From the NCBI RefSeq assembly GCF_001294625.1, contig NZ_CP012677.1, forward strand, positions 3,348,001-3,412,000: a stretch of 64,000 nucleotides of DNA. Reading direction: 5' to 3'. Source of the stretch: Arthrobacter alpinus (GTDB lineage: Bacteria > Actinomycetota > Actinomycetes > Actinomycetales > Micrococcaceae). Made by a program: the position numbers and the translations under genes. The notes under the pieces were generated by a model, which saw nothing but the letters and a program-made list of their open reading frames with translations, had not been told where the DNA came from and did no database searches. Shown piece after piece: positions 1 through 64,000 of the stretch. Positions within the stretch are counted from its first letter, which is position 1. Each line of letters starts with the position of its first letter.

Positions 1-46
1 CCCTCGCCTGCACCTCGCGCAGTGCCCTCAACTGACCGATTTCCAT
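1..46 (-). CDS. LysR-family transcriptional regulator, N-terminal 15 codons only (cut by window edge)
   Basis: An ATG at 46 on the minus strand opens a frame running off the window: MEIGQLRALREVQAR. This is the usual beginning of a LysR-type DNA-binding helix-turn-helix domain. The gene is divergent from the EamA exporter that starts 73 bases away, a common regulator/target arrangement, so it may control that exporter. Only 15 codons are visible, so the family call rests on the N-terminal motif and the context. Confidence 0.55.
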   Translation of the reverse strand, partial: MEIGQLRALREVQAR

Positions 47-118
47 AAGTTCAAACTAATGCATCACGTACATAAATAACAGCTAGTAATAACGGGATCC
101 GGCCATCATCATTGAACT

Positions 119-1084
119 GTGACTAATTTGCGAACCCGCTTCGGCGTTGACATCGCCCTGCTTGCCGTTGCCGTGGTGTGGGGCGGCAGCTATTTGGTGG
201 CGAAAGAGCTCACCACCACCGCGTCGGTGCCGGCCGTGCTGGGATGGCGGTTCCTGGTGGCATCGTTGGCGCTATCGGTGCTGTGGGCCTGGCGGGTTCG
301 CCGGTTCCCGGGGCGGGCTGAACTGATGGTCGGTGTGGTGCTGGGGCTTACGCAGGCCGCCGTGTTGTTCTTGGAGACCTTTGGTGTGGCATTGACAAGT
401 GCCAGCAATGCCGGGCTGCTCATCGCCTTGACCGTCATCTTCACGCCATTGCTGGACGCCGTAGCGGCCCGGCGCTGGCTGCCGCGCAGCTTCTTTGTGG
501 CCGCCGCGGTGTGTGTTGTGGGTGTGGCACTACTGGTTTCCGGCGACGGATTCCGGGCACCCAACGCCGGGGACCTGCTTATGCTCGCCGCCGCGGGCGT
601 CCGCTCCGGCCACGTGACCCTGCTGGGATCGTTGACGCGAAACAAACCCTTCAGTTCCATCACCGTGACGCTCATCCAGTCCGCGTTGTGCGCCGTATGG
701 GGAATCGCGGCCGACCCGCTGGGGATGGTCCGTGCCGCGGGCGCGTTTGGCCCGTCCGGCTGGCTGGGCGTACTCTACCTGGGGCTGGCTGCCAGCGTGT
801 TCGCGTTCCTGGTTCAGCTGTGGGCCGTACGGCGCACCTCGGCCTCCCGCGCCAGCCTGCTCATGGGGACCGAACCTGTGTGGGCCGTTATGGTCGGGGT
901 GTTCTTTGCCGGCGAGGTGCTTGGTTGGCTTGGCGCCCTGGGCGCCCTGCTGATTGTGGCGGGCTGCTACGCCGGGCAGCGGATCGAGGCGAGGTTCCGG
1001 GCACGGTTGGCACCTGACCCCGTCCCGCAACCTGGCCCCGCGCCCGTGCACGAGCCCGGCGTCGAGCCCGTGCACGCGCCCTAG
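119..1084 (+). CDS. EamA/DMT-superfamily membrane transporter
   Basis: A 321-residue very hydrophobic protein with about ten predicted membrane segments in two repeated halves, as in drug/metabolite exporters (EamA domain, usually 280-320 residues). The motif AVVWGGSYLVAKE near the N-terminus and the second-half stretch with LLMGTEPVWAVMVGVFFAGE are typical of the two EamA repeats. The C-terminal 30 residues are proline-rich and presumably cytoplasmic. The start is GTG with a weak ribosome site. The substrate cannot be told from sequence. It is divergent from a LysR regulator, which suggests LysR control. Confidence 0.85.
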   Translation: MTNLRTRFGVDIALLAVAVVWGGSYLVAKELTTTASVPAVLGWRFLVASLALSVLWAWRVRRFPGRAELMVGVVLGLTQAAVLFLETFGVALTSASNAGLLIALTVIFTPLLDAVAARRWLPRSFFVAAAVCVVGVALLVSGDGFRAPNAGDLLMLAAAGVRSGHVTLLGSLTRNKPFSSITVTLIQSALCAVWGIAADPLGMVRAAGAFGPSGWLGVLYLGLAASVFAFLVQLWAVRRTSASRASLLMGTEPVWAVMVGVFFAGEVLGWLGALGALLIVAGCYAGQRIEARFRARLAPDPVPQPGPAPVHEPGVEPVHAP

Positions 1085-1096
1085 ATTTGCCGCGCC

Positions 1097-3478
1097 CTAG
1101 TAGCTGTCGCCGCCTCCGCCGTCGTTGGCCATGTTGGCGAAACGTGAATAGTGGCCCTGGAATCCGACCGTAATGGTCTTGGTGGGACCGTTACGGTGCT
1201 TGGCCACAATCACGTCAGCCTCACCGGCACGGGCCGACTCCTTGTCGTACATGTCCTCGCGGTGGAGCAAGATGACCATGTCGGCGTCCTGCTCGATCGA
1301 TCCGGATTCACGCAGGTCGGAGACCATCGGCTTCTTGTCTGTGCGCTGCTCGGATCCACGGTTCAGCTGTGACAAGGCCACCACAGGAACCTGCAACTCC
1401 TTGGCCAAGAGTTTCAGGGCACGGGAGAATTCGGAAACTTCCTGCTGTCGCGACTCCACCTTCTTGCCGGAGGACATCAGCTGCAAGTAGTCAAGGATGA
1501 CAAGTTTGAGGTTGTGCTGCTGCTTCAGGCGCCGGCACTTGGCACGGATCTCCATCAAGGACATGTTGGGGGAATCATCAATGAACAGCGGGGCGTCATT
1601 CATCTTGCCCATGGTGGTGGCGATTTTTGACCATTGGTCGTCCTTGACAGTTCCCTTGCGGAGGTCCTGCAAGCTGATAGTGGCCTCGGCGGAGAGCAGG
1701 CGCATGGCCAGCTCGTTCCGGCCCATTTCCAGGGAAAAGACAACGGTTGCCATATTGTGTGTGATGGCGGCGGATCTGGCCCAGTCAAGTGCGAACGTTG
1801 AATTATGCGTAGGAATGAAAGAGCGTCCAGCCAGATACAGATGGCTGCTGTGGGCGATTTGGATGCACCTCACCGGCACAGAGTCAACAGCGCGTACCGA
1901 TTTGATGAAGCGCTGGTTACGCTTGGGCGTGGCCCGAGCGTCCGGTTCCTTGTGCAACAGTTGCTTACGGGTCAGCCCAAAGACAACATCGTTGGTAGCG
2001 AATGTGATCGTGTAACAGGTCGAGGACTGCTCAGTGTGCCCGTTAACCCGCTTTTGAGACCATCCGGTCCGGTAACCGAGGCTATGGATGAGTTCCCGTG
2101 CGCCCTGGGCCAATGCCAGGCTCGTGACAGCAAACTGGACACAGCCGCTTGAGGTGACCGTGCCTTTGGTGTCCAGCAGGCCAGCCAGAACGTCCCGCCT
2201 CTGGGCAACACTTGCCCGGAGGTAAGCATCAGGAATGTGCTTGTTGCCCAGGAGTGAGTTGGAGCGCAGAACTGCTTGGAGCGAGCCATGATCCGTATCG
2301 TTCAGTTGGTAACCCTCAGCGGAGATGCGCATGAAGACTTCGTCATCGGCATTCCTCACCCGTGCCGAAGCGGACGCGCCGTCACTGAGCCAGGCCCCGA
2401 GCATGTAGGGCCCAATGGGCAGGTCGGCCACAGGGAGATCCAACGCGGCCGCATTCCGGACGGAATGGTTTAGCCGGTCGTCCTGTGTGTTGCACCGCAG
2501 GGTATCGGCGATTTGGGCGGTGGTTCGCACCTCCGCCATGATTTGTGGGTGGTCACCAGCTTGCGCCGACTTCTGAGATGACCGGGTGTCAGTGAGCCAC
2601 TGGTGCTCGGCGTCGGCAATCAGAATGCTGCCGTCATCAAAAGTCACCTCAAAACAGGGCCTCTCGAGCATGACCTCGGTGGCGGCAACCACTGTGGTGG
2701 GTGTGCCGTCGGCGGCCAGGACGGCGTCGCCAACGTTTACCTCCCCCATGGTCGTCCAACCAGTAGGGGTAGGGAGCGCCGTGTCAAGGGCGAGCGCCTT
2801 GCCAACGGCCGGCCTGGCGGCGATGACAATCATCTGGCCGGGGTGCAAACCGTTGGTCAGCTCATCAAATTCGTAGAATCCTGTGGGCACCCCCGTCATG
2901 CCTTCGCCCTTGTGGCCGGATGCCTCGATTTCATCCACGGTGGACTCCATGACGTCCTTGAGGATGACATAGTCCTCGGTGGTCCGGCGCTCGGCGACAG
3001 CAAAAATCTCAGCCTGGGCGGCGTTGACGACGTCCTCAACCTCACCGTCCTGGGCGTACCCCATCTGGACGATCTTGGTGCCGGCCGTGACCAGTCGGCG
3101 CAATACGGCACGTTCGGCCACGATCTCGGCGTAGAACCCGGCGTTGGCCGCCGTGGGAACTGACTGTATGAGTTGGTGAAGGTAGGCCGCCCCGCCAACC
3201 TTGGCGATTTCACCGCGCTTGGTCAGTTCATCGGCCACCGTGACGGCGTCGGCTGGTTCGCCACGGCCGTATAGGTCCAAGATGGCCTCGTAGACGCTTT
3301 CATGGGACGGACGGTAGAAGTCGTTTCCGCGCAAGACTTCCACCACGTCGGCAATGGCGTCTTTGGAGAGCATCATGCCGCCCAAGACGCTTTGCTCGGC
3401 TACAAGGTCCTGCGGGGGTGTCCGGGCAAAGTCCGGCTCCCTGGAGGATCCAGACTTGTCCATTGCTGGAGCACTCAT
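1097..3478 (-). CDS. dnaB: Replicative DNA helicase DnaB with an in-frame intein
   Basis: Precursor of 793 residues; removing the 332-residue intein leaves a 461-residue DnaB, the normal size. The N-terminal DnaB domain (PQDLVAEQSVLGGMM, near residue 22) is followed by the RecA-like ATPase. The Walker A site IAARPAVGK / STFALDW is split exactly between Lys and Ser by the intein. The Walker B region (LVILDYLQLM) and the loop SQLNRGSEQR lie after it. The ATG at 3478 is preferred because AAGAAGG sits about 10 bases upstream; a longer frame to 3592 has no such site. It unwinds DNA at the replication fork and, if the intein were not spliced, would have no P-loop. The upstream region has DnaA boxes. 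DciA, the likely helicase loader, is encoded at 57109. Confidence 0.97.
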   Translation of the reverse strand: MSAPAMDKSGSSREPDFARTPPQDLVAEQSVLGGMMLSKDAIADVVEVLRGNDFYRPSHESVYEAILDLYGRGEPADAVTVADELTKRGEIAKVGGAAYLHQLIQSVPTAANAGFYAEIVAERAVLRRLVTAGTKIVQMGYAQDGEVEDVVNAAQAEIFAVAERRTTEDYVILKDVMESTVDEIEASGHKGEGMTGVPTGFYEFDELTNGLHPGQMIVIAARPAVGKALALDTALPTPTGWTTMGEVNVGDAVLAADGTPTTVVAATEVMLERPCFEVTFDDGSILIADAEHQWLTDTRSSQKSAQAGDHPQIMAEVRTTAQIADTLRCNTQDDRLNHSVRNAAALDLPVADLPIGPYMLGAWLSDGASASARVRNADDEVFMRISAEGYQLNDTDHGSLQAVLRSNSLLGNKHIPDAYLRASVAQRRDVLAGLLDTKGTVTSSGCVQFAVTSLALAQGARELIHSLGYRTGWSQKRVNGHTEQSSTCYTITFATNDVVFGLTRKQLLHKEPDARATPKRNQRFIKSVRAVDSVPVRCIQIAHSSHLYLAGRSFIPTHNSTFALDWARSAAITHNMATVVFSLEMGRNELAMRLLSAEATISLQDLRKGTVKDDQWSKIATTMGKMNDAPLFIDDSPNMSLMEIRAKCRRLKQQHNLKLVILDYLQLMSSGKKVESRQQEVSEFSRALKLLAKELQVPVVALSQLNRGSEQRTDKKPMVSDLRESGSIEQDADMVILLHREDMYDKESARAGEADVIVAKHRNGPTKTITVGFQGHYSRFANMANDGGGGDSY
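1802..2797 (-). mobile_element. Class 3 intein inserted in the DnaB Walker A motif
   Basis: The 332-residue insert begins ALALDTALPTPTGW and ends FIPTHN, followed by Ser of the C-extein. Position 1 is Ala, not Cys or Ser, so the ordinary first splicing step is impossible. The class 3 triad is present instead: Trp67 (AEHQWLT, block B), Cys311 (VRCIQI, block F) and Thr330 (PTHN, block G). A LAGLIDADG endonuclease domain lies in the middle: motif one is LGAWLSDG with its Asp, but motif two reads LAGLLDTKG, with Lys replacing the catalytic Asp at intein residue 211 (codon 2165-2167). Splicing therefore looks intact while homing cleavage is probably lost. The residue roles are known from DnaB class 3 inteins; activity here is inference. 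Confidence 0.93.
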
Positions 3479-3620
3479 GTTGTGGTGCCTTCTTTCGCAC
3501 TGCGGCTCTGGCACTCTACGAAACCGTGTCGATTCCGTCAGAGTGCTCCTTCCCTTTCTGGCAGGCGCCACTGACAGTATTGCCGTTCGCAAAGGGGATC
3601 TTTTGCAACGTTAGACGTTC

Positions 3621-3719
3621 TGTGGACAACTGCCAACCCCGCCATCCACACCTCCTGTGGATAACTTGTGCATAAAGCGCCATGGCTTGTGCACAGGATG
3701 GGGACAAGTATGTGGATAA
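3621..3719. promoter_or_regulatory. Cluster of DnaA boxes upstream of dnaB
   Basis: Two perfect boxes TGTGGATAA (complement of TTATCCACA) lie at 3656-3664 and 3711-3719. A third, TGTGGACAA (complement of TTGTCCACA, a form favoured in high-GC actinobacteria), lies at 3621-3629. All face the same way, 140-240 bases before the dnaB start codon. This would allow DnaA to regulate dnaB or to be titrated here; that role is inference. Confidence 0.65.
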
Positions 3720-3957
3720 GCCTTGATATTCGTCACTATCAGGCCCCTGACCTGCACAAACACTGTCAACGCCCTGTGGAGAAAAACTAATTCAGAGCGC
3801 GTCGCGGCCCTCCACCCGCCCATTGACATCCCCCATAATCGGCTATAGGCGTGTCGATATCCACAGACTTATGCCCGCCTGTGAATGATGCGCCTCCCGT
3901 GCAGGCCGCTGAACTGCGCATATGCATCCACCGGCATGTTCGGCGCCGGCAACCAAC

Positions 3958-3985
3958 CGCCATTCTGGTGCGCACCAGAATGGCG
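3958..3985. repeat. 28-bp perfect palindrome without spacer
   Basis: CGCCATTCTGGTGC is followed immediately by its exact reverse complement GCACCAGAATGGCG. No T-tract follows on either strand, so it is more like a protein-binding site or a cruciform-forming element than a terminator. No regulator is adjacent. Confidence 0.7.
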
Positions 3986-4180
3986 TCTTGACATGGGGAC
4001 AGCAGTGCATGCCCACAAAACATCGCCGAGCAACGTAGATGTCCACGATTTTTAGGCGACGCTTAACGCCAGCGATTTGTGCAGCGCGAGCTGATCCGTG
4101 TGGGCCACAAGCACCTGACCACCACGGATGCGCAGTCCACGCAAGCAGTCCCCGCAATCTGGCAAAAGCTAGTTAAAGCC

Positions 4181-4218
4181 GAGAGGCCCGGCCCCCGTAA
4201 ACGGGAACCGGGCTTCTC
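4181..4218 (-). terminator. Terminator-like hairpin after rplI
   Basis: On the minus strand GAGAAGCCCGGTTCCC, a six-base loop and GGGGGCCGGGCCTCTC form a 16-bp stem with one mismatch and two G-U pairs. The U-containing stretches after it are weak. It begins 17 bases past the rplI stop and ends the ribosomal-protein operon. Confidence 0.65.
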
Positions 4219-4235
4219 GTGAAGCGGTTTACAGG

Positions 4236-4688
4236 CTACTTGCCTGCAACCACGTTCAAGGTGACAACAGCGGTGACGTCTTCGTACAGACGCACGTTTG
4301 CCTTGAACGTGCCAACCGACTTGATGTGGGTGGGCAGTTCAATCTTGCGCTTGTCGATGTTGCCGAGACCGGCAGCAGCAACAGCCTTTGCAACATCGTC
4401 AGTCTTGACGGTGCCGAAGAGGCGTCCGGTCTCGCCGGCCTTGACGGTCAGCTTGACCGGCTTGGCGGAGAGAGCAGCAGCCTGGGCCTGAGCAGCTTCG
4501 ATGGAAGCGTGCTCGTGGGCGGCGCGGGCAGCCTTGATCAACTCAACCTGCTTCTCGCCACCCTTGGACCAGGTGAGGGCGAAACCGCGCGGCAGAAGAT
4601 AGTTACGTGCGTAACCGTTCTTCACCTCGACGATGTCACCTGAGGTACCGAGACCGGTAACTTCGTGGGTCAAAATGAGCTTTGCCAT
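4236..4688 (-). CDS. rplI: 50S ribosomal protein L9
   Basis: 150 residues, the usual length. The N-terminal rRNA-binding domain has the signature [20 protein letters not shown] near residues 18-37, followed by a charged helix rich in Ala and His and the C-terminal domain with [15 protein letters not shown]. The ATG at 4688 has AAGGGAGA upstream. It is the last gene of the rpsF-ssb-rpsR-rplI operon and lies 15 bases after rpsR. Confidence 0.98.
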
Positions 4689-4703
4689 GTTTATTTATCT
4701 CCC

Positions 4704-4943
4704 TTAACCGCGGCCAGCGCCGGAGTAGGGCAGCAATGCAACTTCGCGGGCATTCTTGATTGCCTGGGCGATTTTGCGCTGCTCCTGAACCGTGACACCC
4801 GTGACACGACGTGCACGGATTTTTCCACGGTCAGAGATGAATTTGCGCAGCAATGCTACGTCCTTGTAGTCGATGACGGTGATGTCAGCGGCCTTCAAGG
4901 GATTGGACTTTGGTTTGGGCTTACGGAGTTCAGCCTTAGCCAT
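4704..4943 (-). CDS. rpsR: 30S ribosomal protein S18
   Basis: 79 residues with the S18 core [20 protein letters not shown] and the C-terminal [20 protein letters not shown]. It binds S6 in the 30S platform, and rpsF (S6) is the first gene of this operon. AGGAG lies about 7 bases before the ATG. No CXXC zinc motif is seen, so this is the zinc-free form. Confidence 0.98.
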
Positions 4944-5037
4944 CGTGGAGCTCCTTAGTATTCGTGGAGCCCGTGGATATTAATCCGCGGGATGGTGTGC
5001 GTGCGGCGGTTGCCGCACAGTTTTTTGTAGAGAGCTT

Positions 5038-5643
5038 TTAGAAGGGAGGCTCGGAGTTATCCGGGCCCGCACCCCAACCGGATGATCCGCCACCGGGCGT
5101 GGCCCAGGGATCGGATGCCGGGGCAGCTTGCTGCTGCTGGCCACCATTGCCGCCGAAGTTTCCTCCGCCGGAACTGGAGCCAAAGCCGCCTTGGCCTCCG
5201 CCAGCGTTGCCGCCACCGAAGTTACCGCCCTGGCCGCCGTTGCCGCCACCGAAGTTACCGCCACCCTGACCGCCGGAGCGCTGGGTGCGGTTGACTTTGG
5301 CATTGGCGTAGCGCAGCGAGGGGCCGATCTCGTCGACCTCAAGCTCCATGACGGTGCGCTTTTCGCCTTCTTTGGTGTCGTAGGTCCGCGACTTCAGCCG
5401 GCCCGAAACGATCACGCGGGTACCCTTTGTCAGGGACTCGGCAACGTTCTCGGCCGCTTCACGCCAGATCGACGCGCGGAGGAACAGCGTTTCGCCGTCC
5501 TTCCACTCGTTTGACTGACGGTCTAAGGTCCGCGGAGTCGACGCAATGGTGAAGTTCGCTACTGCTGAACCGCTCGGGGTAAACCGAAGTTCCGGGTCAC
5601 TGGTGAGATTACCAATGACCGTGATAGTGGTTTCGCCTGCCAT
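5038..5643 (-). CDS. ssb: Single-stranded DNA-binding protein
   Basis: 201 residues. The OB-fold spans about residues 1-115 ([20 protein letters not shown], then [20 protein letters not shown]). A glycine/asparagine-rich linker of repeated GGNFGGGN units follows, and the acidic tip DNSEPPF ends the protein, as needed to recruit replication and repair partners. It coats exposed single strands. It lies between rpsF and rpsR, the standard bacterial order, with AGGAG just before the ATG. Confidence 0.98.
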
Positions 5644-5707
5644 CTGCTCCTGCTTCCTGCTTGGGTGTTTTCCTACGGGAGAAAAAGTAAAAAGAAGTGG
5701 ACCGAAA

Positions 5708-6013
5708 TTACTCGGCTACTACTTTCTGCTCTTCCGGACGGGTGATCTTGGTGCGCAAGATAGTCTCATTGAGGCTCAACTGGCGGTCAAGTTCCTGAGC
5801 GGTAGCAGGAGCAGCAGTGAAGTTCACTACGGCGTAGATACCTTCAGCCTTCTTCTGGATCTCGTACGCCAGACGGCGACGGCCCCAGATGTCAACCTTT
5901 TCGATGGTTCCACCATCGTTGGTGATGACATTAAGGAACTTCTGAAGCGACGACTCTACGGTACGCTCATCGACATCGGGGTCGATGATTACCATCAATT
6001 CGTAAGGACGCAT
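5708..6013 (-). CDS. rpsF: 30S ribosomal protein S6
   Basis: 101 residues beginning [19 protein letters not shown], the usual S6 start, with [19 protein letters not shown] in the middle. The ATG at 6013 is chosen because GGAGG lies about 11 bases upstream; a GTG four codons earlier overlaps that ribosome site. It is the first gene of the operon rpsF-ssb-rpsR-rplI. The protein pairs with S18 in the 30S subunit. Confidence 0.97.
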
Positions 6014-6208
6014 ATGTGAACCCACCTCCTCTGGGCTAGGCGGTTACGGTCTTTCCGTAACAGGAGGTTCATTTGCGGTGTCCATGGACTGGCGCAACAC
6101 ACTCAGGGAGTGGTCGCGGTGCCAGCACAGACTTATCTATCTTACAGGACGTACGACGCCGGGCGCTCACCCTGTGCGGAACTCTCACCACACGCGTCGC
6201 TTTCCCTC

Positions 6209-6274
6209 ATACCCGCGGGTTCCCCGCACACCTGTTGCTGGCCAACGGCAGGTGTGCGGGGAACCCGCGGGTAT
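6209..6274. repeat. Long inverted repeat, 26-bp perfect arms, 14-base loop
   Basis: The arm at 6209-6234 (ATACCCGCGGGTTCCCC...) is the exact reverse complement of 6249-6274. It starts 9 bases past the last codon of the decayed dioxygenase frame and lies about 200 bases upstream of rpsF. No clear T-tract follows. It may be a dispersed REP-like element or the old terminator of the dead gene. Confidence 0.75.
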
Positions 6275-6283
6275 GCCGCAACG

Positions 6284-6762
6284 CTAGATGATGACGTTCA
6301 GCGCCGCCTCGTTGCAGGAGGCCTCCGTCATGGCAATTTGGGAGGTGTGCAGGAAGTTCTCGTTCTCCAGGCCCCTGTCGTAGAGGGAATGCTCGCCGTC
6401 TTTCGTGGCATGCCACAGGTATACGGCGGCCCCGGCCAGCGGCATGCAGCCTTTGCTGTTATGAGGCGATGTTTTGTCGGACCACGCCGGAGGCCGCCAA
6501 CACATCAGGGCCGTTGGAGCCTTCGGCGGGGTAGAGTCCGGCCGTTTCCTCCTGTGTGTCGGTGCCATTGGCCGCGCATTCGGCACTGGCCCGGGTGAGT
6601 CCTGTGGTCGCTACCGAGGTTCTCGCCGTAGCACTGGGCGTGGCCGCCGCCGTCGACGGACTGGCCGTGGTGGTGGGGCTGGCGGCGGGTCAACAGCGTG
6701 CCAGGGTCAAATTCAATCCCGCGGTCATGGTCAGGGTGAGGTGTCTTTGTTCTACGGGCCAC
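6284..6762 (-). pseudogene. Decayed secreted intradiol ring-cleavage dioxygenase
   Basis: Three minus-strand pieces in different frames line up with this family. First, near 6690-6760, DHDRGIEFDPGTLLTRR resembles the region before the signal sequence. A second frame then has a Thr/Ser/Ala linker, ECAANGTDTQEETAGLYPAE and NGPDVLAASGVVRQNIAS, ending in TAA. A third frame reads PLAGAAVYLWHATKDGEHSL, ENENFL, then jumps to HTSQIAMTEASCNEA and stops. The conserved WHxxxxGxYS and ExxGPYPA-like elements identify the family. The signal-peptide body, the VPLTLTLT strand and the metal-binding tyrosine/histidine region are missing. At least two frameshifts and several deletions make it non-functional. 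Confidence 0.7.
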
Positions 6763-6899
6763 TTCCCTAGTGCCCCATAAGAGTGGGCTGTGTACCGCCT
6801 GTACGGATTTTAGGGATTGCCCGGTGCCGCCCCCGCAGAGAATGACAGCACCGGGCGCGTCGCAACCACCAAGGATGCAACCGTGGGATGATCACATCC

Positions 6900-7550
6900 A
6901 TGGAAAGCACACGCTCCCGACGAGCCCGGCACCGCCGGCTCCGCATGGTCTCGATGATCGTGGGAGGCGTTCTGGGAGTGGTGTTTGCCGGAGTTCTTGG
7001 TGCCTGGTTCTATGCCCCGGCGGTGGGGTGGAGCGTTGCGGCACTCATCTACAACCTGTCTGTCTGGCGGACCATCGCGCCCATGGACAATATCCGCACG
7101 TCCCGCCACGCTAAGGAAGAGGACCCTGGCCGGAGCACCTCGGACCTGCTGATCCTGTTGGCGGCGTTGGGCTCACTTGCCGCCGTGGTGGTTGTCATGA
7201 TCGGCAGCCAACACGTGAACGGCGTGGGAAAGTTCCTGCTCGCCCTTCTGGCCCTGACATGTACGGCCATGTCGTGGCTGCTTGTCCACACCCTTTTCAC
7301 CCTGCGCTACGCCGAGATCTACTACACCGACGAGGCAGGCGGCATCGACTTCAACCAGGACGAACTCCCCCAGTACACGGACATTGCCTACATGGCCTTC
7401 AGTATCGGCATGACCTACCAGGTCTCCGACACCAACATCACCACGCGGGAGATGCGCTCGGCCGCCCTGCGCCACAGCCTGCTCGCGTTCGTGTTCGGCA
7501 CGGGCATCCTGGCCACCACCATCAACGTGGTGGTGAGTCTGGTCGCCTAG
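6900..7550 (+). CDS. DUF1345 family membrane protein
   Basis: About 216 residues with five or so membrane segments. The conserved DUF1345 parts are visible: a WRTIAPMDN-like loop after the second segment, LHTLFTLRYAE-type sequence (here VHTLFTLRYAEIYY), and YTDIAYMAFSIGMTYQVSDTNI followed by a charged TTREMRSAALRHSLL and a last membrane helix. Function is unknown. GGGATGA about 9 bases upstream favours the ATG at 6900; an ATG at 6888 is in the same frame. It runs tail to tail with the aminopeptidase gene 10 bases away. Confidence 0.85.
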   Translation: MESTRSRRARHRRLRMVSMIVGGVLGVVFAGVLGAWFYAPAVGWSVAALIYNLSVWRTIAPMDNIRTSRHAKEEDPGRSTSDLLILLAALGSLAAVVVVMIGSQHVNGVGKFLLALLALTCTAMSWLLVHTLFTLRYAEIYYTDEAGGIDFNQDELPQYTDIAYMAFSIGMTYQVSDTNITTREMRSAALRHSLLAFVFGTGILATTINVVVSLVA

Positions 7551-7560
7551 CACCAAGGGC

Positions 7561-8832
7561 TCACACGGCGGTGCCGAAGAACGTCTGCACAATGCGTGCC
7601 AGGTGGAAGGGGTCATCCACGCCGCACAGCTCCCGCGCCGAATGCATCGACAGCAGCGGTGTCCCTACATCGACGGTCCGGATGCCCAGCCGTGTGGCCG
7701 TCAGCGGGCCTATCGTGGAGCCGCAGGGAACATCGTTGTTGGAGACAAACTCCTGGTACGGCGCACCCGTCTCATGGCACAGATTAGCCCAGATAGCAGC
7801 CCCCGTCCCGTCCGTGGCATAGCGCTGGTTCGCGTTGATCTTCAGCAGCGGGCCCCCGTTGAGCACGGGCAGGTTCGCCGGGTCGTGGCGGTCGGAATAG
7901 TTCGGGTGCACGGCGTGGCCGGCGTCCGCTGACACGCAGAAGGAGTTGGCGAAGGCACGACGCCGTTCACTCACTGTGGCGCCCAAGCCGTCGGATACCC
8001 GGGTCAAGATGTCTTCAAGGATTGGCCCGCACGCCCCGGAGCGCGACCCCGAACCGATCTCCTCATGGTCAAAGGCTGCCAGGACCGGAATGACCGGGCT
8101 ACCGGTGTCGGCTTTCTCGAGCAGGGCCACGAGTCCGGCGTGCACGGAGGTCAGGTTGTCCATCCGGCCGGCCGCAAAAAACTCATTGCCGGCACCAAAC
8201 ACCTGGCCCGACTGGGTGTCGGCCACCACTATGTCGTAGCCGCCAATGGTGGTTGCGTCCACCCCTGCCCGATCGGCCAAAAGCCCCAGCAGGTCTTCCT
8301 TCCCTGGATGGCCCTGGCCCCAGACCGGGTTCATCTGCGCCTGCTTGCCCAGTTTCAGGCCATCGTTGGCGGCCCTGTCAAGGTGGATGGCCAGCTGGGG
8401 GAAACGCAGCAGCGGCCCGGTGGCCACCAGCGATTGTGTGCCATCGAGGTCCACCAGGCGGCCGGCGAATTGCAGCTCCCGGTCTAGCCAGGAGTTCAGC
8501 AGCGGCCCGCCGTACACTTCAACGCCGGCCTGCAACCAGCCGAACCTGCCGGTGGTGGGCTTGGGCTTGAGCTTGAAGGAGGGGGAGTCCGTATGGGCGC
8601 CTAAAATGTTGAACCCCGTGGTGGCGCTTGCCGATTCCGGCGTGATCCACGCGATGATGGCCCCGTCGCGGATCACAAAGTGCTTGCCGTGCGCCGGCCA
8701 TTCCTGCGTTTCCAACAGCTGGGTGAAGCCTGCCGCGCTGAGCCGGCGGCCGGCCTCGTGGGCGGCGTGGAAACTCGACGGGGAAGCGTCGATGAAGTCA
8801 CGGAGATCCAGGATGTGCTCAACAGAAGTCAT
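7561..8832 (-). CDS. M18 family aspartyl-type aminopeptidase
   Basis: About 423 residues, close to bacterial M18 length. Metal-ligand motifs are present: GAHTDSPSFKLKPKP near residue 80, AFDHEEIGSGSRSGACGP near 250, and VGTPLLSMHSARE near the C-terminus with the last His ligand. It is a two-metal cytosolic exopeptidase removing N-terminal, preferably acidic, residues. The ATG at 8832 is chosen; an in-frame TTG lies at 8844. It is a single-gene unit, convergent with the DUF1345 gene. Confidence 0.93.
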   Translation of the reverse strand: MTSVEHILDLRDFIDASPSSFHAAHEAGRRLSAAGFTQLLETQEWPAHGKHFVIRDGAIIAWITPESASATTGFNILGAHTDSPSFKLKPKPTTGRFGWLQAGVEVYGGPLLNSWLDRELQFAGRLVDLDGTQSLVATGPLLRFPQLAIHLDRAANDGLKLGKQAQMNPVWGQGHPGKEDLLGLLADRAGVDATTIGGYDIVVADTQSGQVFGAGNEFFAAGRMDNLTSVHAGLVALLEKADTGSPVIPVLAAFDHEEIGSGSRSGACGPILEDILTRVSDGLGATVSERRRAFANSFCVSADAGHAVHPNYSDRHDPANLPVLNGGPLLKINANQRYATDGTGAAIWANLCHETGAPYQEFVSNNDVPCGSTIGPLTATRLGIRTVDVGTPLLSMHSARELCGVDDPFHLARIVQTFFGTAV

Positions 8833-8876
8833 ACCCCGATTCAACCATCATCGCCGGGTTCCCGCTGGCGGTGCAG

Positions 8877-9614
8877 TCAGTAGTCGGGGTTGCTGGGCGT
8901 GACCAGGCCAGTTTCGTAGGCGTAAACCACCACCTGAACACGGTCGCGAAGGTGCAGTTTCGTCAGGATCCGTCGCACATGTGTCTTGACCGTCGCCTCG
9001 GAAAGAAACAGTTGGTGGGCGATTTCGGCATTGGAAAGCCCCTGCGAGATGGCCTGCGCCACCTGAAGCTCCCGCGGTGTCAGGTCCTCAAGCAGCGGGT
9101 CGCGCGGCACGGCTGGCCGCAGCGGCTGGGAACGGACAAAGTTCTCCAGCAACAGTTGTGTGATGCGGGGCGCAACCACGGCGTCACCGCTGGCCACCAC
9201 GCGCACGGCGCTGACCAGCTCCTCCGGTGCCACGTCCTTGAGCATGAACGCGCTGGCCCCGGCCTGGAGCCCGGCCAGGGCGTATTCATCCAGGTCGAAG
9301 GTGGTCAGGATGATGACCCTGGCCTCGGAGGCGGAGGCGCTGATCCTGCCGGTGGCTTCAATCCCGTCCATCAGCGGCATTCGCACGTCCATGAGGACCA
9401 CATCCGGTTTCAGGCGTTCGACGGCGGCCAGGGCCTCGATCCCGTTGGCGGACTCCCCCACCACGGTGAGGTCGTCCTCGCCTTCCAGGATCAGTCTGAA
9501 CCCCATGCGCAGCAACGGCTGGTCATCCACGAGCAGAACCTTGATGTTTTCCTCGGTCAAAATACTCTCCCCCGGGTGCTCATTCATTGGACTTACAGTC
9601 ATTGGTTCATTCAC
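8877..9614 (-). CDS. NarL/LuxR-type response regulator
   Basis: Up to 245 residues. The receiver domain starts KVLLVDDQPLLRMGFRLIL, has the phospho-acceptor in DVVLMDVRMPLMDGIEA, and ends with Lys of MLKDV. The C-terminal LuxR helix-turn-helix is LTPRELQVAQAISQGLSNAEIA ... SEATVKTHVRRILTKL. It is the last gene of an ABC-ATPase, permease, kinase, regulator operon, so it likely regulates that transporter. The GTG at 9614 overlaps the kinase stop by 8 bases; a later TTG at 9560 with GGGGGAG ahead of it is also possible. Confidence 0.92.
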   Translation of the reverse strand: MNEPMTVSPMNEHPGESILTEENIKVLLVDDQPLLRMGFRLILEGEDDLTVVGESANGIEALAAVERLKPDVVLMDVRMPLMDGIEATGRISASASEARVIILTTFDLDEYALAGLQAGASAFMLKDVAPEELVSAVRVVASGDAVVAPRITQLLLENFVRSQPLRPAVPRDPLLEDLTPRELQVAQAISQGLSNAEIAHQLFLSEATVKTHVRRILTKLHLRDRVQVVVYAYETGLVTPSNPDY

Positions 9615-10914
9615 GCCCCGCGGCCGGGTGCAACATTACATTGACCGTCCACCCACCGTGGGTGCCGGGCCCGGCGTCGACAGTTCCGGCATAAATTCCA
9701 GCACGCTCCCGCATGCCCATAATCCCCTGCCCCGAGCCCATCGACGCCTCCGTCCCTTGTGCCGGATCAATGGTGCCGTGCCCGTCGTCGGAGATCCGCA
9801 CGGTCACCACACCGTGGTCCGGATCGTGGCCGATAACCACCTGCACACGGGACACCGCCGTCGCATAGCGCAGCACATTGGTCAGCGATTCCTGCACAAT
9901 CCTGTAGATGGTCAGGGCCAGCGTAGGATCCGGGGGTAGCAGCGGCCCCGAATGGGTGACCACCAGCGGCAACCCCGCCTGTCGGAATCCCTCCATCAGC
10001 GCGCTCAGGTCCGTGTGGTCAGGCTGCGGTGCACGCGAATCGTCCTGGCCGTTGTCCTCACGCAACACCCCCAGCACCCGCCGCATGTCAGCCAGCGCCG
10101 TCCGCCCAGTCTGCGAGAGCCGGCCCAGAACCTCCACGGCCTTGTGCGGATCGCGCTTGACCACGACGGCGGCGCCGTCGGCCAGGGCCACCATCACGGT
10201 GAGCGAGTGGGCCACCACGTCGTGCATCTCCCTAGCGATCCTGTTCCGTTCGGCAACGGAAGCCAACTGTGCGTTGCGTATGGCCCACTGCCGCAGTTCC
10301 GCCTCATGCTCACGGCCGCGGCGTACCGACGCGCCAATCCCGACGGCGATCACATTGGATAGCAGTATGACGATGGCCGTGATGATGGAGGTTTCACCGG
10401 CGGTGGGCCCGTAGGTGCTGAGCAATTCCTCGGGGAACTGGTAAAAGAGCAGGGTGTAGGCGAGCAAGGGAATCGAGGCGATGGCGCCCACGACGAAGCT
10501 GAAGACTGTCCCGTACCGAACGCCCACCGCGTAGAGGGCAAACCACAGACCAGTGCCAATGTTGCTGGCGGTAGGGACCAGGGCAATGTTGATGATTTCA
10601 AAGACAGCGATGACGGCTAGGACGGCCAGCGGCCTGTCGCGGCGAAACATGAGCACACCGGCGGATGCCAGGACCAGCACGGTGTGCGATGCGAAATTGG
10701 TCTCGGGATCGGAACTGAGCAAGGTCCCTGAGGCGACCACCAGATAGGCCAGCACCACCGCCACGTCCATGAGACGGGGATGGTGATAGAAATAGTTTCT
10801 GAGAACGCCGCGGCGGCGGGCCGAAAATTCATCGGCCCGCCGCCCGGCGGAGGGTATTTCGGCGGGGTCCGCGGCCGTTCGTTCCGCGGCCCCCGCCTGA
10901 TCATGGGTGCGCAT
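9607..10914 (-). CDS. Two-component sensor histidine kinase (HisKA_3 type)
   Basis: About 435 residues. A cytoplasmic N-terminal tail is followed by five or six membrane segments, then the dimerisation helix with the phosphorylated His (RNRIAREMHDVVAHSLTVMV), an N box (IVQESLTNVLRYA) and a short ATPase with DDGHG and GSGQGIMGMRERAG. It has no large sensing loop, so it probably senses a membrane or transporter state. It partners the overlapping response regulator and follows two ABC-transporter genes. The ATG at 10914 is preferred over an upstream in-frame GTG at 10953. Confidence 0.92.
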   Translation of the reverse strand: MRTHDQAGAAERTAADPAEIPSAGRRADEFSARRRGVLRNYFYHHPRLMDVAVVLAYLVVASGTLLSSDPETNFASHTVLVLASAGVLMFRRDRPLAVLAVIAVFEIINIALVPTASNIGTGLWFALYAVGVRYGTVFSFVVGAIASIPLLAYTLLFYQFPEELLSTYGPTAGETSIITAIVILLSNVIAVGIGASVRRGREHEAELRQWAIRNAQLASVAERNRIAREMHDVVAHSLTVMVALADGAAVVVKRDPHKAVEVLGRLSQTGRTALADMRRVLGVLREDNGQDDSRAPQPDHTDLSALMEGFRQAGLPLVVTHSGPLLPPDPTLALTIYRIVQESLTNVLRYATAVSRVQVVIGHDPDHGVVTVRISDDGHGTIDPAQGTEASMGSGQGIMGMRERAGIYAGTVDAGPGTHGGWTVNVMLHPAAGRE

Positions 10915-10961
10915 CAGTGCGAGCCTAGAAGGCGCCGTCGTGCACGGGCCCACAGACGCTC

Positions 10962-11876
10962 TTAGACGTCACGGGTCTTGAGGGAGATGATGGCAGGGAC
11001 GGCAAGGACAACGATCCAGCCAAGGAAGATCATGCCGCCGGCGAAGGGGCTGATGAATGCCGCCTTGTCACCGATCTCGAGCATGCGCCCACCGGCCACG
11101 CTGGGCGTGTACTGGCCCACGTACTTCCAGAAGTCTCCCGGGACCAGGCCAAGGAGCTGGGTGGCGATTTCCAAAAGGAAAAACAGTCCAACCAAGACGA
11201 TGATGCCGCCGGCGGAGCTTCGGATCAACGTGCCCAGGGAAAGTCCGGCCACAGCCACACCTGCCACATACACGCCGCCCATGAGGATGCTGTAGAGCAC
11301 ACCGTCCATGTGCAATGACATGGTGATCCCGTAGTTGCTCATGATCGGGATGGAGATCAAAAACGTCACAAGCGCTGCCACCAGTGTCAGCATGTAGGAG
11401 ACAACCACCAACACAATGGCCTTGGCAAAGAACACGGGTAGCCGCTTGGGAACCGCTGTCAAAGTGGAACGGATCATGCCGGTGCCAAATTCTGAGGAGA
11501 TCAGCAAAACGGCCAAGGCACCCAGGATCAGCACCCCCAATTGGATTCCGGCGATGGGGGTGCCGTAGATGTTCAGCCCTTCAGCGTTGCCGGCTGCAAT
11601 GGCCTGATCGATTGTCATCTTCGGCGCACTGCTGGGATCGGCACCAGGCACAACGCGCCCGGAATTACCGAATTCCATCATCGAATCGATGATGGTGCCG
11701 CGCAGCCATGCGGCCATGGTCCCCACACCCACCACCGCCAGGAAGGAAAAGGCCAGCAGGAGCTGAGTGGAACGCAGGGAACGGAACTTGATCCATTCGC
11801 TGCGCAAAACGCCGGTGAAGGACAACCCGGTTCCGCTGCTGGCAGCGGGAGGTGCGGGGATCGTCGTCGTGCTCAT
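10962..11876 (-). CDS. ABC transporter permease (ABC-2 type)
   Basis: 304 residues with six membrane segments. The N-terminal region SGTGLSFTGVLRSEWIKFRSLRSTQ is the usual cytoplasmic start of ABC-2 permeases, followed by a large extracellular loop between segments one and two. It begins 2 bases after the ATPase stop and is followed by the kinase and regulator. It probably forms a dimer with two ATPases to export a drug, peptide or lipid; the substrate is unknown. Confidence 0.9.
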   Translation of the reverse strand: MSTTTIPAPPAASSGTGLSFTGVLRSEWIKFRSLRSTQLLLAFSFLAVVGVGTMAAWLRGTIIDSMMEFGNSGRVVPGADPSSAPKMTIDQAIAAGNAEGLNIYGTPIAGIQLGVLILGALAVLLISSEFGTGMIRSTLTAVPKRLPVFFAKAIVLVVVSYMLTLVAALVTFLISIPIMSNYGITMSLHMDGVLYSILMGGVYVAGVAVAGLSLGTLIRSSAGGIIVLVGLFFLLEIATQLLGLVPGDFWKYVGQYTPSVAGGRMLEIGDKAAFISPFAGGMIFLGWIVVLAVPAIISLKTRDV

Positions 11877-11878
11877 CT

Positions 11879-12844
11879 TCAGTGTCCCTTCGTGGCAGCC
11901 GACGCTGCGGCGTCGGCTGCAGCTGGCGAATCTTCGGTGAATTCTTGCGATTGGTACTCCACCGAATCCTTGGTGAGGTCGAAGTACGCTTCTTCCAAGG
12001 AGTTGGACAGCGGCGTCAGCTCGTACACCAGGACCTGGTTCTCCATGGCTAGTGCGCCGATCTGGCGCGAATCCAGGCCGGTCACCTCCAGGGTTTCATT
12101 TTCGGGGCATTCCACAGTGACCCCGGCGCCGGCGAGCAGCGCGCTCAGGCGCGTCACCTCACTGGTGCGGATTCGGGTCTTTTTTTGTTGGCCGCCGGCC
12201 AAGATGGTGGCGATGGGGGCGTCGGCGATGATCTTTCCCCGACCAATCACAATCAAGTGGTCCGCGGTTTGTGCCATCTCGCTCATGAGGTGCGAGGACA
12301 GGAAAATTGTCTTGCCCTGCCCGGCCAGGTGTTTGGCCAGGTTTCGCACCCAGAGCACACCCTCCGGGTCCAGTCCGTTGACCGGCTCGTCAAGGATCAG
12401 GGTCTGGGGGTCGCCCAGCAGGGCCGAGGCGATACCCAGGCGTTGCCCCATGCCCAGGGAGAAGCCGCCAGCCTTCTTCTTGGCGACGGCGGCCAGCCCG
12501 GTCATGTCGATGACCTCGTTGACGCGCTTGGTGGGGATGTTGTGTGTAGCGGCCATGGCCAGCAGGTGGTTGTAGGCGCTGCGAGAGGTATGCACGGCCT
12601 TCGCATCCAGCAGGGCGCCCACCTGGTGGAGGGGATCCTTGTGGTCAGCGTAGCGTTTGCCGTTCACAGTGACTGTGCCTGCCGTGGGCTTGTCCAGCCC
12701 GACAATCATGCGCATGGTGGTCGACTTGCCAGCACCGTTGGGCCCCAAGAAGCCTGTGACCAGCCCGGGGTTGACGGTGAACGTGACACCTCCGACAGCT
12801 ATCTTGGCACCGTAGTGCTTGGCCAGGTTTACTGCCTCAATCAT
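11879..12844 (-). CDS. ABC transporter ATP-binding protein
   Basis: 321 residues from the ATG at 12844 (MIEAVNLAKHYGAK), which has GAGGAT upstream; the open frame extends to 13036 without a start signal. Walker A is GPNGAGKST, the signature is FSLGMGQRLGIASAL, Walker B is TLILDEPVNGLDPEG and the switch His is in SSHLMSE. The C-terminal extension of about 90 residues is typical of drug/antibiotic-export ATPases of the CcmA/DrrA type. First gene of the operon ATPase-permease-kinase-regulator. Confidence 0.94.
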   Translation of the reverse strand: MIEAVNLAKHYGAKIAVGGVTFTVNPGLVTGFLGPNGAGKSTTMRMIVGLDKPTAGTVTVNGKRYADHKDPLHQVGALLDAKAVHTSRSAYNHLLAMAATHNIPTKRVNEVIDMTGLAAVAKKKAGGFSLGMGQRLGIASALLGDPQTLILDEPVNGLDPEGVLWVRNLAKHLAGQGKTIFLSSHLMSEMAQTADHLIVIGRGKIIADAPIATILAGGQQKKTRIRTSEVTRLSALLAGAGVTVECPENETLEVTGLDSRQIGALAMENQVLVYELTPLSNSLEEAYFDLTKDSVEYQSQEFTEDSPAAADAAASAATKGH

Positions 12845-13012
12845 GGGAGATCCTCGTGTGATGGTTCTGCGGCTGCGTCTACTTTTAACTACCGTACGCA
12901 AAACTCGCGTGGTTTTCTTCCATCTCAGGGATGAATCAGGGCCTTTTAGGGGTCGTCCCTTTGGATGACGGGTTGGCCGGCGGCAGTGCGCGCCTACTCG
13001 TAAGATAGGCGG

Positions 13013-13654
13013 ATGAACACCCTCGTCAGGCCACACAGGATCTCCCAGCGCACCCTGTGGGCCGTTTCACTTCCGGCGCTGGCTGTCCTGCTCGCTGGGG
13101 CCCTCACGGTGCGACTCTCCCACAACGTCCCCATCTTCCAGGGCCTGGACAACAGTTGGTACCAGCTCATGCTCGCCTCGCGGACGCCGGGGCTCACTTT
13201 GGCGAACCGGTTGTTGGACTTCCTAGGCAACGCCGGGATGGTCATCTACAGTGTGCTGCTGTTCCTGGTGTTGCTGTTCCGGCACCGGCGCCTGGCGTTC
13301 TTTACCGCCGGGGCCAATCTCGGGGCACTGGGCCTGACCCATCTGATTAAGTTTCTGGTGGCCAGGCCCCGCCCCCTGGACCGTCTTGTCAGCGTTGACT
13401 CCGGTTCATACCCTTCCGGGCATGTCAGTGCCACGGTGGCCGCTATGGTGGCAACGGCCATCGTCCTGGGGAAACTGTGGATGTGGATCAGCGGTGCCAT
13501 TCTCAGTGTCGCCATGATGTACAGCCGAACCTATCTGGGCGCCCACTGGCTCTCCGACACCTTTGCCGGGGCAATTCTGGGCGTGGGTGTCACCTTGTTG
13601 CTGTGGGCTGCGGTGCAGGATAAATGCCTTCAGCGGTATGCAGTTTTGCGCTAG
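13013..13654 (+). CDS. PAP2-family phosphatase, membrane-bound
   Basis: 213 residues with about six membrane segments. The three catalytic motifs of PAP2 enzymes are present: KFLVARPRP near residue 118, YPSGHVS near 139 and SRTYLGAHWLSD near 172 containing the nucleophile-assisting His. Such enzymes remove phosphate from lipids such as phosphatidic acid or undecaprenyl pyrophosphate on the outer membrane face. TAAGAT ends 6 bases before the ATG, so the mRNA may be leaderless. It is divergent from the ABC operon. Confidence 0.9.
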   Translation: MNTLVRPHRISQRTLWAVSLPALAVLLAGALTVRLSHNVPIFQGLDNSWYQLMLASRTPGLTLANRLLDFLGNAGMVIYSVLLFLVLLFRHRRLAFFTAGANLGALGLTHLIKFLVARPRPLDRLVSVDSGSYPSGHVSATVAAMVATAIVLGKLWMWISGAILSVAMMYSRTYLGAHWLSDTFAGAILGVGVTLLLWAAVQDKCLQRYAVLR

Positions 13655-13693
13655 CGGGACGCGTCCGACACCCAGGGGCGTGGTGGCGGTGCA

Positions 13694-13721
13694 CCGGGCC
13701 CGGAGGTTCGTCCGGGCCCGG
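13694..13721. terminator. Hairpin between two convergent genes
   Basis: CCGGGCCCGGA, a six-base loop and TCCGGGCCCGG form an 11-bp perfect GC-rich stem, followed by ATTGTTA on the plus side. It sits between the PAP2 gene and the hydroxyacyl-CoA dehydrogenase gene and can serve both. Confidence 0.65.
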
Positions 13722-13734
13722 ATTGTTACAGCCG

Positions 13735-14601
13735 TCAGGCCTTGTCGCCGTAGCGGTAGAACCCTTCGCCCGTGGCGACGCCCATCTTGCCCTTGTCGAT
13801 GTAGTTTTCCTTCATCCATACGGCAATCTCGCGGTCCTTCGCGGTCCCGTGGGAGAGGATGTTGTAGGCGGTGGACAGGCCTACGACGTCGTAGATCTGG
13901 AACGGTCCCATCGGGGCCCCGGTGCCGATCCGCCATACCTTGTCCACGTCTTCGGGGCTCGCGTAACCGAACGCAGCCAGTTCGGCGGCTGCGTTGAGGA
14001 ACGGCACCAGCAGAGAGTTCAGGACATAGCCGGCCTTTTCCTTGTGTACCTCAATGGGCACCATCCCGATGTTGGCGGCGAAGCTCACCACGGCTTGGAA
14101 CACCTGCGGATCGGTGTCAGCGGTGCCCATGACCTCGGCGGTGTTGAACTTCCAGACTTGGTTGGCGAAGTGGAGGGCAAGGAATTTTTCCGGCCGTCCG
14201 GTGAAGTCCTTCATATCGCTTGGCAGGAGGGTTGAGGAGTTGCTGGCAAAGATGGTCTTTTCGGGGGCCAGGACGGCCAGTTGCTCGTAGGTGGCGCGTT
14301 TGATGTCCAGGACCTCGGGGATGGCTTCGATGACCAGGTCCGCATCCTTGACTGCGTCGGCGAGGTCTGCGGAGCAGGTGATGCGGGCCAGCGCTTCGGC
14401 TGCCTTGGCTTCAGTGCCCCCCGGTACTTCCTTTGCATAGATGCCGGCCAGCCCGGATAGGCGCTGTTGTGCCTTCTCAAGGATTTCCTCGCTGATGTCA
14501 TAGACCGTGACGGCAAACCCGTGGAATGCGGTCTGGAACGCGATTTGTGAGCCCAATACTCCACTGCCCAGGACGGTCACGTTCTGAATGTCAATGCTCA
14601 T
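13735..14601 (-). CDS. 3-hydroxyacyl-CoA / 3-hydroxybutyryl-CoA dehydrogenase
   Basis: 288 residues, the normal length of single-domain enzymes. The NAD-binding Rossmann fold starts VTVLGSGVLGSQIAF with GxGxxG, and DLVIEAIPEVLDIKRATYEQ follows. The catalytic region FLALHFANQVWKFNTAEVMG has the active-site His, and the C-terminal helical domain has AGYVLNSLLVPFLNAA. It oxidises 3-hydroxyacyl-CoA in fatty-acid breakdown or butyrate/polyhydroxybutyrate metabolism. Its ATG overlaps the tetR stop by four bases (ATGA), so the regulator and enzyme are co-transcribed. Confidence 0.92.
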   Translation of the reverse strand: MSIDIQNVTVLGSGVLGSQIAFQTAFHGFAVTVYDISEEILEKAQQRLSGLAGIYAKEVPGGTEAKAAEALARITCSADLADAVKDADLVIEAIPEVLDIKRATYEQLAVLAPEKTIFASNSSTLLPSDMKDFTGRPEKFLALHFANQVWKFNTAEVMGTADTDPQVFQAVVSFAANIGMVPIEVHKEKAGYVLNSLLVPFLNAAAELAAFGYASPEDVDKVWRIGTGAPMGPFQIYDVVGLSTAYNILSHGTAKDREIAVWMKENYIDKGKMGVATGEGFYRYGDKA

Positions 14602-15377
14602 TTTTGTCTTCTTCCATTTTTTATGGTTTGGGCAGTACCTGCACCCAACGGTTCGGCCGCAGATGGCGCGGCCACGCTCAGGGCTAGAAACCCTTGAACA
14701 ATCTGCGCAATTTGTTCGTACAGGTCCGTGCCCGGATCACTGCCCGGATGGGCTCCCGTGGCTGGCTGAACGAGCGTCAGGTGGAGGACGGCGAATACGC
14801 TGCGGGCAGCACGGTCCGCGGCTACCTGGTACGCGTCCCCCTGTTGCAACGATGCCAGTAAAATGCCAGCGATGTGGCCCTCAAGGTTGGAGACCAAGGA
14901 CAGGCCCTCTGCCCTGTGTATATGCTCCGGAGCCCCAAAGAGGAGTTCGCGCTGGTAGATGGCCATGTTGGGCGCATTGCGTGAAGCGGCAGTGACAATC
15001 GGCCCGATAAGTGCGCAGACCTGTGCGAGCGGGCTGGCGGCGCTTCCCACCTCGCGGCACCCCTGCTCAATGGCGCGGCGGAATTCGGCATTGAAGACCA
15101 TCAGAAGCAGCTGGCCTTTTGTTGGTGCGTACCGGAACAAAGTCCCTGTGGCGACGTCCGCACGGTCCGAGATTTCCTGGGTCGTAGCGCCGTCGAAGCC
15201 ACGCTCGTCAAACAGGGCGGCAGCTGCAGCGAGAATCCGGGACCGCTTCTGGAGCATATTCCGCTCGCGACGGCCCATCTTGGCGGCCGACCCTGCGGCT
15301 GCTTCAGACGGCTCCACCGCAGGTGCCAGCACTTGGTCCTGCCCGGGAACCGGGCTGTGGGTTCGTGGCACTGCCAC
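14598..15377 (-). CDS. TetR/AcrR-family regulator
   Basis: 259 residues. After a 40-residue charged lead comes the TetR helix-turn-helix (ILAAAAALFDERGFDGATTQ, then ISDRADVATGTLFRYAPTKG). The C-terminal ligand domain is helical and of no recognised subfamily. The GTG at 15377 has TTAGGAGG immediately upstream. A 20-bp palindrome lies 24 bases further up, as expected for autorepression. Cotranscription with a hydroxyacyl-CoA dehydrogenase suggests an acyl-CoA or related ligand; this is inference. Confidence 0.92.
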   Translation of the reverse strand: MAVPRTHSPVPGQDQVLAPAVEPSEAAAGSAAKMGRRERNMLQKRSRILAAAAALFDERGFDGATTQEISDRADVATGTLFRYAPTKGQLLLMVFNAEFRRAIEQGCREVGSAASPLAQVCALIGPIVTAASRNAPNMAIYQRELLFGAPEHIHRAEGLSLVSNLEGHIAGILLASLQQGDAYQVAADRAARSVFAVLHLTLVQPATGAHPGSDPGTDLYEQIAQIVQGFLALSVAAPSAAEPLGAGTAQTIKNGRRQK

Positions 15378-15400
15378 CGCCTCCTAAGTGAGTGTGTTCA

Positions 15401-15420
15401 TTAATGAGTCTACTCATTAA
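15401..15420. promoter_or_regulatory. Palindromic operator upstream of tetR
   Basis: TTAATGAGTCTACTCATTAA: 9-bp arms around a CT centre, perfect. It lies 24 bases before the tetR start, where a TetR dimer would block transcription of tetR and the hydroxyacyl-CoA dehydrogenase. Confidence 0.8.
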
Positions 15421-15523
15421 AAGCTAATGCACAAGGGAACGCTCTGCAGGATTGTCAGACGGAGTTCACAAGTTGTGAATGCAAGTAGTAATATTCGGGG
15501 CAAGAGTAGTGGCCTCACCGTGG

Positions 15524-16729
15524 TCAGGTGGCTGTGGCGCCCAGGTGTTCACTGGCGGGCAGCGGCCGCGCCGCTGGGACTGTCAGGATTGAGGCCACAA
15601 TGGCGACGGCGATAGCCAGCAGCGCCCAACGGATGGTGATGTGGTCCCCGAGGAAGCCAAGCAACGGCGGGCCAGCCAGGAACGCCACGTAACCGATGGT
15701 GGAGACCACCGAAACCCTGGCGGCAGCACGGGCGGGATCATCAGCGGCGGCGGACATGCCCATCGGGAAGCCCATGGCCGCGCCGGCACCCCAGAGCACC
15801 GCGCCCAGCCCGGCCACCACCATGTTGGGGGCAAGGACAAAGAGGATCAACCCTGCAAGGGCGGCGCCGAGGCTGAAGTACAGCACGGGCACCCGTCCAT
15901 AGCTGTCAATGAAGCTCCCGCCAAAGAACCTGAACAGGGTCATGGAGGCCACGAACACGGCAAACATGACGGCCCCGGCGGCTTCCGTGGCACCCAGCCC
16001 GTCCACGGTGGCTTTGGCAATCCAGTCGTTCGCTGCGCCTTCCGTCAGCGCGGCACCCAGAACCACCAGCCCCACCAGCAAGGTTCGCTTTTCGGTCCAC
16101 GCACTGCGGCTCTTGGCAAGGCTAGCTTGGGGGCCCTGCTTGCGAGCCTGCGCCGCTGGGGCTTCGGGCAGGAACAAGCGTGGCACAAACAGCATCGCCG
16201 CGCTGACTAAGACAACAATGGCGCCCAAGTGCAAGGACATGCTCACATTCACGGCCGACAGTCCGGCGCCCACCAGGGCGCCAATGAGCGCACCACCGCT
16301 GAAGCCGGCATGAAATTGCGGCATGATGGTCCTGCCCAAGTGGCGTTCCACGGCGGCACCCTCAATGTTCTGGGCAACATCCCAGAGGCCGATGCCCACA
16401 CCAAAGAAGACCAGCCCCAGCGCCGTCAACGGAACCGACGCCTGGGCCAAGGCGATCGAGACGAGCAGCCCGCCCGCGGCGGCGGTGAAACCGCCCGTCC
16501 GCACCGTCCTCGACGTGCCGATCCTAGCCACCACGGAACCTGCCAGGGGCAGTGCCACCACCGATCCGACCGCGATGGTCAGCAAAAGCATGCCCATCTC
16601 GCCGGCACTGAGGTCCAGAATCCGGGTGACGGCCGGGATGCGGGCCGCCCAGCTGGCAAACACAAACCCGTTGATGGCGAAAATGGCGAAGGTGGCAATG
16701 GCCGCACGGCTGACCGTTTGCTGGTTCAT
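15524..16729 (-). CDS. MFS transporter
   Basis: 401 residues with twelve membrane segments. The start (AIATFAIFAINGFVFASWAARIPAV) and the GIGLWDVAQNIEGAAVERHLGR stretch resemble the YbjJ/fucose-permease-like branch of the major facilitator superfamily, often annotated as putative sugar or drug efflux proteins. The central cytoplasmic loop falls around residues 190-212. The gene stands alone behind the tetR operon. GTTAG...CTAAC arms at 16766-16782 lie upstream and may be part of its promoter. Substrate unknown. Confidence 0.9.
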   Translation of the reverse strand: MNQQTVSRAAIATFAIFAINGFVFASWAARIPAVTRILDLSAGEMGMLLLTIAVGSVVALPLAGSVVARIGTSRTVRTGGFTAAAGGLLVSIALAQASVPLTALGLVFFGVGIGLWDVAQNIEGAAVERHLGRTIMPQFHAGFSGGALIGALVGAGLSAVNVSMSLHLGAIVVLVSAAMLFVPRLFLPEAPAAQARKQGPQASLAKSRSAWTEKRTLLVGLVVLGAALTEGAANDWIAKATVDGLGATEAAGAVMFAVFVASMTLFRFFGGSFIDSYGRVPVLYFSLGAALAGLILFVLAPNMVVAGLGAVLWGAGAAMGFPMGMSAAADDPARAAARVSVVSTIGYVAFLAGPPLLGFLGDHITIRWALLAIAVAIVASILTVPAARPLPASEHLGATAT

Positions 16730-16915
16730 GGCGGGAGGCTCTTCACTGATGGAGGGAGCGAGAATGTTAGGTCCACTCTAACGGCGGCCGCTCGCCCGTG
16801 TACCTCCATGACTTTCTCGCCGAGGTAGACGGAGCGTGGCGAGTCCGCCGTTTCGCAGCGTCCTCCTCGGCAGCTTTCCGTCTGTCTCAGCAAAGGCTAG
16901 GTTGCCTCAGAACAG

Positions 16916-18598
16916 CTACCGGGCGCGTTCGACCCGTTTTTCATCCCACACCGGTTCCTCGGACTCGTAAACCTTGCCATCGGAGCCGAACACCAGGAAC
17001 CTGTCAAAGGAGCGGGCAAACCAGCGGTCGTGCGTGACGGCAAGGACGGTGCCCTCGAAGGAATCGATGGCCTTCTCCAACGCCTCGGCGGAGTGCAGGT
17101 CGAGGTTGTCGGTCGGCTCATCGAGCAGCAACAACGTGGCGCCGGAGAGTTCCAGGAGCAGAATCTGAAACCGTGCCTGCTGTCCACCGGAGAGGGAATC
17201 GTATTTTTGCTCCGAGCTGGAGGCGAGGCCGTACCGGTCCAGCACGCTGGCGGCGGCTTCGCGGCCCAACCCGGAGCGGTGCTCATCCCCACGGTGCAGG
17301 ATATCCAGCAAGGTGCGGGTCAAAAGATCGGGACGCGCGTGGGTCTGGGCGAAGAAGCCCGGACGGATCCGGGCACCCAGCTTCGCCGATCCTTCGTGTG
17401 GAACGGGGGCTATTTCGACGTCGGACACCGGCTCATGCTCTTTGTCCGGGTCTGAGCCGCCCGCCGCCAAAAGACGGAGAAAATGCGATTTTCCGGAGCC
17501 GTTGGAGCCCAAGACGCCCACCCGGTCGCCAAACCAAATCTCGGTGGTGAACGGCTTCATGAGCCCGGTGAGTTCCAGCTTGGTGGCCACCACCGCGCGC
17601 TTGGCTGTGCGCCCGCCCTTCAAACGCATCTTCACGTTTTGTTCGATGGGCAGCGCCTCCGGCGGGCCTTTTTCCAGGAATTGCGCCAGGCGGGACTGGG
17701 CAGCCTGGTAACGGTTCGCCATATCGGAGCGGAACGCGGCCTTGGTCTTGTACATGATGACAAGTTCCTTAAGCTTGACGTGCTCCTCGTCCCAGCGCTT
17801 GCGCAACTCCTCAAAACGAGCGTTGCGGTCCTCACGGGCCTTCACATAGGACTCAAAGCCGCCACCGTGCGTCCAGCTGGAGGCGCCGTTGATGCCCGGC
17901 TCCAAGGTGACGATCCTGTCCGCGGCATTGGCCAGCAGCTCACGGTCGTGGCTGACGAACAGCACCGACTTGTCCGAGGCAGCCATCTTGGCCTCGAGCC
18001 AACGCTTTCCCGGCACGTCAAGGTAGTTATCCGGCTCATCGAGCAGCAGCAGCTCGTCCGGGCCGGAGAACAGCGCCTCCAGGACCAGGCGCTTTTGCTC
18101 GCCCCCGCTCAACGTCGCGGCCTTGCGGTACTGGGCCGTGTAAAAGTCCATACCCATGGCCGCCATGGTGACTTCGTCCCAGGTGGTTTCCATCTCGTAG
18201 CCGCCCACGTCACCCCAGTCGGCAATGGCTTGGGCGTAGGCCATCTGGCTCGGTTCGTCATCGCGCTCTAGCATGGCAAGTTCCGCGGTGTCAACCGCAT
18301 TGCCGGCGGCTGCAATGGTCGCAGAAGACACGGACAACAGCAGGTCGCGCACGGTGCTCTCATCGCGCACCTGGCCCACAAACTGGCGCATCACGCCCAT
18401 ACTGCCCGAACGCGAAACAGCACCCTCATCGGCCTTGATATCCTGGCAGATGATGCGCAGAAGGGTCGTCTTGCCGGTGCCGTTGGGCCCGATCAAGGCT
18501 GTCTTGGTGCCGTCGGAGACGCGGAAGTTCACCCCGTTCAGCAGCTGCCGGCCGTCGGAGAGAAAATAGTCAATGTTTGCAACGTCAATATGTCCCAC
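16916..18598 (-). CDS. ABC-F family ATPase (ribosome-associated or antibiotic-protection type)
   Basis: 560 residues from the GTG at 18598 (GHIDVANIDYFLSDGRQLL). It has two ABC domains on one chain and no membrane part. The first has GPNGTGKTT, LSGGEQKRLVLEALF and LLLLDEPDNYLDV; the second has GSNGSGKSH, LSGGQQARFQILLLELSG and LLLDEPTDNLDL. They are joined by a charged, Arg/Lys/Glu-rich linker around residues 235-310 that in this family reaches into the ribosomal exit site. Whether it is a housekeeping translation factor or a resistance protein cannot be decided here. Confidence 0.9.
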   Translation of the reverse strand: MGHIDVANIDYFLSDGRQLLNGVNFRVSDGTKTALIGPNGTGKTTLLRIICQDIKADEGAVSRSGSMGVMRQFVGQVRDESTVRDLLLSVSSATIAAAGNAVDTAELAMLERDDEPSQMAYAQAIADWGDVGGYEMETTWDEVTMAAMGMDFYTAQYRKAATLSGGEQKRLVLEALFSGPDELLLLDEPDNYLDVPGKRWLEAKMAASDKSVLFVSHDRELLANAADRIVTLEPGINGASSWTHGGGFESYVKAREDRNARFEELRKRWDEEHVKLKELVIMYKTKAAFRSDMANRYQAAQSRLAQFLEKGPPEALPIEQNVKMRLKGGRTAKRAVVATKLELTGLMKPFTTEIWFGDRVGVLGSNGSGKSHFLRLLAAGGSDPDKEHEPVSDVEIAPVPHEGSAKLGARIRPGFFAQTHARPDLLTRTLLDILHRGDEHRSGLGREAAASVLDRYGLASSSEQKYDSLSGGQQARFQILLLELSGATLLLLDEPTDNLDLHSAEALEKAIDSFEGTVLAVTHDRWFARSFDRFLVFGSDGKVYESEEPVWDEKRVERAR

Positions 18599-18797
18599 AC
18601 CGTAATTCTGCCATCCTCTGCGCTCTCTGCCGAACGGTCGACGGCGACCCCCCGTGAACACAGCAGGTGGGTGGGCCCGCGTCTGTGAGGGGCCCGTTGC
18701 GAGCTTGCGTGTAACGCGAGCAGGTGGGGAAAACCCCACCCCACACTCACCGGCTGGCATGATGGTGCCAGGACTCCGCCGCGGCAAGGATTGATAC

Positions 18798-20102
18798 ATG
18801 ACCCACACAGTTGCACCCATTGCGCCGAAGTCCTGGCTGATCACCCGCCCAGCCACCTGGCGCCAGATCGGAAGCGATCTGGCCTATATCCTGCCCGGGT
18901 TCTTTGTTTCACTTGCCTCGTTCACGGCACTTGTCACCTTGTTCACGCTGGGAATCTCCACACTTGTCATCTGGGTGGGCCTTCCCGTCCTGGTGGCGTG
19001 CCTGGCCGCAGCCCGCTGGTTTGCCGACGTCAACCGGGCGGCGCTCCGGCGCTGGGCCGGGGACATCCCTCCTGTCCACTAAAGGCAGCCACACAAATAT
19101 TCCATTAGCGGAATGTTCAAGAACCTCGCGGATCCGCAGCTGTGGAAGGACTTCATCCACGGTGTCCTAGTCTCCTTCGCCTACCGCACAGCGTCCTTCA
19201 GCATTTCGCTCTCTATCCTGGCTGCGGCGTTTGGCGGCGTCACGCAATGGTTCTGGATGAGGTTCCTGCCCGCAGACAACACGACCCTGGCCGAACTCAT
19301 TGGGCTGGACACCTTCCTTGGAGTCAGCCCAAACACGGCCGAGTCCATCTTCGGACTGGTCTACGGCGTCGTACTTCTGGTTCTTCTGCCCTTCATCACC
19401 CGCGGCCTCGCCGTCGCCGATGCCGCAACCTCCCGCGCTCTGCTCACCAACGAAAACGCCGCCCTGCGTGCCCGAAGCGCGGAGCTGGCCGCCAGCCGCG
19501 CCCAGGTGGTCTCGGAGGAAGCCAGCACACTTCGCAAAATTGAGAGGGACCTGCACGACGGCCCGCAGCAGCGCCTCATCCGCCTGCAAATGGATGTTGA
19601 GGCTGCACAGCGGCACCTGGTGAAAAACCCTGCGGCCGCACGCGAGCTGATGGACGGCGCCTTGGAGCAAAGCCGCGAGGCCCTGGCCGAGTTGCGTCAG
19701 CTGTCCCGGGGAATCGCTCCTCCCCTGCTTGCCGACCGGGGCCTGCGCGCCGCCACGGAGTCGCTGGCGGCAAGGTCAACAGTCCCCGTCGTGGTCACCG
19801 GGAACCTTGGACACGGTCACCGGATCGCTGAGGGCGCAGAGAATGCCGCCTACTTTGTTCTCTCGGAAGGGCTGGCCAACATCTCCAAGCATTCGGGGGC
19901 CACCAGCGCGTCAATCATGGTCCAGACAAGTCCCGGCGAGCTGTTCATTGAAGTGCTCGACGACGGCCGCGGCGGCGCCCACCTCGGCAAGGGCCACGGG
20001 CTGTCAGGTTTGCTGGACAGGCTCGCCGGGGTCGACGGCTCCTTGGAAATTACCAGTCCGAACGGTGGACCCACCGCCCTGCGCGTGAACATCCCGCTGT
20101 AG
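18798..20102 (+). pseudogene. Sensor histidine kinase interrupted by one in-frame TAA
   Basis: The first 94 codons encode two membrane helices of a 'sensor domain' of the type found at the front of actinobacterial NarL-type kinases. They end GDIPPVH, then TAA at 19080-19082, then RQPHKYSISGMFKNLADPQLWKDF in the same frame. Family members read straight through this point (PPV.YR.P...), so a Tyr codon (TAC/TAT) probably became TAA. No other damage is visible downstream. It is either a recent nonsense mutation, a sequencing error, or a gene now made in two pieces. Confidence 0.65.
19113..20102 (+). CDS. Histidine kinase, remaining 329-residue frame after the stop
   Basis: Starting at the ATG 19113 this frame keeps part of the sensor domain with two membrane helices, a coiled coil (NENAALRARSAELAASRAQ), the H box IERDLHDGPQQRLIRLQMD, the N box VLSEGLANISKHSG and a G box DDGRGGAHLGKGHGLSGLLD. 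The catalytic core is therefore complete and could work if translation restarts here, though no good ribosome site precedes the ATG. The cognate regulator follows 74 bases later. Confidence 0.6.
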   Translation: MFKNLADPQLWKDFIHGVLVSFAYRTASFSISLSILAAAFGGVTQWFWMRFLPADNTTLAELIGLDTFLGVSPNTAESIFGLVYGVVLLVLLPFITRGLAVADAATSRALLTNENAALRARSAELAASRAQVVSEEASTLRKIERDLHDGPQQRLIRLQMDVEAAQRHLVKNPAAARELMDGALEQSREALAELRQLSRGIAPPLLADRGLRAATESLAARSTVPVVVTGNLGHGHRIAEGAENAAYFVLSEGLANISKHSGATSASIMVQTSPGELFIEVLDDGRGGAHLGKGHGLSGLLDRLAGVDGSLEITSPNGGPTALRVNIPL

Positions 20103-20176
20103 TGCATGACCTTCGGGCACCCGCGCCCTGGGCTCATGCGCCCGCCCAGCCGCGCACCGGGCGCTACGCTGGGTCC

Positions 20177-20836
20177 ATGCGCGTCGTATTGGCTGAAGAT
20201 TCTGTATTGCTCCGTGAGGGCCTTGTCCGCCTGCTGGAAGAAACTGGCGCGCAGGTGTGTGCGGCTGTTGGCGACGGACCCTCGCTAATGGCGGCGGTGG
20301 CCCACCATGTTCCTGACCTGCTCATCACCGACGTGCGCATGCCGCCGTCGCACCGGGATGAAGGGCTCAAGGGCGCTCTTGAAGTCCGCCGACGGTTCCC
20401 GTCCATCGCGGTTCTGGTGCTCTCCCAATATGTGGAGCTGAGCTACGCCACGGAATTGCTGGCTGGGGCCACTGCCGGGGGTGGCGTTGGCTACTTGTTG
20501 AAGGACAGGGTGGCTCGCTTTGAGGATTTCACCGACGCCATCGAGCGAGTGTCGGCGGGCTCCACCGTTATTGATCCCGAGGTGGTCAGCGCACTGCTGG
20601 CCAAGCGCAGCGTCGCTGACCCGGTCGACTCCCTCAGCCCCCGCGAGTCCGAGGTCCTGGCGCTGATGGCCCAGGGGCTGACCAACGCTGGTGTTGCCAA
20701 GACGCTGGTGGTCAGCGGTGGTGCCGTAGAAAAGCACATCAGTTCCATCTTTACCAAGCTTGGGCTGCACCCGAGCGGGGACGATCACCGCCGTGTCTTG
20801 GCCGTTCTAAGCTACCTGCAGTACCGTACGTCCTAG
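20177..20836 (+). CDS. NarL/LuxR-type response regulator
   Basis: 219 residues from the ATG at 20177 (MRVVLAEDSVLLREGLVRLL). The phospho-acceptor lies in DLLITDVRMPPSHRDEG, the conserved Lys in YLLKDRV, and the LuxR DNA-binding domain in LSPRESEVLALMAQGLTN ... VEKHISSIFTKLGL. It follows the interrupted kinase on the same strand and would be its partner; if the kinase is dead, this regulator may be orphaned. An upstream in-frame start at 20102 lacks family similarity. Confidence 0.92.
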   Translation: MRVVLAEDSVLLREGLVRLLEETGAQVCAAVGDGPSLMAAVAHHVPDLLITDVRMPPSHRDEGLKGALEVRRRFPSIAVLVLSQYVELSYATELLAGATAGGGVGYLLKDRVARFEDFTDAIERVSAGSTVIDPEVVSALLAKRSVADPVDSLSPRESEVLALMAQGLTNAGVAKTLVVSGGAVEKHISSIFTKLGLHPSGDDHRRVLAVLSYLQYRTS

Positions 20837-20852
20837 CCGCCAAGCAGCAACC

Positions 20853-21914
20853 TCACGGGGCTGGCGAGGATGTTGCCGTGGAACTCGCACTCCCGGGACC
20901 TGCCGTATCCGTCACGGTAGAAGTCTGGACCGGGGCTGTTGGATCCGGCACTGGTTCCGGCGTTGCCGGAGTGCTCGGGCTCGGCGACGGCGTCGGGCTG
21001 GGCGACGGCGTCGGCGTTGCCGGAGTGCTCGGCGTCGGGCTCGGCGTCGGGCTCGGGCTGGGCGACGGCGTTGCCGGAGTGCTCGGCGTCGGGCTCGGGC
21101 TCGGGCTGGGGGTTGCGCTGGTGGACTCCTTGGCGCCGGCTTCGTCGGCCGCAGCCTTGTCTTTCGCCGCCTGCTCATCCAGGGCCGCAAAACCTGGCAT
21201 GGTGAAGTAGCTGGATGAGTTGCTGGTTGCTGACGGGGCATGCAAAATAGTGCCAACGGACGGGTTGAGGGCACTGATCATCAGGCCGTTGCCAATATAG
21301 ATGCCTATGTGTGCCCAGTGGTTGGGTCCGTCAGGGTTTTGAACCACCAGGTCGCCGGGTTGGGGATTGTTGGTTTCAACCATGGGCCGCCATTGTTCCG
21401 TGCGCGGTAAACCAACCCCTGCCTGGGCGTAAGCCCACTGGACAAAACCCGAGCAGTCCCAACCATTCGCAAAACTCGTGCCGCCCCAAACGTAGTCGTG
21501 TCCCAGACCCTCATAGGCCGCTTCAAGGATGGCTTTGCGCACCTTTGAAATCAGGTCCGCGGAAAATTCCGGAATGTCACCGCGCATGGCGGTAACTGAA
21601 CGTCCCAGGTGGGGAGTGTCGCCGTGGGGATCGGTCAGGTCAATGATCTGCGGGGGCGCTGGCTTGGTCGCGGATATCCCCAGGTTGGCGAACGAGATTC
21701 TCAAGCCCTGGCCAGATGCTGTCAGGGGGACAAAACCGGCGGGAACGGCAGGAGCGCTGCCTGAAATTAACGTGCCCTTATGTGCGGCTGCAGCGGTGTC
21801 AGCAACAGAGGTGCCCGCATAGCCGGCACCGACAAAGCCCCCGGAGGCCAGCAATGTGCAGGCAATAGCAAGACTCAGTTGGTAGTTACGCTGATTGCCT
21901 TGCGAAGTCGACAC
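20853..21914 (-). CDS. Secreted NlpC/P60 peptidoglycan hydrolase with proline-rich repeat tail
   Basis: About 353 residues from a GTG at 21914. A signal-type hydrophobic segment (LSLAIACTLLASGGFVGAGYAG) is near the N-terminus. The NlpC/P60 domain lies at about residues 120-235: AAYEGLGHDYVWGG, catalytic Cys in WDCSGFVQWAYAQAG, GDLVVQ and catalytic His in WAHIGIYIG. The last 90 residues are repeats of SPSPTPSTPATP, probably a wall-spanning stalk. It cleaves stem peptides in the cell wall. The start is uncertain; the open frame reaches 22058 but that part overlaps the regulator gene. It may be coregulated with the two-component genes just upstream. Confidence 0.87.
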   Translation of the reverse strand: MSTSQGNQRNYQLSLAIACTLLASGGFVGAGYAGTSVADTAAAAHKGTLISGSAPAVPAGFVPLTASGQGLRISFANLGISATKPAPPQIIDLTDPHGDTPHLGRSVTAMRGDIPEFSADLISKVRKAILEAAYEGLGHDYVWGGTSFANGWDCSGFVQWAYAQAGVGLPRTEQWRPMVETNNPQPGDLVVQNPDGPNHWAHIGIYIGNGLMISALNPSVGTILHAPSATSNSSSYFTMPGFAALDEQAAKDKAAADEAGAKESTSATPSPSPSPTPSTPATPSPSPSPTPSPTPSTPATPTPSPSPTPSPSPSTPATPEPVPDPTAPVQTSTVTDTAGPGSASSTATSSPAP

Positions 21915-22014
21915 TAAGAGATCATCCGGCTTTCTTGCACTCGGTAGGACGAGCATACGCCGCGATCTGAGAATCGAACAGGGGTTCCTGGCAGCGGCGA
22001 TGACCGGCTGGCAA

Positions 22015-22665
22015 TCACCCGCCCGTGCGAATAATCCGCCGTTGGCTGGCCACGGCAATCGCCGCCGTCCGGTTGTCCACCCCCAACTTGTCGTAGATGT
22101 GTACCAAGTGGGTTTTGACGGTGGCTTCGGAGATGAAGAGCTGCTTGGAGATCGCCTTGTTGCTCATGCCGGTGGCCAGCAACTCCAGGAGTTCCACTTC
22201 CCGGGCGGAAAGCACGGGGGCCGGGTTGCGGATTCGCCCCAGAAGTCGGGCCGCAACTTCCGGCGCCAAGGCCGTTTGGCCGGCTGCGGCCGACTGGACG
22301 GCGGCGCGAATCTGCTCCGGCGGGGCGTCTTTGAGCATATACCCACTGGCCCCGGCTTCCACGGCCGCCAAAATATCGGCGTCGGTGTCATAGGTAGTCA
22401 GGATCAACACCGGTGGTGGTGACGGCATCGCCTTGATGGCCTTCGTAGCAGTGACGCCATCCATTCCGGCCCCCATCTGCAGGTCCATGAGCACCACATC
22501 CAGCGGCGCCCCCAACGTATGCAGCCGCTGAATTTCTTTCAGGGCTGCGCCCCCCTCGGGCGCCTCGGCCACCACCGTGAATCCCTCGAATTCGCTGAGC
22601 ATGGCGCGCAGGCCGGCCCGCACCACCGGGTGGTCGTCCACAAGCAAGATCCGTATTTCCTTCAT
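22015..22665 (-). CDS. NarL/LuxR-type response regulator
   Basis: 216 residues. The receiver domain starts IRILLVDDHPVVRAGLRAML with the phosphorylated Asp in DVVLMDLQMGAGMDGV and the conserved Lys in YMLKDAPPEQ. The LuxR domain is LSAREVELLELLATGMSN ... SEATVKTHLVHIYDKLGV. Its start overlaps the kinase stop by four bases. It controls unknown targets; the hydrolase gene downstream or the divergent ABC transporter at 24130 are the obvious candidates. Confidence 0.94.
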   Translation of the reverse strand: MKEIRILLVDDHPVVRAGLRAMLSEFEGFTVVAEAPEGGAALKEIQRLHTLGAPLDVVLMDLQMGAGMDGVTATKAIKAMPSPPPVLILTTYDTDADILAAVEAGASGYMLKDAPPEQIRAAVQSAAAGQTALAPEVAARLLGRIRNPAPVLSAREVELLELLATGMSNKAISKQLFISEATVKTHLVHIYDKLGVDNRTAAIAVASQRRIIRTGG

Positions 22666-23951
22666 GCCGTGCCCCCTTTTTCATCAGTCATCTGACCTCC
22701 CAATGGAAGCCTAACCGCCACCACTGTCCCTTCGCCCGGGGCCGATTCAATCTCCAGGGTGCCGTTTTGGGCACTGACCCGCTCAGCCAGGGACTTCAGT
22801 CCAAACCCGCTCCCGTCAGATCTGGTGGCCACAGCGTTCGCCAGCGATTCAGGGTCAAATCCCCGACCGTCGTCGTATACGTCAAGGGCCACCTCCGTGC
22901 CCAGATACGCCAGGCTGACGACGGCGACACCCGCCTTTGCGTGCAGCCAGACATTCGCCAGGCTCGCCTGCGCGGCACGCAGCAAGGTGACATGGTAGGG
23001 CTGCGGCAGTTCGGCAGGTTCCCCGTCAAGACGGAAAGTACACACAAGGTTCACCCCCCGGGCGGCCGCCTCCAACTGTGTCTTTTCGCAGAGGCGGCGC
23101 AAGCTTTCCACTAGCGAGGTTCCCGCCAACGCCGGAGGAGTCAGCCCCCGCACAAAGTTCCGGGCCTCGGCCAGATTCTCCGACGACGTTGCCTCAATCA
23201 TCACGATGGACTCCTTGGTGGAGTCCATATCCCCCGATTCCAAGGATCGCACCGCTGCCCGGGCCACCAAAATGATGGAGGAAAAACCCTGGGCGAGGGT
23301 GTCGTGGATTTCGCGGGCAAGGCGTGCCCGCTCAGCCAAAACGCCTGCCTCGTGTTGGGTGGCGGCCAGCTCGGTGCGGGTACGGCGCAGCTCGTCGGCG
23401 GCCCTGCGCTGATTCTCGCCTTCCACATAAAGCAGCCTGTACGCCTTGGAGGTGACGATGGCAAAGGCCACCCCAAAGACCGGGCCAAGGACCACCGGCA
23501 ACGGCGGCACGGCGGCACCGGTGGCCAACCACTGTGCCACGATCACCCCGGCCGTCATGATCACAACGGCGACGATGCCAGCCCAGCGCGGCAGTAGGTG
23601 CAGGTGCAAAAAGAACAAGGGGAACACCATCCAGGAAAATTCCACCGACCACACCATGAGCACCGCCCATAGCGCTGTCACCAGGGCCAGCCACACATAC
23701 GCATAGCGGAGCGGATCCTTGACCAGGGCGCCCGTGGAGAAGCGCTTTTCCGCCACGGTTCCCAGCAGATACACCACGGCCAGCACCAGGGCGAGGGCCA
23801 GGAACACGTAGCGGCCACCGCGATCAAGGTGGCTGGTTAGCACTCGGGTTATGGCCACGGCCAACAAAATGGCAAAACCAACGTGCAACGTCACCCGCAA
23901 AAATCGCAAGATGGCGTCACTGGTCACTGGCGGGGCATCCACGGCAGGCAT
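22662..23951 (-). CDS. Sensor histidine kinase (HisKA_3 type)
   Basis: 429 residues. Five or six membrane helices lie in the first 180 residues, then a coiled coil, then the H box ARLAREIHDTLAQGFSSIIL and an ATPase domain with DDGRGFDPES and GSGFGLKSLAERV. The layout matches DesK/LiaS-like kinases that sense membrane or envelope conditions without a large external domain. It is co-transcribed with the regulator it overlaps. Divergent from the ABC genes at 24130, with an alternating inverted-repeat region between them. Confidence 0.94.
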   Translation of the reverse strand: MPAVDAPPVTSDAILRFLRVTLHVGFAILLAVAITRVLTSHLDRGGRYVFLALALVLAVVYLLGTVAEKRFSTGALVKDPLRYAYVWLALVTALWAVLMVWSVEFSWMVFPLFFLHLHLLPRWAGIVAVVIMTAGVIVAQWLATGAAVPPLPVVLGPVFGVAFAIVTSKAYRLLYVEGENQRRAADELRRTRTELAATQHEAGVLAERARLAREIHDTLAQGFSSIILVARAAVRSLESGDMDSTKESIVMIEATSSENLAEARNFVRGLTPPALAGTSLVESLRRLCEKTQLEAAARGVNLVCTFRLDGEPAELPQPYHVTLLRAAQASLANVWLHAKAGVAVVSLAYLGTEVALDVYDDGRGFDPESLANAVATRSDGSGFGLKSLAERVSAQNGTLEIESAPGEGTVVAVRLPLGGQMTDEKGGTA

Positions 23952-23985
23952 CTCACAATCCTAGGCGCAGCGCCCGCATGCGCCT

Positions 23986-24016
23986 ATCAACCAAAAGGTT
24001 GATCGAGCAATCAACC
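23986..24016. repeat. Three alternating copies of ATCAACC / GGTTGAT
   Basis: ATCAACC (23986-23992), AAAA, GGTTGAT (23997-24003), CGAGCA, ATCAACC (24010-24016). The middle copy can pair with either neighbour. It lies between the divergent kinase and ABC permease genes and is a good candidate regulator-binding site for the two-component system. Confidence 0.6.
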
Positions 24017-24129
24017 CTTGATCCCCCTCGGATCATCCATCCCTGCGATGGAAGCGGAGGGGTTCAAGGGGAAAGTAGAAGTAAGGCAAGTAGACCTGCC
24101 CCCCAGGGCCATATGAAAGAAGTTCGCAC

Positions 24130-25245
24130 ATGTTTCTCGCAATCCGAGACATCCGCTTTGCCAAGGGCCGTTTTGCCCTGATGGGTGCCGTCGTGGCGCT
24201 GATCAGCCTTTTGTTGGTGATGCTTTCGGGCCTGACTGCCGGGCTGGGCAACCAGTCGACCTCAGCCATCGCTGACTTGGGCAAAAGCGTGTCATCACCG
24301 GCCAGCCAGCTGGTCTTTGGAGCACCCGGCTCCAACGATCCCAAGGTGTCCTTCACCGAAAGCCAGGTCACCCAGAAGCAGACCGACACCTGGGCCGCAA
24401 CGCCCGGCGTTGCCTCGGCCGTGCCGTTGGGTGTCAGCCAGACCCGTTTCCAGGGTGCAGGCGATACCAAGGGCACCACCAATGTTGCCGTGTTCGGCGT
24501 TGGTGCCGGCGGCGAGGCTGCCGGCATCACGCCGTCGCCCGTCACGGACGGGACTGTGGTCATTGGCGAAACTGTTGCCAAGGACCTCAAACTGGCGGTG
24601 GGCGACGCCGTCACCATGGGCGGCACCACCTTGAAGATCAGTGCCGTGGTGGCCGATCAGTGGTACTCCCACTCCTCAGTGGTCTGGACCACACTGCCCA
24701 CCTGGACCGCGATGTCTCACCTCAGTGATCCGTTGCAGGTGGCCACGGTGGTTGCCGTGACGTACGACGCCGGAGTAAACGTTGACGCCGACGCCGCCAA
24801 TGCTGCGGCTGGCACCGTAAGCACCACCCGCAGCGGTTCCTTTGCCGGTTTGGGCGGCTACAAGAGCGAAAACGGTTCGTTGATGATGATGCAGGCGTTC
24901 TTGTATGGGATCTCCGCGCTGGTGATCGTCGCCTTCTTGACCGTATGGACGGTCCAGCGCACCCGTGACATCGCCGTGCTGAAGGCCATGGGCGCTTCCT
25001 CCTCCTACTTACTCAAGGATGCTTTGACGCAGGCAGCCATCGTGCTGCTGGCCGGCGCCGTCTCCGGTGGCCTGGTGGGCGTGATTGGCGGCTTCTTCGC
25101 CGCTCAGGCCGCCCCGTTCCTGGTCACCCCGGCAACCACCATCTTGCCGGTGGTAGGCATTGTGGCCCTGGGCCTGGCTGGCGCCGCCCTGGCAGTCCGC
25201 AAGGTCACCCGCGTCGACGCCCTGATTGCCCTCGGCGGCAACTAG
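24130..25245 (+). CDS. ABC transporter permease, FtsX-like (MacB type)
   Basis: 371 residues. One N-terminal membrane helix (GAVVALISLLLVMLSGLTAGL), a large external domain of about 220 residues, then three C-terminal helices containing the FtsX core with VQRTRDIAVLKAMGASSSYL. This is the layout of type VII ABC exporters that work with periplasm-facing or membrane substrates. The ATPase gene follows 69 bases downstream. The divergent two-component operon suggests stress- or peptide-responsive control. Confidence 0.93.
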   Translation: MFLAIRDIRFAKGRFALMGAVVALISLLLVMLSGLTAGLGNQSTSAIADLGKSVSSPASQLVFGAPGSNDPKVSFTESQVTQKQTDTWAATPGVASAVPLGVSQTRFQGAGDTKGTTNVAVFGVGAGGEAAGITPSPVTDGTVVIGETVAKDLKLAVGDAVTMGGTTLKISAVVADQWYSHSSVVWTTLPTWTAMSHLSDPLQVATVVAVTYDAGVNVDADAANAAAGTVSTTRSGSFAGLGGYKSENGSLMMMQAFLYGISALVIVAFLTVWTVQRTRDIAVLKAMGASSSYLLKDALTQAAIVLLAGAVSGGLVGVIGGFFAAQAAPFLVTPATTILPVVGIVALGLAGAALAVRKVTRVDALIALGGN

Positions 25246-25314
25246 CCAGCGTAGGTCGAGCCTGGCGAGACCACCACCCTAGCCCCTTTTTGCTTCTGAA
25301 TCTAAGGAAACCCC

Positions 25315-26022
25315 ATGTCTGCACAGAATTCCTCTCCATCCCTCAGCCTTCTCAACGTCACCCTCGATTACCCTGATGGCGAGGGGACCATCACGGCACT
25401 GGACGCCGTGAACATGAACGTGCACGCCGGTGAAATCATCTCCTTGATTGGCCCGTCAGGATCGGGCAAGTCGAGCCTGCTCGCCGTTGCCGCCACGCTG
25501 GTCAAACCGACCAGTGGACTGATCTTCATCGATGGAATTGACACGCAAGGGCTCGGTGACAAGGAGCTGACTGCCCTGCGTCGCGACAAGGTGGGCATCA
25601 TTTTCCAGCAGCCAAACCTGCTTGCTTCCCTCACGGCGGCCGAGCAGCTGATCATCAGCGATCACCTGCGCGGAAAGTCCTTGCGCGCTGCTGAAGCCAG
25701 GGCAGCCGAGCTGCTCGACGTCGTCGGGCTGGCCGACTGCGCCAAGAAGCGCCCCCACCAGCTTTCCGGTGGCCAGCGCCAGCGTGTCAACATCGCCCGG
25801 GCCTTGATGGGTGACCCCAAGGTGTTGCTGGTGGATGAGCCGACGGCGGCGCTGGACCACGAGCGCAGCGAGTCGATCGTGCGACTGCTGCGCAAGGTCA
25901 CTGACGAGTTCTCCGTAGCCACTGTCATGGTCACCCACGACACCGAATTCGTGCCGCTGACCGATGCTGTCGCCACCATGCGCGACGGCGTGATGACGGC
26001 GGCTGTTCCCGCTATGCAATAA
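25315..26022 (+). CDS. ABC transporter ATP-binding protein (MacB/LolD type)
   Basis: 235 residues, a single ABC domain. Walker A is GPSGSGKSS, the Q loop is IFQQPNLLASLT, the signature is LSGGQRQRVNIARALMG, Walker B is VLLVDEPTAALD and the switch His is in VTHDTEF. It pairs with the FtsX-like permease just upstream. A small lipoprotein gene follows closely, so the unit may be permease-ATPase-lipoprotein. Confidence 0.94.
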   Translation: MSAQNSSPSLSLLNVTLDYPDGEGTITALDAVNMNVHAGEIISLIGPSGSGKSSLLAVAATLVKPTSGLIFIDGIDTQGLGDKELTALRRDKVGIIFQQPNLLASLTAAEQLIISDHLRGKSLRAAEARAAELLDVVGLADCAKKRPHQLSGGQRQRVNIARALMGDPKVLLVDEPTAALDHERSESIVRLLRKVTDEFSVATVMVTHDTEFVPLTDAVATMRDGVMTAAVPAMQ

Positions 26023-26071
26023 CATGGGGGAAACCTCATTCTTGAGTCACTTGAAACGGAGCCACCTTCTC

Positions 26072-26455
26072 ATGAAACGCGTCCTCGCCCTTGCTGGCAG
26101 CCTTCTCCTTGCCCTGACCATCTCCTCCTGTGGCGCTGCATCAGGTCCTGTCGGTACTTGGGGCGACGGCTACAACACTGACAAGCAGCCCTACTTGGAG
26201 ATGGCCCTAGCCGCCGAGCAGGACAACGACCAGGCCGGTTATGTCACGGGCAGTGATGGGTGTAACCGGATCCAGGGGCAGTGGATGATGGCTGGCGGCG
26301 AGCTCACGTTCCCGCAGTTTGGGTCCACCCAGATGGCCTGTGAAGGCGTCGACACGTGGCTGTCCAAGGCCAAGGGTGCAACCCTGAGCGGGGATACCTT
26401 GACCATCACCGACGCCAACGGCGCAGTGATCGGCAAGCTGGATCGCCGAAACTAA
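26072..26455 (+). CDS. Small META-domain lipoprotein
   Basis: 127 residues from the ATG at 26072. A lipoprotein signal peptide ends in the lipobox ISSC (MKRVLALAGSLLLALTISSC). The rest resembles the META/HslJ domain: VGTWGD, GSDGCNRIQGQWMMAGGELT and TQMACEG, where the CN and C residues are the family hallmarks. META proteins are surface lipoproteins linked to stress or antibiotic tolerance; the precise role is unknown. It lies 49 bases after the ABC ATPase gene on the same strand. Confidence 0.85.
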   Translation: MKRVLALAGSLLLALTISSCGAASGPVGTWGDGYNTDKQPYLEMALAAEQDNDQAGYVTGSDGCNRIQGQWMMAGGELTFPQFGSTQMACEGVDTWLSKAKGATLSGDTLTITDANGAVIGKLDRRN

Positions 26456-26473
26456 ATCACACGTCCAAGTCTC

Positions 26474-26550
26474 CGTTGAGGGGGCAGATCACCCCCGCAC
26501 AGCGGGCGGTGATCTGCCCCCTCAACGGAGGGTGATCTGCCCCCTCAACG
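26474..26550. repeat. 20-bp hairpin with a duplicated right arm
   Basis: The left arm at 26474-26493 (CGTTGAGGGGGCAGATCACC) is the exact reverse complement of 26508-26527. That right arm is repeated without change at 26531-26550, followed by GGTTTTAGC. It can act as terminator for the ABC/lipoprotein unit. The duplicated arm offers two pairing partners. Confidence 0.75.
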
Positions 26551-26721
26551 GTTTTAGCGGGTGTCGTCTCGTTCGCCACCCGCTACCCGCCACTGTTGGT
26601 GCCGCCAGGATCCTGGCGTTCGGCGGGCCAGAGTATCTCAACCCAGGACTTTGCCGTCGCCGTACTCGACGAGCCGGAAGGGCCCCGGCAGCTGCGGGAA
26701 CGCTACACAGTGGCCAACTAG
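26551..26721 (+). pseudogene. C-terminal remnant of an NAD(P)-binding oxidoreductase
   Basis: One plus-strand frame without a start reads YPPLLVPPGSW, then ISTQDFAVAVLDEPEGPRQL and RERYTVAN before a TAG at 26719. This matches the end of NAD(P)H-binding/SDR-like proteins, which read IS.(E/Q)D(F/Y)A.A..DE.E.P.H...RFTV. Nothing upstream of the hairpin continues it, so the repeat marks the break point. Confidence 0.5.
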
Positions 26722-28175
26722 GAGGAGGCAGGTCCAAGGTGCGGGGCTGGCAGGCCAAAAGTGTGGCGCAAGGCAGACCGAGCCGCGAACCAGCCACCCA
26801 TGCCATGCACGGCGGGGCCCGGAGGTGTCGCCGCGGAACCTAGATAAAGCCCCGGGGCAGGTGTCCGCCAGGGCTCCCGGGCTACCACGGGACGCTTGAT
26901 TAATTGTTCCAGGGTCACTGCGCCGGAGCTGATGTCCCCGTCAATGTAGTTGGGGTTGTGCATGCCAACGTCTTCCGCCGTAGAAGTGTGAGTCTCCAGG
27001 ATCAGCTCCCTGAATCCCGGAGCAAAGCGCTCCACCTGCGCGATGACCGCCTTGCTCCTGTCCCGGGTGGAGCCCGCCGGGACATGGGTGTAGGCCCAGA
27101 GTGTGTGCTGCCCGGCCGGTGCCCGGCTGGAATCCAGCACGCCCGGTTGCGAGGCCAGGACGTAGGGGGCCTCGGGATACCCGCCCGCGAGGACCTGGTT
27201 TTCCGCTTGGGCGATGGCCTCGCGGGACCCGCCAAGGTGCACGGTGGGGGCTCGGCGCAGCTCTTTATGGGTCCATGGCACCGGCCCGGACAGGGCAAAG
27301 TCAACCTTGCACACTCCGGCCCCGTACTTGAAGGATTCCAGTTTGCGTATATAACGATCCGGCAATTCATCCGTGCCGAGCCGGGCCAGGGCACGTGGGG
27401 TCAGGTCGCAAATGATGGCGCGGGCCCCGGTTTCGGCACGTAGTGCGGCAATGCTGGTGACAGGTGAATCCAGCACAATGGCGCCTCCGTGCTCCATCAG
27501 GTCCGCCGCCATGGCTTCCGCAATGGCCTGCGAACCGCCTCGGGGAACCGGCCAGCCGCCGCCATGCGCCAGGGCCCCCAGCAGGAGTCCGGCCCCTGAG
27601 GCGGCCACGCTTGGCAGCCGAGTAATGGCGTGGGCGGCAACGCCGGTAAGCATGGCCGGGGCCATCTGCTCGCGGAAGCGGAGTTTCCACGCCGGTGTGC
27701 CCTGTTCCAAGGCGCGCAGTCCGTAACTGACAGCGGCCAGCGGGTCCCGCGGGAACCTGACAAGGTTGTTTTGGGTGAAGTCGATGACACCGTCGATCCG
27801 GTCCAGCAACGGTTCCATCAGGGAACGCCAGGCACGTCCGTCCACGCCCAGGGCCTCCACTGTGTGGTCGAGGTCGCGGTAGGCGATCCCGGCCCTACCG
27901 CCGTCGAGCGGGTGGCCGTAGGAAATTTCAGGCACCAGCAGCTCAATGCGGTCAGCAAGCCCAAAAGCACGGAAGAACGGCGAGGCCAGTGCCATGGGAT
28001 GCACGGCCGAACAAACGTCATGCCGGAATCCGGGCAGCGTCAGTTCGGCGGTGCGCGTGCCACCCCCTGCGCTGCCCGCCGCCTCGTGGACCACCACGGA
28101 CAAACCGGCTCTCGCCATGGTCAGCGCTGCCGCCAAACCATTGGGTCCCGAACCCACCACCGCCACGTCAACCAT
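26718..28175 (-). CDS. FAD-dependent amine-oxidase/phytoene-desaturase-like oxidoreductase
   Basis: About 485 residues from the ATG at 28175. The dinucleotide-binding motif VDVAVVGSGPNGLAAALTMA lies at the very N-terminus, followed by VVVHEAAGSAGGGTRT. The C-terminal FAD motif is PAPGLYLGSAATPPGPAVHGMGGW. This is the CrtI/COG1233 group; members desaturate or isomerise carotenoids but many have unknown substrates. No crtB or crtE is nearby, so a carotenoid role is not supported by context. Its start overlaps the stop of the upstream glycosyltransferase gene by 8 bases. Confidence 0.88.
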   Translation of the reverse strand: MVDVAVVGSGPNGLAAALTMARAGLSVVVHEAAGSAGGGTRTAELTLPGFRHDVCSAVHPMALASPFFRAFGLADRIELLVPEISYGHPLDGGRAGIAYRDLDHTVEALGVDGRAWRSLMEPLLDRIDGVIDFTQNNLVRFPRDPLAAVSYGLRALEQGTPAWKLRFREQMAPAMLTGVAAHAITRLPSVAASGAGLLLGALAHGGGWPVPRGGSQAIAEAMAADLMEHGGAIVLDSPVTSIAALRAETGARAIICDLTPRALARLGTDELPDRYIRKLESFKYGAGVCKVDFALSGPVPWTHKELRRAPTVHLGGSREAIAQAENQVLAGGYPEAPYVLASQPGVLDSSRAPAGQHTLWAYTHVPAGSTRDRSKAVIAQVERFAPGFRELILETHTSTAEDVGMHNPNYIDGDISSGAVTLEQLIKRPVVAREPWRTPAPGLYLGSAATPPGPAVHGMGGWFAARSALRHTFGLPAPHLGPASS

Positions 28176-29619
28176 GCGTGGGCTGTTCCCGTGTGGACTC
28201 CGTGGCGGCGTCCACGATCGTGGTCCCGTGGCTTGGCCGCAGCGCGCCAAGCTGGGGATCGTCCACACCGGCGCGTCGGATCACATCATGTTCCGGGTGC
28301 AGCATGTCCCGAATCGTCAGGCCAATGATGGTGCAGGTGGCGATGGCGCTGAGCGCCGCCGCCAAGATGAAGTAGGGCGTGTCAATGGCGTGTGTATCGG
28401 CAATATTGCCCAAGTGCTTGCTTTGAAACAGCATCAACGCAATGAAGTGTGTCACGAGCGCCGCCTGCCACAGCAACACCGCGCGCCAACGTGGCAATGC
28501 CAAAGCAAGCAAGGGCAGCAGCCAGATGGCGTCCCCCGGCTGCGAGAATTTCCCAACAACCATCAAGCCCGCCACCGCCACCACGGCCAGTGAGGCTACC
28601 CGCGGCCGGCGCGGCGTGTAAAGCCCCAACACCACCACGGCCAGCACCAACAACACCACAAGGATCCCGGCCAGAGCATTCACGGCATCCAGGGTCATGG
28701 GCGGCACGCCGATGCGGCCGGCAATCAAGTTGTAGCCGCCATAGAGGGAGGAATCCGTGGGGGGCTCAGCCATGATCTGTGCCAGGTAACCACCCCATGC
28801 AGACGGATTGATAATCAGGATCGGGGTGAGGACCAGCAGCCATGCAATGCCCGCTGCGAGGAGCGCTTCAACTGCTGGCAGTATGGTTCGGGTCCGGACG
28901 CCAAGGACCACCAGGACCAGCAGGATCAGCAGCGCGTACGGTGCCACCATGGCCGCAAACCCCAGGAATAGCCCGGCCACAATGGTACGACGCCGGGCAA
29001 AGGAGTAAATGCCTAGGCTCACCAACCCGGCAGCCCAGAAGTCCCAACTGACATAGGCGGTCAGCAGGAGCAACGGACTGGCGGCCACTAACGCCGCATC
29101 CCACGGACGCCGGGCGGCAGTTCTTGCCACCACCACAACGGTGAGGATCCATACAGCGGCAATCAATGCCGCGTTGATGTCAAAGAAGGCCAACTGCTGA
29201 AGTGTCTGTGCACCCACCGCGCGGGCCATCCAGGCTGTGACGCCGGCAATCATGCCCGTCAGAGGGGGGTAGTCAAAGGTGGAGCCGGGGCTGAAGAAGG
29301 GGAAGAGTGTGCCGAGTTTGTTCTCTGCCAGGGAGTTGGGGAATACTGACCAGCACACGGTGGAGTACTGATCAGGGGTGGTCCAGCCGGTTTGGCGGCA
29401 ATGGAACTTGGCCATCACGGCAATGATCCCCGAAACGGCGGCCATCAGAATCAGTACCCGTTCCACCGAGAAGAACCCTGGATCAGTTCGCCCAGGGGCG
29501 GTCCGCCAGCCCAAGGGGCCGCCAATGGGTTCGGTCATGGTCCGCAGCAACGGATCGCTGCGCGACGGCACAACAATTTGGTGCCTGTGGTGGTGCCTCG
29601 AGGCAACTGACTCCCGCAT
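28168..29619 (-). CDS. GT87-like polyprenol-phosphate-dependent membrane glycosyltransferase
   Basis: 483 residues with about ten to twelve membrane helices. After the first helix an external loop has FHCRQTGWTTPDQYSTVCWS and FDYPPLTGMIAGVTAW, where the Asp and YPP motif resemble mannosyl/arabinosyl transferases of the DUF2029/GT87 kind. It probably adds a sugar from a polyprenol phosphate to an envelope glycan or lipid. The ATG at 29619 has GGTAGG upstream; ATG 29535 is an alternative. It lies 9 bases after a 61-codon leader ORF that contains an intrinsic terminator. Confidence 0.82.
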   Translation of the reverse strand: MRESVASRHHHRHQIVVPSRSDPLLRTMTEPIGGPLGWRTAPGRTDPGFFSVERVLILMAAVSGIIAVMAKFHCRQTGWTTPDQYSTVCWSVFPNSLAENKLGTLFPFFSPGSTFDYPPLTGMIAGVTAWMARAVGAQTLQQLAFFDINAALIAAVWILTVVVVARTAARRPWDAALVAASPLLLLTAYVSWDFWAAGLVSLGIYSFARRRTIVAGLFLGFAAMVAPYALLILLVLVVLGVRTRTILPAVEALLAAGIAWLLVLTPILIINPSAWGGYLAQIMAEPPTDSSLYGGYNLIAGRIGVPPMTLDAVNALAGILVVLLVLAVVVLGLYTPRRPRVASLAVVAVAGLMVVGKFSQPGDAIWLLPLLALALPRWRAVLLWQAALVTHFIALMLFQSKHLGNIADTHAIDTPYFILAAALSAIATCTIIGLTIRDMLHPEHDVIRRAGVDDPQLGALRPSHGTTIVDAATESTREQPTHG

Positions 29620-29628
29620 GTTACGAGC

Positions 29629-29814
29629 CTACCGGCTGATCCCGGCACTCCATGGATTGGGTCCGATAACTGACACCCGGGCGGTCGCCTTCAGTGTGCA
29701 GGCGAAAATGAAACAGCCCGCGCTGTGCAGCGCGGGCAGTTCACCGTTGGCGGTGGCACCTGCAGTGGGGACACCGTGTTGGGGGCCTGGGTTCTGTGAA
29801 TGAGTAATGATCAT
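29629..29814 (-). CDS. Small ORF (61 codons), possible leader peptide of the glycosyltransferase gene
   Basis: MIITHSQNPGPQHGVPTAGA opens the frame, preceded by AAAGGAGG 7-8 bases before the ATG. The sequence matches no family I know. A GC-rich hairpin followed by a U-rich run lies in the middle of the frame, and the stop is 9 bases before the glycosyltransferase start. This layout fits translation-controlled attenuation. It could also be a chance ORF. Peptide is not obviously rich in one amino acid. Confidence 0.4.
   Translation of the reverse strand: MIITHSQNPGPQHGVPTAGATANGELPALHSAGCFIFACTLKATARVSVIGPNPWSAGISR
29716..29737 (-). terminator. Intrinsic terminator inside the leader ORF
   Basis: Read on the minus strand, GCCCGCGCTG, CA, CAGCGCGGGC form a 10-bp perfect stem followed by TGTTTCATTTTC. 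It stands about 100 bases before the glycosyltransferase start, inside the 61-codon frame. Confidence 0.7.
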
Positions 29815-29860
29815 CCTCTGGCCTCCTTTCGCATTGACTTTCACGTTGGACAAGGAGGAT

Positions 29861-30004
29861 TTAGCGAATGTTGAACAGATCGACTCGCATGATTTGCTCC
29901 TGTGTCCGGCTCCGCATCTCATCGAACTTCTGCTGGTTCACCGGCGCGAAGAACACCCTTCTCAGTGACGTCGCCCTGACCGGCCAGGATGATTCTGATT
30001 TCAC
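29861..30004 (-). CDS. Small ORF (47 codons), unknown
   Basis: A GTG start with GGAAGGGGG about 8 bases ahead opens a 47-residue basic/polar peptide: KSESSWPVRATSLRRVFFAP near the start, then QQKFDEMRSRTQEQIMRVDL. It has no signal peptide or membrane helix. It lies between two other small ORFs on the same strand in an AT-rich stretch unlike the neighbouring genes. The strong ribosome site is the main reason to list it. Confidence 0.4.
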   Translation of the reverse strand: MKSESSWPVRATSLRRVFFAPVNQQKFDEMRSRTQEQIMRVDLFNIR

Positions 30005-30158
30005 TTTTTCACCCCCTTCCATTCTATTGAAAATTGATAAACTTTTCCTATTTTTGGCGCGACAAATAAGGCCATTGTTTCCCTGCGGATTTGGAGCATT
30101 ATGAGAGCACAAAAAGGCGCGAGTGATTTTGTGCATAGGTGTCTGGGCTACCGAAGAG

Positions 30159-30179
30159 TCGGCACAAATTCCGTGCCGA
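30159..30179. repeat. Short inverted repeat
   Basis: TCGGCAC, seven bases, GTGCCGA: perfect 7-bp arms in the AT-rich spacer between the first and second small ORFs. Possibly a minor hairpin or binding site. Confidence 0.45.
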
Positions 30180-30243
30180 ACTGATGATTACTTCGAGATT
30201 GCCTTAGCTGACAGGCGTGGCGATGGACAATAACCTTGTGCGG

Positions 30244-30321
30244 TTATGATGCCTTGCCGACGTGCCAAGCGGAGGCCTGACGGATCTCGTTGACTCTGGA
30301 CTTGATAGCTGTAAACATCAT
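30244..30321 (-). CDS. Very small ORF (25 codons), unknown
   Basis: ATGATG follows AAGGGAGG closely. The peptide is MMFTAIKSRVNEIRQASAWH plus VGKAS and could form an amphipathic helix. It is the first ORF of three on the minus strand and ends 240 bases before the next. I do not recognise it. The ribosome site is among the best in the window. Confidence 0.4.
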   Translation of the reverse strand: MMFTAIKSRVNEIRQASAWHVGKAS

Positions 30322-30400
30322 GGCCTCCCTTCGGTTTGCACGCGAACATCCCGAGGGAATTCATCGGGACTAATTAATAACGTACAGCATGAATTGGGTT

Positions 30401-30415
30401 GTTGACCAGTTCAAC
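30401..30415. promoter_or_regulatory. Inverted repeat upstream of the small-ORF cluster
   Basis: GTTGACCAGTTCAAC has 5-bp arms GTTGA/TCAAC. It lies 80 bases before the first small ORF in an AT-rich stretch with TTAATTAG and TTAATATT-type sequences, where its promoter must be. A regulator site is plausible but unproven. Confidence 0.35.
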
Positions 30416-30448
30416 GAAAATATTAATTGACATTTATTGAATCGGGAG

Positions 30449-30491
30449 ACAATGAGGGCCGTTCCCCAAGGTTGGGAACGGCCCTCATTGT
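30449..30491 (-). terminator. Strong terminator hairpin after the phosphatase gene
   Basis: ACAATGAGGGCCGTTCCC, a seven-base loop, GGGAACGGCCCTCATTGT: an 18-bp perfect stem 42 bases past the stop of the histidine phosphatase gene. The A/T-rich sequence beyond it fits an intrinsic terminator. It also isolates the small-ORF cluster. Confidence 0.8.
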
Positions 30492-30532
30492 CGTTGCCGC
30501 TGGCATCTGGAACCTGCCGCGCCAATTGTCTT

Positions 30533-31162
30533 TTACAGTCCCCACTGCTCCACTGCCGGTGTCTTCTTGTCCCAGCCGAGCATGCAAACCTTTGCCGTGC
30601 CCAGCAGGAAGTGACGTCCCTGGCTGGCTTCCAGGCCCAGCCAACGTGCGGTCAGGATGCGCAGGAAGTGCCCGTGTGCCACCAGAAGCACGTTGGCGGC
30701 CATGCTGCCGTCGGGCTGGGGTGCGCGAACCCGTGCCACGATGGCGTCGGCACGTGCGGCCACCTGCTCCAGCGTTTCCCCGTTCGGCACGCCGTCGTCC
30801 CAGATCAAGTAACCGGGGTTGTTGTCCCGCACGTCGGCGCTGTTGATGCCTTCATAGTCGCCGTAGTCCCACTCCACCGCGTTGGGTTCCACCTGGGCTT
30901 CGGGATAGCCTGCCAGTTCTGCGGTCCGGCGTGCGCGTTGTAGGGGTGAGGTGAGTGCCAGGTCAAAGGTTGTGCCGAACAGGGCAGCACGCGCGGACCG
31001 GGCCTGTTCCTCACCCAGCTCCGTCAGCGGCAGGTCAGTCAGCCCCGTGTACTGGCCACTTCGAGACCATTCAGTTTCGCCATGGCGCAGCAGCCACAAA
31101 TGCGGGCCCCCGGGAACAGGAATGTGGGTCAGCGGTGTTGAGCCTGCGAGTGCGTGGTTCAT
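30533..31162 (-). CDS. Histidine phosphatase (phosphoglycerate-mutase-like)
   Basis: 209 residues. The catalytic motif LWLLRHGETEWSRSGQYTG is near residue 22, the second His is in LLVAHGHFLRILTARWLG near residue 165, and the acid residue in AVEWDYGDYEG. It is a cytosolic phosphatase or cofactor-dependent mutase; the sequence does not give the substrate. AGGA precedes the ATG at 31162. It may be co-transcribed with the CCA-adding enzyme 43 bases upstream. Confidence 0.92.
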   Translation of the reverse strand: MNHALAGSTPLTHIPVPGGPHLWLLRHGETEWSRSGQYTGLTDLPLTELGEEQARSARAALFGTTFDLALTSPLQRARRTAELAGYPEAQVEPNAVEWDYGDYEGINSADVRDNNPGYLIWDDGVPNGETLEQVAARADAIVARVRAPQPDGSMAANVLLVAHGHFLRILTARWLGLEASQGRHFLLGTAKVCMLGWDKKTPAVEQWGL

Positions 31163-31205
31163 ATGGTGGTCCTATTCGTCGGCTGCATCTTTCGGGCGTG
31201 TTCGA

Positions 31206-32678
31206 TTAATATTCTTGCACTGCCGCATCCTCGCCAGCCTCCGGCGCGGGCACGGACTCGGGCTGCTGCGACCACCACTGGCGCAGTGCGGCCTCAGCCG
31301 CCGCCGCATCGAGCGGGCCTTGTTCCATGCGCTGTTCGAGCATGTACTTGTAGGCACGGCCTACCACCGGACCAGGTGACAGGTTCAGCATAGCCATAAT
31401 GGCCTGGCCGTCAAGATCGGGGCGGATCGAGTCAAGCTCTTCCCGCTCCGCTAATGACGCGATGCGCGCCTCAAGGTCGTCATAGGCAAAGGACAGCCTG
31501 TCGGCCTTGCGCTGGTTGCGGGTGGTGACGTCGGAGCGGGTCAGCAGGTGCAGGCGCTCCAGGAGGGGCCCGGCGTCGGTCACGTAGCGGCGCACGGCCG
31601 AGTCGCTCCACCCGGCCTCCCCGTAGCCGTAGAAGCGCATGTGCAGTTCCACCAGGCGAGAGACCGCCTTGATGGAATCGTTGTCGAACCTCAGGGCCTT
31701 CATCCGTTTGGCTGTGAGCTTCGCCCCGGCCAGGTCGTGGTGGCGGAAACTCACGGCCCCGCCCGGTTCAAAACGGCGGGTCTTGGGCTTGCCGACGTCG
31801 TGCATCAGCGCGGCAAATCGCAGCACAAAGTCGGGGCCGGGCACCGGGCCATCCGGGCCACTCTCCAACTGCGCAGCCTGCTCTAGGACTTGCAAGGAGT
31901 GCTGGTAGACGTCTTTGTGTCGGTGGTGTTCGTCGGTTTCCAACTGCAAGGCTGGTACCTCCGGCAGCACCAACTCGGCCAGCCCGGTCTCCACCAGAAT
32001 GTCGATGCCGGCGCGGGGGTGGGCGCCGCAGATCAGTTTCACCAACTCGTCACGGACCCGTTCGGCGGAGATGATGCTGATGCGCTCGGCCATGTCGGTC
32101 ATGGCGGCGCGGACGTCGGGGTGGACGTCAAAGCCCAGTTGTGAGGCGAAACGGGCTGCACGCATCATGCGCAGCGGGTCGTCCGAGAATGACTGCTGCG
32201 GGGTGCCGGGGGTCCGCAGCAGACCCGCGGCGAGGTCCACGGCCCCGCCGTATGGGTCCACCAGCTCCAGGCTGGGCAGCCGCAGGGCCATGGCGTTGAC
32301 ACTGAAATCACGGCGCTGCAGATCGTCCTCGAGTGAGGCCCCGAAGGCAACCTCGGGCTTGCGCGACTCAGGATCGTAGGCTTCGGCCCTGTACGTGGTC
32401 ACCTCAATGAGGAGCACGTCCAAGTTGTGGTTGCGCTTGCGGAAGCCGATGGTGCCAAAGGCGCGGCCCATCTCCCAATGCGAGTCCGCCCATTTTTTCC
32501 CAACACTGAGAATCTCATCCGGGGTGGCATTGGTGGTGAAGTCCAGGTCGGGGGAAATTCTGCCGAGGTAGAGGTCACGCACAGGGCCGCCCACCAGGGA
32601 CAGCTCATAACCAGCGTCGGCAAAGAGTTGCCCCAATTCAAGGACTATCGGGTCTAAATTCGAGGTATCTGGCACCAT
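31206..32678 (-). CDS. cca: CCA-adding tRNA nucleotidyltransferase
   Basis: About 490 residues. The nucleotidyltransferase head has GGPVRDLYLGRISPDLDFTT with the two catalytic Asp, RDFSVNAMAL and the RNA-binding part DPLRMMRAARFASQLGFDV. An HD domain follows (HHRHKDVYQHSLQVLEQA, ALMHDVGKP), as in the long actinobacterial enzymes. It adds or repairs the 3' CCA of tRNA. AAGGGA 8 bases before the ATG at 32678 favours that start over the ATG at 32684. It is divergent from the NUDIX gene. Confidence 0.95.
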   Translation of the reverse strand: MVPDTSNLDPIVLELGQLFADAGYELSLVGGPVRDLYLGRISPDLDFTTNATPDEILSVGKKWADSHWEMGRAFGTIGFRKRNHNLDVLLIEVTTYRAEAYDPESRKPEVAFGASLEDDLQRRDFSVNAMALRLPSLELVDPYGGAVDLAAGLLRTPGTPQQSFSDDPLRMMRAARFASQLGFDVHPDVRAAMTDMAERISIISAERVRDELVKLICGAHPRAGIDILVETGLAELVLPEVPALQLETDEHHRHKDVYQHSLQVLEQAAQLESGPDGPVPGPDFVLRFAALMHDVGKPKTRRFEPGGAVSFRHHDLAGAKLTAKRMKALRFDNDSIKAVSRLVELHMRFYGYGEAGWSDSAVRRYVTDAGPLLERLHLLTRSDVTTRNQRKADRLSFAYDDLEARIASLAEREELDSIRPDLDGQAIMAMLNLSPGPVVGRAYKYMLEQRMEQGPLDAAAAEAALRQWWSQQPESVPAPEAGEDAAVQEY

Positions 32679-32811
32679 TTCCATAGTCCCTTAAGGATGC
32701 CAGACTTTTTTGCGCACCCGCCTCCACCACTGTCCAGCTGTCTGACGCCGCCAACAAACAGCTCATCCGACCTGTCATCATCTGCTACCAAAGATAGCTA
32801 GAGTGGACTCC

Positions 32812-33351
32812 ATGGTCCACCCTGTACCGCGCGCGCCGAAGAGGAGTCCACTGCCATCGTCAGTGGGCAGCACCACAGCGCCCGTGGTACAAACCACCCC
32901 TAGTCAGCTACCCACGGTGGAGGAAATCTCCGCCGGCGGCGTTGTGGTGGAAATGCGCGACGGCGAGCTGCAGGTTGCAATCATTGCCCGCATCAACCGC
33001 GGTGGTCGCCTGGAGTGGTGCCTACCCAAGGGCCACCCGGAGGGCGTGGAGACATACGCCGAAGCCGCCGTGCGGGAAATCGAGGAAGAGACCGGCATCG
33101 CCGGGGCCATCTTGGCGCCCTTGGGCAGCATCGACTACTGGTTCACTGTCAGCGGCCACCGCGTCCACAAAACCGTGCATCACTTCTTGCTGCGCGCCAC
33201 CGGCGGATTCTTGACCATTGAAAATGATCCCGACCACGAGGCAGTGGACGTTGCCTGGATTCCCATCACCGAGCTGGGACGCAAACTGTCCTTCCCCAAT
33301 GAGCGCCGCATCACCGATCTAGCCAAAGATCTGTTGCCGGAGTACTTATAG
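32812..33351 (+). CDS. NUDIX hydrolase
   Basis: About 179 residues. The NUDIX box GHPEGVETYAEAAVREIEEETGI fits GX5EX7REUXEEXGU near residue 75. The N-terminal 40 residues are Pro/Ser-rich and disordered. This gene regularly lies between cca and murJ in related actinobacteria. It hydrolyses a nucleoside diphosphate linked to another group; the substrate is unknown. TAGAGT lies just before the start, so the mRNA may be leaderless. Confidence 0.92.
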   Translation: MVHPVPRAPKRSPLPSSVGSTTAPVVQTTPSQLPTVEEISAGGVVVEMRDGELQVAIIARINRGGRLEWCLPKGHPEGVETYAEAAVREIEEETGIAGAILAPLGSIDYWFTVSGHRVHKTVHHFLLRATGGFLTIENDPDHEAVDVAWIPITELGRKLSFPNERRITDLAKDLLPEYL

Positions 33352-33406
33352 TCCGCAAGGGCCTTCAGCCGGGGATCAGGATTGCAGTGAGATGATGGGG
33401 AACGAT

Positions 33407-35203
33407 ATGTCTAATGAACCAAGGGCGCGAATCCCCGCCAAACCCGACTTCCCGCCGTCGTACACCTCTTCGCTGGTGTCCTCCGGCGAACCGCTAACCG
33501 CATCCCCACCCACCGGTGCGCTGCCCGCGGTGGCCGCCGCGCAGACGCAGGCGCAGACAGTACGCTCCAGCGCCAGCATGGCTGTTGGCACGCTGGTATC
33601 GCGCATTCTGGGGTTCGTCAAGGCCATTGTGCTGGGCATCGCGGTGGCCGGGACCACCGCGGGCAATATCTTTGAGAGCTCCAACTACCTGCCAAACCTG
33701 ATCTTCATGCTGGTGGCCGGTGGCGTCTTCAATGCCGTTTTGATTCCGCAGATCGTCAAGGCGAGCAAACAGCCGGACAGGGGCACAGATTTCATTTCCC
33801 GGCTGTTGACGCTGGGAATTGTGGGCCTGTTCACCCTGACAGCCCTGGTGGTAATACTGGTGACCCCCATCACCTCGCTGACCACCGCCTATTCGGGCAA
33901 AGACCTGGAGCTGGCCATCACTTTCGGGCTGTTCCTGCTTCCCCAAATCTTCTTTTATGGGCTGTACTCGCTGCTGGGGCAGGTACTCAACGCTCACAAC
34001 GCTTTCAAGGCCTACGCTTGGGCCCCCGTACTGAACAACGTGGTGGCCATTGCGGGGCTGCTCATGTTCATTGCGGTGGCGGGCAGTTCCGCCACCACCG
34101 AGCATACGGTGGACAACTGGACGTCCGGACAAAGCTGGATTTTGGCGGGGACGGCGACACTGGGCATCGTGGTCCAGTCGGTGATTCTGCTGGTTCCCGT
34201 CCACCGCCTGGGCCTGAAGCTGCGCCCACGCTTTGACTGGCGAGACACAGGCTTAGGTGCCACCGCCAGGATCGCCGGTTGGGTGATGGGCACCATGGTC
34301 ATTGGCAACCTGAGCTTCATAGTTATCTTGCGCATCGCCACCATCCCCATTGCCAGCATGACCGGCGGCGGTGCCGACGCGGACTCCGTCATTCCCGGCC
34401 CCTATGCACTCAACCGCGCCGTTGAGTTGTACATCATGCCGCACTCCATCATCGCGCTGTCGATCGCCACCGTCATGTTCACGGCCATGGCCCGGGCTGC
34501 CGCCGCGCATGACTTTTCCAAGCTTCGCTCCTCACTGTCCGGGGCCTTGCGCACCACGGGTGTGGCCACGGTGTTTGCCGGTGTCGCCCTGTTAGTACTA
34601 TCGGGCCCCTTCGGCATGCTCTTTGGCGGCAACAAGGAATTTGCCGGACGGCAGATCGCAATCGTGCTGGCCATCCTGGCTATCGGGGCGCCCTTTTATA
34701 GCATCAACTTCATTTTGAACCGCGTGTTTTATGCGCAGGAAAACGCCAAAACACCCTTTCTTATCCAGTGCATCATGGTGGTCATCGGTTTGGGGACCGC
34801 CTTGCTGGCCGCGCTTCTGCCACCGCCGCTGATCATTTACGGGATCGCTGCCAGTTACACCATCAGCAACCTTTTGGGGCCCCTGGTCAGTCACCTGTTC
34901 TTGCGCGCAAGGTTGGGCGACTATGGCGGCGGATTGATCTTGCGCGCCCACATGCGCTTCCTGGCGGCGGCCCTGGTATCCGGGCTGGTGGGCGAGCTGG
35001 CCCTGAGTTTCTTTGGCGGTTCCGATCCCGGCGGATTCATGTGGCATTCCATCACGGCTGCCGCGGCGACACTCGCCGTGGTGGGGACGGTCATGGCCGT
35101 GGTTTACGTGATCATGCTGAAGGTTTTGCGTGTGCGCGAACTTGACGACATCACCGCCCCACTGCTTTCAAAAGTGAGGTCACGGCTTTCACGCAGTAAG
35201 TAG
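33407..35203 (+). CDS. murJ: Lipid II flippase MurJ (MviN)
   Basis: About 598 residues with some fourteen membrane helices after a cytoplasmic Pro-rich N-terminus. Conserved MurJ regions include ASMAVGTLVSRILGFVKAIV, SNYLPNLIFMLVAGGVFNAV with the first-helix charged residues, and NFILNRVFYAQENAKTPF. It moves the peptidoglycan precursor lipid II to the outer face. GGGGA about 6 bases before the ATG at 33407 favours that start; ATG 33392 is possible. The next gene encodes a pseudokinase-like membrane protein. Confidence 0.94.
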   Translation: MSNEPRARIPAKPDFPPSYTSSLVSSGEPLTASPPTGALPAVAAAQTQAQTVRSSASMAVGTLVSRILGFVKAIVLGIAVAGTTAGNIFESSNYLPNLIFMLVAGGVFNAVLIPQIVKASKQPDRGTDFISRLLTLGIVGLFTLTALVVILVTPITSLTTAYSGKDLELAITFGLFLLPQIFFYGLYSLLGQVLNAHNAFKAYAWAPVLNNVVAIAGLLMFIAVAGSSATTEHTVDNWTSGQSWILAGTATLGIVVQSVILLVPVHRLGLKLRPRFDWRDTGLGATARIAGWVMGTMVIGNLSFIVILRIATIPIASMTGGGADADSVIPGPYALNRAVELYIMPHSIIALSIATVMFTAMARAAAAHDFSKLRSSLSGALRTTGVATVFAGVALLVLSGPFGMLFGGNKEFAGRQIAIVLAILAIGAPFYSINFILNRVFYAQENAKTPFLIQCIMVVIGLGTALLAALLPPPLIIYGIAASYTISNLLGPLVSHLFLRARLGDYGGGLILRAHMRFLAAALVSGLVGELALSFFGGSDPGGFMWHSITAAAATLAVVGTVMAVVYVIMLKVLRVRELDDITAPLLSKVRSRLSRSK

Positions 35204-35336
35204 CCCATCACCGTTTCACTCGTGCAGTTCAGTGTAAACTCCTGTTTCTTCAGCTGCGTCCTATAGAATCATTGAGATTATGGCTGAGTTCATTGGTTTC
35301 AGTATCAGCCATCCCAAAAGTTACAAGGAGGACTTG

Positions 35337-36722
35337 GTGCCACAAGCAATCGACGTGGGCTCCATCCTTGGTGGCCGCTACAAAGTGACCGGCCGAATCC
35401 TGGCCTCCGCCGAGGACGACATCATTTTGGACGGCCTCGACCAGGTTCTAAACCGACCGGTCAGTATACTCGTTTCTGCTGTGGAAAACTCGGGAAATCT
35501 AACCCAAAGTGCGCGTGAAGTTGCCACTGGTGAACGCATGTCCGCCGTGTCCATTTTGGATCTGGGCACCCAGGACGGATCCACCTATCTGATCGCGTCC
35601 AGAACTTCCCCGGCAGACCTCCTCGACCTGGTGGTTCCCACCGAGCTCGCGGACGAAGACGTCTACCGCGAACCATTTTTCACCGACACCTTGGGCACAG
35701 AAATCTTCGGCTCGGCGCGTGACGACGCACCCAAGGGTGGGCCCTACGTCTACGAGGACAACACCCCCCTGACACCGGCACACCAGTACCCTGCCGTCCT
35801 TCCCATGCCGGCGACCCCGCCGCCAGCAGCCCTCCCCGCGGCCACCGCAGCCCACGCAGCGACCCCGGCAGCCGCCGTCGTGCCACCCAAGGACGCCGCC
35901 CCAAAGGTGACCTTGTGGAGCGAGGACGACTACGGCTTCATCAATGACGACCACAACGCCGCAACCAGCCAGGGACGTAAGGGTGGCACATTTCCCGCCG
36001 AGGTCCTCGCGGCTAGCGGCGACTTTGACCCTGCCGAAGACTTCGACGAGGACGACGAAAATGCCCCGCGGACCGGAGGCCGCTGGCTCACGGGCATCAT
36101 CGTCGCGGTTTTGGTGGTGGGCGCCCTGGTGTTTGCCGTCTCACACATTGGCTCGCTGATAAACGGCGGAAACCTCGCCGGTGACACCAGCCCAGCCACC
36201 CAATCCCAGTCTCAGACCACCGCTGGCGCGGAAACCTCCAGCGTTCCACCGGTGGCCCCCGTGGTGCCCCCTGTCGTTGTTGGCACCACCGACGTCACCA
36301 CCTATGTTGCCGGGGCTGCACGTTATGGCGATCAATTCATCCCGCGCCTAAAGGATGCTACCGACGGCAACAAGGGCACATACTGGCCCACCGTTGAATT
36401 CTCCAACGACTCCTTCGCCGGTGTCACTGACAGCATCGACCTTGCCATTGAATTGCAAGCCGAAGCCACCATTGACTCGGTGACCATTAACCAAATTGGC
36501 GGTTCCGGTGGGCAATTCAACGTCCTCACCAACAGCGCACCTTCGCTTGATGGTGCCACGAAGATTGGCAGCGGCTCCTTTAGTGCACCTGACTTCACCT
36601 TGAAAGCAGCCCCGGGAGTGAAGGCCAAATACGTGATTATCAGCTTCACGCAATTGCCTAAGCTGCAACCTTTTGTGACCTACCCCTACGGTATGAAGAT
36701 CGCGGAAATCAGTATCAAGTAG
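35337..36722 (+). CDS. Membrane protein with kinase-like N-terminal domain and discoidin-like external domain
   Basis: 461 residues from a GTG at 35337, which has AAGGAGG 7 bases ahead; an ATG at 35280 lacks one. The N-terminus (DVGSILGGRYKVTGRIL ... LDQVLNRPVSILVS) follows a Ser/Thr kinase N-lobe, but no catalytic HRD or DFG motif follows, so it is a pseudokinase fragment. A Pro/Ala-rich linker, an acidic patch, one membrane helix (about residues 250-270) and an external beta-rich domain resembling discoidin/F5-8C (DATDGNKGTYWPTVEF) follow. In mycobacteria MurJ is fused to such domains, so a role in regulating MurJ is inferred. Confidence 0.8.
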   Translation: MPQAIDVGSILGGRYKVTGRILASAEDDIILDGLDQVLNRPVSILVSAVENSGNLTQSAREVATGERMSAVSILDLGTQDGSTYLIASRTSPADLLDLVVPTELADEDVYREPFFTDTLGTEIFGSARDDAPKGGPYVYEDNTPLTPAHQYPAVLPMPATPPPAALPAATAAHAATPAAAVVPPKDAAPKVTLWSEDDYGFINDDHNAATSQGRKGGTFPAEVLAASGDFDPAEDFDEDDENAPRTGGRWLTGIIVAVLVVGALVFAVSHIGSLINGGNLAGDTSPATQSQSQTTAGAETSSVPPVAPVVPPVVVGTTDVTTYVAGAARYGDQFIPRLKDATDGNKGTYWPTVEFSNDSFAGVTDSIDLAIELQAEATIDSVTINQIGGSGGQFNVLTNSAPSLDGATKIGSGSFSAPDFTLKAAPGVKAKYVIISFTQLPKLQPFVTYPYGMKIAEISIK

Positions 36723-36866
36723 CCGCAGCCGCCCCCTTATGCGGCTCAGTGGCCTTGTTACCGGTCTGCACGGAATAACCTGATCCACAATTGGGTTATG
36801 AACTAACGAATACCCACGGCCATGGCTGCCTTGGTTGAAACGATGAAGGAAGAGGAACACTTACCC

Positions 36867-37823
36867 GTGACCACGCAAGCTACCCCCGCCAGCGATGTCC
36901 GCGACGTTATCATCGTCGGCTCCGGCCCCGCGGGCTACACGGCCGCCATCTACACCGCCCGGGCAGACCTCAAGCCGCTCATGATCGCCGGGTCCGTCAC
37001 AGCTGGTGGCGAATTGATGAACACCACTGATGTGGAGAACTACCCAGGTTTCCCCGACGGCATCATGGGTCCGGACCTGATGGAGAACTTCGGCAAGCAG
37101 GCCGAGCGTTTCGGCACCGAGGTCATGTACGACGACGTTGCTTCCCTTTCGCTTTCGGGTGCGGTCAAGACCGTAACCTTGGCAGACGGCCAGGAGTTCA
37201 AGGCACGCACCGTCATCATCTCCACAGGCTCCGCCTACCGCGAGCTTGGCGTTGAGGGCGAGAAGCGCCTGGTTGGCCACGGCGTAAGCTCGTGCGCCAC
37301 CTGCGACGGTTTCTTCTTCAAGGGCCACAACATCGCCGTCATAGGCGGCGGAGACTCCGCCATGGAGGAGGCCATCTTCCTGACCAAGTTCGCCGAGTCA
37401 GTCACCGTCGTGCATCGCCGCGACACGTTACGCGCCTCCAAAATTATGGCCACCCGCGCACTGAACCACCCCAAGATCAAGTTTGTGTGGAATTCCGAGG
37501 TGGTGGGAATTGACGGTGACGCCAAGGTGACGGGTATCCGCCTGAACAACCTGGTCACGGGCGAGAAGAGTGATCTTACCGTCACCGGCGTTTTCGTTGC
37601 CATCGGCAACGATCCCCGCGTTGACTTGGTCAAGGATGTCTTGGATCTGACGGACGCTGGGACCATTGCAGTCTCGGCTCGCTCTTCCAAAACCTCTATC
37701 CCTGGCGTATTCGCCGCCGGCGACGTCATTGACCCCACGTATCGCCAGGCCATCACCGCGTCCGGTTCAGGCTGTGTTGCTGCACTGGATGTGGAGCACT
37801 ATCTCGCCGAGCTGGATTCCTAA
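36867..37823 (+). CDS. trxB: Thioredoxin reductase
   Basis: 318 residues from a GTG at 36867 with AGAGGA upstream. The FAD motif is [20 protein letters not shown], the redox-active CATC is in [13 protein letters not shown] near residue 147, the NADPH motif is [17 protein letters not shown], and the last FAD motif is [23 protein letters not shown]. It uses NADPH to reduce thioredoxin, encoded 17 bases downstream. Confidence 0.97.
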
Positions 37824-37840
37824 GAGAAAGTAGTCTGAGA

Positions 37841-38167
37841 ATGAGCAATGCAAAAAATACTACCGATGCCACCTTCGCCGACGACGTCCTCAATGCGGAA
37901 ATGCCCGTCATTGTCGACTTCTGGGCAGAGTGGTGCGGTCCTTGCCGTAAAATCGGTCCCATCCTTGACGAGATCTCTGTTGAGTACGCCGACAAGGTCC
38001 AGGTCATCAAGGTCGACGTTGATGCCAACCCGGCCATTTCAGCCAAGTATGGAATCACCTCCATTCCGGCCGTATACCTCTTCCAAGGTGGCGAGGTCAA
38101 GAGCACAGTCATTGGTGCCCGACCCAAGCAATACATTGAAAAAGAGTTTGCCGAGTACTTGAAGTAA
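37841..38167 (+). CDS. trxA: Thioredoxin
   Basis: 108 residues. The active site is FWAEWCGPCRKIGPIL, with the cis-Pro loop in GITSIPAVYLFQGGE. It reduces protein disulfides and ribonucleotide reductase. It follows trxB in an operon and is ended by a strong hairpin. Confidence 0.98.
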   Translation: MSNAKNTTDATFADDVLNAEMPVIVDFWAEWCGPCRKIGPILDEISVEYADKVQVIKVDVDANPAISAKYGITSIPAVYLFQGGEVKSTVIGARPKQYIEKEFAEYLK

Positions 38168-38183
38168 TTATTGCCTGATAGTT

Positions 38184-38224
38184 AAATGGGTGTGGGCCGG
38201 ACGATATCCGGCCCACACCCATTT
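38184..38224 (+). terminator. Terminator hairpin after trxA
   Basis: AAATGGGTGTGGGCCGGA, five-base loop, TCCGGCCCACACCCATTT: an 18-bp perfect stem starting 17 bases past the trxA stop. TTT closes the right arm. Confidence 0.85.
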
Positions 38225-38308
38225 GGGCCAATCCGTCCAGTTCTCCCAGATTGATCCTAAGCACCAAAAGTGGAGGCCTGGCCCGGTGGTCCAGCCGGTC
38301 GAGGCCCG

Positions 38309-38324
38309 TGTTTCACGTGGAACA
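38309..38324. promoter_or_regulatory. parS site 1 (centromere-like ParB binding site)
   Basis: TGTTTCACGTGGAACA is the exact complement of the classical TGTTCCACGTGAAACA. It lies between the trxA and GNAT genes, about 7.4 kb from parB, and is the most distant of the six. Confidence 0.85.
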
Positions 38325-38334
38325 TGAAACCGTC

Positions 38335-38802
38335 CTAGGAGAGCGTCTTCGCCATTGTGATAGAAGTTGGCAGGTAGCCCAGAGAATCATAGAGGGTCCG
38401 GGCCACCGTATTGAACCCGAATACGTGCAGCCCGAGTTCCTTCCCGCCGCGACGCTTCGCTTCCGCCTCGGCCAGCAGCATGGCCGCCCTTCCGAAACCC
38501 TGGCCCCGGTGTTGGGAATGGACGCCGATGTCCCACACCCACCAGGCACCGTCCCGGGCCGTCGATTCCGGACCTATCCACAGGAACCCCACAACCTCAC
38601 CATCAGCGACAAGCTCATTGACCAGATGCCCTTCCGCGGGTTCACCGTCAGGGAAATACTTGGCATTGTCTGCCGCAGAATTCGCGCGGGCCAGTTCCGC
38701 AGATTCGCCCGATCTCATCCGGTCCTGTGCATAGTCCTCCAAGCACCACAGGAGCCAGTCCTGAAGTTGCTCGGCTGTCATCGGGCGAAGGCTAAGAGTC
38801 AT
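38335..38802 (-). CDS. GNAT-family N-acetyltransferase
   Basis: 155 residues from the ATG at 38802, which has GGAAGA upstream. The acetyl-CoA-binding loop is HSQHRGQGFGRAAMLLAEAE (RGQGFGRA) near residue 100, followed by LGLHVFGFNTVARTLYDSLG, the usual beta5-alpha4 region. It likely acetylates an amine of a small molecule or protein; the substrate is unknown. The longer frame to 38847 runs into the end of the decayed pnkp gene. Confidence 0.9.
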   Translation of the reverse strand: MTLSLRPMTAEQLQDWLLWCLEDYAQDRMRSGESAELARANSAADNAKYFPDGEPAEGHLVNELVADGEVVGFLWIGPESTARDGAWWVWDIGVHSQHRGQGFGRAAMLLAEAEAKRRGGKELGLHVFGFNTVARTLYDSLGYLPTSITMAKTLS

Positions 38803-39783
38803 GGATGTAAGTCTTCCACAATCACCGTTCAGAGTCTTAGGATCCACCTACTTCAACTCCATGGCCAGAACGGCAAACACAGCCTGGGACCCGCCAGAGC
38901 GATTCGACGGCCACGAACCGTTCCAGCGACTCGAACCCCGGCGCGTACTACCTCAGTACCCTGGACCTTTTGTGGGCTGCATTTTGCTCCCGCAGCCTGG
39001 CCACCTGATCGGGTTCAGTGTAGTCGGGTCCGCAGATCATGCGCAGCTACTCCCGTCCGCGGACCTTGAGTCCGGGCTGGATCAGCCGATTGCCGTCGGG
39101 GGTGAGTTTTGCAAATGGTTTGACCAACATCCCCTCCCCTCCGGCAGCTGTAAGGTCCAGCCACCGTTGTGTTCCCCTTTCAAGCGCCGCTGGCTCGCTC
39201 AGGTCGACGCTCAAGGATTGTGTCCTGCGGATCCGCTTCGGTTCAGCCCCTCCCAGTCGATCCAGAACCTTGAGGTGCCAGGGATGATCACTTCCGGTGT
39301 TTGTTCGCCCCCTTCCGATGCCTGAGTCTGGAAAGGGGCCAGCTGGACACTATCTAGGCCATTGGAGGGCGCACTGTACCGTCGATACGCGGCCACATAG
39401 TCTTCGGCATCCCGCGTCAGCACGACCACGGTCAGGAACCCCATGTGCTTCTCCTCGCAGATGACGTGCTCCACCCCTTCGGCCCGGTAGGCGGCATACG
39501 CTTCCCCGGGATGCTCCAAATATCCGACTTCCTTCGTTGCCCCCGCAGGGCTCATGGTTGGTGTCAGGTATGGCATCCACCGCGGATCTGCCCCCGACCT
39601 GCTCATGACATCCTCAACCTTGAGCATGCCGGGTGCCCGTTCCTGCACCGTGGGCTTTGTCGCGGCCACTGGTTTCATCAGGGCAAACCAGACTCTTTCT
39701 GCCGGTACCACCACCACTTCCCGTGCCGGATAGCGAAGGGCCGTCAGCTTGCGTCCAAAGACGACGCCCGTGTCAAGACACAT

Positions 39784-40048
39784 GCCCCGTTACCTTTTTA
39801 GTAGCCCCTTAAAGAGTAAGAATTGGGGTTGTTGGCCTGTCGGTCCCGGCAGGATTAAATCCCCCCGTCATTGATGATCAGGGGGGTGTTGCCGCCGGGA
39901 TCCGATAGGCGCCAGTGGATCGCTAATGGGGGCCGGACCAGCACAGCGAACCACCGTGTAGGTCAGCCGTAACGAAAGATGTCGAGCCTTGCCGCCGCAG
40001 GACAAGCCAACGAAGGTTTCACAGGACACTATTTCTGGGAGGTTTGCG
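39784..40048 (+). ncRNA. Non-coding left end of the IS110 element, candidate bridge RNA
   Basis: IS110-group elements encode a guide (bridge) RNA in the non-coding end upstream of the recombinase. This 265-base stretch has no gene. It has a stem CCCCCC (39861-39866) / GGGGGG (39881-39886) with a 14-base loop, and other GC-rich pairing segments. The exact RNA ends and guide loops cannot be fixed by eye. Confidence 0.4.
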
Positions 40049-41247
40049 TTGATCAAGAACCATGACGAAGTCGATATCTTCATTGGTGTTGATGTGGGCA
40101 AAAGCAATCACCACGCGGTCGCTATCGACCGAAAAGGCAAGAAACTCCTCGACCGGGCCCTGCACCAGGACGAGGCCAAACTCCGTGCCATCATCAAGTC
40201 CGTAGGAGGCAAGGGCGCGGTGTTGCTGGTCGTGGATCAGCCTTTGACCATTGCTGCGCTGCGGGTCGCTGTGGCCCAGGCTGAGGGAATCTTGGTTGGC
40301 TATATTCCGGGTTTGGCGATGCGTCGCATCGCGGACCTGCATCCCTGAGAAGCCAAGAACGATGCCCAGGATGCGGCCATTATTGCTGAAGCAGCCCGGT
40401 CTCTGCCGCATACGCTGCGTTCGATTGTCCTCGCCGATGAACAAGCCGCTGAACACTCCATTCTGTGCGGTTTTGACGACGATCTGGCCAAGCAGGCCCC
40501 CGCGACCTCGAACCGGATCCGAGGCCTACTGACTCAAGTTCACCCAGCCCTGGAACGTGTCATCGGCACGCACCTGAATCACCCTGCCATGGCCGAGTTA
40601 CTGATCAAATACCCAACCCCGGAAAAGCTGCGCAAGGCCGGGCAACCCCCCGTGGCGACACTGCTCGCCAAGTACGCGCCACGAGCAGGAAACCGTTGGG
40701 CCGCCGATGTTTTTTCGCCTTGGGCGAGCAGACCGTCGTCGTCGCCGGAACCGGTGCTGCAGGCATTGTTCTGCCCCTACTCGCCGCAATGCTCAAGCAA
40801 CTGCGCACCGCTAGGGATGAGCTCCTGACCCAGGTTGAAGCGCTCGTGGAGGCCCACCCTCTTCACCTCGTCCTGACCTCCATGCCCGCGGTCGGCGTCA
40901 GGACAAAAGCACGCATCATCACCGAGGTTTCGGTCAAGGAATTCCAGACTGCCGGCCACCTCGCTTCCTACGCCGGGCTGGCACCGGTGACCTGGCGATC
41001 GGGCACTTCGATCCGTGGCGACCACCTCTCCAAGAAGGGCAATAAGTCCCTGAAGCGGGCGTTCTTCCTCTCCGCGTTCGCGGCACTGAAAGACCCACTC
41101 TCCCGGGCCTACTACGACAGGAAACGAGCCGAGGGAAAACGCCACAACCAAGCCCTAATCGCCCTCGCCCGACGCCGCTGCGACGTGCTCTTCGCGATGC
41201 TCCCCAACGGCGCCCTCTACGACGTCCCGACCACCAAAATTACATAA
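40049..41247 (+). pseudogene. IS110-family transposase (DEDD recombinase), broken
   Basis: A TTG at 40049 with GGGAGG upstream begins the frame; DIFIGVDVGKSNHHAVAIDR is the RuvC-like N-terminal domain with its catalytic Asp. The frame is stopped by TGA at 40346-40348, where DLHP-stop-EAKNDAQDAAI should read Gly. It continues in the same frame until a run of six T near 40710-40716 shifts it. The rest, ALGEQTVVVAGTGAAGIV to HLASYAGLAPVTWRSGTSIR (Tnp domain with catalytic Ser), is in another frame. Two lesions make it inactive without help from another copy. Confidence 0.85.
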
Positions 41248-42167
41248 CCACTCAAAGAAAGCAGCTACCGGACACACCCCGGCAGCCACTACTCCATGCC
41301 CAAAAATACCTCGACAATATTTTTGAAGAAGAACCGCCAAAACCCTTGACGAAAAACATAGGGCCACCCCTTACCCATTCCGCCTCCAGGTGGGCGAATG
41401 TCCATAGAGAACTGTTGCCTTTCCCCTGTAGTCTTCGGCCCACGGTAGCCGCACCGGCAGGCCGTAACCCATAGTGACCTTCTTCACCTTCAACGCACAT
41501 ACCAGCTTGTCCTCATGGTCTCCGGGCACGGCGTATGCGTGTGCGTGTGCGTTGCCGCCCAGGCCCGTCACCAGCCGCAGTACGCCGGGACTGTCCAGGC
41601 CGCGATCCACCAGGTCACCAACAAATGTGGCCCTGCATCCCATCGGGTGCGACGCGTCCACGGCTCGCACCCGACAATGGTGTAGCGAGAGTGTCCAGCA
41701 AGCTGGAACGGTCCCCCAGGCAGCCGTGGACGTCCCCAATCATGCCAAACGGACCGGTAGCTGCAGTGAAGTCGTTGAGAAGCGGTTCCCGTCTGAATCT
41801 GTCCTCCGCAATCTCTGACTCACTGATGATGACGTGGATTTTTTTGGAATCCCTCCCTGCGCAGGGACTTGAGCGAGCGCCGTAGTCGGTCCAGTTGCCG
41901 GCGACTGACACGCTCATCCAGCCGCCTGTCTACCCTCTGGCCGTTCCGCGCCAGGCCAGCCTTACAGGTAGGTCGAGCACCACGGCGACAGTGAGCACAT
42001 CATGGTCCCGTGCCAGTTTGACCAGGGCCCGCCTGGCATCAGCTTGCGCGTTGGTGGTGTCTATGTACCCGCTCCGCTCGCCCCCACAAGCACTAGGAGG
42101 CAAAACTTCGGGATGCCAAGTTCCGCCAAAGTTAGATCCACCTGAAAGTTGCAAGTTCGGTGGTTTT

Positions 42168-43397
42168 CACCCACGGGCCGAAATGCCACTGTGCATCCGT
42201 AGCCGCTCAAAGCGGTGGTCTGGATGTTGCATGGCACCGGCGGGCAACTGCGGGTACAACGGGTTGCATTCCACGTTGGGGGTGGTGATAATGACAGCTC
42301 CCGGTCTGGCGTGCCCAAAGATATTGCCCAGCAGAACCGGCAAACGCTAGGGTTCTAGGTGTTCGATCACTTCCATCAGGACCACCGCTTTGTTTCCGGC
42401 TCTCCTAGCGTCAATGTAGGTAGCTGAGCTGTGGATCAGGCGTAGCCGTTCGCGTTGGCGGTCACCAGGCTCGTCCATGCGCAGCGTCTCCGCTGCCCGG
42501 AATTGGCTCTGTCGGATACGTCAGCGCCAATGATCTCCGTGAACCGGGGCTCAGCTACCAGCCGCTGCGTGAGTGTTCCGTCCCCGCAGCCAAGATCCAC
42601 CACGCGTTAGCCCTGTACATCATGCTGTCCCGCCATAACCCTCTCCGCACACAGTCTGTGGAACGGGGCGGGAATCTTCCCGCAAACCTCTGTGGGGCGG
42701 GAGGTATGTCACCAGTGGCCTGCCCCTTCCGGATCGTTCCTGCCCGGTTGAGCAGTTGGGAGGCGACCTCGACCATCCCCCGCTGGTGGGCCAGATACTT
42801 GTTCATGAGAATTTCTCCGTCTGGGTACCCTCCCAGCCATCCTTAACCGGCCCTCAGTAACTTGCCGACTTCGTCGTCGCCAACCCAATAGTGTTTGGAA
42901 TCGTCCATGACCGGAAGAAGTCCATAGATTTGGCGCACCGCATCTTGCAGGCGCAGCTTAGCGGCAAGTTCAACTTTGAAGTAGCTATATTCATCCAGTC
43001 CGGGAACGCTGGATCAAGGCGATGCCCTGATACCACGCGCCCGCCGAGCGGAGCAAAGAGCCGCGTGGCCATCTCCTCGCCTCCCTTGACCGGGACGGGT
43101 TTCGACCTGGCGGTCAGATCCATGGCCGACACCGCGAGATCAGGCCGCTTTTCACACCACTCGTTCATGGCCGTGCGAGACAGCTGCCCCGGGGCCACCG
43201 CCGCCATGGAGGATGACGTTAAGGTCGGTCGTTCACATATTCGTCCAGGGAGGCAGCATCAGCTTTCTGACTCCGGGGTAGAACACATGGACCTGCCAGA
43301 CGCTTGCCTCAATTGTCTGGACCGTGGCCGGGTGCTTCCGGAGCAGGTACCCAAGGTCCGTCGCGTCGGGCCATGTGTAGGTCTTGGTCACGAGCAA
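42168..43397 (-). pseudogene. hen1: Hen1 RNA 3'-terminal 2'-O-methyltransferase, decayed
   Basis: Minus-strand fragments in order: TWPDATDLGYLLRKHPATVQ and HVFYPGV (Hen1 N-terminal domain); SLDEYVNDRP-stop; CEKRPDLAVSAMDLTAR, GGEEMATRLFAPLG; LLPVMDDSKHYWVGDDEVGK, LLRAG-stop-GWLGG, MNKYLAHQRGMVEVASQLLN; then the methyltransferase core VVDLGCGDGTLTQRLVAEPR, IIGADVSDRA, AVVLMEVIEHLEP-stop and VIITTPNVECNPLYPQLPAG with HPDHRFE. Each piece matches Hen1 in the right order, but frames change and several stops occur. It lies just upstream of pnkp, as in intact RNA-repair operons. Confidence 0.8.
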
Positions 43398-43706
43398 TGA
43401 GTCCCCCAAGGCCGAATACTCCTCCGTTGCGCCAACCCTAACTCTATCCCCGGCTGGTGGCAGTCCCCCCAGCGACGCCAGCATTCAGGTAATCAGGTGC
43501 GCACCTCATGATGTGGGAAATGCTCGCGAAAACTCGTTCCACGGCCGTGTGCCTGGTTGCTATGGACCCCATGATAATGTTCGATCCCCAGACCTCCCTG
43601 GGCTTTCGTGCTCACTGGTGCTGAAGCGTGTATGACAGGCTTCGCCGGTATCCAAAAATGCGGCGCCACGGTTTCGCAGGATGCTGACAATTTCTGGTGG
43701 TCTTCT

Positions 43707-43722
43707 TGTTTCACGTGAAACA
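43707..43722. promoter_or_regulatory. parS site 2
   Basis: TGTTTCACGTGAAACA, a perfect 16-bp palindrome, 2 kb from the 3' end of parB. Confidence 0.93.
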
Positions 43723-44793
43723 GCATCCAGCAGTTTGGTCCGGCGTTGCGCTCAAGGATTTGCGCCATGCAGCTTCACGACCTGCATCCCCATGCCACAT
43801 TCGACGGTCTCGGCGACGCATGGTGGTCAGTTGAACCAGATGACCATGTCTGCTCCCTACACATGAGCGATCGACTGCCGCTGGCTCAATGCATCAGTAG
43901 ATTCTCCAATGTCAATAGTGATTCGCGCGCTTTGACCTCGTTAGGGGCGGGGCGCGGCTGACAAGAGCACTCACGACGTGGTTGCGGACGCCTGCGGCCT
44001 GCTCTAGTCTGCTAGTCATCCTACTTCCGGCGCCGACCAGAGCCTATGCCCTAATGATCTGGCATCTTCATCCGCGACAGCGTCCTCCCCGAACTCACGT
44101 CCACAGGCCACGGGTACTTCCTGCCGGGTCTGGGCATTAGTCCTTCTGCGGTCTTTGAATCCCGAGGACTCGGCGGTATGAGCTAGCCGGGTGCATGGGT
44201 TGAATTGCCGAAGGTCCTCTCATTCCCAACCGAGTCCTCTGCCAAGGGCAGTGAAAAGCATGACTGGGCTTATCGAATGTCGCCCGCCGCCGCCGGAAGC
44301 TGTTCTGCGGGAAGTACGCATCGGCTGCTTGTCCACTATTCGACCCGAGAGTGCCCTTGCACAATTTCCTTACCGCAAGCCGGTAGTCAACCTTCTTGTA
44401 TGAGAAATTTTCACTTGCGCCTGCGTCGGATTCACGCCGCTGATGAACGAACGCTCCAGCTCGCCGCAGCTTTCCGGCCGATGTGGGTGCTGCATAGGCG
44501 GGCTACCGCGGAACCTACTTCTTGGCCCGGGAGCATAAATTAATGCATCACGCCACGCCCCAGAGGCTTCCTGCAATCGTGAATATTCGGTTGCAGGCGG
44601 ACTAGGAGCGCGAAGGCAGGTATTCGCATGGACTCCGGGTGAGGTCCGGACTCCTGCACCCACCAGGTCCGGTAGTGCGCCCATGGACTGTATCTGGTTC
44701 TGAAATACCTATATGTCCAGCGGTGACGTAGGCATCTACGTGCTGGTATGAGGGTCAGTCGATAGATGTTCTCCGCGCACGGTTTAGCGGCGT

Positions 44794-44809
44794 TGTTTCA
44801 CGTGAAACG
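44794..44809. promoter_or_regulatory. parS site 3, one mismatch
   Basis: TGTTTCACGTGAAACG; only the last base differs from the palindrome. Confidence 0.85.
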
Positions 44810-44950
44810 TAGTATGGTAGCCGTCACTCATCCGTAGAAGCCGAAAAAAGGAGCTGGGGTCCAGTTGCCCCTGCAAGCCACGAGTTGATCTCGAGTGGGG
44901 TCCGGGCTCCCTGCACGTCCAGTAGGCCATGAGGGGGCCCCTGATCCCGC

Positions 44951-44986
44951 TATGGCTATGGCTATGGCTATGACTATGACTATGAC
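44951..44986. repeat. 6-bp tandem repeat, six units
   Basis: Three units of TATGGC followed directly by three of TATGAC. On the minus strand one frame reads (Ser-His) repeats, but that frame has no gene features. A likely slippage site in non-coding DNA. Confidence 0.8.
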
Positions 44987-45505
44987 CCACTCTGAACTCA
45001 CCGTGTGGCGCTCCCGGTGCTGGCGTGCCCGTCATTTAGTGTGCTCGACGAAAGGTATCACCTCCCAACAATATTTTCCGTAAAAAGATGTTCGGAGAGT
45101 CCAAATTCTCGCCACGGATTGAGCTTCACGCAATCCGGAACGTAGGCGTCACCGCGACTACTGCCCCGTATTTCTGGGTAACAGTACCAACATAGCCTCT
45201 GCCGAACTATTGCTGGGAAAAGTTCGCCCCTAGGTCCCCAGCCCGCCGGCTGGTCATAGGCGAGTGACTGTCATCATTCCGCCGAGGCACGACGGGCCAC
45301 GCGTCGCAGCTGTGGGCCCGGAGCTGCTTAACGGATAAATGCTGGTCTCTAGTAACGATTCCCCTCAGTCATTCATCCACCGACTTTCCGAGAACTATCT
45401 GGTGACTCCCCGTGCGTAATCGTCACTCGATGGCCCGGCGGTCAAGGGCCTGGCGCTCTGCCATAGCCAACCTGTTCAGAATCATGAATGACCAATCCAC
45501 CAAGA

Positions 45506-45521
45506 TGTTTCACGTGAAACC
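45506..45521. promoter_or_regulatory. parS site 4, one mismatch
   Basis: TGTTTCACGTGAAACC; the last base differs from the palindrome. It is 171 bases from site 5. Confidence 0.85.
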
Positions 45522-45668
45522 CGATTCTGTACGAGGAAAAGAATAATGTTGTCGAAATCAGGGAAACGGCCGCAGAATTGCCCCGAACTTCGTATCGCCC
45601 TTCACAATATTTTTTTGTTTAGAATCGCTCTCAGAGAATCAAACAGAATCAATTTGGTCAGCAGAAAA

Positions 45669-45700
45669 GGTCGTGTTGTTTCACGTGAAACAACACGACC
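45669..45700. terminator. 32-bp palindrome: parS site 5 nested in the parB terminator
   Basis: The perfect parS TGTTTCACGTGAAACA occupies 45677-45692. It is extended by GGTCGTGT and ACACGACC to a perfect 32-bp palindrome. Read from parB on the minus strand it is followed by TTTTCTGC, so the transcript can form a 16-bp stem with a U-tract 18 bases past the parB stop. Confidence 0.8.
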
Positions 45701-45717
45701 CTTCGGCGAAAGGACTT

Positions 45718-46731
45718 CTAGTTGGAACCGGGGGCGAGGACATCCATGATCCGGTTCAGGTCCTCAACAGAGGCAAACTCAATGCTCACCTTGCCCTTTC
45801 GCGCGCCCAGAGAAATCTTAACATTCGTGTCAAGGCGATCAGACAAGGAGCTGGCCAGAAAGTCAAGGCGCTCATGCCGGGGGCTCGGTTTGGTACTCCG
45901 GTCCTTCTGCGCATCAGCCGGGACCTGGTAAAGCTGAACCGCCTCTTCCGTTGCCCGCACGGACATTCCCTCGGAAACGATCTTTTGTGCCAAAAGCTCC
46001 ATGGCGTCAGTCCCAGGCAAGCCCAATAGCGCCCTAGCGTGACCTGCCGAGAGTACCCCCGCAGCCACCCGACGCTGAACCACAGGCGGCAACTTCAGCA
46101 GTCGAAGCGTGTTGGAGACCTGGGGCCTGGAGCGCCCAATCTTGTCTGCCAGCTGCTCGTGTGTGGTTCCGAAGTCCTCAAGGAGCTGTTGGTATGCTGC
46201 AGCCTCCTCCAAGGGATTCAGTTGGCTACGATGAAGGTTTTCAAGCAGTGCATCACGGAGTAGATTGTCATCGCTTGTTTCGCGAACGATAACGGGAATG
46301 GTTTCCAGGCCGGCGGCTTGGGACGCACGCCAACGGCGTTCACCCATGACCAATTCATAGGGCTGGTCACCCTTTTCAGTCGACTTGCGGACTACAATCG
46401 GCTGGAGAATGCCGATTTCCTTGACGGAATGTACCAGTTCTGCCATGTCGTCTTCATCGAAGACCGTCCTAGGCTGCTTTCGGTTGGGGTGGATTTCCCC
46501 TACGGGCAGCTCCATGAACCGTGCACCGGGAACCTCTACAAGCTCAATCGCAGCCGGCTCAGGGACTTTTTTAGTCTCCCGCGCAGTGCCTGCAGTTTTC
46601 CGGCCTTTGGGTTCCGGAAAGAAGAGATCTACTGGACGGGTCGGCTGTGATGAGGAACCCGAATCATCCGAGGATGAATTGGGTATCAAAGCACCTAAGC
46701 CGCGACCAAGGCCTCTACGCTTTTCGGTCAT
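45718..46731 (-). CDS. parB: Chromosome-partitioning protein ParB
   Basis: 337 residues from the ATG at 46731, 8 bases after GGAGGA; upstream in-frame ATGs are too near that site. It starts TEKRRGLGRGLGALIP, the typical end that contacts ParA. The CTP-binding ParB/Srx domain includes NRKQPRTVFDEDDMAELVHS and GERRWRASQAAGLETIPVIV. The DNA-binding helix-turn-helix (IGRSRPQVSNTLRLLKLP) follows, then a C-terminal dimerisation domain. It loads at the parS sites nearby and organises the origin for segregation. Confidence 0.97.
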   Translation of the reverse strand: MTEKRRGLGRGLGALIPNSSSDDSGSSSQPTRPVDLFFPEPKGRKTAGTARETKKVPEPAAIELVEVPGARFMELPVGEIHPNRKQPRTVFDEDDMAELVHSVKEIGILQPIVVRKSTEKGDQPYELVMGERRWRASQAAGLETIPVIVRETSDDNLLRDALLENLHRSQLNPLEEAAAYQQLLEDFGTTHEQLADKIGRSRPQVSNTLRLLKLPPVVQRRVAAGVLSAGHARALLGLPGTDAMELLAQKIVSEGMSVRATEEAVQLYQVPADAQKDRSTKPSPRHERLDFLASSLSDRLDTNVKISLGARKGKVSIEFASVEDLNRIMDVLAPGSN

Positions 46732-46826
46732 TGACATGTCCTCCATTGAATGAGCCCCTCAAAGTGCGAGCCAGATGAAATTCTTAGTTTGGGTGGAATC
46801 CAGGATGGCATTCCCATACTTGCATT

Positions 46827-47903
46827 CTAGCGTTCAGCCAGTTCCGCTGCGGCTTCCAAGTAGGACAACGCGCCGGTGGACGAAGGATCGTAAGTCATGA
46901 CCGTTTGTTGGTAACTGGGAGCCTCCGAGATCCGCACTGAGCGCGGAATCAGGGCCTTCAGAACCTGCTTAGGGAAATGTTCCCGCACGTCCGCAGCTAC
47001 ATGGGCGGCCAGATTTGTGCGTCCGTCGTACATCGTCAACAGAATCGTCGACACCACCAAGTCAGAGTTGAGATGCTTTTGGATCATTTCAATGTTTTTC
47101 AACAATTGACTCAGACCCTCCAGTGCGTAGTACTCGCACTGAATGGGAATCATCACCTCGTTGGCAGCGACGAAGGCGTTGACAGTCAACAGTCCTAGGC
47201 TCGGAGGGCAGTCGATAAAGATGAAATCAAGGCGCTGTTCCCCATTTTCCTCACGATACTTCGTGTACTGATCGATGGCCCGCCGCAAGCGCTGCTCCCG
47301 AGCGACGAGGGAAACCAGCTCAATCTCGGCTCCAGCCAAATGAATGGTTGCCGGTGCACAATACAGGTTGTCAATGTCAGGACACAAAGCCACCACATCG
47401 GACATGGCAAAATCATTGATCAGGACATCGTAAATGCTGTCGATCTCGGCATGGTGCGGGACACCCAGTGCCGTTGAAGCATTGCCCTGGGGGTCAATAT
47501 CAATAACGAGCACCTGAAGACCAGCTGATGCCAACGCGGCTGCGATATTAACAGTAGTGGTGGTCTTGCCAACGCCACCCTTTTGATTCGCCACTGTGAG
47601 GATACGGGTTCGCTTCGGACGAGGCAGTTTCCGGCCAAGGAGTCGCTCTCGCCGCTTTGTTTCGCTAACCAATTGGCTCGCTATGGGACTGCTGTCATCA
47701 AAGTCGTTGTCGAATGCCGAAATTCCACCAGGGTTTGTTTCACGTGAAACAAGATCTCCGTCCGAAGACTCAACCGTTTTAAGTTGATTTTTCAGTCGCG
47801 TCGCAACCTGCGTCCCGTTCCCGACTGAAGGTGAATCAGATCGTGCCGACCCCAACGACATAAACGGTGGGATCCGTTGCGAAGCTGCTTCGCTGTTGGT
47901 CAC
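46827..47903 (-). CDS. parA: Chromosome-partitioning ATPase ParA (Soj)
   Basis: 358 residues from a GTG. The deviant Walker A KGGVGKTTTTVNIAAALA lies near residue 110, and the Asp-rich sequence LVIDIDPQGNAST follows. IFIDCPPSLGLLTVNAF is Walker B. The first 95 residues are poorly conserved and include VSRET, encoded by a perfect parS. ParA forms a nucleoid-bound gradient that moves ParB-parS complexes. It lies 95 bases upstream of parB on the same strand. Confidence 0.96.
   Translation of the reverse strand: MTNSEAASQRIPPFMSLGSARSDSPSVGNGTQVATRLKNQLKTVESSDGDLVSRETNPGGISAFDNDFDDSSPIASQLVSETKRRERLLGRKLPRPKRTRILTVANQKGGVGKTTTTVNIAAALASAGLQVLVIDIDPQGNASTALGVPHHAEIDSIYDVLINDFAMSDVVALCPDIDNLYCAPATIHLAGAEIELVSLVAREQRLRRAIDQYTKYREENGEQRLDFIFIDCPPSLGLLTVNAFVAANEVMIPIQCEYYALEGLSQLLKNIEMIQKHLNSDLVVSTILLTMYDGRTNLAAHVAADVREHFPKQVLKALIPRSVRISEAPSYQQTVMTYDPSSTGALSYLEAAAELAER
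47736..47751. promoter_or_regulatory. parS site 6, inside parA codons
   Basis: TGTTTCACGTGAAACA, perfect. It encodes Val-Ser-Arg-Glu-Thr near ParA residue 53, in the unconserved N-terminal arm where codons are free to keep the site. Confidence 0.92.
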
Positions 47904-47977
47904 GCTGACACTCTCACTTTCATTTGGCTGTGTATGCCAGTCACTAGCCTACCGGTTCTCTTACACGGCATCGAGGA

Positions 47978-48616
47978 TCAGCGCCGGGCTACCTTGATAC
48001 GCACTACAGTGGTTGGTTCTTCCAGGATGTCGGCGCCTGCAAGTACTACCTCTGTCTGGACGCCACCGAGCTTTTTGATGGTTTTCGCAGCTTTGGTGAC
48101 CTCCTCGCCAGCGCTACGCCCCTTGATGGCCAGCAGCACGCCCTTCCCGCCAAGTAAGGGGATGGTCAACTGTGCCAGGCTGTCCAATGCGGACACGGCC
48201 CTTGCTGTGACAACAGTGCATTCGACCTTGCCAATGGCCGCCTCGGCCCGGGCGCGGAGGATCCCCACATTGCCAAGACCAAGATCCATGACAACCTCTT
48301 CAAGCCAGGTCACTCGACGTTCAAGGGGTTCGATGAGAGTCACATACAGGTCAGGGCGGGCAATGGCCAGGCACAGCCCGGGTAGCCCAGCGCCACTGCC
48401 AACATCGGCGACTTTAGCTCCGTCGGCTATCAACTCAGCGACGACGGCACAGTTCAGGACGTGACGGCTCCACAGGCGAGGAACCTCGCGTGGACCAATC
48501 AACCCACGCTCAATCCCCGATGTGGCCAAGTGCTCCACATACCGTTTAGCCAGGTCTCGACGATCACCAAAAATCCGCTCAGCGGCAATGGCTTCTTCGA
48601 CAGTTAGCTCTACCAC
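47978..48616 (-). CDS. rsmG: 16S rRNA (guanine-527-N7)-methyltransferase
   Basis: 212 residues from a GTG at 48616 with GAGGGG 8 bases ahead, giving the usual start VELTVEEAIAAERIFGD; the frame opens at 48658. LATSGIERGLIGPREVPRLW is typical of actinobacterial RsmG. The SAM site is VADVGSGAGLPGLCLAIARP. It methylates 16S rRNA; loss gives low-level streptomycin resistance. It sits between jag and parA, the normal place. Confidence 0.96.
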   Translation of the reverse strand: MVELTVEEAIAAERIFGDRRDLAKRYVEHLATSGIERGLIGPREVPRLWSRHVLNCAVVAELIADGAKVADVGSGAGLPGLCLAIARPDLYVTLIEPLERRVTWLEEVVMDLGLGNVGILRARAEAAIGKVECTVVTARAVSALDSLAQLTIPLLGGKGVLLAIKGRSAGEEVTKAAKTIKKLGGVQTEVVLAGADILEEPTTVVRIKVARR

Positions 48617-48700
48617 AACAAGTGTCCCCTCGCGAGCGGTCCCGCCCACTTGCCTCATGGCACGCGAGCGGGACCGTCAATTTTGACTCTAATTTTTACG

Positions 48701-49288
48701 TTATGAAGCGGTGACGACGATGTGGCGGCTGGCGCCTTCGCCTTCAGATTCTGATTCCAAGCCAAGTTCGGCAATGGTGTCGTGAACAATCTTGCGTTCG
48801 TAGGCGCCCATGGGCTCCAATGCTACGGACACGCTGCCAGCTTTGATCGCAGCAGCTGCGTCCTTGGCAATCTGAGCTAGCTCGACGTTGCGCCGATCGC
48901 GGTAGCCATCGATGTCCAGGACCAAACGGGAGCGGTTCTCGGTTGCCGACAGTACACTCAGACGGGTCAGTTCTTGGAGTGCATCCAAAACTTCACCGTC
49001 CTGGCCTACCAGTGCTTTCAATGAAACGACTTCTTCATCGGCGACGATGGAAATGTAAGTGCGCCCATTGCGCACCTCGATATCAATGTCACCATCGATA
49101 TCGGCGATGTCCAACAGTTCTTCCAGATAATCCGCAGCGATATCGCCCTCTTCTTCGAGGCGGTTTGCACCTGAGGCGTCGTCCTGGTCAACCAGAACCG
49201 GATCAACGTTGTCCTGCTCGGCACCAGCCCGGACAGCATTGTCCTGGTCAACAGTTTGTTCGGGAACAATCCCAGTTTCAGCAGGCAT
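48701..49288 (-). CDS. RNA-binding protein Jag/KhpB (KH and R3H domains)
   Basis: 195 residues. A disordered acidic front of about 50 residues (TVDQDNAVRAGAEQDNVDPV) precedes the KH domain (DIEVRNGRTYISIVADEEVV, LVGQDGEVLDALQELTRL). The R3H domain follows, with MGAYERKIVHDTIAELGLES. The family binds RNA and influences cell division and envelope synthesis. Its ATG overlaps the yidC stop by one base (TAATG), so they are translationally coupled. Confidence 0.93.
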   Translation of the reverse strand: MPAETGIVPEQTVDQDNAVRAGAEQDNVDPVLVDQDDASGANRLEEEGDIAADYLEELLDIADIDGDIDIEVRNGRTYISIVADEEVVSLKALVGQDGEVLDALQELTRLSVLSATENRSRLVLDIDGYRDRRNVELAQIAKDAAAAIKAGSVSVALEPMGAYERKIVHDTIAELGLESESEGEGASRHIVVTAS

Positions 49289-50250
49289 TATTTCTTCTTC
49301 CTGTTTTTACGTTGTGGCTGGCTCCGTTGGCGCTTGGCCTCAGGAATCTCTTCGATCTCTTCTTCGACCTTCTTCTTCGAAACTCCCAACAGCGGCAAAC
49401 CCTTGGCTTCGCGACGTTTCTGGTATTCCTTGTAGGCGGGTGATCCTGGGGTGGGCATGCGGCGGATGACGAAGAACTGCTGACCCATGGTCCAAATGTT
49501 GGTTGTGGTCCAGTAGATCAAGACACCGATGGGGAAGTTCACGCCACCAATACCGAAGACCAGCGGCAGCACATAGAGCATCATCTTCTGCTGCTTCATG
49601 AAGGGACCCTGCATGGCTTCTTCAGACATGTTCTTGGACATGATCTGCTTCTGCGTGATGAACTGCGACGCTATCATCGCAATAATCATGACAATGGAGA
49701 GCACCACAACGGATACGTTGAGGTCACCACCTTGCAGTTGCGGCAGGAATGCCGCCGAGAGGGGAGCACCGAAAAGGGTTGCTTCATCAAACTGAGCAAC
49801 CTGGGCGTGGCTCATGGCTCCAATGCCTATGCCGCTGCCATTTGCCTTGGCAACGCCGGAGAGAACCTGGAACAAGGAGAAGAAGAAAGGCATCTGGATC
49901 AGCATTGGCAGGCAGGCGGAGAACGGGTTGGTGCCGTGCTCCTTGTACAGGGCCATCTGCTCCTGCCCCATCGCCTGGCGGGAGAGCTGATCTGTTTTGC
50001 CCTTGTATTTAGCCTGCAGCTTCTTCATATCCGGCTGCAGTGCCTGCATGCCACGCTGGGCTTTGATCTGTTTGACGAAAACCGGAATCAACGCGGCGCG
50101 GATCACCAACACCAGACCGATGATGGACAACGTCCAGGCAAGGCCTGAGGCAGCATCCATCCCCAAGAAGGTCAGCCCGTCATGGAACGTCACCATGATC
50201 CATGACACTAGCCATTTGAAAGGGAACAGAATTGTATCGAAGAAGCCCAT
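49288..50250 (-). CDS. yidC: Membrane protein insertase YidC
   Basis: 320 residues with five membrane segments, the short Gram-positive form. The first segment is at FPFKWLVSWIMVTFHDGLTF; the cytoplasmic coiled hairpin carries QRGMQALQPDMKKLQAKYKG. The conserved NPFSACLPMLIQMPFFFSLF and the last helices with FPIGVLIYWTTTNIWTMGQQ are clear. A basic C-terminal tail may contact ribosomes. It inserts and folds membrane proteins. It lies after yidD. Confidence 0.96.
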   Translation of the reverse strand: MGFFDTILFPFKWLVSWIMVTFHDGLTFLGMDAASGLAWTLSIIGLVLVIRAALIPVFVKQIKAQRGMQALQPDMKKLQAKYKGKTDQLSRQAMGQEQMALYKEHGTNPFSACLPMLIQMPFFFSLFQVLSGVAKANGSGIGIGAMSHAQVAQFDEATLFGAPLSAAFLPQLQGGDLNVSVVVLSIVMIIAMIASQFITQKQIMSKNMSEEAMQGPFMKQQKMMLYVLPLVFGIGGVNFPIGVLIYWTTTNIWTMGQQFFVIRRMPTPGSPAYKEYQKRREAKGLPLLGVSKKKVEEEIEEIPEAKRQRSQPQRKNRKKK

Positions 50251-50256
50251 ATTTCT

Positions 50257-50670
50257 TTATCTATCTCCTGAAGCCGCCGGGCGACTTTGTGTATCCGCCT
50301 GAGCTGCCAGAAAGAAGTCTGGGTGGTTCAGTTGGACAATGAACGGAACCTTGGAGGGATCATCCCAGTTGACATGTGCCGGCGCCGGGACCGGATCGAT
50401 GCCGCCGGAATTCCAAGGATGGCAACGCACAATGCGACGTGCCGCATACCAGCTGCCTTTTACTGCACCGTGGACGGTGACGGCCTCCAGGGCATATGCC
50501 GAACAGGACGGAAAAAACCGGCACACCTGACCATAAATGGGTGAGATGAATCGCCGGTACAGTTTCAAGACAACTATCAGAATATTTTGCGGAAGATGCC
50601 ACAAGAACCGTCCGACGACGGTCGGGCGGCTCAAAGCGCGACTCTCAAGCTTCGCTTGGGTCACGTTCAT
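50257..50670 (-). CDS. yidD: Membrane protein insertion efficiency factor YidD
   Basis: About 137 residues. The core LYRRFISPIYGQVCRFFPSC and SAYALEAVTVHGAVKGSWYA, then RIVRCHPWNSGGIDPVP, is the YidD signature. It helps YidC insertion. The tail is longer than the minimal 70-residue form. The start overlaps the 3' end of rnpA by about 26 bases, so the two are coupled; ATG 50673 is an alternative start. Confidence 0.94.
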   Translation of the reverse strand: MNVTQAKLESRALSRPTVVGRFLWHLPQNILIVVLKLYRRFISPIYGQVCRFFPSCSAYALEAVTVHGAVKGSWYAARRIVRCHPWNSGGIDPVPAPAHVNWDDPSKVPFIVQLNHPDFFLAAQADTQSRPAASGDR

Positions 50671-51100
50671 CATCTCCTTTCGACACAGCGGCCTTCATAA
50701 CTGCCAGTGCTGGGGTGTCCCGTTGGCGATTTCCCGCCGACGGTTCCGCCACCTCCACCCGTATACGGGGGGAAACCTTGGAAAAAGCTCGTTGGTAGTC
50801 GTTGACAAGTTCGCCCCAAGTGGCGCCGGCTGCAGCGGGCAGGGCCCTAACTACAACATTGACACCATATGGATGGCTGCGAATTGTCTCGACAACTATT
50901 TCACGCAGTCTTCTCTTAACGAGATTGCGCGTCACAGCGTTCCCAACAGTCTTCGCCACAATGAACCCAACCTGGCTGGGGTCATCCGGAGAAGTGGACA
51001 CCACATATAACACTAAGTTCCGGCGTCCATGTCGGACGCCGGAACGTACAGTATGTGAGAAGTCAGCGGAGGTCCGCATTCTATTTCTGGTGGCTAGCAC
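50645..51100 (-). CDS. rnpA: Ribonuclease P protein component
   Basis: 151 residues from a GTG at 51100. RNA-binding signature TRNLVKRRLREIVVETIRSH is near residue 58, preceded by VGFIVAKTVGNAV. It binds RNase P RNA for 5' maturation of tRNA. The C-terminal 35 residues extend past the usual end. It follows rpmH and overlaps yidD. Confidence 0.95.
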   Translation of the reverse strand: MLATRNRMRTSADFSHTVRSGVRHGRRNLVLYVVSTSPDDPSQVGFIVAKTVGNAVTRNLVKRRLREIVVETIRSHPYGVNVVVRALPAAAGATWGELVNDYQRAFSKVSPRIRVEVAEPSAGNRQRDTPALAVMKAAVSKGDDERDPSEA

Positions 51101-51156
51101 CCTGCGATCAACTGCTACTTCTGTAAGGCTCGACGTATCGTCAAGCAGTTATTGGT

Positions 51157-51294
51157 TTAGGCCGACAGTTCGATGCGACCCTTGCCACGGCGTGCGGCCA
51201 AAATGGCACGACCGGCGCGGGTACGCATACGGAGGCGGAAGCCGTGCTTCTTGGCACGACGGCGGTTGTTCGGCTGAAAAGTCCGCTTGCTCAC
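51157..51294 (-). CDS. rpmH: 50S ribosomal protein L34
   Basis: 45 residues from a [23 protein letters not shown], then [20 protein letters not shown] and ELSA. This is the invariant L34 sequence. It starts the leftward rpmH-rnpA-yidD-yidC-jag-rsmG series and is divergent from dnaA. Confidence 0.98.
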
Positions 51295-51848
51295 GGTAGT
51301 TACTCCAAGACAATCAAAGATGCGCCTTGCCCGAAGCTAACAAGGAAGAAAGGGGCCGACGCTAAGTATATGGATGCCTGCTTTTCACCTCTTGATAACA
51401 AGAGGTATGCGCAAGAGCGCAAAGTAGACACATGGGACTTCACAACGTTAGGTCATGGCGGCCCGCCGAGTCAAACTGCGGTAGTCCGGAATCAGGCCCC
51501 CGCAGGGGAAAATACCAACGATCCTCCCTCCCCACTGCCCATCGGTCCTGTGCATGGAATAGTGGATAAGCCGTGGATAAACTGTGTCCCAAGGCATCAA
51601 ATCGGCACTCATCTGTGACATTTATCCACAAGCCAATTTCCTCGCTATCTTCTGGCGTTTTGATCCTTTAGGCTAGGCCAGTAGCAAGTTATCCACGGGT
51701 TGTGAATAACTCTGTGGATGGCGGATGTTGATACATCCTTCCCACATTCGGGCAACGCCTTGAAATGTAAGGCAAGTCACGCGCAGAAGAGCGCGCAAAT
51801 ACGAGATTCCGGTTCGACTACGATCGCCGGAGTAAAGGGGAGAAGTCG
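51295..51848. promoter_or_regulatory. rpmH-dnaA intergenic region with DnaA boxes
   Basis: No gene in 554 bases. A perfect box TTATCCACA lies at 51622-51630. One-mismatch boxes are AGTGGATAA (51561-51569), CGTGGATAA (51572-51580), TTATCCACG (51689-51697) and TGTGAATAA (51701-51709). They lie 140-290 bases before dnaA and should allow dnaA autoregulation and perhaps form part of a split origin. Promoters of rpmH and dnaA must be here but were not resolved. Confidence 0.75.
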
Positions 51849-53318
51849 ATGGGCACTGAGGGGATCAATACCGAGGAGATCAACGATGTTGGTAGTTCCT
51901 GGCGCAGAGTCATCCGAATTTTGGAACAGGACGAACGAGTCTCTCCACGGCAGCGAGGTTTTGTTGTCCTCACTCAGCCACAGGGCCTCATTGGCAACAC
52001 GCTTTTGGTTGCTGTACCCAACGAACTGACGCGTGAGGTTCTGCAAACCCAGCTCAATACTGCTCTGGTTGAAGCTCTCAGACAGGTATTTCCGGCGGAA
52101 ATCAGCTGCGCATTCAGCGTCAACGCCGATCTAGTCCCCACCCGCAAGGAAGAAGTTGCAGCTCCAGAACAGGTTCCGGTGCGTGCTGACCGCAATGACC
52201 GCGTTGAACGCATAGAACGTTCGGAACGAATCGACATTGCTTCCAAACCGTCACCGATGCTGCCCAGTACGTCCCAAGAATTTGGTCGGTTGAATCCAAA
52301 GTATGTTTTTGACTCCTTTGTCATCGGGTCCTCGAACCGCTTTGCCCATGCAGCGGCAGTAGCCGTTGCCGAGGCGCCGGCCAAGGCTTATAACCCGTTG
52401 TTCATCTACGGCGACTCCGGTTTGGGAAAAACACATCTGCTGCACGCCATTGGCCACTATGCGCGCCGACTCTACAACGGAATCCGGGTTCGCTACGTGA
52501 ACTCCGAAGAGTTCACCAACGATTTCATCAACTCCATTCGTGACGATGAGGGGGCCAGCTTCAAGCAGCTCTACCGCAATGTAGACATCCTCCTCATTGA
52601 TGACATCCAGTTCCTAGCCAACAAAGATGCCACCCAGGAAGAGTTCTTCCACACCTTCAACGCCTTGCACAACCACAACAAGCAGGTAGTCATCACCTCA
52701 GATCTGCCTCCCAAAAGGTTGCAAGGATTTGAGGAACGCATGAGATCACGTTTTGAGTGGGGCTTGCTCACCGATGTGCAGCCACCCGAGCTGGAAACCC
52801 GCATCGCCATCTTGCGAAAGAAGGCGATCGGTGAGGGTCTATCAGCGCCGGACGATGCCCTTGAATACATTGCCTCAAAGATCTCAACGAACATCCGTGA
52901 ACTTGAAGGTGCTTTGATCAGGGTCACCGCCTTCGCAAGCTTGAACCGGCAGCCGGTGGATGTGGGCCTGGCCGAGATGGTTTTGAAGGACCTGATCACC
53001 GACGACGGCGCCCAAGAGATCACTTCAACGGCGATCCTTGGACAAACGGCAGCGTACTTCAACATCTCCTTGGAAGAGTTGTGCAGCAAGTCACGCACCC
53101 GAACCCTGGTCACTGCGCGGCAAATTGCCATGTATCTGTGCCGGGAGCTGACCGACATGTCACTGCCCAAGATCGGGCAGGAATTTGGTGGCAGGGACCA
53201 CACCACGGTCATGCACGCGGACCGGAAAATCAGAGAACTTATGGCTGAACGGCGCGCCATCTACAACCAGGTGACCGAGCTGACCAACAAGATCAAGCAG
53301 CAACAGCGAGAAGGATAA
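51849..53318 (+). CDS. dnaA: Chromosomal replication initiator DnaA
   Basis: 489 residues with GGGGAGAAG before the ATG. Domain I at the N-terminus (SSWRRVIRILEQDERVSPRQ) binds partners; a charged domain II linker follows. Domain III starts LNPKYVFDSFVIGSSNRFAH, with Walker A YGDSGLGKTHLLHAIG and Walker B DILLIDDIQFLANK. Domain IV contains the DnaA signature MSLPKIGQEFGGRDHTTVMH. It binds the boxes on both sides of its gene and melts the origin. Confidence 0.98.
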   Translation: MGTEGINTEEINDVGSSWRRVIRILEQDERVSPRQRGFVVLTQPQGLIGNTLLVAVPNELTREVLQTQLNTALVEALRQVFPAEISCAFSVNADLVPTRKEEVAAPEQVPVRADRNDRVERIERSERIDIASKPSPMLPSTSQEFGRLNPKYVFDSFVIGSSNRFAHAAAVAVAEAPAKAYNPLFIYGDSGLGKTHLLHAIGHYARRLYNGIRVRYVNSEEFTNDFINSIRDDEGASFKQLYRNVDILLIDDIQFLANKDATQEEFFHTFNALHNHNKQVVITSDLPPKRLQGFEERMRSRFEWGLLTDVQPPELETRIAILRKKAIGEGLSAPDDALEYIASKISTNIRELEGALIRVTAFASLNRQPVDVGLAEMVLKDLITDDGAQEITSTAILGQTAAYFNISLEELCSKSRTRTLVTARQIAMYLCRELTDMSLPKIGQEFGGRDHTTVMHADRKIRELMAERRAIYNQVTELTNKIKQQQREG

Positions 53319-53782
53319 GCCGCGCAGCGGGTAAAAAAATTTGCTAATTAACAGGTGTGGATAAGTCTGTGGATACTTAAGTGCACAACCCACCTTCGCC
53401 TGCGGATAACTACACACTAGTATGTGGATCGCCAAAATGCCTCAAAAAGTTCTCCACCGCTCCCCACAGCCCAATGCGCGACAGCCTCACATATTGTGCA
53501 CAGGGCAGATCGGCGGGATCACGCGAACGACACCGGTTATCCACAGTATCCACAGGACTTATTAACACTACGAATCCCAATAAATCTGCATTTCAAACAA
53601 CATTTTCTTCTACACCGATTCCCGTCCCTTCCAAGCGAATGACAATGTTCGAATCGCCGTCGCAAAGGGCTAAGCTGTCTCAAAGCATGTAATTCCACAA
53701 CGAATCAATGAGCCCTGTCTTAGCTTCAAAAGCTCCGCCAGGCGACAAACACTTTTCGCACGATGAAAGGCGGCACCCTTCC
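53319..53782 (+). other. Replication origin oriC (dnaA-dnaN intergenic region)
   Basis: Perfect DnaA boxes are TGTGGATAA (53356-53364) and TTATCCACA (53537-53545). One-mismatch boxes include TGTGGATAC (53368-53376), TGCGGATAA (53401-53409) and GTATCCACA (53546-53554), the last directly abutting a perfect box. An AT-rich stretch at about 53556-53620 right after these boxes is the likely unwinding element. Its position between dnaA and dnaN is that of known actinobacterial origins. Confidence 0.88.
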
Positions 53783-54907
53783 GTGAAGTTCCGAGTCGAA
53801 CGAGATGTTCTGACCGAAGCAGTCAGCTGGGCCGCACGCTCCTTGTCGCCCCGACCTCCAGTGCCTGTCCTTTCAGGCCTTTTGCTCAAAGCCGAAGCCG
53901 GCACACTCAGCCTGGCCAGCTTTGACTACGAGATTTCTGCACGCCTGCAAATCCCGGCTGACATCACCGAAGAGGGCACCATCCTGGTTTCGGGAAGGTT
54001 GCTGGCGGATATTTGCCGCAGCCTTCCCTCAGCGCCGGTTGACATCGAAACCGATGGCTCCAAAGTCACGTTGACCTGCCGCAGCAGCCGTTTCCACCTG
54101 GCCACCATGCCTGTTAACGACTACCCGGAACTGCCGGCCCTGCCGGATGTGAGCGGGACCGTCGACGGCGAAGCCTTCGCCCAGGCAGTTGCCCAGGTCA
54201 TCATTGCTTCCAGCAAAGATGACACCTTGCCCATTCTCACAGGCGTAAAAATGGAAATCGAAGGTGACCTGATAACGCTTCTTGCCACGGACAGGTACCG
54301 TCTGGCCCTGCGGGAAATCAGGTGGAACCCCACGTCTCCAGGCATCTCCACAGGTGCTTTGGTAAAAGCAAAAACCTTGAGCGAAGTGGCCAAGACTCTA
54401 GGTGGTTCCGGGAACATCAACATCGCCTTGTCAGAAAACAGCGAACTGATTGGATTTGAGAGCGGCGGGCGCCGCACAACCTCACTCCTGGTGGATGGCG
54501 ATTATCCCAAAATTCGTTCCTTGTTCCCGGACAACACACCCATCTACGCCACCGTGGAAACTCACGCACTGGCGGAGGCTGTACGCCGCGTTTCCCTCGT
54601 AGCGGAGCGAAATACACCAGTAAGGTTGATGTTCACCGACGGTCAACTCACCCTTGATGCAGGAACGGGTGAAGACGCCCAGGCCTCTGAGAACCTCGAA
54701 GCGACACTGGTTGGCGAAGAAATCACTGTCGCGTTCAACCCGCACTATCTCAGCGAGGGTTTGAACGCGTTTGACAGCAAATATGTCAGGTTTTCCTTCA
54801 CCTCAGCACCAAAACCGGCCATGTTGACGGCCCAGGACGACCTCAATGGCGAGAATCGTGATGATTACCGCTACTTGGTTATGCCAGTAAGGCTTCCCAA
54901 CCAGTAA
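53783..54907 (+). CDS. dnaN: DNA polymerase III beta sliding clamp
   Basis: 374 residues from a GTG at 53783, the usual length; the open frame begins at 53708 in the origin. It starts KFRVERDVLTEAVSWAARSL and has three clamp domains, with MPVNDYPELPALPDVSG in domain one, LLATDRYRLALREIRW in domain two and the C-terminal YRYLVMPVRL, part of the partner-binding pocket. It tethers polymerase and other proteins to DNA. Confidence 0.97.
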   Translation: MKFRVERDVLTEAVSWAARSLSPRPPVPVLSGLLLKAEAGTLSLASFDYEISARLQIPADITEEGTILVSGRLLADICRSLPSAPVDIETDGSKVTLTCRSSRFHLATMPVNDYPELPALPDVSGTVDGEAFAQAVAQVIIASSKDDTLPILTGVKMEIEGDLITLLATDRYRLALREIRWNPTSPGISTGALVKAKTLSEVAKTLGGSGNINIALSENSELIGFESGGRRTTSLLVDGDYPKIRSLFPDNTPIYATVETHALAEAVRRVSLVAERNTPVRLMFTDGQLTLDAGTGEDAQASENLEATLVGEEITVAFNPHYLSEGLNAFDSKYVRFSFTSAPKPAMLTAQDDLNGENRDDYRYLVMPVRLPNQ

Positions 54908-54952
54908 CGTTAATGCCAGATGGTGAACATAACTCAAGAAAAGAGAACCGCC

Positions 54953-55840
54953 GTGCACATCGGACTTGTCGGACTTGGAAAAATGGGCTTCAATATGCGG
55001 GAACGCCTTCGCGCAGCCAACATTGAAGTCACCGGTTTTGACAGCAATCCTGATGTTAGCGACGTTACTTCTCTCGCGGAACTTGTTTCATCACTGCAGG
55101 CACCTCGGCTGATCTGGGTCATGGTTCCCTCCGGGGACATCACCAACTCCGTGATCACCGAGCTTTCAGAACACTTGGACGCAGGAGATCTGATCATTGA
55201 CGGCGGAAATTCGCGGTTCACTGAGGATCAAAAGCACGGTGCTTTGCTGGCTGAGAAGAACATTGGTTTCATGGATGTAGGGGTCTCAGGCGGGGTGTGG
55301 GGCCTGAAAAATGGTTACGGACTGATGGCTGGCGGGTCAACTGAAAATGTCGCTTGGGCCATGCCGATTCTGGATGTTTTGCGTCCTGAGGGAGACCGCG
55401 CAGACAGCTTTGTCCATGTGGGAGACATCGGTGCCGGGCACTACGCAAAAATGGTGCACAACGGTATCGAGTATGGACTGATGCAGGCGTACGCCGAAGG
55501 GTATGAGCTGCTGGCCAAAAAGGACATTATTGAGGATTTGCCAGGCGTATTCCGGGCTTGGCAAAAGGGGACTGTGGTTCGTTCCTGGCTCCTGGATTTG
55601 ATGGTCAAGGCCTTGGATGAGGATCCGGGCCTGGAATCCATAGACGACTATGTCGAGGATTCAGGTGAAGGCCGTTGGACGGTGGAAGAAGCCATAGCCA
55701 ACGCTGTCCCTGCCCCTGCCATCACGGCCGCACTGTTCGCACGTTTCTCCTCCCGCGAAGACAACTCCCCTGCCATGAAAATGGTGTCGGCTTTGCGACA
55801 CCAGTTCGGCGGACACGCCACCAAACCCTCCGGTTCCTAA
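54953..55840 (+). CDS. gnd: 6-phosphogluconate dehydrogenase, decarboxylating (short form)
   Basis: About 295 residues from a GTG at 54953, the short NAD-type form. The Rossmann motif is HIGLVGLGKMGFNMRERL, then DGGNSRFTEDQK, GFMDVGVSGGVWGLKNGYGL and KMVHNGIEYGLMQAYAEGYE with the catalytic Lys and His-Asn. It makes ribulose 5-phosphate in the pentose phosphate pathway. Its place between dnaN and recF is characteristic of actinobacteria. Confidence 0.95.
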   Translation: MHIGLVGLGKMGFNMRERLRAANIEVTGFDSNPDVSDVTSLAELVSSLQAPRLIWVMVPSGDITNSVITELSEHLDAGDLIIDGGNSRFTEDQKHGALLAEKNIGFMDVGVSGGVWGLKNGYGLMAGGSTENVAWAMPILDVLRPEGDRADSFVHVGDIGAGHYAKMVHNGIEYGLMQAYAEGYELLAKKDIIEDLPGVFRAWQKGTVVRSWLLDLMVKALDEDPGLESIDDYVEDSGEGRWTVEEAIANAVPAPAITAALFARFSSREDNSPAMKMVSALRHQFGGHATKPSGS

Positions 55841-55880
55841 CCCAAAATTCCTCCACGAAGAAGAAAAGTCGGCAGTAAAA

Positions 55881-57108
55881 GTGTTTCTTGAGCATCTTTC
55901 CCTCACCGACTTCCGCAGTTATCAACAGGTCGATCTGGCGCTCTCCCCTGGGGTGACGGTTCTGGTGGGGTCCAATGGTTTGGGTAAGACCAACCTGGTG
56001 GAGGCCATCGGCTATTTGTCCACACTTTCCTCCCACCGAGTCAGCTCGGATGCACCGCTGCTGCGGTTTGGTGCCGACCGGGCCTTGGTGCGTGCCCAAC
56101 TTGTGAGGGGCGTTCAAAAAGTGATGGTGGAAGTTGAAATTAACGCCTCCCGCGCAAATAGGGCCCGAATCAATCGGGCCAATCCCGTCCGGGCCAGGGA
56201 TGTTTTGGGGATCTGCCGCAGTGTCCTTTTTGCCCCCGAAGATCTGGCCCTCGTTAAAGGTGATCCCTCCAGTCGGCGTCGTTTTTTGGATGATTTGTTA
56301 GTGGTGATGCTGCCTAAACATGCCGCTACGCGCTCGGACTATGACAAGGTACTCAGGCAGCGAAACGCCTTGTTGAAGTCGGCCCGGGCCCAGCATTTTT
56401 CCAGGAACGGTGTCAGTGAGGGGCATCTCGCCACGTTGGATGTGTGGGACGCGCATCTGGCCGCGGCGGCGGCCCTTCTGCTGTCTGCCAGGTTAGAGCT
56501 GCTGAACCGTTTGCGACCCCATATGGCTGAGGCTTATGCCCAGCTGACAGATGGATCGAAACTTCTCCGGGCAATTTATCGCAGCAGCATAGATGATGAT
56601 CCAGTGAAGGCAACGGATGCGTACGACGCCGTTCCTTCAGAGAAGCAGGAGGCCCCCTTTGCGCTCGAGAGCCGGGAACCGGCGGACCTTTCGCTGTGCA
56701 GCGTGGAAGAACTGAAGGAGAAGTTCATTCTCGCTTTGCAGTCGTCGCGAACTCGCGAGTTGGAGCGTGGCATGTCCTTGGTGGGGCCACACCGGGATGA
56801 AGTGGAATTGTTGTTGGGCGTGGCACCGGCACGAGGCTACGCCTCACATGGTGAGTCCTGGTCGGTTGCCTTGGCCTTGCGTCTGGCATCGTTTTATGTG
56901 CTCAGCGAAGACACTCACATCGCCAACAACCAACCCATCTTGATCCTCGACGACGTATTTGCGGAGTTGGATTCCCAGCGGCGGCGCAAATTGGCGCTGA
57001 TGGTCCGCAACGCCGAACAAGTACTGGTTACAGCCGCCGTGGGTGAAGACATTCCCCCTGAGCTCTCCGGCGCTCAGGTACAGGTCATTCCAGGTGGTGT
57101 GGTTGCCA

Positions 57109-57119
<11 letters not shown>
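55881..57119 (+). CDS. recF: DNA replication and repair protein RecF
   Basis: 412 residues from a GTG. FLEHLSLTDFRSYQQVDLAL leads to Walker A LVGSNGLGKTNLVEAIGYLS. The signature region is LVGPHRDEVELLLGVAPARG, followed by ASHGESWSVALALRLASFYV and Walker B ILILDDVFAELDSQRRRKLA. It is an SMC-like ATPase that helps load RecA at gaps. It overlaps dciA by 11 bases. Confidence 0.96.
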
Positions 57120-60148
<3,029 letters not shown>

Positions 60149-60218
60149 CTAGGGCAAGACTTAGCCCACTAGTTATAGAACTTGTCAGACATATATTGCG
60201 AATGGAATACACAAGATT

Positions 60219-62885
60219 ATGAGCGACGAAACACCTCAGAATCCCTCAGAACCGACCGTGGATGCCGCGGGAAATGACGTTCTTGAAGGAAATGTAATGC
60301 ATGACAAGGTTGAGCGAATTGATCTCCAGGAGGAGATGAAGCGCTCTTATCTCGACTACGCCATGGCTGTCATCGTGGGGCGCGCCCTCCCTGACGTCCG
60401 GGACGGGCTCAAACCTGTGCACCGCCGGGTACTTTACGCCATGTTCGACGGAGGCTACCGCCCGGAGCGCTCGTTTAATAAGTGTGCGCGCGTTGTAGGT
60501 GAGGTTATGGGCCAATACCACCCGCACGGCGACAGTTCCATCTACGATGCTCTGGTGCGCCTAATTCAGGATTGGACCATGCGGTACCCCCTTGCGCTGG
60601 GGCAGGGCAACTTTGGCTCACCGGGCAACGACGGCGCTGCTGCACCGCGTTATACCGAAACTAAAATGGCACCCCTTGCCATGGAAATGGTCAGGGACAT
60701 CGACGAGGAAACCGTCGATTTTCAGGACAACTATGACGGCAAGAACCAAGAGCCCACCATTTTGCCTGCAAGGTTCCCGAACCTTTTGGTCAACGGATCC
60801 TCAGGTATCGCCGTGGGAATGGCCACTAATATTCCCCCGCACAACCTCCGCGAAGTGGCTGAAGGAGTCCAATGGTACCTGGCTAACCCCACCGTTGGGC
60901 GTGAAGAACTCCTTGATGCCTTGATCGAACGCGTCAAGGGTCCTGATTTCCCCACCGGTGCACAAATTCTTGGACGCAAGGGAATTGAAGATGCCTACCG
61001 CACCGGCCGTGGATCCATCACCATGCGCGCGGTGGTCAACGTTGAGGAAATTCAGGGTCGTACCTGTCTGGTAGTTACCGAACTGCCGTTCCAAGCGAAC
61101 CCTGACAACCTCGCCATCAAGATCGCCGATCTGGTCAAGGACGGCAAAATTTCCGGTATTGCCGACCTTCGCGACGAGACCTCGGGCCGCACGGGCCAGC
61201 GCCTTGTCGTCGTACTCAAGCGCGACGCGGTGGCGAAGGTTGTTTTGAACAACCTGTACAAGCACACCCAACTGCAGGAAAACTTCAGTGCCAATATGTT
61301 GGCCATCGTTGACGGTGTCCCGCGTACACTTCCGTTGGATGCGTTTATTCGCCACTGGGTAACCCATCAGATGGACGTTATTGTCCGCCGCACCAGGTTC
61401 CGCCTGCGCAAGGCAGAAGAAGAAGCTCACATTCAGCGGGCACTGTTGAAGGCACTGGATGCCCTTGACGAAGTCATTGCCTTGATCCGACGTTCTTCCA
61501 CCACTGAGGAAGCACGCGACGGCTTGATTGCGTTGCTGGAGATCGACGAAATCCAAGCCAAGGCCATCTTGGACATGCAGTTGCGTCGTTTGGCTGCCTT
61601 GGAACACCAGAAGATCACGGACCGCCACAACGTGCTGGAAACCATGATCACCGAATTCAACCGGATTCTGGCCGACCCCGAAATTCAGCGTGGCATTGTC
61701 AGTGATGAACTGGCCGAAATCACGGCCCGTTTTGGTGATGACCGCCGTACCGAGATCATGATGGGCTACGACCCCAACATGAGCATGGAAGATCTCATTC
61801 CTGAAGAGGAAATGGTCGTTACCATCACCCGCGGTGGCTACGTCAAGCGCACACGTAGCGACAACTACCGCACGCAACACCGCGGCGGCAAGGGTGTCAA
61901 GGGTGCGTCGTTGCGCGGCGACGACGTCGTGGAGCACTTCTTTGTGACCACCACACACCACTGGCTTCTGTTCTTCACGAACCTGGGCCGGGTATACCGG
62001 GCCAAGGCCTACGAGCTAGCCGAGGCCGGGCGTGACGCCAAGGGCCAGCACGTAGCCAACTTGCTAGCTTTCCAGCCGGATGAGAAAATCGCCCAAGTCA
62101 TGGATCTCAAGGACTACCAGCAGTCTCCGTTCTTGATTTTGGCAACTAAAAACGGGTTGGTGAAGAAAACCCGGCTGGAGGACTATGACACCAACCGCTC
62201 CGCCGGTGTTATCGCCATCAATCTACGCGACGGGGACGAGTTGGTCTCCGCGCAGCTCGTTTCCGAAACTGATGATCTGTTGCTTGTCTCCCGTAAGGGC
62301 CAGTCAATCCGGTTCACCGCAACAAATGAGGCGTTGCGACCCATGGGCCGGGCCACCTCAGGTGTTACGGGTATGAAGTTCCGTGACTATGACGAATTGT
62401 TGTCGGCCAACGTGGTGACCGAGGATTCCTTTGTCTTCATTGTGACCGAGGGTGGCTACGCCAAGCGCACAGCGGTAGATGAATACCGCTTGCAGGGCCG
62501 GGGTGGCTTGGGAATCAAGGTCGCCAAGCTTGTAGAAGACAGAGGTGACCTGGTTGGAGCCTTGATCGTGCAAGAAGACGATGAGGTTCTGGTGGTCATG
62601 AGCGGTGGCAAGATCGTGCGCTCCGACGTCTCCGAGGTTCCCGCAAAGGGCCGCGATACGATGGGCGTCATCTTTGCCAAGCCGGACAAAAATGACCGCA
62701 TTATCGAGGTGGCACGCAACAGTGAACGCGGACTCGAACAAGACGACGAACTGGGCGAGGATGACGAATCGCTAGCTGCTGCCGAAGGCACTGAATCAAT
62801 TGCCGACAGCAACCCCGAAGCGAACGTTCAGCTTGATGAAGTACCGTTAAGCGACCCTGACGCAACAAATGGAGGTACCGATTGA
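60219..62885 (+). CDS. gyrA: DNA gyrase subunit A
   Basis: 888 residues. [20 protein letters not shown] starts the winged-helix region; the quinolone pocket reads [20 protein letters not shown], with the usual Ser and Asp, so no common resistance change is present. The active-site Tyr lies in [20 protein letters not shown]. The C-terminal six-blade DNA-wrapping domain includes the GyrA box-like [16 protein letters not shown] 60-residue acidic tail ends the protein. The stop overlaps the next start by four bases. Confidence 0.98.
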
Positions 62886-63454
62886 GCACGAATAACCCAA
62901 ATCAGCGGCCGGGTACCGCCCCTAGGGTAAGTGCCCCGGCCCGTCCACCACAGCGCCCAGGTGCCGCCCCAAGTTCACCGGCGGCCGCTGCGGCCAAGCG
63001 TCCTGCCCAGGGCCAGTCTGCGCCTGCTGCGGCCAAGCGTCCGGTTCCAACGCGTCCACCCTTGGTCAAGCCGGCACCTAAGGCCAAGGCCCGCCGGGCA
63101 CGCCTATTGGTGAGCAAAGTTGAACCGTGGTCAGTGCTTAAGATGGCCTTCCTGCTCTCGGTCGCTTTGGGCATCATCACAGTGGTTGCCTCCATCGTGT
63201 TGTGGTCAGTGCTGGATGTCATTGGACTGTTCGACAAGGTCAACTCGCTCATGACGGATATCCAAGGTTCTGAAGGCGGTGCGGCCTTTGACATCATGAG
63301 CTTTGCCTCGCTGGGCCAGGTGGCGTCTTACGCAACGATCATCGCCGTCGTCAATGTTGTGCTTTTGACCACATTGTCAATGCTGTCGGCGGTGCTCTAC
63401 AACATCTCGGCCACCTTGGTTGGTGGCATCGGTGTGACACTTACCGACGATTAG
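62882..63454 (+). CDS. DUF3566 family membrane protein
   Basis: 190 residues from a TTG that overlaps the gyrA stop. The first 75 residues are Pro/Ala/Lys-rich and disordered. Two membrane helices follow in [20 protein letters not shown] and [20 protein letters not shown], separated by about 40 residues, ending [18 protein letters not shown]. This is the standard gene after gyrA in actinobacteria. Function is not known. Confidence 0.92.
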
Positions 63455-63567
63455 AGACGGCCAAAATTCCGCGAATCGGCGGGTTCAATCATTGACTGGA
63501 CCCGCCGATTTGTGACTTTGGGAAGGTGTGAGGTAAAGTTTTGTCTCGGCCCGGTGAGGGTTGATGA

Positions 63568-63641
63568 GGGCGCATAGCTCAGGCGGTTAGAGCGCTTCGC
63601 TGATAACGAAGAGGTCCCAGGTTCAAGTCCTGGTGCGCCCA
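63568..63641 (+). tRNA. tRNA-Ile (GAT anticodon)
   Basis: 74 bases. Acceptor GGGCGCA pairs with TGCGCCC; the D arm is GCTCAGGCGGTTAGAGC; the anticodon loop CTGATAA has GAT; the T arm is CCAGGTTCAAGTCCTGG. CCA is not encoded. It follows DUF3566, the common actinobacterial position. Confidence 0.97.
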
Positions 63642-63678
63642 CGGAACCAGAAGGTTCTTATCGAAGGTAAGGTGTGCA

Positions 63679-63798
63679 GTGAAGAAGTTGTTGATCTTGA
63701 TCGCAGCTCTGAGTGCAGGAATCTTTGTAAATAAGAAGCTTCAGGAATCCAAACTTGCGAAGGCAAGCTGGAGCAAGGCGACAGATACTGTCAAATAG
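63679..63798 (+). CDS. DLW-39 family small protein
   Basis: 39 residues from a GTG: KKLLILIAALSAGIFVNKKL, then QESKLAKASWSKATDTVK. One membrane-like helix with a Lys-rich end, exactly the family's length and place between tRNA-Ile and tRNA-Ala. The Trp is kept. GGTAAGG precedes the start. Function unknown. Confidence 0.88.
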   Translation: MKKLLILIAALSAGIFVNKKLQESKLAKASWSKATDTVK

Positions 63799-63823
63799 CT
63801 TCGGAATTACTGAACCACCCTAT

Positions 63824-63899
63824 GGGGGCATGGCGCAATTGGTAGCGCACCTGCTTTGCAAGCAGGGGGTTCGGGGTTCGAGTCCCCGTGCCTCCACCA
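63824..63899 (+). tRNA. tRNA-Ala (TGC anticodon)
   Basis: 73 bases plus an encoded CCA. Acceptor GGGGGCA pairs with TGCCTCC; the anticodon loop CTTTGCAAG has TGC; the T arm is CGGGGTTCGAGTCCCCG. The Ile/Ala pair is the one often found in rRNA operons, but here it stands alone after gyrA. Confidence 0.97.
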
Positions 63900-63905
63900 T
63901 AGGAA

Positions 63906-63932
63906 TCACCCCAGTCCCTTGGACTGGGGTGA
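63906..63932 (+). terminator. Terminator after tRNA-Ala
   Basis: TCACCCCAGTCC, a three-base loop and GGACTGGGGTGA form a 12-bp perfect stem, followed by AGTTCTTT, 7 bases past the tRNA. Confidence 0.85.
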
Positions 63933-64000
63933 AGTTCTTTAAGTGAGTTCCCGCGCATAGTTCCTTCGAACACGGCGCCGTCACCTAATGTTGAACGGTG

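Follow-up and report, generated by a model that had tools for sequence, protein, structure and literature searches.

The DNA between trxA and parB of Arthrobacter alpinus R3.8 is very probably a dead Pnkp-Hen1 RNA-repair operon, gained early at this site, passed on mainly by descent, and lost separately in several branches, in R3.8 after its split from its sister genome G012. The window, that is, the whole stretch of 64,000 nucleotides analyzed, belongs to a genome of 4,046,453 bp in one contig, from a strain described in its genome report as isolated from Antarctic soil (PMC5586057). The fossil operon occupies positions 38,831 to 43,397 on the minus strand and ends about 8.5 kb from dnaA (51,849 to 53,318), which makes its description in an earlier note on this DNA as next to the chromosome origin a fair one. 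The site comprises the following features:

37841..38167, plus strand: trxA, open, left border of the site
38335..38847, minus strand: GNAT acetyltransferase gene, open (PF00583, E 4e-16)
38836..39783, minus strand: pnkp remnant, end of the phosphatase part and ligase part, downstream of the IS110 element (TIGR04075, PF16542)
39786..41367 (about), plus strand: IS110-family element inside pnkp (PF01548 and PF02371, nucleotide match)
41389..42110, minus strand: pnkp remnant, kinase and phosphatase part, upstream of the IS110 element (TIGR04075 pieces, tblastn)
42194..43397, minus strand: hen1 remnant, Hen1_L N-terminal part and methyltransferase part (TIGR04074 pieces, tblastn; six pieces in three frames)
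45718..46746, minus strand: parB, open, right border of the site

The earlier note had recognized Hen1 and Pnkp by twelve short motifs, each of which is present a single time in a six-frame translation of the 64-kb window, on the minus strand, in the order given there and in three frames. Its family assignment was borne out by profile searches and alignment. The bacterial Hen1 profile TIGR04074 matched five broken pieces at the locus (best E 1.0e-33), and the bacterial Pnkp profile TIGR04075 gave nine matches genome-wide, eight of them at the locus (best E 3.6e-42). As expected for broken genes, the best pieces (117.2 and 145.1 bits, respectively) did not reach the curated cut-offs of 340 and 750 bits; at this site, the four unbroken copies of relatives score 629 to 657 bits against TIGR04074. 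The ninth TIGR04075 match (64 positions, 23.7 bits), in another open frame, was taken as a different phosphatase, and no second intact copy of Hen1 or Pnkp was found above either family cut-off in the R3.8 genome. With the proteins of an intact relative as queries, tblastn retrieved six Hen1 pieces (42,194 to 43,397) and seven Pnkp pieces (38,836 to 42,064). Frameshift-tolerant alignment with Hen1 and Pnkp of G012, the nearest unbroken relative, gave scores of 1004, 641, and 834, against a top score of 71 among controls (five shuffles and one reversal of each stretch). Hen1 homology runs in order over residues 1 to 441 of 461, with 58% identity over 389 matched residues. The aligned Pnkp residues, 1 to 377 and 387 to 844 of 845, lie on either side of the IS110 element, with deletions, and include pieces of the kinase, phosphatase, and ligase parts in this order, among them the P-loop motif of the kinase part at 42,070 to 42,093 and a PNKP_ligase match (PF16542, E 3.5e-33) at 39,214 to 39,783. 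The unbroken Pnkp of G012 contains the domains PF13671, PF00149, and PF16542.

Decay of both genes, likewise claimed before, is extensive, with 11 frameshifts, six in-frame stops, and seven deletions of at least 10 residues in the frameshift-tolerant alignment. Five of the frameshifts and three of the stops fall in the hen1 remnant, as do two deletions (12 and 26 residues) and a 16-residue insertion. In pnkp, the part upstream of the IS110 element has four frameshifts and has lost 73 and 55 residues in two deletions, and the part downstream of it has two frameshifts, three stops, and three deletions (59, 56, and 27 residues); with six frameshifts, three stops, five large deletions, and the IS110 element in total, no open frame able to make the enzyme is left. 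Twelve genes of six unbroken copies, serving as intact controls, showed neither frameshifts nor stops. The large deletions and the IS110 element that splits pnkp were both absent from the earlier note. This element is 81.6% identical to the IS110 of an Arthrobacter alpinus plasmid and itself carries one in-frame stop and one frameshift, with PF01548 and PF02371 of its transposase falling in different frames. One other IS110 copy was found in the R3.8 genome, 87% identical over 1,235 of 1,385 bases. Given the broken transposase and this identity to the other copy, the insertion is not fresh. IS110 relatives also occur near trxA or parB at four further loci (L068, L069, L074, and L089). As judged from its sequence, the R3.8 locus as it stands should be unable to make a whole Pnkp or Hen1 for RNA sealing or 2'-O-methylation.

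The operon is patchily distributed in the genus sample of 23 genomes, R3.8 (G000) included. Pnkp matches above the cut-off were found in eight genomes and Hen1 matches in nine, the ninth being G020 (L088), in which Hen1 runs into a contig end; weak TIGR04074 matches, many of them to the methyltransferase domain (E about 1e-3 to 1e-6), were set aside, 19 of the 23 genomes having some match. A full-length operon lies between parB and trxA in G002, G008, G011, G012, and G006, and it is intact there in the first four. The comparison of the trxA-parB locus with relatives proposed in the earlier note thus found an unbroken copy in four of the 22 relatives, among them the sister of R3.8, all with the same gene order, which upholds its claim that the lineage once carried the system. 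The copy of G006 has two in-frame stops in each gene and no frameshift (raw counts of 3 and 11 had included codons with N). These stops may reflect a recent loss or assembly errors, since the codon pattern of this copy resembles that of its sister and the 14.3 kb of the locus contain 38 N; five flanking genes are without stops. A second fossil, with 13 frameshifts and two stops in all, is located beside parB in G022, whose trxA belongs to a different contig. Three genomes, G003, G015, and G017, have the operon at a place other than the parB-trxA site (among loci L081, L086, L087, and L088, the last that of G020). The remaining 12 genomes are without the operon, and the parB-trxA interval of 11 of them gave no match at E 1e-4, that of G004 being cut by contig ends. 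A Pnkp match of 69 positions in G019 (E 8.7e-4) was taken as another kinase, and this genome was counted among the 12.

Across a family sample of 295 genomes, with three candidates scored per genome, Pnkp matches above the cut-off were detected in 20, of which only that of G006 has stops. In this list no fossil was seen outside the genus, and partial Pnkp matches in long open frames were found in G156 and G249. hen1 stands directly before pnkp in the eight full copies of the genus and in the 12 outside copies inspected. Among named parB loci, none of the best 80 of at least 586 had a match to either Hen1 or Pnkp (E 1e-5) in the DNA covered; trxA and parB were both matched in 68 of these 80.

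The parB-trxA interval itself varies in content and length across the genus (37,841 to 45,718 in R3.8; L062 to L080). A GNAT gene is found in it at L069, L071, L073, L075, and L079, with the operon, as in R3.8 and L071, or without it; in the sister genome G012 it likewise adjoins the operon, the neighbor in L071 being 62% identical. No gene was recognized in the roughly 2.3 kb that separate the fossil from parB (43,400 to 45,720); comparison of this gap with the compared loci gave four chance-like matches of 28 to 31 bases only, and tblastx against five relatives gave no match.

Damaged copies make up three of seven at the parB-trxA site and none of the 15 full copies located at other places in the family sample (p = 0.023; p = 0.29 with the R3.8 copy left out and G006 counted as intact), so that a higher damage rate at this site is suggestive at most. 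This contrast bears on the possibility that the loss was not specific to RNA repair and that the operon was one casualty of a genome decaying as a whole, a reading that we rate only slightly short of an even chance and that is compatible with an early gain followed by separate losses. The R3.8 genome report counts 169 pseudogenes in the text and 359 in a table (PMC5586057), and such general decay may therefore be enough to account for the loss. Against it stands the damage to the same operon in G022, and perhaps in G006, though the contrast with copies elsewhere is weak. The earlier note had proposed that the lineage lost the need for the system, which may be so. Neither of two candidate replacement ligases accounts for the loss: RtcB was found in none of the 23 genus genomes, although the control search detected it in nine of 14 known genomes, and the PF09414 RNA ligase, absent from R3.8, was found in one of the 23, G012 (L193), which keeps an unbroken operon. 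Both general genome decay and a relaxed need are thus possible causes.

The separateness of the losses follows from a tree of six flanking proteins, covering 22 of the 23 genus genomes and three outgroups (G020, for which data were lacking, was left out). R3.8 was placed as sister to G012 (100/99), and G022 grouped with G005 and G013, both without the operon (100/99), with G006 in another part of the tree; given the positions of R3.8 and G022, the two fossils represent losses that occurred separately. A second tree, built from 20 full copies across the family sample without the fossils, united the five full site copies, G006 included, in one clade (100/99) apart from copies elsewhere, so that one early insertion, lost several times, is most likely. 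The copies of G015 and G017 nested among those of other genera, and that of G003 paired with another outside copy (97/95). When the fossils were included in a gene tree, their branches were very long; the fork of R3.8 with G012 stayed open and the placement of G022 unsure. G008 grouped with G002 and G006 in the gene tree (100/100), but in the flank tree it was G012 that lay on the G002/G006 side (96/92), and some exchange at the site is therefore possible.

Transfer does happen, as the nesting of the G015 and G017 copies among those of other genera indicates, and R3.8 could in principle have received an already broken copy of a system never used in its lineage. We consider this very unlikely, because site, gene order, and GNAT neighbor are the same as for the unbroken copy in the sister G012, which is also the nearest copy to the remnant by path length, albeit on a long branch with weak placing. 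The preferred reading of an early gain with separate losses might extend to a turnover of the parB-trxA copy, in which an operon gained once beside the origin was selected in some branches and lost separately in several more, where neither ligase searched for turned up as a replacement, and in which the lineage of G015 and G017 took up the system again from other genera, at a different place in the genome; we regard this extension as neither favored nor disfavored.

Loss of constraint on the remnant was evident from a frame-free count of changes per branch by codon position, with G011 as the outgroup. This count replaced an earlier one on tblastn pieces, discarded for values that looked inflated at piece ends; its own frame-change (small-indel) counts were also discarded, as an unbroken control gene likewise gave 13 frame-changing gaps. 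On the R3.8 branch, changes at positions 1, 2, and 3 were.145,.138, and.166 for Hen1 and.099,.141, and.209 and.148,.115, and.193 for Pnkp in its two parts; the corresponding values for the G012 branch were.066,.033, and.209 for Hen1 and.081,.041, and.180 and.058,.037, and.217 for the Pnkp parts. Summed changes at positions 1 and 2 versus position 3 were 191:133 for R3.8 and 74:147 for G012 (chi-square p 9e-9, with sites treated as independent), implying that the unbroken G012 copy is under selection and the R3.8 remnant largely not. The end branch of R3.8 in the gene tree was 1.01 compared with 0.12 for G012, and in the flanking proteins 0.086 compared with 0.038.

These counts also weigh on two readings in which something at the locus still works. 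A surviving piece such as the 190-residue frame at 39,211 to 39,783, which is open and yields the PF16542 match at E 3.5e-33, might be a functional protein, but it holds parts of the ligase domain only and the stretch shows relaxed substitution, which renders this even less probable than receipt of a broken copy. Long-read assemblies are prone to small indels, and the R3.8 genome is one (HGAP 2, 101.74-fold coverage, according to its report [PMC5586057]), yet a working operon that looks broken through errors of sequencing or assembly is the least credible explanation of all, given seven deletions of at least 10 residues, an inserted and broken IS110 element, relaxed substitution at the first two codon positions, and open reading frames in the neighbors trxA, parB, and the GNAT gene.

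Taken as an early gain with separate losses, the history of the locus would have begun with the arrival, most likely once, of an intact hen1-pnkp pair in the parB-trxA interval of an ancestral member of the genus. The operon would then have passed on mainly by descent and been abandoned separately in several branches, in that of R3.8 after the split from G012. In R3.8, point mutations, frameshifts, deletions, and the IS110 insertion would have accumulated, with IS110 itself decaying in turn. It is tempting to speculate that selection was relaxed by a lack of exposure to ribotoxins.

Sealing of ribotoxin-cut RNA and methylation of the repaired end by the Pnkp-Hen1 family are known in vitro. According to the account of these complexes in PMC4411300, methylation of the repaired site renders the RNA resistant to the same toxin, and the Pnkp and Hen1 genes are always in one operon. 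The R3.8 locus shares with the bacterial Pnkp-Hen1 complex (TIGR04075/TIGR04074) both families and a hen1 gene directly before pnkp, but differs in that both genes are broken beyond function. The Pnkp1-Rnl-Hen1 complex has related Hen1 and ligase parts; as described in the same source (PMC4411300), its Rnl has a gene of its own and its Hen1 is encoded at a distance, without linkage, whereas in R3.8 ligase, kinase, and phosphatase once formed one protein beside Hen1. RtcB represents another RNA-repair route, different in being without a match in the genus sample. In the open-licence literature, with most subscription papers outside this scope, we found no earlier report of decayed Pnkp-Hen1 operons; in one phage paper matching Pnkp, Hen1, and pseudogene, the pseudogene in the two passages concerned is a tRNA pseudogene.

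The locus is an ordinary pseudogene pair of a known system, and what it adds is a single site at which unbroken, eroded, and empty states form a decay series, with the sign of a later regain at other places. In 2015, the RNAs that such complexes repair in vivo were described as still unknown (PMC4411300). Sister species that differ in whether they keep the system at a shared site, as G012 and R3.8 do, form a natural comparison for finding out what kind of RNA damage Pnkp-Hen1 answers. If the proposed turnover is true, selection for repairing RNA cut by ribotoxins would come and go within a single genus, and the need for it would be testable across sister species.
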